From: Cheilinus undulatus
Taxonomy: Eukaryota > Chordata > Actinopteri > Labriformes > Labridae
DNA length: 64,000 nucleotides
Direction: 5' to 3'
Assembly (NCBI RefSeq): GCF_018320785.1
Contig: NC_054872.1
Coordinates: 41,218,551-41,282,550, forward strand
Numbering within the stretch: the stretch's first letter is position 1; the number at the start of each line of letters is the position of its first letter. Position numbers and translations under genes: made by a program. Below are positions 1-64,000 of the stretch, piece after piece. Under the pieces are notes generated by a model. That model saw only the letters and a program-made list of their open reading frames with translations, searched no databases and was not told where the DNA came from.

Positions 1-632
1 TCTACACGACAGATCCTGGTAAGCTGTATTCTGTCATCCTGTTGTCTAAGGAAAGTTAAGAGGTTATTTTGTCAGCTTATTGGTCAAGTGTTGATCTGCA
101 TGGATCAAACAATAAAACTCAAATTTTCATTAAAGTTTCCATCATGTTTACAAAGTTAATGTGTTAATGGTTGTATAAGCAGTGATATAGAACATCAATG
201 TGATTTTTTTTTTCTTTCTGAGGCGTTGGAATTGGAATTAACATATTATTTAACAGCCCTCCAATTTAGCATCAGTCTTTATCGGTGGATAAGTGCTGTG
301 CTAAAGTTTGCATAAGGAGAGGTAGGTTGACTTGACTGGCATCTTTGTAGCTGATTGTAAGGAGGCTAATAGCTCAACTCAACTCTTTGCTTTTTTCTAG
401 ACTGACCCAAAGTTAGTTTGAGACAACACATGTGACTCTTAATAGTGGAGCTCACAGCCAGCCAACAGTGGGCATAAAATAAAAGTAGCTGAAATGTAAA
501 ATGTTTTAAATTTTTTGAAAACCGGTCACACTCGAGAGAGCACGGACACAACAGTTTCAAACAATTATTCTATCTTAAGGCCATCCTGGTGTGCATTACA
601 CTCGCAGAAAAACAAATTAAAAAAGGGGACAA

Positions 633-805
633 GGGGCACAGATAGCCTCGTGGTTAAAGGCACACCTCATGTACGCGGGCGGCCCAGGTTCGAATCGGGC
701 CAGTGGCCCTTTCCGCAGGTCTCTCCCCACTCTCTCCTCCCTGTTTTCAACTCTGTCCACTGTCCTCCGCTATCAATAAAAGCCCAAAAAGCCCAAAAAT
801 AAATC
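633..805 (+). repeat. tRNA-derived SINE with perfect 16-bp target-site duplication
   Basis: The head has a Pol III A-box-like stretch (TAGCCTCGTGGTTAAAGG) and a B box (GGTTCGAATC). A CT-rich unrelated body and a short A-rich tail (cccaaaaataaatc) follow. Direct repeats ttaaaaaaggggacaa lie at 617-632 and 806-821, identical over 16 bp, the signature of LINE-driven insertion. The perfect repeats imply a fairly recent insertion. It lies in the downstream part of tspan13, probably its last intron. Confidence 0.85.
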
Positions 806-1029
806 TTAAAAAAGGGGACAAAAACATGCGAGTCTGCATAGCTGTATTAATAATCAGTGTATGTTTATTTTAGTTGAGTTATATTCTACAGACTGTTGGT
901 TGTGCTAACTTCTTGCCAGTTTAGCCACTAAAGCTCAGACTAGAAATCCATGAACAATAAAGTCACATGATGCAGACATGACTGGCTTTTAATTATGGTG
1001 GATAGGCATACTCAAACTTCTCTTATACT

Positions 1030-1598
1030 TCACTTTTTTTCTATTTTGTTACGTTGCAGCCTGATGCGACAGTCAAAAATATTCTCATTAGTCTACACTG
1101 AGTACCCTATCATGATAAAGTGAAAACAGAATTTTAGAAACTTTTGCTAATGTATTAAAACTAAAAAAAACTGGCATATCACATTAATGTAAATATTCAG
1201 AGCCTTTGCAAAAAAAAACTTGAAATTGAGCTCAGGTTCCACTCATTTCCCTTGATTGCCACTGAGGTGTTTCTACTTCTGATTGGAGTTCACCTGTGCT
1301 AAATTTAATTGATTGGACATCATTTGTTAAGGCACATCTCTCTACAGAAGGCCTCACAGCTGACAATGTATATCAGAGCTAAGGCCAAGCCATAAGGTCA
1401 AAGGAACTGCCTGCAAAGCTCAGAGACAGGATTGTTGCAAGGCACAGATCTAGGAAGGCTATGAAATGATTCCTGCTGCACCGAAGGTTCCCATGTTACT
1501 TTATGTTAATGACTCTATATTGATGAGAATAAATATGAATTTAAACGAGTGTGGCATCAGGTAAGTAAAGGGTGTCTGAATACTTTCTGAATGCTCTG
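1030..1598 (+). mobile_element. Internally deleted Tc1/mariner element
   Basis: The left end resembles the common fish Tc1 end (cacttttttctattttgttacg...gagtaccctatcatgataaag). A decayed piece of transposase amino-terminal coding DNA follows (about 1370-1460), then the right inverted end ggtgtctgaatactttctga at 1571-1590 with TA after it. Most of the transposase gene is gone (about 570 bp remain of about 1.6 kb). Confidence 0.7.
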
Positions 1599-2437
1599 TA
1601 TATGTTTGAATAAGAAGTAGTATTAGTATTTAGTATGCATATACAAACACATGGCTGTTTCTGTTTCCAGTCTTTATGCTAAGCTAATAAACTGCTTCTC
1701 ATGCTTAGAGCTTTTAAGACATGGCAGTGATATTTTTTCATCTTGCTCCAAGCAACAAAGTGAATGAGGGTATTTCCCTGGTGTTCTTATTTTCAGAGCA
1801 AGGGTTATGTTTATAGCAGCAAAAAAGTCTAATTCGAATTAAATAGATACAACAGCCCCTATAAAAGTAAGGTATAAGCTTCTGAAAGATAAAGCACATT
1901 CATTTTCTCCAAACAGAGGTTGAATTTATGAGGAAGAAAAGCCCCTTTCTCACATATGGTTTGTCGTTCCAAGAAGAATCTACCTGGTCAAACCAGTTGT
2001 TGATGTTAGCTTTAAACAAACTTTAGACAGGTGCTGTGTAGCTGCCATAACTCGGTCTGTTTGCTAACTTTAAGATTCTTTATGACTTTAATCTACTTGT
2101 GTATAACACTTCATTATACAATCTGTACAAGACCACAGAAATAGTCACAGTTTAGCTACAGTGGTAATAGAGTTGCATTCTAGTTTAAGGTCTTTAAATG
2201 CCCAGAAAAGTGTGATCTACAAAATTTAGAGGAGAGCAAATATTCAGCAGTGCATGTTTTAGGTTTATTAAACAGAGTGGTTATAGAAACGCTCCTGGAT
2301 TTGATCGAGGGTCTTTGATGTTTCTGTATCGGTGTGCGAGCCAAACTCCAACGATCTAGAGGGAAAACAACAATTCCTTATTTTATTAAATGTAACTTCA
2401 AAACTCATAGCATTCATCACTATGGAGTATTACTGAC

Positions 2438-5400
2438 CTCAGTGAAACTAAAGAAGAGTCCGATACCTCCCACAAATCTCAGCACCTCTCCTGCATACTG
2501 CTGGATGATGCTTGCACACGTGTTACAAATTGATGCAGAGCTGGGGTGAAAGCATGACTAGAGAAAGAGGTGATCAGAGAGAGAGAGTTCAGAGCCAGAC
2601 ATGATAGAGAAGCAATAGAAGAAAAAATATAAAATGATAAACTTACAGCTGCACATGTGCCGTTGGGGTTAAAGGTAGAGTAACCACAGCAGTTGAGAGT
2701 TTTCTCTACGTCCCTCTGAGTAGCATCTGATTTGTTCCATCCAACTTCCAGGAGGCTATTCTGCAGATGAGAATAAATCTGTTTAAAACTGCAAAATAAG
2801 CAGCAGGATGAGATAGCTAAAGGAATAGAGTTGTGTTGGAAAGTTGGTCGTAGGGCTGAACTACTTGGAAACATAATCTAATTGCATTTTTTCCCCTATA
2901 TTGAGATTTAATATGCAATTATTCAACAAACTTACACTAAACACGATATCATATCAATTAAAATAGAGCAATTTTGAAAAAAAAGATTGCAATTAGTTTA
3001 ACTGATTGGAGGTGATCAAACTGAATGTGAATTGTTGTATTAAAGGGAATGATCATTTTCATGTCATTCTTATTTGGATTAAAAACAAACAAAAAAAACC
3101 CCACATGCTACAAAAAATGTAATAAACTGCTACATTGACATGTTTCAGGTCAAGGAAATATTGCACCATCTGCGATTTCAAAATTACAGAAGGACATACT
3201 GAATTTAACTTCATTTCAATAAATTGCCCTGGCTGACTTCGTCGACAACAAAAAGGTCAGAGGTTTAAGCCCCAACATATGGAGTGTGTGTGGTGTGAAT
3301 GGTTAACTGTGGCCTGCAGTGAAAAAAACACTTTGATAAATTCATTTCCATTATCATTTCAAATAAACACCTTTTGAATCAAAGAAAATGTGAGAGTATG
3401 GTAAAAACTATCAGTTAAACTCAGTTATGGCAAAAATGTGTGCATTATTCAAAAGCTTTGTAATTCAACAAGGAAAACAAACATACCTGTTGGTCTTTAT
3501 TCAGGGACAGACATGCACAGGACACTGAAAACTGAACGACGAAAACTACAAACAGGATCATCATGTACTGGATCAAGTTAAGGAAGTTTCAGCCCAATTA
3601 AAAATAATGATACACACTGAAAAATCTCTACAGCTATTAAAGCCCTGGAATAAAGTGGAATGAAATCCTCCTGGAGCCTCTTGTTATTTACTTTTCATTC
3701 TTTTTGGCACTCAGCAGCTATCAAAAGCTGTAAGGGAACTTTCTGTGCTCCTGCAAACAAACCTTGAAGGAAAAACCAAAGGATACAAAGAAGAGCAGGA
3801 CCTGATGGTGCTTCAGGGCACCGCACAGACCAACAAAAGCCACCAGGAAGAGGAAGATGCCCACGCCGATGACCCCAGCTACTACTCTGATGCTGGAGAC
3901 CAAGCCGAACCATTTCCCCCAGGCTGCCACGCCGACCAGCAGCAGACTCACCATCTGAGGAGGAAGTCAAAAAATGTTGGCATGAAAGGAGGAAGTGCAA
4001 TCAATGTTATCTTTTGAAGGAAGAGGGTACGTGTCGGGAGGCCCAAAACTGCGTGTCAGCTGAGAGATAGTGTTCTGTTTTTCACTAATGCTGCTGTTCT
4101 GATTTCTTTACTCTTAAACTGTATTTAAATATCCTTCTTCAAGTTAGAGATGTAAAAACAGCTTTTTACAGGACATAGCTGCCGATCACTGATACCCTGA
4201 GACACTAAACCTTGTTAGTGTGATACATTCAGCGATGGCTGAATAATGAAGCTGTGTCTTTTCCTTTCATTTTCATTGGCAGAACAACAAGAGAACAGAT
4301 CTTCTCCAACCAGGTTATTCAGGTACAGTCACATCTATTTAGTGAAGTAAAATACTTAGCAAAATTGAAAGTGTAACTTAGATATAGTCAAACACTTTAA
4401 AAGAGTCTACACTAGTCCACACTACATGTAGTTAAACTAGGTTTTTGAAAATTTTAAACATTTTAAAATATGACAGAGCTGCAGTAACTCTTGAAAATCT
4501 GGGGCAAGGTGGGTTTCTGACAAGGACAAAGCAGAGTCAACCCCATAGCAGAGCATGCATACTGATGAAGATTATGCACTAAAAGTCCTTGAGGAACACC
4601 TGAAGTCAGATGGATCTCTAACTCAGTGGATAGCTTCAAATATGTCTCACATCAAAAACAACAATACACCTGAAACATGAGCAAAATGACCTTCACAGGG
4701 ATCACAGTACAGCAGGCAACACCCAAACACAACTTAACACATATAAAACACATCTAAACACTCTGCCCAAGGGCATGATGGGAAACTAACTACACATCCT
4801 GCTTGAAAACGCAGTGGGCAGAACTTCGATCAATTGACTCTTTGCAGAGTTAAACTCACACTGGTGGATCAACACTTAAATAACTCCAACAATACAGAAA
4901 AATTCACTCAAAACTGAGTTAAAATTACACTTTGGGAGTTAAAATCAACTTTGAAATATTAAACCCTGAGATATCAGCACTCCAGGATTTAGCTGTGTCC
5001 AACAGCTGTTTTGGGATATGATGTGGAATCATTCTCTCTCTATGTCCTACCGTGTATGTCAACAGAGGTGGAAAAAAGTACAAGAGTATTATACTCAAAT
5101 AAAAGTACAATTACTCTTGTTAAAACCTGCTTTAGTAGAAATAAAAGTGCTGATTTCAAAAAAGAACAAGTACTCAAAAACACCTCTAACACGTAGTTAG
5201 TTTCTTTTCACCCCTGAAAGAAGCTTTCCAAATATTCAGACAAAACCACAAAGAACCTCACTCAGTGTGTAGTGAACAGTGTATAAGAAGTAGGTGTTTT
5301 AAAGACAGCATGTGACTTTTCTGCATGGATGATTAAAAGATTAATCTTGGTGTAAATGTTAATCCATACAATCAAAAATGTAACACAGAGTGCAAGGCTC

Positions 5401-8400
5401 TTTGTGCAGCAAGTTACAAAAGTCAGGTGTCTATCAAAACTAAGCATGACTGTCAGGTTACATAAATTATCCTAAAAATGGATCTAAACAATTATTCCAC
5501 TTTTATGACAAACCCAGTATCAGTTTGTATGAAGCGTAGGGTTAGTTCAGAATACATGAAAGTCATATGCCCAGCTTTAATCAGCTGACTGGCAGCTGAT
5601 TGAATTTAGTTCCCCATCATTAGTAACCAATCACAGCTCATTCTTTCATCAAGGCAGTCCGTTTAAATGTGACACTTCCATTCTGCTGGCACAGCTTCCC
5701 TCCTCTTCTCGAGCCTAAAGCTTCTGTTTTAACCTCCTGTGCTTATCTTTTAGCACTGGGCTTCCTGGAAGTCCAAGAATGCTGTACTATAAACCCATGG
5801 CCACACTTTTAAGCAGAACCTTCCTCCTTTTTTTGTAAATCAGTCAATTTGAAAATTCATGGATAACAATAATAATTATATTTTAGCATTAAAAATATCA
5901 TTTGTGTTAAAGAGCTTCCACATATTGGTGTATTAACCATTGCAGAAACATAAAAGATGATTTTGGTAATTACCAATGCTGTTAATTTAGGGCAGCTGTG
6001 CCATAAACCTTACTTTGGTTGGGGTTAGGGTGGTCTAATAAATTTGTTAAGCACTGTACATGTCTATCATGTTACTATTTTTAAAGATTTTGTTTTAGAC
6101 ATTCTTTGTGTGAACCACATTAAACTAAAAATGTGATTTTAAAAGCAGATGTTTTTACATTTAAGCTGTTGTTTAGTAAATGACTCTACATTAGGTTTAT
6201 GTTTGATATCAAGCTGTTACTCCAGCTACAGTAGTTATGCTTTATAAAGAAAGGCGGCACCCAGCTATTACTTGATCATCCACAGATTTAGGGCCAGATT
6301 TTCCACAGCCCATTTAAGTGTCTTGTTTGTTTAATCAGCCTGAAGATAATAGTCAGGTATGACACACTAAAGCATCACATGGCTGTGTGAGAAGATTTAA
6401 CAGTCAATTTTATTTAAATTAGGCCTATTAGATTATCAACATTGTCAAAGATTCATTTTCTGGCATTCAACAAAGAAAGCTGACCTATGGAGGCTCAATA
6501 ATTTTTGACTGAGGACTTAAATAAAACATCTCTTTCTCTGAGATCATCCAGGTCACCAGGATATAAAATCCTGTTTTAAAGCTCCAGTGAGAAACTTTAG
6601 TTTTTGCTGGTTTTGTGCCCCATGTGGACAAAGAGTGGACGTGTGTTCCAAGCTGCATACTTCTGTACTGAATATTTTGGGTGCACAAAGTTTGTTCACA
6701 CTGAGAAGGATGTTAACATGCAGTTTAACACTGGTGCACTCAAAACTGTCCAAGAATTGAGTGTGGAAAGCTGGACACTTCTCACCCTTAAAGAACACCA
6801 CACACTGGTGATGCAGCAGATATGGTGCCAAGCAACGGCGGCACATGTTAATCAAGTATAAGGCAATTAGGGAAAAATATGTCTTGTTTTCTTTGAGGGA
6901 ATCATATTAGAACAAAATACAAGTTCATAAATGTCATAGTTGGTGACAACAGCTATCAAATGGCAAGGCTGATTGCCTTGCCTGTTAACTGCCTTGTTTG
7001 AAACCTATGGCAGGGAAAAGTGACATAGGCATTAAATGACTGGAAGTGATTTAGCCTAGATGCTGATGGTCTTTATGGCTGATGTTGACTGTATGGAGGC
7101 AACACTACCAATGCTCTCTTTGTGGTCTTTTTAAGCTCATTAATATAGAATTACACATCTGTATCAACAAAAAACATTGCTTTTTACCTGGTTTCACCTG
7201 ACCTGGTTTATACCAATATATTCACTAATTTAGTATTAATTTATTTAATAAATTTAGGCTGTGTCATCCTTTTTGCCATCCTCAGAAAGTTAAATCCATT
7301 CAAAAATTCATAAGTTAATAAAAAAAATAGTCAAGGCCATACGCCTAAGTCAAGGGTGGGCAACTGGCAGCCTGGGGACCACATGCAGGCCCCCTCCTCA
7401 CTCAGTGTGGCCCCCAAGTCTATTTCAGAAACCATGAAATTAAAAACATGATGAAAGACAATATCTGCTGTGAAAAAATTAAGATTTGGGATGAACAATT
7501 TAGGGCTTTATCTAATTGTGATTTTTCCCTAATATTGCAATCTATTATGTTTGTTAATTTTTTTTTTTTTGAAGTTCCTCAGGTTATATATGTATTCTCA
7601 ACAAACAAGCAATAAATCATTCTTTATTCTATATTTTCAAGATTATAGCTAACACAATATTTGGTAGATTAAACTAAGGCTGGACAATATTGAAAAAAAA
7701 AAAAACATTAACTGTGATTATTTTGACACGTAGCAAATTTAATATGAATTGTATTGAAAGTAACATATATTTTATGCCCTACTAATTTTAACACAAACAC
7801 ATTCAAAAACAAGGAAAGTAAAAATTTTAAGAAATTATCTGAGAAGAAATTACACTTAAATGTTTGCATGACATGTAGAGCATAACAACTCTGTTTCACA
7901 AAATGTATAAAAACACATTTCAGGTTAAAGAATAACAGCACCTCCTGCGTTTTGAACATTTCAGTAGATGTACTGAAATAAATTAATTCATATTTGCACT
8001 TAAGTTTAAAATTTCCAATATTGGTGTAAAATGATCAGAAACGCTTTATCTTCTTTTTCCCCATTCAGTTATCATATAGCTACTAGTAGTTACATTGAGA
8101 ATATCCTAAAATTTGTAACAATTTGGCCCTGTTGCATCGAGAATTAACTGGTAACCAAAATTGATCATCCTTGGCCAGCATGCTTTAAGACAAACAAGAT
8201 ACCAGCCAACGTTTGGTCAGCCATGTTTAACAGAGGATGACGTCAACGTAAGTTATGAACCAAAATACTGTCAGATAACCATGTTTTTAATTGGCAATTG
8301 TACACTAATTTATCACATGGGAACTAATATTTCGATGTATTATGATAACACCCGTGAATATAGGTCAAAATAATCGCCACTGTTGCGGTCTACCGAGTGA

Positions 8401-8929
8401 CCGTGTTATCTGGCGACTTTCAGCCGAATGGTTGTGGTTGTCTTAGTAACAGCTGGTCACTGGTTGTCGTAGTCACGACGGTTAAGTGCCCAAGCGACCC
8501 CCCCTTAAGCAAATACACGGGCTATTTGATAAATTCGTAATAAACATCTTAACCTAAAGGCATCCGGACACTACCGTCTTCGGCATCTGTTTGAAGTACA
8601 ACTTCAGACCTATGCCACAGACCAATTCGGCTGTAACTCGCCAGTCAACACGGTCATTCGTAAAACCGAAACACCTGCCAGCACTCGTGCGGCATTTCCC
8701 AAGCAGGGGAAACCGATTAAACCCAAACGTTTTCATTTTTTCTACAGCTAAACTTTGAGTTACATTTCCTCCCTAAAAGTCAAGACAAAGACGCAGAGAC
8801 TTCTCATCTTATTAAACCTTTTTTTTAGGAAGCAACTAAGCGTGCAAAAGCAGGAGATTTACTTACAACATAAAGTATATTGAGAGAGCAGAGTGCGTTC
8901 TTGGTGCAAACGAATCCTCCGCAAACCAT
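2438..8929 (-). CDS. tspan13: Tetraspanin-13-like protein, 5 of probably 6 coding exons
   Basis: Tetraspanins are four-pass membrane scaffolds that organise partner proteins in the plasma membrane. Coding exons on the minus strand, in reading order: 8929-8867, 3954-3787, 3567-3487, 2760-2647 and 2557-2438, all phase 0 with GT/AG borders (63, 168, 81, 114 and 120 bp; 182 residues). The protein begins [14 protein letters not shown], the TSPAN13/31 amino terminus. Exons 1-3 give TM1-TM3. Exon 4 carries the large-loop signature [14 protein letters not shown], and its LLEVGWN stretch matches TSPAN13 better than TSPAN31. Exon 5 ends in [12 protein letters not shown] at the start of TM4. The exon 5 acceptor must be the ctctag just after 2557 (plus-strand order), because the nearer ccccag would shift into a stop. 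About 24 residues (ILGVW...to the end) are missing; I do not find them between 1 and 2437, so the last exon is probably outside the window. Intron 1 is 4.9 kb and repeat-rich. It reads divergently from the lectin genes. Confidence 0.9.
2860..3210. repeat. AT-rich dispersed repeat in tspan13 intron 3
   Basis: Starts with a tagggctgaac-type head and contains the block catgtttcaggtcaaggaaatattgcacc. This resembles blocks at about 7680-7960 (aacacatttcaggttaaagaataacagcacc), 40,510-41,040 and 54,015-54,500. Probably one old nonautonomous DNA element family; class not determined. Confidence 0.45.
5063..5187. mobile_element. Short MITE with CAGAGGTGG ends
   Basis: Begins cagaggtggaaaaaagtac and ends gtactcaaaaacacctcta, an imperfect terminal inverted repeat around 125 bp of AT-rich sequence. 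The same end motif bounds the larger copy at 31,891-32,454. hAT-like by end sequence; no coding capacity. In tspan13 intron 1. Confidence 0.55.
5827..6055 (-). mobile_element. 5'-end fragment of the Tc1 family seen at 20,015-21,576
   Basis: About 230 bp, reverse-oriented, nearly identical in order to the first 230 bp of the long Tc1 copy (inverted end ggtctaataaatttgttaagcactg, then gggcagctgtgccataaacc). It stops abruptly at gtaaatcagtc. No transposase sequence is retained. Confidence 0.75.
7352..7960. repeat. hAT-like end followed by an AT-rich dispersed repeat
   Basis: 7352-7430 reads gggtgggcaactggcagcctggggacc and further GGCCCC-rich sequence like the ends of fish hAT elements. From about 7680 the sequence resembles the AT-rich family at 2860-3210. 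No complete element can be delimited. In tspan13 intron 1. Confidence 0.4.
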
Positions 8930-8944
8930 CGCTCCAACTTTTGT

Positions 8945-9120
8945 GAAAGTCCTCTAAATGATAAATCTGAATTCTCCAGCTGTTTCGGAGAGACTATGGT
9001 GGTTCAGGTTCTTCAGACTCCAGTTGGCTTCTCGTCTGCAGGTGGAAAAACCACAGAGGGTTTCCTGAATCATCCTGCTCGCTGATTGGTCGGCTAATTC
9101 TGACTAAACAGTGGCCTCTG
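8945..9120 (-). promoter_or_regulatory. Probable tspan13 promoter region with CCAAT box
   Basis: Upstream of the tspan13 start (8929) the sequence is relatively GC-rich. It holds a minus-strand CCAATCAG (attgg on the plus strand at about 9085), roughly 155 bp before the ATG. No TATA box is visible. The transcription start is not determined; this is inference from position and the CCAAT box. Confidence 0.35.
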
Positions 9121-10030
9121 TTCTCAATGCAAATAATTGTTCCTGTTCTGTGTGATAGCCAACAAATTAGACAAGATCATCGAGTCACCCAGGATACAAC
9201 TGTGCTCACGTGTAGGCATACCTTTTTCTGCAGGTTTTTCCGTCAGAAATATTTTTAATTCACGATTAGATGTAAATGTTTTAAAAACAACCCATACCTT
9301 TGTACACATTAAACAAAACATTTTTAAAAAATGAATCAAGTTTAAAATTAATACAGATATTAACAACTTAAACTGATCTTGCAAAAATATTATGCCTGTT
9401 ATGTAAACTTTCTGTAAAATAAAAATAAACTTGTTACCATCCTTTTTTATTGGAAAAACCAAATGATTTCTGTCTAAAGAAGACACAGATTAATTTATTC
9501 TTAGAATCTTATTCTGCTGGTGTTTTCACAGGTCTAATGATCCCTAGACGGCTACAGCTCATAGGGGAGAGCGGGGTAAGATCTTCCAGTGGGTAAGCTG
9601 ACCCCTGTCCCAAGGCTACAGCACATAAGTTTGGATTTTGACAATAATTCAGAACGTATCAATCCTTCTATCTTGTTGTACTGTGGAGAAGTACATGGAA
9701 AAGTGGTAAGTGTTTTATTTTTACACAAAAACCTGCTTCTTTCCTATCAAATTATATATTGTATACATTTCAGTAATAATGACAATATCAAATCAAATTC
9801 ATCCAGGTCTAAAAAAATTACACCTGTTGATGGTTTACTAAGCTATAAAACCATGTAAACACTTTGCAAAGGATTGTGCTGAACTGATAAACTACGCATT
9901 ATTTTGCAAAATGGTATCTATGGGGCAAAGTGAGCCAAATGCTATGGGGTAAGTTTAGCCAACACTATGAGGCGTTAAAGATCAGATAAGACTAAAGTTT
10001 GAAAAGTTATCAACCAGATTTGGAATTATT
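9061..10030. other. Divergent intergenic stretch with a low-complexity repeat
   Basis: No gene is visible. 9565-9620 and 9910-9965 contain gggagagcggggtaag and atggggtaagtttagcc, resembling a common fish repeat of gggg(t/c)aag blocks; a related head (ggggagactgggg) is at about 22,480. The rest shows nothing I recognise. Confidence 0.4.
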
Positions 10031-10039
10031 CACCTAAGG

Positions 10040-10857
10040 ACATCCCTACTTTTAATACACTTAACAAATTAATCCTTTTATCGCCAGTCCACCCTTTGCA
10101 GCTATAACAGCTTAAACTCTTCTGGGAAGGTTTTCCACAAGGTTTTTAGGAGTGTGTTTATGGGAATTTCTGACTATTCTTCCAGAAGCGCATTTGTGAG
10201 GTCACACTGATGTTGGATTAGAAGGCCTGGCTCTCAGTCTCTGCTCTAATTAATCCAAAGGCGTTCTATCAGGTTGAGGTCAGGACTCTGTGCAGGCCAG
10301 TCAAGTTCATCCACACCAAACTCTCTCATCCATGTCTTTATGGACCTTGTTTTGTGCACTGGTGCACAGTCATGTTGGAACAGGAAGGAGCCATCCCCAA
10401 ACTGTTCCCACAAAGTTGGGAGCATGGAATTGTCCAAAATCTCTTGGTATGCTGAAGCATTTAGAGTTCCTTTCACTGGAACTAAGGGCCCAAGCCCAGC
10501 TCCTGAAAAACAACCCCACACCATAATCCCCCCTCCACCAAACTTTACACTTGGCACAATGCAGTCAGACAAGTACCGTTCTCCTGGCAACTACCAATCC
10601 CAGACTCGTCCATCAGATTGCCAGATGGAGAAGCATGATTCGTCACTCCAGAGAACACGTCTCCACTGCTATAGAGTCCAGTGGCGGCGTGCTTAACACC
10701 ACTGCATCCAATGCTTTGCATCGCACTTGGTGATGTATGACTTGGATACAGCTGCCCAGCCATGGAAACCCATTCCATGGAGCTCTCTATGCACTGTTCT
10801 TGAGCACTCGATTTTAATTATTTGGATGGGTGCGTGAATACTTTTGGCAATATAGTG
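10040..10857 (-). mobile_element. Tc1-like element lacking the transposase amino-terminal half
   Basis: The inverted end is at 10,826-10,857 (gggtgcgtgaatacttttgg..tatagtg). Minus-strand coding sequence starts abruptly in the catalytic core: a WSDES-type first aspartate region at about 10,650. A clean 114-residue reading frame at 10,590-10,246 holds [26 protein letters not shown] (second D) and [16 protein letters not shown] (final E). The DNA-binding half is missing between the terminus and the core. The far end near 10,040 lacks a recognisable inverted repeat. Confidence 0.8.
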
Positions 10858-11356
10858 TATTATGAAGATGAATTGAGATTTGTTTATGACTTAGAATTAT
10901 TTTGTATGCATTTATTTCATTGCTGCTACATAGAGATAAACAATCTTGTTTGCGATTGTATTTTTTGCTGTAGTAGGTCACAAAGTGTTTTCATCATGAA
11001 TTTCAGTTTGATCTTAATATAGTAAAATGCTCTTAACAAGACAAAGACAATTCTGCCATTGAAAGCTTTAAAACGCCTCTATGCTGAGTTCTTTGCTCAG
11101 TCTTCATTTCTTCCCGCCCACCATGACCTGGCCATAATGATGACACTCTAAAAAAAAACCTCCAGTTTCTCAATGTTACAACACTAGACCAAAAAGGAGA
11201 ACAAATGCTCATCTGATCACTCGCCTTTACATTACTGTCTGCATCACAAAACCAAACCACACTGACGATGAAGACCGCTGTACTCGTCTACAGCGGTTAA
11301 ACTTTCTATTTCTGTGTGTCAGAGAGTTCGAATTACCAGATGAACCTTGTCCAGTG

Positions 11357-14300
11357 ATGGAGGAACAGCTGAATTATGCTGAAGTGACTTTCAGCTCTAA
11401 AAATGGCGTTTCTGCATTTGGTGAGTCATGTTCTGCTTTCTGTAACAAGCACATGCTAAACTTGTACCACTTTGTTTTTCTAACTGAAACCTTAACTTTA
11501 AAGTAACTGAAGAACTACATTCTGGTTTTTCAGATCTGAGGTATGTGGGGTTTATTTGAGTCTTCATATTTCTTGCTATATCATGACATTTACTTTTTTA
11601 ACAACTCAATATGTTTACTTGACAAACACACAAAACATAACCTAATAAAATCTATGTTTTTATAAAACTACTCATGTTTAAAAGAACTAAACAGTCGAGC
11701 TGGCTTTAAACATTGAATCAAGGTAAGATAAGTTTATTTGTAAAGCACATCTCAGCGACAAGAAAATAAGAATAAAAAAAATCAATGCTGCAAGTGTTCA
11801 ACATTGGAACAAACAGACATGAAATAAGAGGAGTAATTAACAACAATGGATAAAGAGGCATAATTCATTGTTACATTATGCAGTGTTACATTGTGTCATC
11901 GTGACATAATGTGTCTTTGTTCAGTTATCAGTGCGTAACAAATTTATTAGACCACCTGTCATATTTGTCTCAAAGACCATCCAGCATCATGAAGTGCTTT
12001 AATGCGGACTCGTTCATTTTCAGTGAGCTCTCCATGTTTTAACATTTTGAACAGGAATGAGGAATTTCAAACTGAATTCACCCAAATTTGAGCCAGCTCA
12101 CTGGGCTTCTCTGAAAAGTCAGAAATTAATCAAGTATATATTCAACCAATTTTTCTGTTGAGGAATGCAGGTAAATAAATACAATTTGACATATCAATCA
12201 AGAAATATTAATGTGCTTTACTATTTCAATTTTTTTGTAAATCAGTCAATTTGAAAATTCATGGATAACAATAATATTCATATTTTAGCATTAAAAATAT
12301 CCTTTCGGTTAAAGAGCTTCTATATATTGGTGTATTGACATTGCAGAAACATAAAAAATTATTTTGGTAATTACCGATGCTGTTAATTTAGGGCAGCTGT
12401 GGCATAAACCTTACTTTGGTTAGGGTTAGGGTGGTCTAATAAATTTGTTAAGCGCTGTATGTTGTCATTACTTTGTGTTGTTACTAGTGCTGTTAATCAG
12501 TTTTAAAAAATAATCAAGTTAATCACATCACTACGCTGTGATTAATCATGATTAATCACAGCATTTTTTTAGTATTTTTTAAATACGTTTTTAGATTTTT
12601 AAACTTTCTTATTGTCAAGTGTTTTATTTTCATTCTCTTTATTCTGTGTACAACACTTTGAAAGTGCTTTTTTAAAAGCATTATTATTATTTATAAATCA
12701 TACCTATTAAAGTTGCAATAAGCAATTTATTTTTAGTATCATACGCCCACAAAAACAACACAACCCATCAGGGTCTTGCTATTAAAGCCATCTAACAGAA
12801 TAACACACTTCTGCACCGCTTCCTCGCGCTGCACTCTCACTTGAGGAAAACCAGCAAAGGATGATGCTCCAGCCAATGAGGAGGCTAGCACTCGCAGCTA
12901 ATCATGGCTCAGGTCAGAGGGAGCGTTCCCATTGGCCTCTGTAGTAGGTGCACTTCCGCCTCTCAGCTCAGTGAGAAGTTGATACAGTGGTGGAGTTACC
13001 AGCGGTGTTCGGTCCCATGTAGAATTTGTTCATGATGAGATGATGTTTTCTTGCCTGTAATCTGGCCATTGATTTCAGTGGAAAAGCGGAGCTAAATCAC
13101 TCCACGAGAGCTTTGCCACCGTCAGTATTCGATTCAGCGACATGCTCATCCACAAGGAGGTATGTAAGAAGAGGGGCAGAACTAAGGAGCTCTATCAGGG
13201 AGAAGAACAGGAAGGGAGGGGGAGTAGGGTTGATTCTACACGGTTCTCATCGAATGTTACATTCTCGAGCTTTAAATACCGCTATTTACTTGTATTTTTG
13301 TGTCAGATAAAAGAACTACAAGTATGGTGTTTGAAAAAAGAAGTATTCAACAAACTATAGCTTTTAAACTTTAACATCTCAGCTTAGTTGTAATGGCTTG
13401 TAAATCAGAATCCAGGTCTACTGGACTCTGTAGGCTTTGTTATGTTTTCATGTGTGTCTTTGTAACACATTCAGAATTAGAATGCAACAGCACAAGTTCA
13501 GCATTGCTAGCATGGAGGGCACTGGTTCTGTCCTTAACGCTAATGAGGGGCAGGGCCCACTGTATAAGGCTGTGGGCTCTCACTGTCTATGTAGTTTTAT
13601 GTTTGGGCTTTATGTGGAGGCCCCACTGAGGGTAGGTATCTGTCACAGCCTGGACCCTGCATGTACAGAGCCAGGACAAAAGCACTGGGATTGGTGTGTG
13701 GGGGTTCTTGACTGAGCACTTATTTTCACAAGGGCAAAGGTTAAAAATTCAAAATTGTCTTAAATTTGCTGTCAGTTAGCCCAGCGATTGACTGGTGACC
13801 AGTCCAGGGTATACCCCACCTCTCACCCAATGACAGCTGGGATAGGCTCCAGCCCCTTGTGACCCTGAATGGGATAGGTGTGGGGAAAATAAATGAATGG
13901 ATGCATGTTCTCTACAAACAAGGATGTGGCTTTTTTAAAGGGACATGACGTCTTACTTCCCTTTTGTTGCAGAGAAACCAGACGAGATGGAAATAATATA
14001 TGATGAAGTGAAAACTGAGGAGCAGACAGGTCCTACCACACCACCTACCATACCAGGTTATTAGATTTTACCTTGTAAAAAAAAAAAAAAAAGATAATTA
14101 ATAAATTTGCATTTAACAGAATGGTTTTCTTGTTTTTTGAATTTTTAGTGGAAACTGAACAGAAAGCTCGGCTGTGTACTCCTGTTCATGTTGTGGCTGC
14201 AGGTTTGGGGATTATCTGCGTCATACTGGCATTATTTATCATCATCCTTAAAATCCAACGTAGGTCTGACTTCCTGTTTGAGTAAATTTCGAGGTTCAGT

Positions 14301-17300
14301 GACAGTGAAAAGCATAAAATAACATTTTGATCCTTGATTTTCAGTCAACACAGCCATGTCAGAGCATCTCAGAGATAAAAACAACTTAACGGCTCAGAAT
14401 CAGCAGTTATGGTCCGAGAAGGCCGACTTACAGAGGAAAACACAAGAGCTGACCAGAGAAAAAGAAGGACTCAGCTGGACCCTCGGAGTCATCTTGGAGC
14501 ACAACAACTTCCCAGTAGATCAACACTGCCCGCAGAAAGGTAAAATCATGGTGGATATACAGTAAGCTAGGGTCTGCTTGGGGTTTGTGTCTGCTTCTAA
14601 ATTACTTGATTTTAATCTTCTTAACTGTGAATTTCAGTTCAGCTCTTTGAACTAGAAGCCTTGTGATTTTAGTGGTGATGTAGCTTATTTTCAGTGCACG
14701 TACAGTAAAGGTAAGGCCTGTCTTTGACAGTTTATGGCAGTGACAGACTGGATTTAAAAAAGGGGCCTTGGAAAATGAAATGATATTAAGCTTTTGCTCA
14801 TCTCTTTCAACTATGAAAACCACTTTGTATTTCAATTTTTATTATATTTAAAAAAAAATAACTGTCATCTTTTTTATTTTGTACCCTTTTCATAAATAAA
14901 TATCAAATGATCGAAAACACATAGCCTACCTTTTTGGTATCTTTTCAATGGAATCATTAATTAGAAAATTTGTATTATTGCCAGCATGTTTATATATTTC
15001 CCCTGATTTATTTCCTTTAACCATGTTTTCTATGGTTAAAATCTTACTTATCAGAAAGGACTCTCTCTCTCAGTCTTGGTCAATTCTCTTCTGCGCCCAC
15101 CCCATTACGTCATGGGGTCCCGCAAGGCTCTGTTTTAGGCCCCCTACTCTTTTCTTTGTACATGCTCCCTTTGGGGTCTATTTTCAAGAAACACAATATG
15201 TCTTTCCATTTTTTTGCTGAGGACTTGCAAATTTATTTTCCCATGACCCCTAAAGGAAATTCTTTTACAGTCTTACAAAACTGTCTAAAAGATGTAAAAT
15301 CATGGATGGAGTTAAACTTCTTATATTTAAATGAAAAGACAACTGAAATAATAGTGTTTGGGAAATCAGAACTTCTGAATGGTGTTGACAGTGTAATAAT
15401 AATAATAATAATTATTATTAAATCATTATTATCATTATTTTTATTATTATTATTTTGAAAAAAGGGACAAACCTGAGTTAAATTTTAAGTGTTTTTTTGT
15501 TTGTTTGTTTGTTTTTTGCAAAGGGCTTGAATACTTGTGTCATTGTGAAGTTTCATTTTTTTATTTTTTAGGAATTTGCAAAAAATTCTAAAATCTTTTC
15601 TCACTTTGCCATAATTGGGTACTTTGCAGAGATGAATGATAATAAAAATGTTTTTATGGTAGTGTCAGGTGGCAACAGAGCAAATTTGAGAAAAGTGAAG
15701 GGGGTTTGAATTCTTTATGAATGCACTGCACATATACATGTGTATAATGGTTGTGTCTTTCTTGTTTTACAGAGTGTAAACCTTGTCTGGACAACTGGGT
15801 ACAGTTTCAGTCAAACTGTTATCTTTTTATGAATGGGCCATATTCCCAATGGAGGTATTGGAAGGACAGTCGGGGAGAATGTGGGAAATTTAATGCAGAG
15901 CTGGTGGTGATTGACAGTCAAGAGGAACAGGCAAGACTTGTGTAGTTTGGCAGAATTTTTTATTTTTTACCTGACAAAGCTTGCAAACATCTGCATCAAC
16001 ATCTTTATAGACTCAATTTCACTAAAACCACATGTTTCACTTCCAGTAACTTTATTCAGGTGCTAAGCTGCAAACATATATTTTTTAAATGGCATCACTC
16101 TTCTGTTTTGTTTTCTGCATGTATAATTTTATTTCCTGCTTTTATTTGGCAATTAAAACACCACATTTTTTTTGTCCTGTATAGGAATTCATCAACTACC
16201 ACACAGAGATATATGATGATGAAAAGCATGGCTACTGGATTGGCTTGAGCAAAGAGTCTTGGACAGAGACATGGATGTGGGTCGATGGAAGCAACTTCAC
16301 TGTGGCGTGAGTGTACAAAAATAACACACAATGACAAAGAAGCTTCCACATGTGTTTCTTTAACCTCACTGAATCATGGTGTCCTCAGTCTGACACATGA
16401 TAAACCAACCAATAAAGATTCAAGATTGGCGGTTGTTTCTTTCCTGCCTGATGATTTTCACACCAAGTTGTGGAGAAATCTGATGGAACTTTGAAGTTTG
16501 TGTGAACTCTGGCGCTCCCCTGTGGACAAAGCACTACATCTTATTTCTATGCTTGTCCTGTACATGTGTAGGCCATCTTTTATAATAAAAAACTGTATCC
16601 TTCTTTTAGCAAAAAGTACAGATTGTTATAAATTTTGATTATAAAAAAATTGCTCTGTTATTAATCTCCTCATCACACCTATGCAGCAGCAGTGGTTAAA
16701 AGAAAAAAAAAGTGTAAGGGTTATTAATCTTGCTGATGGTCTCTCTTATCTGTTTTTAGTGAACAAAATAAGTGCAGACAGTAAGTTACAAAAGAAAACA
16801 TTTCATTGCCTTTTCTGAACAGAGTAAATTCTTAACAGGAATCATGCACACATAGTTTTTCCTTTTGCTTAATTTATGAGTTTGAGTAATTTAGGTGTAA
16901 CATTTAGGGTTTTAAGTCCTGGCTAGTCAAGCTCTACACATATGTAGACATGTGGCAGCCAAAGTCAAGCTGTATGGCATCTCTTTTGTCTTTTGTCTGG
17001 ATCTTTTCTGGGGGGGGTGAAGCTTTGTCTGTTCTGAGGCTGCCAAAATCAGATTTGCAAATATTGATTAAAACCATCATAAAGCAGTTGTTAAGTTGTT
17101 TGTGCAAAGTTGTTTTGATAAGAAGAGCATGCATAGGCCTCGTTTTAGGGTTTTATCAGTGAAACAGTTAAAATCTACGTTGACCTTTGACGGCACTGTT
17201 TCACTTTTCTTCTCACTTGGGTCCTGGGGGGGTCTCAGCTTTTCTTAGGTCGGATAAGGGGCGCGCCAAGGAAAAATGATTAGGAAACACTGTCCTAGGC

Positions 17301-18759
17301 CATGCTTACTTACTACATCCACTCCTTACTCCACCTAAAGGTGTGCAGATTATTTTCTCATACCCCTGCTAATATGCAAAGACATCCAGAGCACAACCAG
17401 GGTTGTGTCAATCCTCCCTCCCAACTAATGGTTCCCTCAGGTGTCGTACTCACCAAATCTTTGCTTAATTTCAGCCTCATTTTTTGGTCCAAATATACAA
17501 ATGAGGACAAAACTTTTAGCCCCCCTATAAAAATTTCATTTTTTAATGATTTCCCTAGTGCTGTTAAACAGAGTGAAGAATTTTACCTCAGCGTTTTAAA
17601 ACATCCTAGTTCTATTTTAAATGCGTACACTATTTTACTTTGCACACAGAAAAAAATGTATTTCACAAAAACCAAAAACTACCAGGGTCTAAAATTTTAG
17701 CCCCTTTTAGGTGACCTTTTTGTTGAGCTATAGCATAAACCACTGTTGTACAGTGATGCGCTTTAACACTGTAATGCTCAAAGCTTGTAAAATCACTTTA
17801 GACTTGAGAAAAATAATTGTTGAAACTCAGAGAGCAGAAGAAGAATGTACTTCTGTACAATGGTTTATCACAGCATTTCCAAGTGTCAAGAACTGGAGAG
17901 AGAAGTATCAAGACATTCAAAGAGAGGCCCAGAGTACAGATCAAGCCTGGCAGAGGGAGGAAGAGAAAGATTTCAAACTTTAGACACATCTCTCACTAGA
18001 CCCCAGAACAACTGCTAGGACACTAGCGAATGACTGAGCTCATCACTAGAGCCCTACAGAGGAAAGGACTCGAAGGTTGCAGGCCAAGGAAAACTCCACT
18101 TCTGCAGAAGAAACACCTTCAAGTAAGACTGGCAAGCTTAGGACAACCTGGAGAAAGATTCCTCGTACTGGGAGCATGTCCTGTAGTCTAGTGAGAACAA
18201 ACTAGAGCTCTTTGGCCCCACAGATGTTGCTGATGTTTGGAGAAAGAAGGGAGAGGTGAAGAAACATGATGATGCTGTGGGGATGGTTCAGTGGAACGGG
18301 AATGTCATAAAAGAAAAACAGCAGATTCAGGGGTTACTGTTTCACTGTGTTTACCACCAGTCTCTGTTTACCAGCACATACTAGGAAAACAATGACATTC
18401 TCAAAGGAGGACTGATAATTTTGTCCTCTTCTGTACTTAGAAGTTCTGCACAACACTGTATTTTATTCCCTTCAGAAGAAACCATACTAGCCGTTTCCAC
18501 CAGATCATGGACTTGATGCTAACCTAAGCTGATTGGCTAGCTTGTTTATCCTGTGCTAAGAAGACACATATTGACTGTGTTATTGTTTTTTTTTATCTTT
18601 AGGTACTGGAGGGATCAACCTGCCAGCTCCCGGCTGAATTGTGCTTTAATCTCGCCACATGGAGAGCCTCTGGCCAACTGGCAGAAAACAAGCTGTACCA
18701 TGTATAACCGCTACATCTGTGAAAGCAGAGCCTTGATCAAACCAGAATCAGCAGCATAG
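11357..18759 (+). CDS. Type II C-type lectin receptor 1 with two ITIMs (NK-receptor-like, group V)
   Basis: Seven coding exons: 11357-11420, 13973-14056, 14149-14259, 14345-14539, 15773-15930, 16185-16306 and 18603-18759; 891 bp, 296 residues, frame kept throughout. The tail has two ITIMs, LNYAEV (Y7) and IIYDEV (Y31), the kind that recruits SHP phosphatases. A transmembrane helix follows at about 62-83, then a coiled-coil stalk (about 87-150) and a long-form CTLD (about 152-290) starting CKPCLDNWVQFQSNCY, with GYWIGL, WMWVDG, LNCALI and the final CTMYNRYICE. EPN and WND are absent, so calcium-dependent sugar binding is unlikely; this is typical of NK-type lectins. Exon 5 ends in a GC donor (CAG|gcaaga), and the exon 2 donor (gttatt) is weak. 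The start is the first ATG in a MEEQLNYAEV context that matches the neighbouring paralogue. It is the upstream member of a tandem pair. Teleost NK-type lectins are known to cluster; the ligand is unknown. Confidence 0.9.
11929..12457 (-). mobile_element. Internally deleted derivative of the 20,015-21,576 Tc1 family
   Basis: Both inverted ends are present (cagtgcgtaacaaatttatt at the left and its complement at the right). Read on the minus strand it follows the long copy through the 5' region and the transposase start (MLKHGELTENERVRIKALHD, about 28 codons). It then jumps directly to the 3' terminus. A 529-bp MITE-like deletion product in intron 1 of lectin receptor 1. Confidence 0.85.
12480..12570. 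repeat. ATTAATC-rich dispersed repeat head
   Basis: The stretch agtgctgttaatcag...gattaatcatgattaatcac contains short palindromic ATTAATC units like a common fish repeat that starts gggctgt(c/t)aa. A similar head is at about 21,602. Limits are uncertain. Confidence 0.35.
13775..13905 (+). repeat. LINE/SINE 3'-tail repeat
   Basis: Contains gggataggctccagcccctt and gtgaccctgaatgggatagg, then a short aaataaatgaatggatg tail. This is the common 3' end of L2/CR1-type LINEs and SINEs that borrow it. In intron 1 of receptor 1. Confidence 0.65.
15050..15385 (+). mobile_element. LINE reverse-transcriptase fragment (L2/Rex1/CR1-like)
   Basis: One plus-strand frame encodes GVPQGSVLGPLLFSLYM, then SFHFFAEDLQIYFP and LNEKTTEIIVFG: RT motifs B and C and following palm sequence of non-LTR elements. 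The usual ADD of motif C reads AED. It is 5'-truncated and ends in an AAT-repeat run at about 15,395-15,455. In intron 4 of receptor 1. Confidence 0.75.
15500..15733 (+). mobile_element. Tc1/mariner 3'-end fragment
   Basis: Resembles the last about 220 bp of a common fish Tc1 element: gcaaaaaattctaaaatctt, then cataattgggtactttgcag and the inverted end ggggtttgaattctttatga. No coding sequence is retained. In intron 4 of receptor 1. Confidence 0.6.
17503..18429 (+). mobile_element. Decayed Tc1-like element in intron 6 of receptor 1
   Basis: Ends gaggacaaaacttttagccc and (inverted) gaggacaaaattatcagtcc delimit about 930 bp. Inside is degraded Tc1 transposase coding sequence in several frames: an SRTGERSIKTFKERP-type DNA-binding region at about 17,885-17,930 and an ELFGPTDVADVW-type core at about 18,210-18,240. 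Old and inactive. Confidence 0.7.
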
Positions 18760-19379
18760 TCAGAGTCATTTTAACACAAAGGCAATCTGATCTTCTCTAC
18801 ATTAGAGCATTCTCTTTGTCAGTCATGACGTGAAACATGCTCTAAAATGAGCAAGTTTTTTTCTTCTTGTCGTTGTTTTAGTTCTTATGTGTTCTCAAAT
18901 TTTAAAGTGTAGGCTACACAAATGTTTTATTTTGTATTGTACAATATCATGCTTACAGTTTTTTAATAATCCACTGCAATCATATATGTTAAGAGAAATG
19001 GCTACCAATTACAAACACTTGGAAAATATGTGGTTAAAAAACATAAATTCATAAATAGACCATAAATATTCAGATGGACTCCTTCTGATGCCAGTGCTCT
19101 TTCAACAGGACAATATTGTAAGTTTGTTTGGATCTATTTTCTGCTGTGGATGAACACAGATTTTATAGTAGGGTGAATTTCCTTAAAATTACAGCTCCCA
19201 TGTGACTGGAACAAAATAACAAGTCTGAGTGATTTAGATGGAAGAAAAACTCAAATATTTGTTGGGCTTGTTCTTTAAATACATTGTTACTGATATGAAT
19301 TCAGTGTAGGAATAATGAAATTATAATAAAATAATAAAATTATTCAGCATTGCCAAACCTTCACCAGATACTCTAATCA

Positions 19380-19805
19380 GGGCCAAGCCAAACTGGGGGA
19401 TCTATGACAGTTAGGAAAATCATGGTCCATTTCAGAGTGAATCTATGATAACCATATTTTATTTTTAACCTGAATAATCACCACTCTTAATAAAGACACA
19501 AAAAATGTTTCATTTCAGCTTTATTACAGTATGGCCTTTTTAAAAAATGTAAGTCTTTTTCTTGAAACAGATTTTCCAGATGCCAGACTTAATAGATTAG
19601 CCATAATGTGGAGAAATGTTAGGATGCCAGAGAATAAAGTAGAAGGAACCTAAAGAACTTTAAGGGGGAAATAAGTAACTACTTAAAGTGTCAAAAAAGT
19701 GGCAATTTGCAAAAAAAAAAATGGCTAAAAGTGGCAAAAATTGGCAGAAAAATGAAAAAAAAAGTGGTTACAGAGTGGCAAAATGGATTGAGAAAGGCAT
19801 AAATG
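19380..19805. repeat. Dispersed element copy with short GTGGCAAAA minisatellite
   Basis: The block at 19,380-19,680 (aaccatattttatttttaacctgaataatcaccactctt ... aggatgccagagaataaagta) aligns with 28,670-29,010 inside receptor 2. Both are followed by purine-rich GTGGCAAAAA-type repeats, only about 120 bp long here. Downstream of receptor 1. Confidence 0.6.
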
Positions 19806-19837
19806 GTCAAAGTGTTGATGTGCTTTGACTTCTAATG

Positions 19838-20014
19838 TCTTGGCGACTTGGTTTACAGCATGTCTCAGTAGGTGGAGTCTGTCCACTCTCAACAGGAAGG
19901 TCAGGGGTTCGATCCCCAGCTCCTGCAGTAACATGTTGATTTCTCCTTAAGTAGGACACTTAACCCCAAAATTGCTCCCACTGTTGCATTGGTCTGTGGA
20001 TTTATGTGAATATA
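19838..20014 (+). repeat. tRNA-derived SINE, abutting a Tc1 insertion
   Basis: tRNA-like head with cagtaggtggagtctgtcca and B box ggttcgatccc, then cagctcctgcagtaacatgt and aggacacttaaccccaaatt-type body, a widespread fish SINE. The body stops exactly at the start of the Tc1 element at 20,015. Confidence 0.6.
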
Positions 20015-21576
20015 CAGTGCTTAACAAATTTATTAGACCACCACCCAAAGTAAGGTTTATGCCACAGCTGCCCTAAATTAACAGCATTGGTAAAATTACC
20101 AAAATCATTTTTTATGTTTCTGCAATGTCAATACACCAATATATAGAAGCTCTTTAACCGAAATGATATTTTTAATGCTAAAATATAATTATTATTGTTA
20201 TCCATGAATTTTCAAATTGACTGATTTACAAAAAAACTGAAAAAATAGTAAAGCACATTAATATTTCTTGATTAATATGTCAAATTATAGTTATTTACTT
20301 GCATTCCTGAACAGAAAAAGGAGTTTCAGTGGTTGAATGTTATGTTTGATTCATTTCTGAATTCTCAGAGAAGCCCAGTGATCCGGCTCAAATTTGGGTA
20401 TAAAAAGGTGAATTCAGTTTGAAATTCCTCATTCCTGTTCAAAATGTTAAAACGTGGAGAGCTCACTGAAACTGAAAGAGTCCGCATTAAAGCACTTCAT
20501 GATGCTGGATGGTCTCTAAAACAAATAGGGAAAGACATAAAGTGTCCTCACAGTGTGGTCAAGTATGCTTTCGAGTCAATTGCTGAGACTGGTACTTACA
20601 AAATGTGCCAAGGAAGAGACAGGAAACCAAAGTTAACTGAAGCAGATGTCAGACACCTCAAGATCTGAAGTACTAGAGACAGAAGGAAGACTACTGCTGA
20701 TCTTCAGGCAGAGATGAATGCTTCTAGGTCAGAGTCTGAGAAAGTCTCCAGAATGACCATAAGCAGACAACTGACAGAACAAGGCTTAAAGGGAAGAATA
20801 GCTGCTAAGAAGCCATTATTGAGGCCTGCAAACATCCAGAAACACCTCAGATTAGTCAGGGAGCACAAACACTGGACTGTTGATGACTGGAAGAAGGTAC
20901 TCTGGACGGATGAGTCCAAGTTTGAACTCTTTGGTCAGCATGGTTGTGTTTATGTCCGCAGAAAAGCTGGAGAACGTTTTGATGGCAGATGCATTGCACC
21001 CACAGTGAAACACGGTGGAGATTCCATTATGGTATGGGACTCCATTTGAGGATACGGCGTGGGCAAATGAGTGAAAATCGATGGTATCATGAACAAGAAC
21101 GTCTACCACAACATCTTAGTGCATCATGGAATCCCTTCTGGACTGAATCTGATTGGTGGTGGGTTCATATACCAACAAGACAATGACCCCAAGCATACTT
21201 CAAGGCTATGCAGAGACTAAGAAAAAGGACTCTGGAGTACTGGAACTGATGGACTGGCCAAGTCAAAGTCCGGTTTTGAATCCTGTTGAACAAATTTGGG
21301 ATTTAGTAGAGTCAAAGATTGATCACACAAAAGTTTCATCTAAAGCAAGTCTGTGGGAACAGCTAGAAACTATTTGTGACTCAGTAACAAAACAGGCCAT
21401 ACAAAATATGAAGCTTTTTGGTTATTATGTGTGAAAAAGGACATTTAGTTGTTTCAGATTGTTATTTGCCAAATAAACAACAATAACATTTTTAGTTTTA
21501 AACAAGTTTTTGAAAGATTTATAAAATATTTATGTTTTCTCGTTTTTATGACAGGTGGTCTAATAAATTTGCACTG
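20015..21576 (+). mobile_element. Near full-length Tc1/mariner element (DD34E transposase, broken)
   Basis: Terminal inverted repeats cagtgcttaacaaatttatt and (inverted) cagtgcaaatttattagacc bound 1,562 bp. The transposase starts at 20,444 (MLKRGELTETERVRIKALHD) with a helix-turn-helix region. A stop follows at 20,666, then sequence resumes from 20,669 through 21,049 (DWKKVLWTDESKFELFG, GGDSIMVW). A frameshift and further changes follow before QQDNDPKHT (about 21,178-21,205) and DWPSQSPVLNPVEQIWDL (about 21,250-21,305). All three catalytic acids are present but the gene is interrupted. It is the longest of three family members here (others 5827-6055 and 11,929-12,457). Confidence 0.9.
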
Positions 21577-22219
21577 CAAATGAATTCGATTAGTTCATTC
21601 TAGGGCTGTCAAAACAGTAAAAATTTCATTGAAATATTCTCATAATTTATGTTGGTAATTGTGATTTTTTTTGCTTTAAAACAATTGTGTTTTATTTTGA
21701 ATTTGTGTATCGTCTTGAACTAAGGGTCGCTGATGTCTTGTTTGGATGCAGATCTGCTTTTATTTTGAAAGAAAAAATATACCACAGGTAGATAAAAGAT
21801 TATAATGCAAACTTAAACATGGTTGTGGATTGTAAAGAAAATAATGGAAGAGTAAAAAATAAAACGTTTGTTAAAACACAAGTGATGATTTTTGACTTGG
21901 CCACAGAGCTGAGATGGTGTGCATCTAAAAAAAACACCTTCAGTAGTCAGGAGGCTGGGAAGAGCTGTACAGGCTCAAATCCATTTCCCATTAGTGTTAG
22001 CAGAAACTAATACTTCCCTCTATTGCAGCACTGTGTACATTTCACTGTTGTAAAAAATTGAATAAGTAACTAGAAATTCCTTTCAGAAAAGAGGAACTTC
22101 ACTCTCGTTTTCTGTGTGGTTGTGTTGTGACATTTTGTTCAGTAAAATCCTTCAGGCTCTGCAGACACGTCTGTTGTTTCTCAGCTACAGTAGAGCACAG
22201 CAAGGTGTGACTGTGAAGG

Positions 22220-25200
22220 ATGGAGGAAGAAGTTAATTACTCTACTGTGGTTTTTAAAAATAGTGGCTCAGCTCCAAAAGGTAAGTGGCTCTATTTTTAT
22301 GCATTAGTTTTTTAATATTTGACTTAACACATCTTTATCTAGGCTTGATTTTTTTGGTGTTTGATCTTTAAATAAGAAACACAAAAAGGATCTTTTTTAA
22401 CAAGAGAAAAAAAACTTGATTTGAAACTGGACAGTTTTTCAGCAGCTCCAAAATATCCTTTGGTTTAATTTGATCATAGGGGAGACTGGGGACAGTTGCA
22501 ACACTTTTTACATTACTCTCAGTTACACAGAGACTATTTGGACTAGGCACACCAAATCTTTACATATTAAACTTACATGTGTCTGCTAATCACCCATACC
22601 ATTTAAAGATGGCTACATATGACATATCAATCACAATATTTATTTGAATAGAGGAATTCAGATGTTGCAACTGACCCCAAACATCTAATATTTTGAGAGA
22701 GTGGAGTTTTGATTTTTGTGAGCTGTAACCTGTAATCATCAAGTCTAAAACAAAAAAGTCCTGAAATGTTTCACTGTTATACTTCACTTTTTTACGGAGC
22801 CCCTTAAGGGACATTGGAGAAAAAGCAAATTAAGGAAGAAAAAAAAAAAAAGGGACATGGGGGGGGGGTAGCAGTAACTACTTCCGGGTCAAACCAACCA
22901 AAACAACAGAGGGCGAGCATCTGTGGGGGAGATTCATTGAATTTTACTTCAAAATTGGCCTAAAATTTAAAGAAATTCATTCCATGCTTAGTCGCAGGCG
23001 TGCTTACAGAGAAAGGCATTTGAAGGCATCTTGGGTGAAAGGGGACTCTTTCGTTGTAAAACTTACTTGGATGTGGCGTACCTGGTCGAATTCATCAGTA
23101 ACCGGTTGCAATCCTCCAGACAGCTGCACAGTACAGATGGGTGTGTGCCAAATGCAGAGAGCTAATACTACATGTAAGTAAAGAAAAGGTACAAATGGGT
23201 TTGAAAGAGATGGATCCAGGACGGCATTCAGTAAGACAAGTGAGCCGTTTAAGTAGACAAAACTACTTTGCAGAAGGGGCTCACTTCATCTGGCACTTGG
23301 ATTCATACGATAAACTGAAGCCATAGGGAATATATATCAGTGGGGGCTTAATGCCCACACAACATTTGCACACACTCATCTGTACCCGTGCAGCTGTCCG
23401 GAGGATTGCAACTAGTTGCTGATTAATTCGACCAGGTCCACCAGATCCGAGTGTTACGACGAGAGCCCCCTTTCACCCATAATGCCTTCAAATGCCTTTC
23501 TTTGAGACAAAAAGCATGCCTGAGACTAAGCATGGACTGAATTTCTTTAAATTTTAGGCCAATTTCAAACTTCAGTAAAGTTATAAAGCTATTCACAGAT
23601 TCGGCCTTTCTGCCATAATAACTCAGCGGAGGATCATCACATTTACAAAAACCTCAATCACCGTACATATTATGGTATGATTGCGAGATCTCGCAAACTG
23701 TTCATAAAAAAAAAACTCCCATTTTTTTCATGTCCCTTAAATAAAATGTTCTCCATTAAATTTTTTTTCTCCCATGTCCCTTAAGGGGCTCCGTACTTTT
23801 TAACTTTGAATGATATAGTAAATTAACCATATAATGTCTTTTTTCTCTCTAAGATATAGAATTACTTCAAACTACTGCCACATGATCGTTTCTATGCTGT
23901 ATTGGCTGTTCATAACCATACTTTCTTTCTTGAGTTGAATGTTCTTCCATCCAGTTTAAGTTTCAGCGTACCAGCGTGTAGGACAAGAAACTTTAAAAAC
24001 TAATTTGCTATAGCTACCACTGGCTATCTAAATGAATAAACTGTGATATTTGCTATGATAATTTACTATCATTGTATTGTTTTAAATGTTTTACTGTTGG
24101 TCTAATGGATGTCTAGTGTTTTACTGCTGAGATAGAGATCATTTTGAACCTTAATTTTGTGAAGAATGCTGAATACTACATCAGTAGTTTGTCATTATTT
24201 TCATTCATGATTATTTCTGTCACCCAGAGCAAACAGAAGACTCTCCAGTTTACTCAGAGGTGAAACCTAAAGGGCCTGCAGCCACGGTAACAAGTAAGTT
24301 AGAAAATTATTTTGTTTATATAGTTTATTGTGTAATATGCAGTCATGTGCAGAAGTTTTAGGCATGTAGGGCGTTAAGGATTCACTACAGGGCCTGATGA
24401 GCCACAACCCTGGGCTGGGGTTGGGGGGGTCAGTTTTTACATCACATTACAAGTAGGATTTTCTTTGATAAATAAGAATTTAAAGGGGGGAAGAATGGAG
24501 GGCCCCATGTCTGTGTTCACCAAGGGCCCCAAATTTGCTAAATCCACCAGTGCAGTACTGTATGTAAAAAGTAAAAATCTGGACTTAATTATCTTTCAGG
24601 GCAACTGTGTCACAAATCCGGTTCTGAGTGGAGCTTCTTGACCTGAATGCTGGATGGTTAGATTTATAGCCAGATTTAATCCTAAAGTTTCAATATTGTG
24701 ATTCACTGTAATTAAGTCACTATCAGGAGGAGATAAACCTGTAACTTAAAATATGAACATTTCCGTCTGGTTTCTTTTGAGAGATGATAGCTGATAATAA
24801 TGCTGATGTTTCTTTCTCAACACTTACAGATGCTGAAGCAGCTGCTGGACACTCTCACTTTCATGTGCTGCCCGTGTGTTTGGGGATACTCTGCATCCTC
24901 TTGGTGATATGCATCAGTGCCATCATCTACAGTGAGTCTCAATTCAACACACTAAGCAGATTTTACTGCACACATAAAAAAGTTCACATCATATTTAGTG
25001 ATGCTGATGCAGAAAGAAGCAGACTCCCTCTCATTTTATAAAGAAACTTTGAGAATCTTCGACTGACAGATATAGGAAGTAATCAATCTTTGTTTCCTTA
25101 TTTTAACACATTAAACCAACACAAAAATGAGAAATGCACCTGCTTTTCAAGGAAACTACAGATCTGTTTCATCCTCATCATTAGGCGCTGCTTTTTCTCA

Positions 25201-28200
25201 TTATTTCAGTCTAAATGATTGGGACAAAAACACACAGATGAAAGGCTAAGTTCACACTGCATGCCCTAATGCTCAGTTCTGATCTTTTCTCAGATCTGAT
25301 TTTTGTTTGCCTGTTCACGCTGCAGTCAACTTTCAAAAGATCAGATACATCTTATTCAGATCCACGTATGAAAGTGGCCTGAATCTGATTCGAAAAGGTC
25401 AGATTCAATGTGACTTGTGCTGTTTACACTGTCAGAAAAAAATCAGATATGAGTCTCATGTGAGCATAAAAAAAAAGATTTAAGTCACTTTTAACTGCAG
25501 TGGGAACTTAGCCTATGCTAAAACCTTATATTGTACAAATCACCTATGCAACTGGCCTAACGTGACAGAAACACTCGACTTTTACCGCTCTATTGAGCTT
25601 GACTATGACAAAAAGGATGTGTGAACAGGAAACTCTCCACTTGCTTGGTTACTATGGTTGGCTACACCTGCATCTTTCTTTTCTAAAAAAAAAACTCTTC
25701 AGAATGGATGCAGTGTGGTTTAGGAGCTGTCTTTCACTTTTTTGATTTCATGTTCACAACAAGGAAAGCAAGATAAACGCAGGAGGGGTGAAATATGTGT
25801 CCATAAGGGAAATAATGCTCCCTTTATTACACCTGATGCACCTATTCCAAATTTAGCATTACATCAATGATCATTTTTCATTATTAGAGTGAATCCAGAA
25901 GAAGCTCAGCTTCACTGATGTCAGTTCTCAATTTAATTATTTTTTACTTTTATTGAACAAAGCAGTTACTGATAAATCTTCAAATTTTTTCTATGATTAC
26001 TGACATTATAGCAATATCTAAGAAAAGTTAGAATTGATTTATGGTCCAGAAAGTCTTTTATTTATCTTTCATTGTTGTTGCTCTAATTGTTTCATCTCCC
26101 TCTTCTCTCTTCTCCATCTCTCTTTCTCTGAAATGTTCGTACACCTTCCTCCTCTCTCTTTATGCATTTCCATCCTGCCTTTTTCTGCATCTCCCTCTTC
26201 TGTCCTTGGGTGACTTCCTCTTCCTCCTGTTCATGCATTGTTCTATTTTCTGTTTTTCCATATCCCTGTACTTTTTCTGCACCTCCCTCATCTCTTTTTC
26301 TGCATCTTCCTTTCATATCTTTCTGCATCTCCCTCTTTTCGTTTTCTAAATTGTCCTCCTCTCTGTTTCTGCATCATCTTCTTATCTCCTTAAGTGGCTA
26401 CTTCCATCAGTTTATGCATCTTCCTTCTCTCTCTTTCTACATTTCCCTTTGCAATTCAAATGCCCTCATTGGCATGGAAATCATTAGTTTTATCATCTTT
26501 TCACCAAGTTTCCCCTTTTTCTGGACCTTCCTCTTCTCTCCAGGACTGACTTCCTCTATCTTTTTACGTGCCCCCCTTATTTCTGGATCTCTCTTGTCTC
26601 TCTTTTCCATTCCTCTCTCTTTTTGCATCTCCCTCTTGAATTTTCTTTACCTTGCTCTTCTCCCATACTGGATCTCCAGTCTCTCCCTCCCTCTTTGTGC
26701 ATCTTCCTCTCTCTGACTGACTTCCTCAACCTTTTTCTGCATCTTCTCCCTCTCTCGTTCTGCTCCTTCCTCTTCTCTTTTTCTGCATTTCCCTTTCCCA
26801 CTTTTAGTATCTTATTTTCTCCTTGATTGACTTCCTCTATCCATGTATGCACCTTACTTCTCTCTCTTTCTACATCTCCCTTCTCTCTCTGCAGTCCTTT
26901 TTGTCTTTTCTGCATCTTCCTCGTCTCTTTATGACTAACTTCCTCTATCTTTTTAAACTTTTTTCTTTCTGTATCTCTTGTCTCTCTTTTTCACTCCTCT
27001 CTCTTTCTGCATCTCCCTCTTCCTTTCTTAAGTGACTCTCTCTTATCTTTTTTGCATCTTCTTCATCTCTGTTTCTGCACTGTTGTATTTTCTGTTTCTC
27101 CATCTCCCTGCTCTTCTTTCTGCACCTCCATCATCTCTGTCTGCCAGTTCTTCACATATTGTTTCCATAATATTATAACTTTTATAGTTATAAGATAGAT
27201 TTATGACTGTGACAGCTGTGAATCCATTTTAATTATGCATCTTGTTCATTGTTGTTGTTGCTGTGCTTGTTTTCTTGCTCTTCCATGACTTTGTCTCACT
27301 TTCCTCTTTTCTTTTTTTGCATCGCCCTCTTCTGTCACACTGCATTTCCCACCATTCACCTCTCCCTCTTTCTTTTCTCTGCATCACCTTCTTCTATCTT
27401 TCTGCATTTTCCTCCCAGCACAGCGTCACTAGTGTCATGAGCTAACACTGGTTATGAACTCTGGCTTTACAGATGAAGCTGATAGACTGATGTGTTTCTC
27501 TTTGTTGTTTTCCTCACAGTCAGCGTAACAATGAACAAACAGAAAGCTGAACTTGAGAGGCTGAAAACAGAGAGGAGTGTCTTTGAGAATGAGACTCAGG
27601 AGCTGAGCAGAGCCATGGATGACCTCAACTGGACTCTGGAGGCCATTCTGAGTTTTGACAGATTCCCTGTGACTGAATTCTGCCCAGAAAAGAGTAGCTA
27701 CTTTTGCTTTTTTTCTCTGAATATACTATTTATCACCCCACAAAGACTTTTACTGTTGTCAGTGATTTCTGCTTGAATAAACCTTTCTGATTGGTCCAAA
27801 TAACCCATAGTTTGGCCTCTCTAGTAGGCTACTGTGGAGCTTTTTAGCTTTCCTCCCTGAATGACATTATTAGGACCATGGCTGACAGATGAATTTGGCC
27901 GATGCAGTACGCTTCAGTAAATTAACTAAACATAACAGTGGGTATTACAGGGGTGACTGGCTAAATAAGAAAAGAGCAATATTTGGATAACAAATCAGAA
28001 AAAGACTAGTTTATTCAAGCAAGGCACAACATTTTTTTCTACTCGTAGGCCTCTGCTATCGAGAAACCAAATCAAAAGGAAGTAGATTTCATTCTTCTTT
28101 GTTTTTCTGCTCTTTTCTGATTGCAGAGTGTCAGCCGTGTCCAAAAGGCTGGAATCTGTTCCAGGAAAAGTGTTATTTATTTTTCAATGAATCGGGCCCT

Positions 28201-30383
28201 CAATGGAAGACATGGAAAAAAAGCCAAGAATACTGCCAAAATAAAGCTTCTGATCTGGTTGTGATCGATAGTTTTGAAGAACAGGTGGGCTTGATGAACA
28301 TACAGGCTAATGTAACTGAAGAGTTTGTGTTTTAACACAGATTTATGTCGAGTTTTCATGGTTATGCAAAGCACCGAGGAAGACAAAGTGTGTGCTTTTC
28401 TTCATTTGATGAAACAGATTACATTTAGAGATATTTTCTTTTTCCCTGATCCAGTATCAGTGTCATGATGTTTATAAATGTGCATGTTTTTGATCATTTT
28501 GTTCATGACCTACAGGAATTCATCAGTAAGCACATCAAATTTTACCATGATGAGTTTCATGGATTCTGGTTGGGGTTATATGAATCTGAGGACAAAGTCT
28601 GGCAGTGGCTGGATGGACGTAATGACACTCTGAGGTAAGAGCTCTAAAAATCTGTACAGTTTGAGGGATGGGTGTGGTTATTTGAGCACTAGATGCCAAG
28701 GCCACCCATAAGGGTGGAGGAAGGGGAAGGCTTTGGTCAGTTAAATCATGCTCCATTGTTAAGCTGTAATAACCATATATTTATTTCAACCTGAATTATA
28801 ACCGCTCTTACCATCGCAACAAAAATGAGTTTTATTTATTTATGCTTTGGTACTGAATAGCCTCCTTAAAAAATGAAAACTCCCTGAAACAGAATTTCCT
28901 TTTTATGGTAATGTTAACAGTGTGGATGGGCACACTTATCTATATAAGGAAAGGAATGTCAGACTTCATAGCAAAACATCAGCATGCCAGAAAATTAAGT
29001 ACAGGTAACTGAGACAACTTTAATAGAAAATAATGGAATAATTGTGAAAAGAAAAAAAAAACTGGGTGAAAAGTAGCAAAACTGTTTTCAAGTGGCAAAA
29101 AGAACCAGCAAAAATTGATTAAAGGACCAAAGCTGGAAGAAAAGGGCAAAAAGCAGCAACAATTGGTTATAAGTGGTAAAAAGAAGAGGCAAAAATGGCC
29201 CACAATTGGCAAAAAAAGGGGCAGAAAGGGCAAAAATGAGTTCATTATGACAAGAAAGTTCCAAAAAAGGTGGCAAAATGGGTTAAAGCAGTTAAAATAG
29301 GTTCCAAGTGGGAAACAAGGGCAACAGCAGAAAAAATAGGTTTAAAGTGCTAAAAAAAAAGAAGAAGAAGTGGCAAAATAGGTTAAAAGTGGTAAAAAGA
29401 AGAGCTAAAATGGCCCACAATTGGAAAAAAAAAAAGTTGCAGAAAGGGCAAAAATGAATTCATTAGGGCAGGAAAGTTAAAAATAAAAGTGGCAAAAATA
29501 GGTGTAAATCAGCTAGAATAGGTTAAATGCAGGAAAACAAGGGCAAAGGCAGCAAAAATTGGTCACAAGTGGCAAAAAGAAATGGCAAAAATGAGCAAAA
29601 GTGGTAAAAGGTGCCAGAAAAGGAAGGTGGCAAAATTAGGTAAACAGAAAACAGACCAAAAAACACCCAAGAAAAATAAGTTTAAAGTGGCAAAATGTAA
29701 AAAATGGGTTCAGTGTGGCAAAAAAAAAAAGTTCCATAAAAGTGGCAAAAAACTTCAAAAATCAGTTGAAATAGGTTCAAAGTGGAAAACAAGGGCAAAG
29801 AGCATCAGTAATGGGTTAAAAGTGGCAAAAAGAAGTGGCAAAGCGGTAAAAAATGGGCCACAGTTCATTCTAGTTAAGTAAATCTGGTGCACCTGTGTAG
29901 GTCACTCCCAGGTGATGGCTCTTAGTAATCAGCTGGTCCATGAGCCTCTACAGAGAGGAGGACGGGTGCTCAGTTCACCGGGTACGACCATTCCTCTGAT
30001 GTAATCTCTCACACTTGCTAGCCTGTTCCAAGTGTGTGTTCAGCAGGTGTCAGGGTGGACTCTAGCCTCGTTTCTGTAGACCCACACTTGGAAAGATCCT
30101 TCCTCTTGATAACAGATTAATTTCATAAGACTCCCAACATGGCTGAGAGAAGCTCATTATTTTACCACATTTTTAGCTTCCAACCTCCAGGATGTTTTTC
30201 TGACTATGACTAATGTTGTGTTCATGTGTTTAAAGGTACTGGATGCCTGGACCCCTGGGCAAGTTAGGTCCTTGTGCGCTGATCATCCCACAGAGGAATC
30301 TAACAGCCAACTGGGACCCTGCAGAAGAGGAATTTTTAAACAAGTTCATCTGTGAGAGACAAACTCTGATTAGGACCAATTAA
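22220..30383 (+). CDS. Type II C-type lectin receptor 2 (tandem paralogue of receptor 1)
   Basis: Seven coding exons: 22220-22280, 24228-24293, 24830-24931, 27520-27693, 28127-28284, 28516-28634 and 30236-30383; 828 bp, 275 residues. Intron phases equal those of receptor 1. The cytoplasmic tail has ITIM VNYSTV (Y7) and a second tyrosine, PVYSEV (Y29), whose -2 residue is proline, so it is not a canonical ITIM. The transmembrane helix is at about 55-77 (HVLPVCLGILCILLVICI), the coiled-coil stalk at about 78-133. The CTLD begins CQPCPKGWNLFQEKCY and contains GFWLGL, WQWLDG, GPCALI and KFICE. The cysteine normally placed about eight residues before FICE is absent (NWDPAEEEFLNKFICE), leaving the cysteine of GPCALI without its usual partner. 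EPN and WND are absent. Exon 4 must end in ...AAAAGA with donor gtagct to keep frame. Likely an immune-cell surface receptor. It lies 3.5 kb after receptor 1 and converges on gpatch4. Confidence 0.9.
22479..22785. repeat. Dispersed gggg-rich repeat in intron 1 of receptor 2
   Basis: Head ataggggagactggggacag and an inverted-like echo gatgttgcaactgacccc. Related in style to the block at about 9565. Limits and class are uncertain. Confidence 0.35.
22794..23794 (+). mobile_element. Foldback element carrying a fragment of an rve-type integrase
   Basis: Terminal inverted repeats acggagccccttaagggaca lie at both ends, flanked by an imperfect 8-bp duplication (acttttt t/a). The inverted arms extend about 350-400 bp inward with good but imperfect matching (22,794-23,160 against 23,360-23,794). 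The centre encodes part of an integrase-like protein: CRELILHVSKEKVQ, LKEMDPGRH, RLSRQNYFAEGAHFIWHLD, YDKLKP. The arms themselves also encode its upstream part (SSGQLHGYR-like in the right arm read on the minus strand). This is the fold of fish rve/DDE transposons, possibly IS3EU-like. The copy is broken and contains no complete transposase. Confidence 0.75.
25243..25514. mobile_element. MITE with 19-bp terminal inverted repeats
   Basis: Ends aggctaagttcacactgca (25,243-25,261) and tgcagtgggaacttagcct (25,496-25,514) match with one difference in 19. The interior is made of agatctgatttt- and gatcagat-type units. No coding capacity. hAT-like by size and interior. In intron 3 of receptor 2. Confidence 0.75.
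26070..27430. repeat. 1.35-kb CT-rich (polypyrimidine) minisatellite
   Basis: Degenerate tandem units of the type ctctctttctgcatctccct run almost unbroken through intron 3 of receptor 2, with a gap around 27,140-27,250. Long reading frames in it on both strands (SLFLHLP on one, EKRKGRC-like on the other) are by-products of the repeat, not genes. Confidence 0.85.
28670..29870. repeat. Dispersed element copy with expanded GTGGCAAAAA minisatellite
   Basis: 28,670-29,010 aligns with the block at 19,380-19,680. 29,030-29,860 is a purine-rich tandem of degenerate units (gtggcaaaaataggttaaaa, aagaagtggc), about seven times longer than in the other copy. In intron 6 of receptor 2. Reading frames of K/Q-rich type across it are not genes. 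Confidence 0.7.
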
Positions 30384-30612
30384 TGATGAATTAGTACTAA
30401 TACGTCTTATCAAACTATTAATTTCTCAAATGTTTGTGTGCAGAAATTATTTTGCTTAATATATCCACTACATGGAAATTTAAATGTGTGTGAATACAGT
30501 ATGTAGGATCACTTTAAAATACAAAATAGTCAGAAAGTGTTTATTTTTATTTTTTTCTGCTGTTATTTACAAAATAAGTGTAATTTATGGGCTTATTGTT
30601 TGTGTCATCTTG

Positions 30613-30618
30613 AATAAA
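30613..30618 (+). terminator. Polyadenylation signal of lectin receptor 2
   Basis: AATAAA lies 230 bp after the receptor 2 stop codon, in AT-rich sequence with a short plausible 3' UTR. Position and motif are seen; use as the poly(A) signal is inferred. Confidence 0.6.
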
Positions 30619-30619
30619 C

Positions 30620-31890
30620 TTTAAATCCTGCTGAAGGTGGAAAATGTATTTAAAAAATAGACGAAAGCCATCTGTTGAAGTTGTTTTAATCAGCACTTAG
30701 ATGTACGGAAGCCCAAAGAGGACATGCAGCCACACATTCTATTTTACTCTATTTCCTGTGATAACGAGTAGATTATAAAGTAAAATAAAATGTAGACATT
30801 GATATTTTGTTTTAGGTGTTTAGGCCTTTTGAAAGAATGAAACTGAATTTTATATTCTTGTTGCACAACCAGCAAGAAATACTAAGCGAAGAGATTTGGG
30901 CAGAAATGACTGGAACTTTTGTAAAGTGATGTGACAACACTAAGTTGTGGTAACTGTCTAAACATGAGCAATCACATCTTGCAAAGTCAAACTGGTCATG
31001 ATGTAAAAGCAGAAACTTCTGCAGTGGCAGAGCTGTATCCTGTTTGACTTTTTCCCTCACATATATATTGGCTGTATTATTATTATTATTAGATATATGT
31101 ATATATTTTTAGGATATATATTTGTACTTTTTTCTTCTGTGCATATTTCATGCAAATGTCAGTTTTCCTTTTGTTATCATCTTCATTGTTGTTTTAAATG
31201 CTTTTGTGTCATTTTCTTGTGACGTAATTAGACTTGCCTATAAAAAATAAATTATAACTTTGGAAAACTTTAATGACAAATTCTTGTTCTTTTGAAACAA
31301 CAGGTAATCAAGGCCATTTTTGCTGTCATGTGAAAATGACTTTACTGCATGAAAATCTCCATGTTCACTTTTCTTCCAGTTAAATGAGATGTTGAGTTTA
31401 AAAACGCTGGCTCAAGAGGACATGTTTGTGTTCAAAGTTAGCCACAGTGTGTTGTGGATCATTTCTGTCATTTTGCAGAAACATTTGACCCAGCTAGAGT
31501 GATTAATGTGTGAAATCTGTGAAGACTTGAGGTAAATGACTGGCAGCTATTGGTAAATGATTGTTAGACTACCCTGGAATATTATTAGTGGACATCCCAG
31601 ACTTTTTTTTATTTTTGCCTTTTTTATATATATTTTTTCAAAAATCAAGGGCAACCACATGGCCATATATGCTTCCTTGCCCATTTATTGTAAAAAAACA
31701 AAACAAAACATGTACGCAGACTAAGATGTCACTAATAGAAAATAAACACCCAAAGAGTCTAATGAGTATTTGCTCACACATTAAAAAGTTATTTAAATAG
31801 AAAAATATTCATTTAAAAGACAGTAAAGTTCTCTCTAGATTCTGCCCTTTTTAAAGGAAAGTTGTGACTAGCTTCAGAATACAGGATAAG
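30620..31890. other. Intergenic, nothing recognised
   Basis: AT-rich DNA between receptor 2 and gpatch4 with no exon, RNA gene or delimitable repeat that I can support. A second AATAAA-type hexamer occurs at about 31,246. Confidence 0.5.
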
Positions 31891-32454
31891 CAGAGGTGGA
31901 TAGTAGCTAATTACATGTACTCATGTTACTGTAATTGAGTAGCTTTTTTGTGTACTTGTACCTTTTTGAGTATTTTTTAAAATCACTACTTTTACTTAAG
32001 TGCATTTTGAGAGAAGTATTGCACATCACTACATTTTAAAAAACATCAAATACTGAGTACAAAAATAACATTAAAAGCCAGGAGGTGTTAGCTTTCTGCC
32101 ACAGGAAAATGGCCCGAGGTTTGACTTTCACAGCACATGATGGTCAATAGCGAGAAAATGATTACACATTTAATCTTAAAACAGCTGTTGCAGTTGACTT
32201 TAGTTTAAGTTTCACCTTATAAAAAAAAAACTGGCAATAGATTCATATTCTCTTGTAGTTATTTAACCTTAAAGATAAAGATCATATTTTACTGTATAAC
32301 CTCTCAGGTATCAAAAGCATCTACTCTACTCTACAGCACTTAAAGTGAATTTTAAATAAACTAGTTTTTACTTTTGCGTCTACTTAAGTAAATTTTATCC
32401 AAAGTAACTTAACTTTTACTTGAGTACAATAGTCTAGTACTTTTTCCACCTCTG
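31891..32454. mobile_element. MITE with CAGAGGTGG ends
   Basis: Starts cagaggtggatagtagctaa and ends gtactttttccacctctg, an inverted match. The interior has mirrored (t)acttaagt and acttgagtac blocks near both ends. 564 bp, no coding capacity; same end family as 5063-5187. hAT-like by inference. Confidence 0.7.
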
Positions 32455-32499
32455 TGTAGTAGTAATTGTGATACCACCTGTTTTATGTTATAATTCCAA

Positions 32500-33160
32500 C
32501 AGGAAACCTATGATAACAAATAAAAATGGGCAATAAAGGTGGTGACATAGTCTAAATAAATGGAAAAGATGGGTTAAGAGACAAAAATTGGTTTACAGAG
32601 GCAAATAATCAGCAGAGATGCACAAACTGGTTAAAAGTGGTAAAAAAAAAAAACTGCCAGAAAAAGTGGTGGAAAGGGGTAATAAGTGACAAAAATGGGT
32701 ATTGTCTGAGCTATTTCACCAGGTTGTTGTTGATAATGAATTTGTTTTGTTTTTGTTTCTTTGTAAACACCAGGGGGGTAAAGGCAGTGTGCCAGGCAGT
32801 GATCTGACAGGACTCCCATATAGGTAGTAGGTGTGTCGTTGGGGTTCATACACCAGGAAGGGGATACAGGGTTTTTACCAGGTCAGTGAGAGGCGGCATG
32901 AAATGTTTAATTTTGTTTGAGCTGAGTAAATGGCAAAAACGTTGAATCCTGATCCTGAACTTTCTTATTGCCTGTGTACGACCCAACTGGAATGGTGCAT
33001 CGTGGCCATTTGTCAAAGTTAGTCCCTTTTGCTGAAACTTTTTTAGTTGACAAACAGCTACTACTGATATAAGGTTGCAAAATACAAATAGGATTTAAAA
33101 GTGGGAAATATGGGTCAAAATAGGCAGAAACAGTGCACAAAATTGGTTAAAGATGAGCAT
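32500..33160. repeat. Degenerate purine-rich repeat, third relative of the GTGGCAAAA family
   Basis: Units such as ggttaaaagtggtaaaaaaa, aaaaagtggtggaaa and tgacaaaaatggg (32,520-32,700), and taaaagtgggaaatatgggt (33,095-33,115), resemble the minisatellites at 19,700 and 29,100. The middle part is unremarkable. Confidence 0.45.
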
Positions 33161-33576
33161 CAATGCTACTGATCCAACACACATCCACTGATACTATCAG
33201 TAAATCACAACTGGGGAGAGCCCATCCTCCTGTTTATCAGGGGCCCAGTGAAAACTGTGAGCAGGCCTGCCTGCATCTTTGTGTACTTCCATGCTCAAGT
33301 GCAAGACATGGAGTTTGATGTTTATCATTGGAGAGTAAATTAGCAGTAGATAATTAACTCACATCTTTGTAAAACTTCCATTCATCCATCATACTTGGCT
33401 ATTAAAAATGTAACCGTGACACAAAGAAATCTAAAATCTGGCTGAAAGAGTTGCATGAGTGCTTTTTGTCACATTAAATTTGCACAGAGAAGACCAGAAT
33501 TTCACATATTAAGTTTTATCTGCATTATGTATACATCTGCAACAAAGCCTACTAATAACCAATGAAAAATCTTTAC

Positions 33577-33869
33577 TCCTGGTTCTCAACTGGTGGGTTG
33601 GGACCCAAAAGTGGGTCAAAAGACATTCTCAGTGGGTCATGGATGTGTGCCTGGGAAAAAATTGTTAAAAATTGTGTGATGTGCTTTTATTTAAGGAAAT
33701 CGCTACATCTCTTTGTTCCATTACATCTTTCAATCCGTCCCAAGTCCAAACACACGTTTTTTATTATAAAGATATTTAATTATGGTTAAAAATGTTAAGA
33801 AATGTGTGTCCTGTTCTGTCATTAAGGACATGGGAGTGGGTCCTGATACTTGACCAGTTAAGAACCACA
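33577..33869. mobile_element. hAT-type MITE
   Basis: Ends tcctggttctcaactggtgg and (inverted) ctgtggttcttaactggtca bound about 290 bp. The interior near the left end has gggacccaaaagtgggtcaa, typical of fish hAT elements. No transposase. Confidence 0.7.
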
Positions 33870-33938
33870 GATCTAATCCATACTCGTACACCATTAAAGA
33901 GTATACATGATGCAGCAACAGCATAATTTATGGAAGTC

Positions 33939-33944
33939 TTTATT
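33939..33944 (-). terminator. Candidate gpatch4 polyadenylation signal
   Basis: Minus-strand AATAAA about 610 bp after the gpatch4 stop codon. AT-rich DNA gives such hexamers by chance, so this is only a candidate. Confidence 0.35.
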
Positions 33945-34551
33945 TTCCACAAAAGGATACATATTCATATAGAGCAGTCAATTGAGGAAAAATGCAGTAA
34001 ACCATATCAGGCTGTAATTATTTGACAGTTTAGGTTAAGGTTTCAGAGTGTGGTTCCTCTCTCTGCCAACTCATCAAATCAGTGACTTGCAGGAGGTCCA
34101 AACGTGGTTCAAAGCAGCATAATTACTTAAAATATAATAATCATCAAGTACAATCACCTCATCGGCTCTGATAATCGTGAGAAAAACAGCCTTATGATAA
34201 ATCGTACAGCTGCAGGGACTGCCTGGCCCGACAATGACACATCATGATTTCACAATAATCTGATTACAGTTTTGTCCCTTGCTCTGGGGCCCTAAACTTG
34301 ATCAAAATCTATATGATAGCAAAAACATGAGGTTGTTCAACCTGGAGAAGAGGCACTGTTGTTGGATTTCATCACTACCATGAGTCTCCAGTTAATCAAA
34401 AACATTTAAATTCATTGAAAGGCCCATTTCATGTGAGAGCACAGCCGCTTTCAGATCAATGTTTGGCACGTAAGCCGTTTCAAAGTAAGGCTCACTTCCC
34501 CAAGCAGCCAAGTCAAACCTATTAATCAATAACCAAATCACTATTCAAGCA

Positions 34552-37500
34552 TTACTCTCTGGACTTCTTCTTTTTCTTCTTCTTTGGAGGAAGTGCCTCC
34601 TCGTTCACATGGTATTCTATGAATGTTATGTCCTTTTCACACTTTTTCCGCTTTTGCCTCACTGTTGATTCTTCTTCTGTAACTTCTGCTTCCTCCAGCG
34701 TCACTGTATGTATATTCTTTTCCGTCAGAGAGTCCTGGATGGGCCCTGATTGGCTGGATTCTGTGTCATTGTTCTCTTCTTCAGTGGGTTCACTCTGATG
34801 TTTGAAGGATTTTTTCTTCTTCTTCTTCTTTACTTTAGTATCAGTGTGCAACTCTGTAGTCTCCTCTGGACTCTCTGCTCTAGGTGAAGATTGTTCCTCT
34901 TCCTTCTGTTCTCTGTTGGTTTTCTTCTTTTTGTGTTGCCTCTTTGTTTTGTGTGAATCTTCTGCTTCACAATTTTCCACAGAGATAACATCCCCATCAG
35001 TGGAAACGGCATCAGTTATTTCCTCTGTTTTCTTACTGCTTTTCTTTTTCTTCTTTTTCAGTATCATGTCTGTTTTGGGATTCTCAGAGGCTTCATCACA
35101 GTTTATGTCATTTGTGCTCTCAGCAGATTTCTTCTTTTTTGTCTTTTTTCTCTGAGGTTCCTCGGCTGTCTCCTCCTGTTTCTCTTCTAACTGTGAAGTT
35201 GGTGGAGTCAATGCAATGCCCGCTGAAGGAGAAGAATTTGCTGGTTGTTTCTTCTTGCCGTACTTAGCCATGAACTCGGCTTCCTGCTGCTCCAGCCGGG
35301 CTAACTTGGCACTCATGGTCAAACCGTGCCTGGCTCCTCTGCAAAACAGAACAAAAAAAAAAAAAGCATGAAAAACTAGATCATGCTTTCAAAGCTTAAC
35401 GAGTCTTGAAATCGTACAAAAAAATGTCCTTCTTTATAGCCCAGTCAGTGATATATTACTGTCATTTTAAAATATTTCTTTAAGAACCAAGATTAATTTG
35501 GTGAATTTCTTTTGAGGAAATTCAGTCTTAATGCTCTTTTCCCCAGAAACAAGTCCTTAAAAACACACATGCATGCACACAACTTCAATGAATGAACTTA
35601 CTTATGAGCTGTACGTCCTCCACAGGCCTTCATCAGATCCTTATCAGAAAGCCTGTAGGATTAAAATCAATAAAGTAATTTCTAACCAAAACCAGAGAGC
35701 AATGATTAGCTGAAATAGGCATTAATATCTAGAGATGGATTGGATAATAATGGAAAAAAATGTGGGAGGAACAAAAAATCTATAATCTGGCAGAAAATAT
35801 GTCTCAAAAGAAAGTAATTATAAAAGGTGAAGTTTGAATGTTCTTACTTGATGGTGCTGGAGAGATCTAATCTCTGGTCCTCCTCGTCGTCAGAGCTGCT
35901 GCTGTCCTCGGAGTTTGAGGCCTTTGGCTCCGGCTGCTCCTGACCAGACAGCAGTGTGGCCGACTGAGACAAGCAAAGGGAAAGAAAAGGAATCAGGATC
36001 AGTCTGAGAGTGTTTTAACTTGTTCAGTTTTTATTCAGTATTTTTTAACTCTCAATTTACAATCAGTTGGCCTGAAAGGACAAGGGCACATGTTTTTTCA
36101 GAATGTTTTTTTTTTTACAAAAATATACCCATATATACATAAATTCTGAATCTTGTTACTTATCTGGGAGAAACCCATCATGGTGGCATGTATTAACAAG
36201 CAAAAAACAGGAAGAAAGATGCAAATATCAAAATAATACAGCTGAGTTATCCCTGTCTATAAAAGGAAGCGATAATCTATTATCAAAGCAAAATATTTTG
36301 TTACTCCAGGTTTCTCCTGTAAGGATTTTGAGAATCACAATGTTCAATAGGTATCTGCCAAATCCTGTTATTTTCTTTAGGAAGATTGCCCTAAAAAAAT
36401 GTCCAATGATCTGTTGCATGACTGTACCTCTTGTGCTTCTTTAGGTATCTCCAGAAAATATAAACATGACCTGCCTCATCACACCTACAATCCCTCCAAC
36501 ATTTACATGTCTCAGATGCGCAATATTTTATTTTATTTTTAATTTAAACTCAGATTTAATTCATTTAATCACTTATCCCATTTTATTTTGATATAATTTG
36601 TCGTATTCCCTCTACCCTTTGTGTAAAATTCTATTCAACATTTTGAGGATAAGTCTGGTGGAGCTCTACTTTTCCTCAGTCAAAAAAATATGACAAGCGT
36701 TTAAGAGATAGTATGCTCAAAACCTTGTATTTCTCTGTTGACTTGTCCTTGATCACTGAATATCCACTGATAATCGATAGGGATGTGACAAGATCATGTT
36801 CCACGAGACCTCGCGAGATCAAAACGTCACGAGATGTCTCGTCAAGGTGAAAATCATCTCGGGAGATCAGTATTGCCCAGGCACCAGGAGCAGCAGCTCT
36901 CCTGACAGAAAACAATACCAAACTGGAAATTGTAAAATATCATTAAGATGCCCTGGACTTATAAAAATCGTTGGCAGGTGAGCTAATCATCATAACTGTG
37001 AAAAGATCAAATGCTGCTGCTGGAAACCTTTACAGGCTCTGCGAGTTCGTGTATGTGCGCAGTTTTAAATACGGATGTCCTTAAAGAGGATAAGAAATAG
37101 TTTTATTTTACTGATGCATCTCTTTTTATTTCAGTCTATTGTAAACAGTTTTAAAGTACTTTCAAAATAATCTTAATGCTTTTATTATCATTATTGTAAA
37201 TGTAGCAGTGAGTGCATAGTGTAGTAAAATAAAAATGTGGTAGACTATTAAAATGAAAGGTCTGATCTGAAGAGCATTTAAATGCACAGTGTGAGTCAGA
37301 CTTAGACAAGACAAACTATGTGTAAGCATTGATAGCCTATTCAGTACAACAGGAGTTAGCTTAAACATTTCTGAATAGACCTGCACGCTTTGCAATTATG
37401 ACTTTCAGCCCTATAAAAGCACATATTTTCCACTCATAGCTATATTTCCCCCCCCCAAAAAAGTGTAAAATCTCGTCTCATCTCGTGGGCCCAAATCTTG

Positions 37501-38604
37501 ACTCGTCTTGGTAGATAAGCTTCTCGTCACACCCCTAATATTCAACACTCATTCAAGAACATCAAAACATTCTACCTTGACAAAGCGTCCATAGAGTTTG
37601 GCTTTATCTAACGCTGCTTTCCGTGGCTTTTTATTGGAGATCATTCCTTCCTCTTCATCTTCCTCCACCGTCTTCTTTAGCTTGATACCATTCTGCATCA
37701 CAAAAATACCGAGACAGTACTTTAACTTCTCTCACAGGCTGAACCAGCTAATTACACTTATACAAGGAGAGGATTAACAAAACAGGTTAAAAGGCTGTTC
37801 AAATATTGTTACTTTAAAGTGACTTAAGACTTAGTTCAATGGGGCTTTGTTCAAAGTTTTAAGGATGTAAAGAGAGCCAAACATCAAATCAAGTCTAGCG
37901 TGTAGATAAACACAGACACATTTATAATCGAAGGAGAGGAATTTTAACTGTTCACATACAGAAATAAACTAGTGACTGATGCAAGTTATAGACTTATCTG
38001 AAGCAAGTCAATTTTGTTTAACTTGTAATAAAAGAAAAACAAATTACCCACAGAAAGATTGCTTGTCTAAATTCTGAATTTAAGGTAGGAACTAACGCAA
38101 GCTCTGAAGGTCAGACTCACCTGATCAGACTCCACCTGCAGACTGGAGGAGGCTTTATTAAAGACATGATCCCACCAGTGGAAAGTGAATTGCTCCCCTT
38201 CCTTATGGCCCACCTAGAAGTGATGAGCAACACATGAGTCTAAAAACTAACTTCTACAGAAAAAAACCCCAGAACAAACCTCTAATAGCAACTGTACAAA
38301 ATCAGATTAAGCTGCATTAATCCACTGATATGACAGCATAAAAGCAGAGGTCACTTACCCCTCCTTTGTTGCATTTCACCTTGACTTTGATAGCCTCTGA
38401 GATGCCATTCTCAGCTCGCCCCAGTCCTTTACCTGAAGGCAGCAGGGACTGAATAAAGCATCTGCAGCTGGGTCTTGCACCTTATAATCATCTCATTCAT
38501 GAACAAAAGCATCAGATGGTCTTACCGTGTTCCCAGCCATGACGCAGGAGCTGCTGCTCGGCAAACTTCAAGCCACGACTTTTCTCTTGAACAACTTCAG
38601 CCAT
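34552..38604 (-). CDS. gpatch4: G-patch domain-containing protein 4
   Basis: Coding exons on the minus strand in reading order: 38604-38526, 38432-38359, 38213-38121, 37692-37576, 35963-35848, 35652-35602 and 35338-34552; 1317 bp including the stop, 438 residues, all with GT/AG borders and phase kept. The amino end carries the G-patch (about 9-55; KFAEQQLLRHGWEHGKGLG then AENGI), followed by FHWWDHVFNKA, which matches GPATCH4 proteins (about 446 residues in human). An acidic serine stretch (SEDSSSSDDEEDQ) and the conserved GGRTAHKGARHGLTMSAKL motif come next. The last exon (about 260 residues) is a highly charged tail with many poly-lysine blocks, as usual in this nucleolar family. G-patch proteins generally bind or activate DEAH-box RNA helicases. 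The start ATG sits two bases into an exon that follows a likely 5' UTR intron. The gene converges with lectin receptor 2. Confidence 0.95.
36778..37537. mobile_element. MITE with TAGGGRTGTGAC ends in a gpatch4 intron
   Basis: Ends tagggatgtgacaagatcat and (inverted) taggggtgtgacgagaagct. Both inner flanks are rich in tctcg/cgaga units (cctcgcgagatc, aaaatctcgtctc). 760 bp, no coding sequence. It lies between gpatch4 exons 4 and 5, about 40 bp from exon 4. hAT-like by inference. Confidence 0.7.
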
Positions 38605-39787
38605 TCCTCGAAAGACAGTTAAAATACCTGGCGTGAAAAATGACAATTGACACTGAGACACTGCAGTCATCCATATCCTGAGGTTCTTTGTCTAAATGCA
38701 CATTGAGATTTTAAGTGCTTTTACATTCAGCTTATGCTGGTTAAAAATGCAGCTGGAAAAGTATGTGGTAAAGTATCTGACAAATTGTTATGCCTTGAGG
38801 CAGTGCTTTTTTATGCATTTACACTAAAATATAAGGATACTTCCTAGAAAATATGGCAGAAACAGAGACTTATTTTACCTTACAACAACTATGCTGCTTC
38901 TTAGTTTGTCATTAATTTAGAGCATCTGACGTCCTACTTTCAAAAGTTTGCGATGAATTAAAAAAGTACAGGATAGGAAGACTTTGAAATTTCAGAACTA
39001 GCGTGTCTTCTCATTCCAAAATATGCTGTACAATTATAAAACGCAGTGTAGAAAGAACAAAACAAGCTCAGTCACAAAAAGGTTTCAAAATCCTGACAAC
39101 AGTAGATACATAAACATGAATGCTAAAGACTAGCGCTGTATTTGGAAACAAAAAAACAAAACAAAACAAAACGAAAAACACAAATCCTTTGACATGACTG
39201 CCTACCATACCAAAAGCAGATGGTTAATGCAAAATTTTACTACATTTGTGAATGTTACAGCATTATGGTCTTAACTGATATCCAGTTTAAACAGCTAGAT
39301 GGCTGGGACCACTTATAGATATTAAGTAAAACCATCTCAGTGTTGTTTACAATGATTCACTGACATTGAATCTAGAGCTTTGCCGCCTTCCAAGTAGCAA
39401 TATTTGATAGGAACATCTAAAACAACCATAAACAAAGCAGCAGTTTCTGTCTACCCTTATTATGGTCTAACCTACTTTACTGCACATTTGAAAGGGACAC
39501 AACCTGTCCTATTAGAACGAGTCTGCCATGTACAGTCAATGCAGACATCTATTTGTACTTTTTAGCCTCCGTATAAAGCACTTGCATCTGCATATTTGCA
39601 TTCCTCAGAATAACCTCCTTCTTTTATTGTCGGGCTTTCTCCCCTTAATTTGACAGGACAGAGGTGATGCTAACGGTTAGCATAAAGCTAAAAGTTTAAC
39701 ACCGGTTGTCTTTCACAGATAGTCGTCTACGAGCAGATAACTCTTTACCACATAATGCGAACATTTTACTAACAAAATTAAAACATA

Positions 39788-39930
39788 CCTCTAGGCGTCT
39801 TGTGGAATTAAATGGACATCATAAAAACAGAAGGACAAAGAAAAAAACTGTCTTTAAATGCCGCAGGACTCGATATCCATGCGGTTCAGAGCAGGCTGAC
39901 ATGTCACCGGAAATACGTCGGAATAACTAA
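39788..39930 (-). other. gpatch4: Probable gpatch4 5' noncoding exon and promoter
   Basis: On the minus strand a GT donor (AGAG|gtatgt) ends a short exon at about 39788, 1.2 kb upstream of the gpatch4 start exon, whose own acceptor lies just before the ATG. Sequence to the right has several CpGs and could be the promoter. The exon's 5' end is not determined; the noncoding exon is inferred from the splice site and family structure. Confidence 0.4.
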
Positions 39931-40500
39931 CTCCGCCTCCTTTTTCTTCTTCTCGGGCTGATATTGCAGTAGAAGTTTTGGCGCTACTAGGCAACAAGGC
40001 TATAAAAGTAGGCTGAAATTAAATTCTACAAGGAGCATTAATATAGCCTTTGTTACTCAACCATGCAGTACAAGTGAACTAGACAATGGACAAAAAATAC
40101 TACCAAGAATGCCCTGTCAATTACATCCTGGTAGACCAATCATTCTGCTGTTTGGTCAATAAAGAAGTAACCATCAAACTTTGTTAACTGTTAATTATGA
40201 ATCAAGAAATTTATAAAAGTCTGTATTGGCTGACTGCATACACAGCAAAATAACCTGTGAATTGTAGAGCAGTAAATGTGTGTGTAGTAGACTTTTAATT
40301 TAACTTTAGTTCGTTTTTTCCAGAGTAGCTGTACTTCTTCTTGAGTAGGTTATTACACAGTAACATGCAAGAGAATGATTCCACATCACAACCCCAAAAC
40401 AGCTGTTTTTACTTTATTACAGGGATGTGACCTTACCTGAAAACTCTGGTTGGGGATCAATATTGTCATGTTGTTATTGCCATTAAGGAAAGTTCATATT
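39931..40500. other. Intergenic, nothing recognised
   Basis: Beyond the gpatch4 promoter; no gene or delimitable repeat seen. Confidence 0.4.
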
Positions 40501-40509
40501 TTAAATGTG

Positions 40510-41040
40510 CAAATCATAAGGCTGGGCAATTAATTCCATTTTTTAAATCAAATTACAATATGGCCTATTGCATTGCAACTAGAAGGTGCAATACTTCTTT
40601 GACCTGAAATGTGTGTTTCATGCCATTTTTTGAGGCAGAGATGTTCTGCTCTACAAATAATGCAAACACTGAAGCATTTTTTTTTTTTTTGGAAAATTTT
40701 GCAAAAAAAAATCTTAAAAAATCTTTAAATGAAACAAATCAGACAATTTAGTTCTGAGATCAAAGTAGATCAATAAAGATATGCAATTAATACATTCATT
40801 CATGCATCGTGTTATGTCATCCTCACATGCCAGGCCTACAGGAAAGAACAGTTTATGTTTAATAAATTTTATCTTGTGTTGGCTATATTATATAGAATGA
40901 TTTATTGTGTGTGTTTGCTAAAAAAAAATACATAAGATGAGGAACTTAAAAATGATTGATGTTGCATGTCAAATTGCTAATGTAATATTGAAAAAAATCA
41001 CTATTAGGTTATTTTACCAAATTGTTCAGTCCTTGTAGGT
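40510..41040. repeat. Dispersed repeat sharing sequence with 54,015-54,500
   Basis: Begins aaggctgggcaattaattcc and continues through aaggtgcaatacttctttga and cctgaaatgtgtgt. The copy at 54,015 has aggctgggcaattaaatcaa, gggtgcaacatttgtttgac and cctgaaatgtgagt. Probably a nonautonomous DNA transposon; ends are not defined. Confidence 0.6.
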
Positions 41041-41064
41041 ACTCAGAATTTAAAATAAACTTTA

Positions 41065-41290
41065 AATTGAATTATTACCTCCACCAAGGAGGTCATGTGA
41101 TCGGGTGGGTTTGTTTGTTTGTTCATTTGTTTGTTCGTTTGTTTGTTAGCAGCATAACTCAAAAAGTCATGGACGGATTTTCATGAAATTTTCGGGAAAT
41201 GTCAGAAATGGCATAAGGAAGAACTGGTTAGATTTTGGGACTGATCCGAATCACTGTCTGGATCCAGGAATGTTTTTAAAGGATTCTTGA
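41065..41290. repeat. Dispersed repeat beginning CCTCCACCAAGGAGGT
   Basis: Contains cctccaccaaggaggtcatg, a (gttt)n run and cggattttcatgaaattttc, the order of a repeat found widely in fish. Class is not determined. No gene nearby. Confidence 0.55.
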
Positions 41291-43871
41291 CTATTAGCTG
41301 TATTTTTTTTTACTGTATTACAATAGCTGTGTAAGTTTCTTCTGTAGGCTAATAGGTCATATAATAATAAAAAAGGCCATGTCGTTCTTGTTTTCTTAGC
41401 TAGGGAAAATAAAGGTGAAAGTGGTAGGTGTTAGCTGCAGAAAACTGATTTTTTAATGAACATCAACATGAATTTCTACACCTATTCCCTAGAATCAGAC
41501 AGCTGTCTGTGCTCTGAAACACATTAAAAACTGAATACATTGATCTGATCTCCTATGTTGCTTTATTCTCAAGGAAATATTGAGCACATTTTGCCCTGTC
41601 TCTTGTCCCTATTGCTTGTGTAGACCAGATCAGAGGTTATAGCCTTAAAACACCAACAGATGGCGGCATTTCACTCCAGAAAATGTTTAAAAAGCAGCAT
41701 ATGGTTACGTCATTATCCCAGGTACAGCATATAATGCTGTTTACATAAACACACAATGTCCTAAAATGACTTAAATAAGCCACAGTAAATTATAGGTTAT
41801 CAGAAGATCTTTACTGCAAAGGCAAAAATAAATCTATGGCTGCACTCCTCTCTCCAGGGTCTCCCCCTGCTCACTACCTGTCAGATAGAAATATGTCAGA
41901 CTTAAAACAGAATGAGGCCTAGTTAAAAAGAACAGAAGAAGAGATTTAAAATCTAGCATGTGCATTGTTATCTGTGATTTAATGTCATTATTTACCCTCA
42001 AATGACCCTACAATGTTAAATTAAACTTGCTCTGTGCTGTTCTCAAGTGTTGTCTGTCCACTCTTCCACCTTTTTATTTACATCATTTGTTGATGCAATC
42101 TGCATATATAACTGTGAGTGAACTCCATTGCCATTATGGTTTGGATTTTTTTGGATACTGTTTGTTCAGGTGTTTGAAAAAAAGTCATATCCAGGAACTT
42201 TCAAGGACAAAGAAAGTAAAAAATGATGTCATCCCCCTCAGTCAGACTGCTGGTCAGCCCCGTTGTGTCCTGCAGGAAACGGTTTTATTTCCCTCTGCTC
42301 TGGTTTCCGGGCAGTGAGGATGTTACTCCTGCAGCTCTCCATCCATGAGTTGTTTATCTGTGTCAACACACAGCAGGGGGGGGGGCTCAAACACCCATCC
42401 TGCACAGGCTGGTTATCATGGTTGGCCTACTGTTTTGGAGGAAATCCACTGACCGCTGTCTGCAGAGGCTGACTGACAGACAAATATCTCACTGAGGTTA
42501 ATACACAGCTGTCTGTGAGAAGAATGTGTGAAAGACAGGAAACAAGGGTTTCTTTTTAAGTTGTTTTATGGGCTTAACCACTTAATTCCAGTTATTTGGC
42601 ATGTCCTGGTGTACATAAATTCATTTTAAAACTCAAGTTTGCCCCTTTGCGGCAGCAGTACCGATCCAACATGACACTGTCTCTAAAATTTCAAAGGAAT
42701 TATTCCCTATTTTGATGTGGAAGATCTTAAATCTCTTTCACAAAGCCTCAGCCTCAACCCAGTCTTTAACTTTGGGATGAACTAGAACAGAATAATTAGC
42801 CAGATTTATCACCCAGCATGGCTGTTAGATCTTGCTGATCTCCTTGTGGCTAAATAGGAGTGACTTTGACAAGCAGAGAATCAAAATCTTGTTGAAAGAA
42901 GAGTTGGATGCTCAGTAATCAAAACAGCTGAATCAGCTGTCTGCACACATTTGGCTAATCCATCATAATTCTTATGCGTTGTGTTTTTCTTAAAATCAAT
43001 GAGGTTTGGCAGAGAATCAACACTTCAAACAGCTTCTGGGTCAACTTAAATTAAATTCAGTAGATATTAATCAGACTTCTGAGTGTTTTTACTTCTCAAA
43101 CTAAGGGTGCGACCATAAAGTTAAGATTACACTCTCTAAAACACAGACCTGCTCAAGCAGCAGATCATTTGCTTTGTGCAGATGAAGACAAGCAGGTCGG
43201 TGTATCCGTCTCTTTAATGTGAAGCCAATGCAACAAGCTGGAAACAGCTTTGGTAATCAGCCTCAGATTTCAAGAAGAAAAGTCCAGCATGCTCTCCCCC
43301 TTACAGCCAAATATTTTCCATCTGTCACTCTGGTCATTGTGCTGTTTTTCAATGAATATGTCAAAGCTCACATAAGTAACTTCTGGTTGTGTAAAATCTG
43401 GTGTCCCAACCTCATCTGGCTTCATTATAATAGTCAAATGTACAGTCTCACTCACTGTGAATATTTGCTGTGGAGAATTTAAAAGACTTTTTCCCTGGTA
43501 AGCTGTTCCTAATCATCTGACACCCACCAAGGGTTGTCAGCAGTCTAGTTCTAGATCAAAACTAAATTGGTTTGTTCCGAGTAGGACCCCCCTCATCCAA
43601 TATATCGACACAACTTCTCTGCAATCACAAGACGACTCTTTACTGCTCGGCGATCACCTCTGTCATCACATGCTGATCACATCCATCAAGAAACAGCATC
43701 AAAAATCCCACCGGAGCATTTTTTGTTCATTGATGGTACTGTTTACTTGCGTTGTGGTGTACGAGTAAAGATAGTAAAACAACAAACAAGAAAGCCTTGG
43801 CAGCTAAAACAAGCAAAGAAGATGACGGTTGAGCTAGTCACTGGCCACTAAATAAAGGCTTTCTGCTACAG
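41291..43871. other. Intergenic, nothing recognised
   Basis: About 2.6 kb without an exon, RNA gene or delimitable repeat that I can support. It contains a G10 homopolymer run at about 42,376. Confidence 0.4.
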
Positions 43872-44497
43872 CATGAGTCATCAACTCCATTCACACAAGG
43901 GCCAGCTTCTTCTTGACAGACACAGTGGGGGCCGGGCTTTTAAATAAATTAAACTAAAATCAATAATTTGGTTGAATTGACATATTCTTGTAAAAATATC
44001 ATTACTTTTAAAAATGAATGGAACTTTTAGCTTTAAATAGTGAGGCAATATACTTATCACCTATACTGAAGCCAGCCACAAGGGGACGATTGAAAAATTT
44101 TAGCTACATATTTCTGGAGCCTTCTTGATGTCTATCACTGACTTTGATTCTAATAAGCTGTGTCCTGCTTGGTCAAATACACATGCAGGAAACAGATCTT
44201 TTGTGTAGGTTATCAAAAAGGAAAATTTCACTCTCAAAGTGCCTTTAACGCAGCTTTAATCAAGACAGCAAGTATTATTTGACTGTGCAAAATTACAGAA
44301 ATACAATACCTATTTGCTTCTTGTTTGAAAAGTCGCTCAACTGAAGGTTTTCCTCAAACTTTCTTTTTTAAAGTTAAACAATAGTATGCCATATTTTTTC
44401 CTTCACAAATTTTCTGAATTTAATTATCCATCGAGGGCCAGATGGGAAGCCACTGGGGGCCTGATGTGGCCCCCAGGCCTCCAGTTGATGATCACTG
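43872..44497. mobile_element. hAT MITE with perfect 8-bp target-site duplication
   Basis: Direct repeats tgctacag at 43,864-43,871 and 44,498-44,505 flank 626 bp whose ends are catgagtcatcaactcc and (inverted) cagtgatcatcaactgg. Interior flanks are rich in GGCC (ggggccgggc; ggcccccaggcc). 8-bp duplications and CAGTG-type ends identify hAT. No transposase. Confidence 0.85.
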
Positions 44498-45890
44498 TGC
44501 TACAGAGATGCACAAGGAGGCCACACTTGCAAAAGCTGCAAGTAGTAGCAGCAAGAGGTCCAAGAATGCAATTACTTTCCTCTAGATTTATATTTCAGTA
44601 ATGCAGTGACAGGATAAACCGCTTTCAGTCAGGGTTTCATTCACTGTCATGTGTCAAATGTTCAGTTACACTCTTTTGACCTGCTGTGCCAAAACACGGC
44701 GAACTTGGTAAGTTCAGGTTATTCAGGCAATAGTTCAGGTATTGTAGACATATCTATTTTATTGCTAAAGCTGGTGCAGAAAAGGTAGGCACAAATGTTA
44801 ATGCAAGAAAGTTGTAAGATAGGCTACCTGAATTTAAGTACAGACTACCTCTATGTAAGTCAGACAAAGCAGTGAGAGCACTGGCTGAAGTAACTCCAAT
44901 TTTACTTTCTGATAAAATATTTATTTGTAAAAACACCATTCTGAATATTGGCGATTTTGCCATTAGGAAAAAAGTTAGTTTCCTTAGCTTTAGCTATGTT
45001 AGCTATATAGATCTGTTGTCTACGTAGCTCTGTTATCTGTAGCTAAGTTAGCTTTGACAACATGAGCATTAGCTTATTAGCCACTGCTCACTAGCTACAC
45101 AGATAACGTAGATATGTAGCTTACATAGCTGAACTGTGATCCTAGCTTTATCAATCTATCAGTTTATTAACAAATCATTAAAATACAATACAATCCATCA
45201 TGATACTTCATTAAAAAACTCATTTGTTCAAAGGGACTCCTGAGAAGCTATGTAGAGCTTTTAAATGGGGCCCAGACATAGTTATACATTTACAGATAAC
45301 ATTCAAAACACTATACACAATTACAGATTCAAACACTATTCCTAGCTTTAGCTTAACCTGACATGTCAGATGGATTTGTTTCCCACATCCATCTGGGAAA
45401 GCTTCAATAGGAAATGTTTGAGAAAAGGCAGAGGCTTTGAAAAAAACTCGGAGTATGGTTGGGTGAACATTCTGTCTGTCACGTCTCTACGGGCCAATCA
45501 GAGCAACTGAAAGTACCGATTGGTCCTGTCACTTTCTAACCGTGCCTAAACGGTTCAGATGGGAGCTTTGCAAGATGGATTCACCAGTGAGAAACAAGGA
45601 AATGGGCATATCCATCTGCTTTGCAAGGTTAGCTTTAGCTATGTTAGCGGCATAGCTCTGTTATCGATGTAGCTCTGTTAGCGGCTATTAGAGCTACTTA
45701 AGTGACACTGGCTGTGCAGGAATGTTTCCATGGAGGACAAGCTTTTTTTCCTGACTGCAGACTGTTTACTCATTTTTACCTCCTACCTTTTCTATTTTTT
45801 TTTTTTTTTTTTACATTTTTTAATCCTGTTTTGAAGGCCAGGTTTTTTTTTTAAATAAGCTTAGGCATCAAGTGTAGAACTTTTCACTAC

Positions 45891-45891
<1 letters not shown>

Positions 45892-45926
<35 letters not shown>

Positions 45927-45935
45927 CTGTCTAAT
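45892..45935. repeat. (TATC)n microsatellite
   Basis: About ten copies of ctat/tatc in a row, preceded at about 45,798 by a run of T. Simple tandem repeat. Confidence 0.95.
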
Positions 45936-46059
45936 AAACCATATTTTTCCACCTGTAAGAGTCCTTTCCTGAGTTTTCCATCATGTATTATCCCACTGGA
46001 CCATTTATCCCCCAAAATTCCTGCCAGAAAACATAAACTTAGACATCAAGGTTTCAGGC

Positions 46060-46431
46060 CCCATGAAGACAAAACAACACTACCTCTACCTTCTCCTTGA
46101 CCTCCCTGATTCTCCTCTCTGCTTCATCCCTTCTTCTTTTTCTCCTCCTCCTCCTCCTCAGCCTCCTCTCTGTCACTCTTTTTCCACTTTCTTTGGCTTC
46201 ACTTCAGGACCCTCCCCCGTCAGATGCGACTGCTCTCTTTCTCTCTCTGTTTTCTCTTCTGAATGTTTACACCGCTGAAGATTTTTCTAAGTGTTGACGT
46301 TTCCACATGTCTGCAGCTGGGATGAACCGTTAAACTAAAACACCGTTTATTCGTCTTCGTTTGGTCTTTTTTGGAAAGTTGGCGTCTCTCTCTGCGATAA
46401 GAGGACAGATTCATCCTGGAGTTCTCGGCTG
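46060..46431 (+). other. Candidate promoter and 5' noncoding exon of an unidentified plus-strand gene
   Basis: A pyrimidine-rich, CpG-containing stretch runs into a purine/CpG-richer block ending at a strong donor pair (CTG|gtaagg and AAG|gtgagt near 46431-46438). This resembles a first, untranslated exon followed by a long intron. No coding exon that I recognise follows before 64,000, so the gene, if real, continues to the right. I cannot name it. Confidence 0.3.
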
Positions 46432-46439
46432 GTAAGGTG

Positions 46440-48440
46440 AGTAAAGAAAACTTTCAATGAATAAAACCAGACGAAAGCGACTGAAGCTGGGTTTGTGGCA
46501 GTTCATGTGAGGGACAAAGACTTGTGGGATAAATGTTGCTGTGGATTTTTTTTGACAAACGTGTGTGTTTACAGCGTTTGTGTGGCATTTTAAAATACCG
46601 TTGTCGATAACTGCAGTTTTACCTCTGTCCCTAAAGATACTGCAGATGCTACATGCACTCCTGCAAAAACTAGCTAACCTGAGCTCACCCTATAAAGGCT
46701 TTAAGCACGAGCTGTCTTTTTAGCTTTGCTTTTATAAAATGTGTTTGTCTGCTATCGACTTAATGAGCTTAAATGCGCATTTGGGCAATTCAGGTTTTAT
46801 TCGCAAAAATTCGCTTAAGTTCAAGCATTGGAGAGGAATCTTTTCTTTCAAACAGCCTTAGCCGGTGTGATAAAGTAGGCTATTACTGCAACAAGTGCTC
46901 TGACAGCCTGTTTCTGTGTGAAATAAGTCTGACAATCAGCGACAACAGTGAATGAACTTTAACTATCAAGAAATATGTCTGTAGTTTTGCTTGATGAAAT
47001 ACATTTTTATTCTTTTTAATTTCTACTAACATCTTTCTGAACATGCGCAGTTGCACCAATAGTCAAAAGTAAACAACTACCTGGGCCTTAGGTCACAGGT
47101 AAAAGTGTGCATTAAATGTAGGGAGAAGATCAAAACTTATACAAAAATTAAGGCTGAGAATAAAATCATCTTAAAAGAGATTCATAGACCAAGAATGGTG
47201 GGTTCAGTCCTTTAAAAGAAGCCCCACCATGTCTTCAAGCCTACAAGAGCAAAGAATGTCTACATAGAATATCAAATCCATGTAATTGTGGGTTACTCTA
47301 CTTTAGAAATGCATCCAATAAATGTGATTAAATCATGGCAGAAGAGGTGATAGCCTGTTGTGTGATATTGTCTGTTTCTAGAGCAGCCTTTCCCCAACTC
47401 CAGTATGCTGTGGCCCAGTTTGAGAGCTTAAATTCTCCTGGGGCCGCCAAAACCTATGTACAGCTCTGACATGAGACTCAAATTTTTCATATTTTTGTTT
47501 CATAAACAGGGAATTTCAATGCAAATGCCTTACTTTCAGATACATAACCGATACTGCACTACCATATGTATTTCTTTTAAATCAGGCATCTGTAAAATCA
47601 CAAAAATGCTCCTTTCTAATATCTGTGTAGATCCTCATTCATCCAGGCCATGGTTATCCAGATCTGTCACGGGACCTGATTGTGGTTCTTGAAAACATTT
47701 TGCCTCGCCTCAAAAAGTCTTCTTCAGTTCAGACAGATTTGCTGACAGTCAAACTACCCAACTCCACATCATGACTGACTCAGTTAAATCCAGATTTGTA
47801 TTTACTTCTAATATTTCTAAAGTACACTGTGACCCAGCAAACTCTTTGCAAGAATGTCTCCAAAGACACTGGTAAATTCTTAAAGATGAGAAGCCAGCAG
47901 CATAATAGAATGATAAATGGAGTATCAACAGGTTATACAGCACCAAATAAACCGTGACACTGCTTGTGTACATCAGGCAAAATAAATTAGAAAAAGGTGA
48001 CACAAGTTAAAACACATGGTTGTTTTTGTTGCCTAAAATACTGCAAAATACTTAAGATGATAACAGAAACAATTATTTTATGAACATTTGAAGTGTGATT
48101 TTAATGTTATTTAATTTCTCTGGTTGTTAGTTATTGTAAATGATCTCTTGCAGCCTACTTATAGTACCTCTGGGGCCCACCAGCGGCCCTGACCCATGCT
48201 TTTGGGGGCACTTTTCTAGAGGTTGCACCTTACCTTGAGATGTTAAAACAGTGAGATATGTTGACTTGCTGTTTATGAGTCAGTGGTAGATTTAAAAAGT
48301 CTACAAAAGCTATTTTTTTTATGGAAGAAATGAGGCTAAGATTTTTCCTTTTAGAACCTTCTCCACATTTACTGTAACTTACAACATACAAGTGAATTAA
48401 AAAAACAATCACATTCTTTCAGGAAGAGTAATAAAAAACA
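46440..48440. other. Possible first intron, no coding sequence seen
   Basis: No exon recognised. 47,390-48,215 begins and ends with ggcccag/ggggcc-rich blocks that hint at an old hAT element, but I could not match the ends. Confidence 0.35.
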
Positions 48441-48449
48441 ACAAAAACC

Positions 48450-48920
48450 TGGCTGCATAAATATGCACATCCCTTTACTTTGTTCAGCATCTTTGATTGT
48501 ATTCCAGCATGTAGTTTTTTAAGGTAGGAGTCTATCAGTGTAACCTTTCTCAAATGGCAAAGTTGGCCCGCTCTCTCTCAAAAGTGCTCAAAATCTTTCA
48601 AATTGTGAAGACAAAACTCTTTGAACAGTTCTCTGCAGGTCACCCCACATATTTTCAGCAGGATTCAAGTCTGGGCTATGGCTAGGCCAAAACTTTAATC
48701 TTCTTCTGGTGAAACCATTCATTTGTATGCTGTGGGTTACTGTCACACTGAAAGGTGAAACCCTCTTCATCTTAGCTTTCTGATACCTGAAGGTTTTGTG
48801 CAGAACTGACAGGTATTCGGAACTCTTCATAATTTCCTCCACCTTCACTAAAACCCCAGTCCCACCTGAAGAAAAACAACTCAAAGTATGATGCTGCCCT
48901 GCCAGTTTGGTGCCATCTCA
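48450..48920 (-). mobile_element. Tc1-like element fragment
   Basis: The minus-strand frame at about 48,884-48,588 contains WPSHSPDLNPAENMWGDL, the transposase carboxy-terminal motif with the last catalytic acid. The sequence upstream is a degraded core. No inverted ends are identified. Confidence 0.65.
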
Positions 48921-49249
48921 AAACTGGGATTTAACAGGGCTGCGTAGACTTATTCACTGTAGCTTGGTCATGTATTGTAGTTGTTCTATACCTTATTTAA
49001 TTAAAAAAACTATGAAGCCTTTACTTTTTAAGTGCTTTAAGTTAAACAGAGAAGGGCCTCACAACAGCCACTGTGTACTAAGAAACTTTAGGCATTTTTG
49101 TTTTAAATAATTAAGACTTTTTGTATTGCAAACTCTTTTCCTACACATTAATAATACCAGTGGCGGAAACTGGATGTTTGAGGGGCAGGAGCCTGAATAA
49201 TAAAAGAGGCAGTTTAACTTTTTTTTAATTATACCTGTTCATTCCAGAA

Positions 49250-50290
49250 GGATATCCTGGGGTATACTATGTTGTTTTGTTCACTTGGAGGGCACCCTGA
49301 AAGGCACTTTATCACGTTTAGCCCACTAGGAAGCACACCCAAGGCCAGTGGTTCCCAACCTGAGGTCCAGGGACCCTGTCTGCTCTGAGGTGGTCAAAAT
49401 TAGATGTATATATATATTTAAACCATAATAAGAAACATAATGTATTAGGGCCAACCTTAAAGATGAAAAATGAAAAGAATCTATCAATTTTTGTGCGTAA
49501 AAGGTCAAAATTTCTCAGAATTTCAGAGTTGAAAAAGTCAGACATTTACAAGAAAAAAACTGACATTTCCAAGTTCAAACAGTCTCAATTTTGACAGAAG
49601 AAACTAAAAATGGGCAGTTTTTAAAATCATAAATTTACAACAGTGAAAAGTAATAGATTAACACAAAACCAAACTAATAACAATGGTTTTTGACTTTATA
49701 GTCTCAAAATTCAATGTTTCGGTTCACATACATATACAGCTTTTAAAGTAATACTTTTTTTCCCACATAATTAACGACTTTTTAAACTTGAGAATCTAAA
49801 GTTTTTTTGTGTTGGGATTTTGTTAATGAAAACAATTAAAATTGACGGGCCATGGAGGGGGGCTTAGCTTTTCTAAGATATGAGTGGGGGGGCACTAAAG
49901 CTAAAGTTTGGGAACCACTGCCCTGGACCATGCCTTACCATGAAGGGCAGTTTATCATGTTAAATCCATTAGGAGGACACCCTGGGGAACTTTATCATAT
50001 TAAGGGCACTGGAAGGTTCTTCTTGGGGGCTCTTTGTCACTTTAAGTCCACTGTAAGGGCCTCTAGGGTGCACTTCATCACTTCTTGTCCACTGCAAGAG
50101 CGCCCTGGAAGGCACTTTGCCATTTTAAGTCCACTAAAAATGCACCTTAGAAGGCACCTTATCTCCTATATTTCATTGGAAGGGCCCCCTGGAGGGCACT
50201 TTGTCACATTTTGTCAAGTGAGAGGGCATTTTATCAGGCTTTATATACCATAGGAGCATCTTAGAGGGGATTTTTCTGTGTTTTTAAAGA
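49250..50290. repeat. Degenerate minisatellite (about 45-50-bp unit) split by an hAT insertion
   Basis: Units of the type gggcactttatcacattttaa-gtccactggaagggcaccctgga occur at 49,285-49,340 and again from 49,925 to 50,260 with much divergence. The array is interrupted by the element at 49,346-49,920. The frame through it (49,852-50,253) is a by-product of the repeat. Confidence 0.7.
49346..49920. mobile_element. hAT MITE inserted in the minisatellite
   Basis: Ends cagtggttcccaacctgagg and (inverted) cagtggttcccaaactttag. 575 bp, no transposase. The 8 bp on either side (cccaaggc, ccctggac) match at 5 of 8 positions, compatible with an old duplication. Confidence 0.75.
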
Positions 50291-50299
50291 TTAGGGCTT

Positions 50300-52400
50300 T
50301 GTGGGGGGTCCACCAGTGAGGACTACTTATATTTACAACAGCACTGCTCCTGGAAAATCACAAGAGTGTTAGATAAAATAGGATGGGCACTTTTACTGCT
50401 GTATAATAATATGGTCTATGTGTTGATTTTGCCCAGTTTTAGTGCTTTTTATTTGAACTTTTTATTGCTGCTGCTGGTTTTGAAAAAGTAAATGCAGAAT
50501 TATCTGAAGGCTGCAGAGTTTTATCTATACTTCTGACAGTTTGTTGGAAGGCAATTATGTGTTTTTACTCCAGAACTTACTTTCAAGGCAAATGGTATGA
50601 TTTACAAAATAAATGCTGTGGAATCTGATTCTGTCAAAACTAGCTGTTCTTTAAAAAGTGCACTTGGTGACTTTCTGTTGGTTGCGGATGCATTGAGATG
50701 ATATTTTGTTCCAGTATTTTGGCAAAGTTCTCCCTGTATTTTGGTGTTTTATAGCTATATTGATAATGTATTGCTATATGAAGGGACCTCCAGTGAACAC
50801 TCAGACAATAAAACAGTCTCTCAGCTCATCAACAAGTGATTAAAGCACTTGTTTAAGTGAGCTCCTGGCTTTGTATCATCACTTCATGCACTTGCTTTTC
50901 TTTTCCTGCCTGACTAAGTTTTTGGCATCTCCGTCCCCCCTCTGAAACGTCTCCAGCTTCTATCAACAGAGTGTGAGTCAGTGAAGCTCCTCTGCCAGGT
51001 CTCCTCTATCGATTCAGAGCAGAGGAAGTCACTGGGAGGAGGTCTGCTGTTTCCTCACCTCCTCCTCCTCTTCTGCCTCTCTTGTCTTTGATTTTCATTA
51101 AGTCTCTCTCACTCAACACGAGGTTCTGCATCCAGATCCTGCTCTGTTTTTTTGGGTCACAGAGTGGGCCGTGACTCAGGCTGATGAAACGTGGCGGCGT
51201 GGTGGCTGCAGCCAAATCAAGTGTGTGACATCCCGAGTGTGACGTGTGACTCAGCCTCTGTGTCGTGTCAGTGAAGTTAATCAGGTGGAGCAGATTGAGA
51301 TGAAGTGCTTTCTCTCCCCTCTGCAGATGTCAGAGCACGCTGAAGGCTGTGGATGCTGTCACGCTTGTTTTGTGTGCATATGCTCCATGTGTGACTCTCA
51401 ATACTATCTGGTCATCTGCAGCTCAATATGTCTGAGTCTAATTAACTAAGGATGGGTTTTCTGTGACCTCATTTTGGGATATTATTTATGACCTGATTCT
51501 TAAAGGATGAAAAACAAAACCATGAGACAGCTAGCAAGCAGTTTCACTGGATTAGATCGAGTTAGGTAGTTGGGTAGATAATCAGGAAGATACATACAAC
51601 AGTAAAGTATAAACTAATTTCTGCAACATAAGAATGAAAGCTTATTAACTGAGAAGTCACTGGCACTGTTAGAAGTTTAAACCATCTGTGAGGGAGGTGA
51701 GATGTGATAAACTACAGAGAAAATCTCTGCCACCTGGTCTGGACACCTGACCTCACATCTGCCCTGGCAACTTAAAAACACCAGAAGTCTGAACTTTCTG
51801 TCTGTTTCAGTCTGTCACTTTGATTTACATACGTCTGTTTCTTTATGAGTTGAATCTACATGTAAATGCTAACTCTAAAGATCCTTCCTGAAGCTGTCTT
51901 TTTTCATATTTGGTGGAAAATAACATCTGAAAAGTGTCTGCCTGTCTCCAGACTGTTTCGACTATCAGTCTTCTAATGGAGGTGACCTATTTCTTACCGA
52001 TCTGGTCAAGTAACTAACCCGTCTCCTGGAGATCTGCCTGACTAACCGTCTGTTTGTCCAGCAGAGGACCTGGGTTCAGACGAGTTATTGGATATGTTTT
52101 GACACCGGACAGAGGCACGAAGAGATGAGGTAGAAGCAGAAAAATTGAGCTTTAGAGGTATTATTGTTAACTCGATCCTCAGAGCCTGGTCTGTCTTAAA
52201 ATTTATGGTGTCATCATACGGGGGACCCAGAGTGTCTGCATGTTGTCTTTTGAAGGCCACCGTTTGTCTGGACAAGCTTTAACCTGACAGCCTCACAGCG
52301 TGTGTCTGTTATTTATGTGACATCACAGCCTCACTTACACAGGCCTTTGTTTGTGTTGTTATTTGAGGCATGGCAGTGAGATGGTCCCCCCTCTTTGGTC
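50300..52400. other. Noncoding stretch, nothing recognised
   Basis: No exon or delimitable repeat. 50,930-51,230 is less AT-rich than its surroundings and CT-rich, and could be regulatory, but I see no specific motif. Confidence 0.35.
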
Positions 52401-52748
52401 CAGACTTATGTGGTACCAGCTCAACTCATTTCAACTAGGGCTGTGTTGAGTTTACTCACACTGAACCCCAGAGCAGAGGTGAAGACAGGCAGATATCTTG
52501 AACAAAAGTTTATTACAAAAACCAAAAGCAAAGCAGGCTGTGGAGACAGGGTTCAGGCTGGCGAGGCAAAAATCTTCAAGACTGGAGCAGCAGCTTGGCA
52601 CACTGGAGACCTGAGCATAACAGATGAAACAAAGGTAAGCAAAGATCCAAAAACGGTTCAAAACTTCTCAAAAACAATGGACACAAAGGGTGTAGAGCTC
52701 TACCATACTAGACAGAATTACCTGGCAGTGTGGTTGACTTCAGATCTG

Positions 52749-53887
52749 GGGCCTCATTTATAAAACTGTGCGTAGGAAATATCACTACAGGTGGCGTATG
52801 CCGGAAACACAGGAAATGCATGCGCACAAAAACTTTCAGATTTATAACAGAGTGCGCACGCACGTCCTATGCCTGTTTCTATTTAGAAATCACAATCAAC
52901 TCTAAAGTTGTAGCACTTGGGAACACACTGAACACACTGTCACACTGAGGGAACGCTTTGCCCCGCCTATATGGTGTCTATAAAAGGTCAGGTGATGAAT
53001 ATTCAATGATATTAGTTTCACGATGGATCAAGATGGAAAACGAGCGAAAAAAAGAAATTTCACTCAATGTGAGGTCGCGGGATTAATAGGTGAGATGACG
53101 TGTGTGGCTGATGCTGTAAATAACGTTGCCTCAGAGGGTCGCACTGTGGCTGAAGTAAAAAAGAAATGATCCGACATAAGAGTGGAGGCGAAAAGACGCA
53201 TCGCTCTCCATAGAAAGAGCGTCTGTGTCACAGGTGGGGGAAAGGGCACATCGGAGCTCACCCCCGTAGACGAAAAGCTGGCGGGGATCACTGGAGAATC
53301 CCTCCTGAGCGGTGTGGGGATGGAGGCGGAGGGGGACACGGATGCACCAAATGCACCAGAAGCAATCATGTCATTGATCATGTCATTTTAGTTACAGTTA
53401 TTATTAATGTACAACTTAATTTGTATGGCACATTTTGGGAGCATGGTTACTGTCCGCCTTATTGTTTATGTGAATGGATGTCATAAAAACATGAAGGGTT
53501 TGTTTCACAATGACAGAACATGATTGATTCAATAGAATAGGCTATGTGCGTGGGCGCGCGTGCGTGCATTCATTCACTCCCTCGGGCATCAATGTAAATT
53601 TGTCCTCTTTCTTCGTTTTTGCAAGTATATCCTTCATATATGATATGTGCTGTGAAATGTGTCATATTTGATTATTTCACACAAATGTATCAATTTCACA
53701 TTAGTCTTTAATTTCATTCTTCTGCTGTTGAGGTCAGTTTCCCGTTTATCCAGATTTTGTGCGTACGGCAGGGTCAGAGCTGCTGTGGAGGTGCGCACAT
53801 TTTCCTGTCAAGTTTGTTTTTTATAAATCCCAAACGTTGCTTACAACGCTTTCTTTTGTGCGTACGCAGCGTTTATAAATGAGGCCC
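52749..53887 (+). mobile_element. PIF/Harbinger nonautonomous element with Myb-like ORF
   Basis: Terminal inverted repeats gggcctcatttataaa (52,749-52,764) and tttataaatgaggccc (53,872-53,887) are perfect over 16 bp. They are flanked by a 3-bp CTG direct repeat, fitting the CWG/TWA preference of Harbinger elements. Inside, a TATA box (tataaaa, about 52,979) precedes an ORF. The DDE transposase gene is absent. Confidence 0.85.
53023..53391 (+). pseudogene. Harbinger Myb/SANT-like accessory protein, broken
   Basis: Starts MDQDGKRAKKRNFTQCEV and ends ...DAPNAPEAIMSLIMSF at 53,391. The sequence resembles the Myb-like DNA-binding protein that Harbinger elements encode beside their transposase and that helps it reach the nucleus and element ends. 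A piece of the domain after GEM is missing relative to what the family usually has. A TGA follows VKKK where a tryptophan (WSDI) is usual, so it is not functional. Confidence 0.75.
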
Positions 53888-54014
53888 CTGGCCTTTCAAG
53901 GGAGCTTGATTAGTTGAGTGACCACAGGTGTGCCTAATCAGCTGCTGCAGCAGAGTCAGCTTCCCCCTGTCTCACACTAACAGAGCAACAAACAACAGAA
54001 CTACACCGAATCAT

Positions 54015-54500
54015 CACAGGCTGGGCAATTAAATCAAAATTTAGATCAAATTGCAGTGTGGCCTAGTGCAATTTTCAAATTTCAGAGGGTGCAACATTTG
54101 TTTGACCTGAAATGTGAGTCAAAATCGCAGTTTGATACAGTTTTTTTGCAGCAGAGATGCTATGTTCTTCATATCATGCCAACATTCGTGTCAACTTTTT
54201 TCTGAAATAGTTTGCAAAAAAATCCTCCTTTCTTTATTTTTATATGTATTTTTCTTATTAAAACAAGAATGATATAAAAAAGCTCATTCCCTGCAATAAA
54301 ATAATGTGTAGTATGAGTCAAAACTACATATTTTTAAAATTGTTCAACCATAGTCTAATCCATCTAACATTGTGTTGGTTATAATATGATGATGCCTTGC
54401 TTGAGTTTGTTGAAAATTACATAGGATGAGGAATAACATCCCATATTCATGCATTCACAATGTTGAGGAAAAAATAGTTTTCCCAAATCTTGACTTCACT
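54015..54500. repeat. Dispersed repeat, second copy of the 40,510 family
   Basis: Shares the ordered blocks aggctgggcaattaa, tggccta(g/t)tgcaatt and cctgaaatgtga with 40,510-41,040. Ends are undefined. Confidence 0.6.
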
Positions 54501-54696
54501 TATGTAAAAAAAAAAATCATTAGGGATCATACCTGGTACCTTGAACTATGGTGCAGATCCAGGCAAGTTTAGCTGATACTGAACAAGACACTGCTTACCA
54601 CAGTGGTCAGAGAGTATCATCACTAAGAGTTTAATGACTGGGATGTCCGACACAGGAATCAAACCCCTGTAGTAAATAATGTCATGTAATGGAAAT

Positions 54697-54938
54697 CAGT
54701 GTTTCCCAACCATTTTTCATTGGCGCACCCACTACATGTAAAAGCTGAACCCTCACAAGACCAACAAAAAAGAAAAAGTGATACATTGCTGTACAAAATG
54801 TATCATCAGTTTTTATTGTTTCATTGATAAAAACCCTTAAAAAGGTTTCTTTTACCTAAAGACTAATTCATAACTGTTTTTTTCATGGTTTCATCCTGGT
54901 ATCTTTACCCCCCCTGGACCCCATGTGGAGAACCACTG
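54697..54938. mobile_element. Short hAT MITE
   Basis: Ends cagtgtttcccaaccattt and (inverted) cagtggttctccacatgg bound 242 bp, with ccccctggaccccatg inside the right end. No matching 8-bp duplication seen. Confidence 0.65.
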
Positions 54939-54939
54939 A

Positions 54940-57900
54940 CGTAAAGTATATAAAGTAACGGAGCCAAGCCTGTTCCATGTACAGAAATGAACCATTTAGA
55001 TAAATATTTAGGCATTTTTGAAGTTGGGTTGTAGGTACTTGGCAACAGTAGTGGCTTTAGCCTCCATTGATTTCTGTGCATTGCTCCTTTAAACAGGACA
55101 TTTTTATGAAAGCCAGACTATGCAGCACTTCAGACGGGTAGAGTTTCTTCACGTATAGGAGTATTAGGTAAAGATGGGCCAAAAAACAGTACTGGCCCCA
55201 TTATATTAAAACATTTTGCAGTGTTTAATATTTCACCCAGGGAGCCTTTGTGTTTAACACTAATTTGCTATGCAAGCTTACAGGGTGTCACGACCTCCTT
55301 ATCAGCTGTTTTGGTCTGTAGGCTTCAACAGATAACAACAAACTACACTAATCTAGTTGTTTTAGCTCAGTTTTCCACTTCACTTCCTCTTGTTTTCATA
55401 AGGTAGACATATTGTGTTGACTGTCGGTGTTGAGAGGAATACGACGACAATCATAAACTTACTTGGATGACAAATTTCCATTCAGCTTGTCTGGTTGGGG
55501 TTGGTTTTCCAGTTTGTCTTCAGGGTTAGGCAGGACCTCTTCTGCTAACCAGTCTCCACCAAAGCTTCTCCCCTCTCTCATTCTTCCTGCTGAGTCTCCA
55601 TCACTTTATGCACAAAATCATTCACTGAGAAAAAGTTTGATCTGATCAGTTTTCATGCAAATTCATGTACAGCTTTGTTTTGGCTGGGTGTGGCCCCTGA
55701 ATCCCCTGCTTAGATTAATCAAAACATTTCTTTCTGCACAGTCATTGCATGTGATGCCTCAAGTAAATGATCATGTGGATGATGGTAATCATCTGTATTT
55801 TTTCCTTATGTTCTTTGTTGTTCTGCTCAATTTCATGTCAACAACCAAAAAAGATCAGGGAAAAAAAACATGTTGGAAAATGTGCAGGATGTTCAGAGTT
55901 CAACACAAACATTTTGAATTTAAAGGTTAAGTGAATATAAAAAACACCCACAGTCCAGACCATTAGCTTCAGGTTTTAAATACAAAATTAATCGGATAAA
56001 AAGACAAAGAGCAGAGGGAATTGGACAGAAGGTGACGCTGGTTGAATATTCCTACCACAGGCTTATATAAGCCTTTCAACTCCATGTGCTCTGCAGCCGC
56101 ACAAGTAATTTGGAGCAGATTTCACTGCGGCCCTCCAGCTCAGGGGTTTTGGGTCGTTCATTCTGCTCTGGCTGGGGGAACATGTACAGTTTCTTTGGGC
56201 TCTGGCTCAAATAACCCATCATAGAAAGCTGGGGTCGGGGGGTTTGGTGCTGGAACAGAAGGAGGAGCCTGCCTGCAGCGGCTTGATGAGGCGACCACAG
56301 ACTACTTGTACTGTGGTGAGGGTCCTTCCTGCAGTTGCTTATGTTGGTGGTTGGTGGGTGGTGTTTGGGCTGGTGGGTGGAGCTGCAGTGGAGACATTGT
56401 TCATTAAGATTTGAGGGGCTTACATTGGTGTCTATGTGTCACTGTGGTGTCTATCCAGAATGACTGGGACTGAGTGAAACCTTAGAAGTAGAATTAAAGG
56501 GAATAAAACACCAAATTTAAGGCGTCTCACTTTTTGCATCCACTTCTGTGACTACAGTTGATGTTTGTGCTTTTTGCTTTAGTTAGAGTTGAATTAGTTA
56601 TGCAAACCAAGCAAGAGTTGTTTTGCACATTATAAAAGCAAAGATCATGACTTTACCATGTAAAATCTGCATTCTGCATGTGGAAAACAAATGTCCTTTG
56701 TGTCATGCTTGGCACAAAGTGGACTTGAGCTGGAACTTTTGATGTTTTTTTTGTGCACAGACCCAGATCCAGACCCACTCCACCAGCTGTGTGAGGCTGT
56801 GACTCTCTGAATCGTCCATCTTGCCTTTTATGAGAGGACTTATTTTCGTTTTTTTCCCCGTTTTTCCAGGCCACTTCTGAAAGACAAACTTGTGCTCAGG
56901 AAAGGCAGGATGACAGATTATCATTATTTCAGCGTCCCCATTACTCAAAACAACACGTGGAAAAAAAGGCGTCTTTGTGAAATGGACACAGAAGCCAAAA
57001 AGGATTCTGATGGAAGAAAGTAGGAGCAGCAGAGCCTGTGTAGGTCTGATGGCACTGCTGAAGGACTTTTCCTTTTAGGCGCCTGGTTTGATTCCCAGCT
57101 CACTTCTGTTTACATGTCAGAGGAAGAGAGTGTAGAGATGCAGACCTGGATGTACATGCAAGATGTTTCCTATCTGCTTCCTATTGTTTGTCCCAGTTTT
57201 CATTCCTGTGTAGCTCTGCAGAGCTGATTGAAGGCAGAGGAGAGAGCAGGGACCAGAGGAACTGTAAGGACAAGGTTTGATTTAGTTGAAAACATGTTTT
57301 TCTTTTTCCCTGTTGGAGAAAACTCAAATAAAATCAGCTGAAGAGGTGAAATAAATCGCTATAGACGGGTAGAAGTTAACCCGGGAGTTGTGGTGGATTA
57401 AAAAGTAATGAGAAAAGCATGTGATCATCAATAAAGTGCTGACAGGAGACTCAGCTGTGACTTATGCTTTTGTAATGTGTTAACAGCAGAACGGCTCATT
57501 TGTTTATCAGTTCTTAAACTGTTAAAACTAATCTAAAGAACTTTTGGGAAGTCTCCCCATTTTAAACACACCTTTCCTCAACAGCAGTTTTTCCACACAG
57601 GAACTTTTAAAAATTTCTAGATAATTTCAGATCAGCTGGAATATTCTCTTTCACATGTGAGGAAGGAGAGCGCAATGTATAAAAAGAGCATGAAGATGGC
57701 AGATGTAGCTACAAAGTCAGATGAATGATAATAGCTGGTGCCTTCCTATGAAGCTATGTGTAACTTAATACATTGACAGTATTGACAAAAGAAAGGAAAA
57801 GTTTATTTTATTTATATTGATTTAACTGCGGCCATGGATAACACAACTCCTGAGCCACAGTCAGCTATGAAGCTAGTTTACATCTGTGGTCCCTGGGCAG

Positions 57901-60670
57901 GACAGCAAAAATAAAAAACAAAACAATAAATGAAAAAAAAAACTGCACAAACTGGTGAGCAGAAAAGAGTATTTAGGAGCTAGCTAGCTTTGGATTTTCC
58001 CTGAGTGTACTTTATATTTTTTTTTATATCAACTCTATCAGACTTGCAGAAAAATTAGAGAAGCAGGATAGTGTGCTTTAAAAGAGATTGACATATTCAA
58101 CTCTTTGTGTTCAAACATACAGTGCACACTGCAAAAACTAAAAATTCAAGATGCTTTTGCAGCTGCAGCTCTAAAGATTTCTGGAAGATTTTAGGACTTT
58201 TTTAGCTGATAGTGATGTTGATACCAATACGGATTTCATTCAGACATTAAAGAGTAACAAAACCCTTAATGAAACCCTATGTTTGCACATTTTGCAGTTA
58301 AAGCATGCATAGCAACTGTGAAGATGAAAACCAGTGTTTGCTGCTTTTTGACCATTTTTGCCACCTTTAACTTATTTTAATTGCCACTTTTCACCATTTA
58401 GATTGTGGCTCTTGCAGATGTATTTTTCAACATTTTGGCTCTTTGGTTGAGGAGCACTGATACAACACATAAATGGCATCACAAGTCTTGCTTGGTCATA
58501 AAAGAAAGTGCAGAAAATAATGAAAGTATTGATGTGTGTATTTCTTAAATCAAAAATACATAACATTAAGTAGCATAAAAAATACAAAGCATGAATATTT
58601 CCAGTACTGCTCTCAAAATGATATGAAAAGTTTTTCCTTTCAGAAAATAAATGCACTTCTACAAAGTGCAGTAGTGGCACTTCTGCAAACTTTCTATAAA
58701 CCTTTCAAGTACTTATTAATACAAAAACAGTTGCAGCCTTTTCTGGGGTTACATAATTGCACAGTCTAACATTACGAAGAAATTATAATCACATTAATTG
58801 TGCAGCACTGGTTTTTACATTATGGCTTATAATCAAATCTAAAAAGCAGCATGGACTTTCAAACAGAATTTATTCTACACATAACCAGAAATTCAGGCCT
58901 ATTTTGCTCAGTGCAGGAGATACTTTGACTAAAAACTACCCAGACTTTCTAAAAATTGTGTTTTTGCAATTCATAAAAATGATGCTTGTTTTTTGCATGT
59001 GTGAAATGGGCTTATGACTCACAGAAGACATGCTGTGTTTCCTGCTGCCTCTGTTTGCCTCTTAGAATCTAAAAAAAGAAAAGTGTTAACAGTTTCCCCT
59101 CCACTTGTTATCCTTGAGTTGGAACGTCACACTCAAACAATATGACAGGCCCCTGGACTCGTTCCTCTCCTGAGTTTGCCCTCCCAGCGTGCTGCCCAGG
59201 ATGTCCTGTGTGGTGGTTTGTATCTGGCTCTCATCTCCTCCGTGCCCCCGTCTTCCTGTTGTGCTGCACAGAAATGCAGGTGCCAAAGTGAAAAGCCCCA
59301 AGAGCCTCATAATGTGTTGCACTATGTAGACGACCATGCTCGGGTTTTCAATTAACTTTAGCACTCACTGCAGATTCTACTTTCATCTTTCTTTAGCCAT
59401 GAGGCGGTCCAGTAAAGCGGATTAATGACGCCACCTGTGGGGTTTGAATAGGTTTCAGTCTAGTGACACTGCTGGGAAAAGCTTGGAGAGTGAGACTGAG
59501 TAAAGGAACATCTCCAAGGGTTCACCTTCAGGGTAGCACACGTGGCTGAAGTTTTTCTGGGAAGAAAATAAGGCTTTAACTTCCAGATGTTGCAGGATGA
59601 GGCCCATCTGGAGTGCAAGAGGGGGAGAAGGAGCTTTTTTGGGGGGCTATGTGTTAAAGAAAGGCTCTAAAGTGATCAGTTTAATAAGTTGCAGGTTTCC
59701 ACTTCGGCCTCCAAAAAGGCAGCACACCATATGCAGGAGGTCGGCCTGTAAATCAACAGGGTTTAACTTTGAGGAATTTACAGGCCCAGGCTGGACTTCC
59801 TGGAAATAGAGATAGAGACTGAGAGCTAATGGAGATAATAACTGATAACTGTGTAGCTGAGCTCTACCTGTCTACCTGAGGGTGCTCTGCTACTGCAGTA
59901 GTGCTCAGCGTATGGAGATAAGCACAAACGTGCCATTGTTGTTCTTTACTGTGGAAGTAAGTGAGAAGTGAAACTTTTAGTCCTCTGCTGCTCATCAATG
60001 TCACTTCTCTCTCACTGACCAATTAAAATCAAGAAGGGGCAAGACTTCTAACTTTGTCAACAACCATGGCAAAGGAGAAATTAACAGAACTTGTCCTTTT
60101 AAGTGTACTATTTCCAGGTCTAAAGCTGCTGCTGATGCTAGAACAGGAGGATTTTGCATAAGTTTTACATTTTATTGGTAAGGTTATTAGTTTCGATACT
60201 TTGATGTATTTTTAATACAACAGGCTTCAAAGGATACCCATTCTGTTATTTTTACATTCGATAGACCTGAAAGTACCAAATTTTAGAGAAAACAAACACA
60301 CATGCAGTCATAGTTTCCACTCAAAGAAGTCGTTAGAGGACAGTGGGAGAGAGACGGCATGTGGTGGTAGGAGATAAAAGAGAGCAAGAGCTGCTAAAGA
60401 CAAACAGAGCAGTGATACAGAGAAATAAAATGTTCATTTTTGATTGTTTTACTGCAGTGATGCAAGGAAGGTTCAAGATTTTGTTTTATTGATGTAGGAG
60501 ATGTGCTTATTTTTGCCTTTGTTTCTGTGCCACTCATCAAAGCCTCTGAAAAGGATGCCTCAGACTACACGGACTTTGGAGGGCGGTTCAGGCCTTCATG
60601 TCGTTCATTAATCCCTGATAATTGGACACCTTGTCTGGAATTAACCCTTGCGTGTTTCAACAACATGTTG
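54940..60670. other. Noncoding stretch without a supported gene
   Basis: About 5.7 kb in which I recognise no exon. 58,340-58,460 contains ccatttttgccacc and attgccacttttcacc (reverse of the GTGGCAAAA repeats) and an hAT-like ttgaggagcactg end. Otherwise nothing can be said. Confidence 0.35.
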
Positions 60671-60689
60671 GGAACTTTCCTCTGAGATT

Positions 60690-61724
60690 TTGGTCCGTAT
60701 TGACATGATAGCATCACGCAGTTACTGCAGATTTGTCAGCTAGACATCCATGATGTGAATCTCCCGTTTGACCACATCGAAAAGGCGCTCTATCAGATTG
60801 AGATCTGGTGACTATGGAGACCACTGGAGTACAGTAAAGTCATCGTCATGTTCAAGAAACCAGTTTGGGATGATTTAAACTTTGTGACATGATGCATTAT
60901 CCTGCTGGATAATAGTCATCAAAAGATGGGCACACTGTGGTCATAAAGGGATGGACATGGTCAGCAACAATACTCAGGAAGGGGACAAAAGTGTGCCAAG
61001 AAGATATCCCCCAAACCATTACACTGCCACCAGCCTGAGCCATTAATACAAGGCAGGATGGATACATGCTTGTATGTTGTTTACAACAAATTCTGACCCT
61101 TCCTTAGTCGCAGCTGATATCGAGACTCATCAGACCAGGCAACTTTTTTTAATCTTCTATTGACCAATTTTTGGTGAGTCTGTTTGAATTGTAGCCTCAG
61201 TTTTCTGTTCTTAGCTGACAGGAGGGGCACCCAGTGTGGTCTTCTGCTTCTGTTGCCCATAGGCTTCAAGGTTGATTGTGTTGTGCATTCATAGATGGTA
61301 TTCTGCATACCTTGGTTGTAACGAGTGTTTTAGTTACTGTCGCCTTTCTATCATCTTGAACCAGTCTGACCATTCTCCTCTGACATCAACAAGGCATTTT
61401 CACCCACACAACTGCCACTTGCTGGATATTTTTCCTTTTTTGGACCTTTCTTTGTAAACCCTAGAGATGGTTGTGTGTGGAAATCCCAGTAGATGAGCAG
61501 TTTCTGAAGCACTCAGACCAGCCTGTCTGGTACCAACAACCGTGCCGTGTTCAAAGTCAGTTAAATCCCCTTTCTTCCCCATTCTGATGCTCGGTTTGTA
61601 CTTCGTCGTCTTGATCACATCTAAATACCTAAATGCATTGAGTTGCTGTCATATGATTGGCTGATTAGCTATTTGTGTTAACAAGCAATTGAACAGGTGT
61701 ACCTAATAAAATGGCCAGTGAGTG
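60690..61724 (-). mobile_element. Degraded Tc1-like element, left end missing
   Basis: The inverted end ggtgtacctaataaaatggc..cagtgagtg closes at 61,724. The minus-strand transposase start (MGKKGDLTDFEHGTVVGTRQ) lies near 61,580. Later pieces include VAWSDESRYQLR (first catalytic D region, about 61,130) and degraded core sequence to about 60,700. Several frame breaks; the opposite inverted end is not found. Confidence 0.8.
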
Positions 61725-63690
61725 TTTAGCCTATCAGTATCGGCTAAAATAAGCTAGAAAATATCAGTTTATTGGATGTTAGCAATAGCTGATATTGTGT
61801 ATCCCTGGATACTGGACTCTTACAGCAAAATAAGTGACAAAACAAATGTGTTATTTCAAAAGTTGGGAATGGATACATTTTTAAATGATGATGTTTTATT
61901 GAAAAAGAGCAAATAAAGCACACAAAGAAATTCAAAACAGAATGAACAATCACAATCAAGCAAAGGAGAAGTGAGGAAAACAACTTCTCTAACAGCAAAA
62001 GTAATTTTTTAATGCATGTGTGAAAACAGCGAGAGTATCTCCTTATATTTATTTATTTTTCATTTTTTCAAAGGCATCTGTTGCAGAAAAGGTGCCCCAG
62101 TTACGCTTGACCACATGGCATTAATTGAAATGCACATCTGTCTCTCAGTTTGCAGCTCTCTCTCTCTCTCCCCTGGCTGTACCACCCTGCAGGCAGCAAC
62201 ACTTTCAGTCTTGGGTAAATCATCCAAGTGTCACATTGTTTTTTCCTTCAGTGTAGAAATATTAGCACCAGTTATTCCTGGAACCAAACAGTAGAAAAAC
62301 TTCATCAACTGCTCCAGAGAAAGATTGCCACTGTAGCTCAAATGTTTCTAAGCTCTCTGTTTTTGTGGCAGCTGCAAACTGAAAAAAAAGAGCTGCCATC
62401 GAGTCACAATCGAAGTGTTGTCTAAATTGAAACCAGATGCAGCATGGTTGAAGTCTCTAACTGTAAACTGCGTCTCTCTCTTACAGCCAGGACTTAAAGA
62501 CTCCCATTAAGGCTGCACCATGGGAATGTTATCCACACTATGAAATATGTCCTTCTTAAATCTAGTGTCTTGGTAGAGACTCTGCTTCCTGTTATATTCT
62601 TTAGTCACCGCAGACATTCAGAGGGATCAGTACGATCTACTTTGTCACCAAAGACCCCCCAAGAAGCCCATATTTTACCCAAGATGCATCAACAAAACAT
62701 GCATTAACTACAACTGTTTTTACACAGTAGGCATGTTCAAATCAGAACAGTCTTAAAAGCAGCATAAATTATGTAAAATCATCTTATAATTGGTGTTTTG
62801 CAGCCATTGGAGCTCTCTCAGCTTCTGTGTTAGTGGTAGCTTCTGCCAAAGCAGATGGGGTCCGATTTCACACCTCTCCAACAGAGTTTGGACAGCAGCT
62901 CCCCTACCATGCGGGTCAAGACCACGAGAGTCAGCAATCTGCACGCTCCTCGGCCAAAACAAAGGTTGTAATGGAAAGAAAAGAAACTACTGGAGCTACA
63001 TGGAACAGGAGAGGTTTATGTGTGCACATCTGTGTTTATGTCAATGTTGGATGTTGAGTTTTGTGATGAGTTGGCAGATTTGGTGGTTCAGCGTTTCCCT
63101 CTTTTACTGGCAGCAGTCTGATCGCCTGTTTCCCCTCGTAACAAACGACAAGTCAAACAAGAAGCGCACAGCAGTGATGGAGCGGCCTGTCAGAGGCGCA
63201 CTGTGAAATAGATTCTGATTGCTTTTGCACATGTGATCACACCTAAAGGACATCCAGATGTGCACAAGGCTTAGGTGACACCTGCATTCATTACATGTGC
63301 ACTTTTTTCACTAATGAAGCAGTAAATGATCAGTAATGGAGTTTCCATCCAAATGTGTCACTAAATTTAACGAAATGTTCTGATTTTCAGCAAAACTAAT
63401 GTGAATTTATTCCTCTCAGTGCTGTAATGTGAGCAGTAGGTGTTGCATTACGGTCTTGGAAGCCAGTGGAGGGATGAACAAAAGGAAGGAGGATTTTATC
63501 TGTAGAAATGGAGAGTTTTCAACAACTTTCTTTAACTTGTATGCTCTTGGAAGAGTTCTAGTGAGAGCCCCGGTGCTAAGTGACATGTCTTAATCCAGAA
63601 ATGATAAAGGGAGTTTGCAGTCATTTCCTGTATGTATCATATGCAAGGAAAAAAAGTGGGCCTGTGTTCATATTGGATCCTTTACAACAG
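61725..63690. other. Noncoding stretch with one weak exon candidate
   Basis: No recognised gene. 62,804-62,964 has an acceptor (ttttgcag), an open frame of 53 codons (IGALSASVLVVASAKA start) and a weak donor (gttgta). I do not recognise the protein, so it is not called. Confidence 0.25.
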
Positions 63691-64000
63691 AGGCATCCAA
63701 GCTCTGGCCCAGCGGCCAAATATGGCCCGTGAACCATTTTTGACTGGCCCTCAACAAAGTCTTGAAATTAAATGAAACATGGCCCACATTAGAGCATGAA
63801 GCTTGTACTAGACTGTATTATTCTTCCTAGTTTCAACACAAAGCAGTGCTACCATGCTAATTCTGTAAACAAACATTTTGAAAAATTAAATTTGGTCATG
63901 TTTATCTTCTTCATGACTCAGTTGCAGCAATTGACACTGTAAGCAGTAAATATATTGGCTACCAAAGTAATAACAGTATCTTGATCTATGATAGATCACA
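63691..64000. mobile_element. hAT-like element, cut by the window edge
   Basis: Starts acagaggcatccaagctctg, then ggcccagcggccaaatatgg and cccgtgaaccatttttgact, the GGCCC-rich end of Charlie-type hAT elements. Right end outside the window. Confidence 0.5.

Follow-up and report, generated by a model that had tools for sequence, protein, structure and literature searches.

Nonautonomous IS3EU-like transposons with inverted integrase-coding arms in the genome of Cheilinus undulatus

How does a transposon come to carry the 5' part of an integrase gene twice, once in forward orientation on its left side and once inverted on its right side? The question is raised by an element in a 64,000-nucleotide stretch of the Cheilinus undulatus genome (contig NC_054872.1), which we call the window. 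A sequence-only reading of this stretch had described a single foldback transposon whose two ends are both copies of one 5' end. The parts of the element are listed in the table.

The termini of the element read TACGGAG...CTCCGTA. An element with inverted arms is indeed present; it is one base longer on each side than previously delimited, and 6-bp target-site duplications had been overlooked. Of 62,985 window positions, 37 have identical 6-mers spaced in the same way as the CTTTTT pair. The outer inverted repeats (22793-22824 and 23764-23795) are real and 97% complementary over 32 nt, and the inner arms (22910-23154 and 23363-23607) align with a score of 257, compared with a maximum of 34 among 196 other segments of the window. 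The inverted arms of about 350-400 bp that had been described are therefore real, but they do not form one continuous repeat: each combines the terminal repeat with an integrase stretch of ~205-245 bp, the two being separated by sequence that differs in length between the two sides of the window copy and is unrelated in the family consensus. A single-stranded DNA fold of 999 nt of the element is much more stable than those of 20 shuffled sequences (z -24).

As had been noticed from the letters, both arms carry the same upstream part of the integrase, and the centre continues it to the first catalytic aspartate. The left arm and centre encode the N-terminal part of the protein with frameshifts, up to FIWHLDSYDKLKP, and match the integrases of relatives through FIWHLD-SYDKLKP, while the right arm matches them on the other strand. 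The complete catalytic triad is absent, only the region of the first aspartate being present, and the copy is nonautonomous; a TAG stop lies in the centre at 23324-23326, and a Pfam search with the copy's own short reading frames returned no significant family. The arms of the window copy differ by 11.5% (23/200) plus indels, and the differences are spread evenly over codon positions 1, 2 and 3 (8/67, 9/67 and 6/66), so that no coding constraint is visible in the form of a third-position bias. Compared with the family, whose terminal repeat is 131 bp long, this copy has lost inner sequence of its left terminal repeat and ~30 bp at the centre, after ~23344. A hairpin considered at the window junction was dropped because of this central deletion, the true family junction lying at ~23362/23363. 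A short repeat with the inverted ends TGGGGACAGTTGCAACA and TGTTGCAACTGACCCCA is located to the left of the element, at 22487-22679.

Table. Features of the element and its flanks, in window positions
Feature	Position	Strand	Remarks
Left target-site duplication CTTTTT	22787..22792	.	matches right 6-mer exactly
Whole nonautonomous IS3EU-type element with inverted arms	22793..23795	+	1003 bp; family consensus 1122 bp
Left terminal inverted repeat	22793..22861	+	two AAGGGACAT motifs, 44 bp apart; inner part lost here
Left leader and ORF start, reading ..FIEFYF	22862..22947	+	family consensus matches L049/L050 ORF start
Left integrase arm	22948..23154	+	~codons 11-79 (L049 numbering), frameshifted
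Single-copy centre	23155..23362	+	integrase to first catalytic D (23300-23302) and beyond
Right integrase arm	23363..23569	-	inverted copy of ~codons 11-79
Right block	23570..23680	-	unrelated to left leader
Right terminal inverted repeat	23681..23795	-	includes 16-bp palindrome TTGCGAGATCTCGCAA at 23681-23696
Right target-site duplication CTTTTT	23796..23801	.	matches left 6-mer exactly

A search of the genome (1.17 Gb, 46 contigs) with the window element scored 40 of 187 candidates and gave at least 189 match pieces; the copy numbers of the family are lower bounds. Matches to the element or its integrase define 37 other copies, including L011, L019 and L020, from which six distant relatives (L049-L051, L053, L055 and L060) were left out. 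The internal junction is crossed in one unbroken match in 33 of these 37 copies, the exceptions being L011, L042, L054 and L057. Both ends were found in 15 of 20 fetched copies by a scan allowing 6 mismatches in 22, and all 16 aligned copies (the window and these 15) share the same junction. The target-site duplications of the 15 other copies are exact over 6 bp in eight cases and agree at five of six positions in four, at four in two and at three in one; with the window copy, exact 6-bp duplications flank nine of the 16, and they differ in sequence between insertion sites. Copies L022 and L030 diverge by 5% and have different flanks. Given the shared junction and the 6-bp duplications, the simplest reading is one rearranged founder that was then copied and moved as a unit. 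The suggested nonautonomous spread is thus borne out, and the window element is one worn, old copy of a nonautonomous family of the IS3EU superfamily. Nine additional loci selected by the right block (L075-L083) are shortened forms without an intact junction. In L078 (474-1174), the left arm runs straight into the right block; the breakpoints, at consensus positions 424 and 871, fall close to the inner limit of the left arm and to the outer limit of the right arm.

The available text of PMC10045372 diagnoses IS3EU elements by TA..TA termini and 6-bp duplications, states that they have no HHCC motif before the core, and counts 45 Repbase families, 17 of them autonomous. The termini, duplication length and protein similarity of the window family fit this superfamily, in agreement with the integrase-type, IS3EU-like affinity suggested before. 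The family consensus shows 53% identity to the L049 protein over 88 aa (E 7e-31) and 54% to the L055 protein (E 1e-34), and the element DNA is similar to the proteins of L049, L051, L053 and L055, all four of which match PF24764 (rva_4). IS3EU-type elements with longer ORFs occur in the same genome at L049 (298 aa), L050, L051, L053 and L055, L050 being a 99% copy of L049 that is interrupted by a stop. The PF24764 integrase core was detected above the cut-off in four of the five ORFs scanned from IS3EU-type loci; the fifth, L050 1234-1686 (-), has no match to PF24764 and none to any Pfam family below E 0.04. We take this ORF to resemble the C-terminal part of IS3EU integrases, and it may be a second exon in L050, since it is located beyond the 2.2 kb common to L049 and L050.

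The loci from the protein searches (133 of 133 and 150 of 162 candidates scored) include no single-headed parent of the window family. Around the six IS3EU-type ORFs there is no convincing TA..TA pair, and none of the six loci, L049 and L050 included, showed a recognisable complete 3' end of such an element. A relative with inverted integrase sequence at its right end, named in the sequence-only reading as the case that would speak against a two-headed origin, was not seen in these loci, which were searched with the N-terminal protein over 6-7 kb each and in which no 3' terminus was recognised. Because no close single-headed parent was found, we infer the founding event of the window family; for the same reason, and because no complete 3' end was found, its right end may be an ordinary native 3' end. 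The last ~340 bp of L049, where a 3' end was sought, resemble a common repeat. A search with the 5' end of L055 gave 10 candidates and no second long-armed family; a short locus at C20:11909223-11909339 matches the first 60 bp of L055 in both orientations. The terminal repeat pattern had no matches in viral contigs or in a genome contig collection, and a protein scan of viral contigs gave three candidates, none of them confirmed.

The history of the arms can be read from the aligned copies. The 16 left and 16 right integrase arms form two clusters with a support of 1.000, with mean distances of 0.107 within the left arms and 0.101 within the right arms. The distance between left and right arms is 0.166 in the same copy and 0.169 between different copies, which means that left and right arms were already distinct when the copies spread and were not homogenised later. 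In the consensus, the integrase arms (~codons 11-79) differ in 10 of 205 columns outside the outermost ones (~5%), and the terminal repeats of 131-137 bp in 2 of 71 non-homopolymer columns, with no difference between the two rates (p 0.74). Compared with the continuous L049 protein, both arm consensuses are one base short between ERHLK and GERGLFRRK (RHLHRILRARLLYRRR, RHLHRIL), and the same missing base points to a common, already broken ancestor of both arms.

A second family of the same kind is suggested by match coordinates of the L049 lineage. L049 and L050 both start with TACGGAGCCCC, and the inner part of this leader occurs once per 7-kb stretch in each. The first 867 bp of L049 were used as a query, with 40 of 368 candidates scored: three of the 40 loci reach position 616 or 867, and the other 37 extend no further than position 510, with 28 ending at 509. 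An inverted match follows directly beyond the forward match in 35 of the 40 loci (gaps of -5 to 54 nt), and two of the 37 loci ending at or before position 510 have no inverted partner. The inverted match begins at leader position 301 in 27 of the 35, and 20 of the 35 show an overlap of exactly 4 nt between the forward and the inverted match; L049 letters 506-509 and the reverse complement of 298-301 both read ATAG, and an overlap of at least 4 nt would arise at random breakpoints with a chance of 0.004. Position 509 lies in codon 56 of L049, and position 301 is 40 bp before the ATG at 341. As the repeats in the L049 leader (~45-246) are quasi-palindromic, inverted matches there are weak evidence, and strong support for inversion comes only from the leader part beyond them; of the 35 inverted matches, 33 extend at least as far as position 287. 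Judged from match coordinates among the matches listed, and not from sequence letters, the second family would run from the 5' end to ~codon 56 and then into its own leader inverted. The two families have different junctions and belong to different protein lineages (53% identity), suggesting a separate event. The notion of a two-headed derivation thus proved largely right and recurrent, with a wider scope than the one copy for which it was framed. The repeats of the L049 5' leader form an array of 21-bp quasi-palindromes at L049 3951-4152 (GTGGCCAC / GTGCGCAC), and related repeats make up a long array at C15:9907695-9912477.

At slightly better than even probability, we lean towards a 5'/5' founder that arose by one self-copy event, had its right leader partly replaced at a later time and was moved in trans, with the same kind of event occurring separately in the L049 lineage. 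The single founding event probably took place while a gap was being repaired after excision or breakage of a copy: synthesis would have proceeded from the 5' end into the integrase gene, to ~codon 159 (L049 numbering), switched to the opposite strand at ~codon 79 and copied back to the terminus, giving a product with two 5' ends. An unrelated 112-bp block would then have taken the place of part of the right leader in the main form, and an IS3EU transposase may have mobilised the product in trans, generating the 6-bp duplications, before its copies decayed. It is the right end that weighs against this scenario, since the block interrupts a continuous inverted copy and both termini could possess the terminal repeat natively. 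The sequence that separates this repeat from the integrase stretch measures 83 bp on the left side of the consensus and 112 bp on its right side, and the similarity of the two blocks is within chance, the observed score being reached by 1106 and 1168 of 2000 shuffles in an anchored test and by 185 of 1000 as a free local score. The right block bears no relation to the left leader, and a right end that is a simple copy of the left was dropped for the main form; of that earlier proposal, the inverted duplication of the integrase 5' sequence stands, but the 112 bp in the window copy and the main family do not conform to it. The proposal does describe L019, whose right end has a terminal repeat followed by the left leader, which adjoins an integrase arm of right type at 14 of 14 diagnostic columns, and, as far as match coordinates show, the L049-derived family. 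A truly two-headed form therefore exists, as L019 has the left leader at both ends, ~37 terminal bp of its left end being missing. Two further loci, C12:1895494 and C11:16337396, have the left leader on the right, by orientation alone. Since the second family shows leader duplication, we put the view that the L019 form is ancestral, with the right block as a later replacement, ahead of the view that L019 is a later conversion product.

For the window family, this scenario is mutually exclusive with one in which both ends are native, and the latter has a considerable probability that falls short of even. The 131-bp repeat would belong to both ends and the right block to the native 3' end, only ~codons 11-79 having been inserted inverted as filler in deletion repair; L019 would then be a later conversion, which needs only an exchange inside the arms and is consistent with L019 being of right type in the integrase arm and of left type outside. 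Native ends agree with the unrelatedness of the two blocks, and also with the block comparisons at the six IS3EU-type loci, where the left block matches the start of the L049 and L050 ORFs (E 0.002) and no match below E 0.1 is seen for the right block. In match coordinates, all 31 pairings of the right block with the centre are in normal orientation, and the left block is paired in the opposite orientation in only three of 35 cases, the other 32 being normal. L078, where the block sits directly on the end of the left arm without an inverted arm, may be a deletion form but is also expected from an element with a native 3' end; it counts against the self-copy scenario because internal deletion of such an element gives the same join. 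However, part of the inverted arm is kept beside the right block in the other eight of the nine extra loci, no element with the block but without the family's other parts was found among the loci examined from 40 of 102 candidates scored, and the second family shows leader duplication from the L049 lineage. The divergence of the terminal repeats (2/71) relative to the arms (10/205) does not separate the two scenarios. Two related elements inserted nearby in opposite orientation and mobilised together through their outer ends would also give two 5' ends with differing leaders, and could account for arm consensuses that are ~5% apart. Such a head-to-head pair is improbable and was rejected, since both arms share the same one-base frameshift and the 16 aligned copies have no internal terminus at the junction, the centre continuing there directly into the inverted arm; the differences between the arms show no third-position bias, and the junction of the second family has only a 4-bp overlap. 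Fold-back chimeric reads are a known sequencing artefact, and an assembly or library artefact of this type could mimic the layout, but its probability is negligible and it was rejected: the window arms differ by 11.5% plus indels, the junction recurs in 33 of the 37 other copies, and different sites carry different 6-bp duplications.

Drosophila Foldback-like elements have long inverted arms able to fold back, and the likeness to them is one of layout, with no sequence relation claimed. With IS3EU the window family shares TA..TA termini, 6-bp duplications and similarity to integrase-core ORFs of the same genome, and it differs in the integrase 5' sequence repeated inverted towards the right end, a structure not mentioned for IS3EU in the available text of PMC10045372. 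A published precedent for the layout is given by the Galileo 2RT elements of Drosophila mojavensis, which are described, in the available part of PMC3573991, as nonautonomous elements with terminal repeats extended by an inverted internal duplicate (TIR1-F1-F1-TIR2); their origin is credited there to repair templated by the other end, and one 2RT central region is present in copies of other subfamilies. This layout is present in L019 and, by coordinates, in the L049-derived family; in the window copy and the main form, the 112-bp block breaks it up. Galileo belongs to the P superfamily, whereas the present elements are of integrase type, their relatives having an integrase core and not a P-type transposase. 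Compared with Galileo as portrayed in that text, the duplicated part here includes integrase-coding sequence, and each family has essentially one junction. Pack-TIR, as outlined in the accessible portion of PMC8277862, involves gap filling with microhomology-guided template switching inside TIR transposons; it captures sequence from outside the element, whereas here the element would copy itself backwards. Relative to Galileo, the new aspects are thus that the superfamily is of integrase type, that the arms include coding sequence, that each family has essentially a single junction and that one genome appears to have seen two foundings. A two-headed IS3EU element is named in no literature title among the matches listed, and Repbase or Dfam may already catalogue these families.

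The origin of long-armed nonautonomous elements is usually inferred from end products. In this one genome there appear to be two separate founding junctions, one of them with an intact-ORF relative and a 4-bp breakpoint overlap, as well as later deletion forms, and this makes the self-copy model and a substrate preference for two 5' ends directly testable in integrase-type transposons. As a tentative and rather doubtful extension, 5'/5' derivatives might be a recurrent, successful form of IS3EU in this genome: two lineages that share a terminal motif would each have founded one by inverted self-copying, and both derivatives would outnumber their intact-ORF relatives because the transposase favours two 5' ends over a 5'/3' pair.

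Other features are found elsewhere in the window. Transposase fragments with DDE_3 and HTH_Tnp_Tc3_2 matches, presumably Tc1/mariner-like, are located at 10249-10590, 20669-21046 and 48591-48917, and a reverse transcriptase fragment (RVT_1) at 15021-15455. Finally, an exon-like stretch at 27991-28332 shows weak similarity to C-type lectins (22.4 bits, compared with a cut-off of 22.6).
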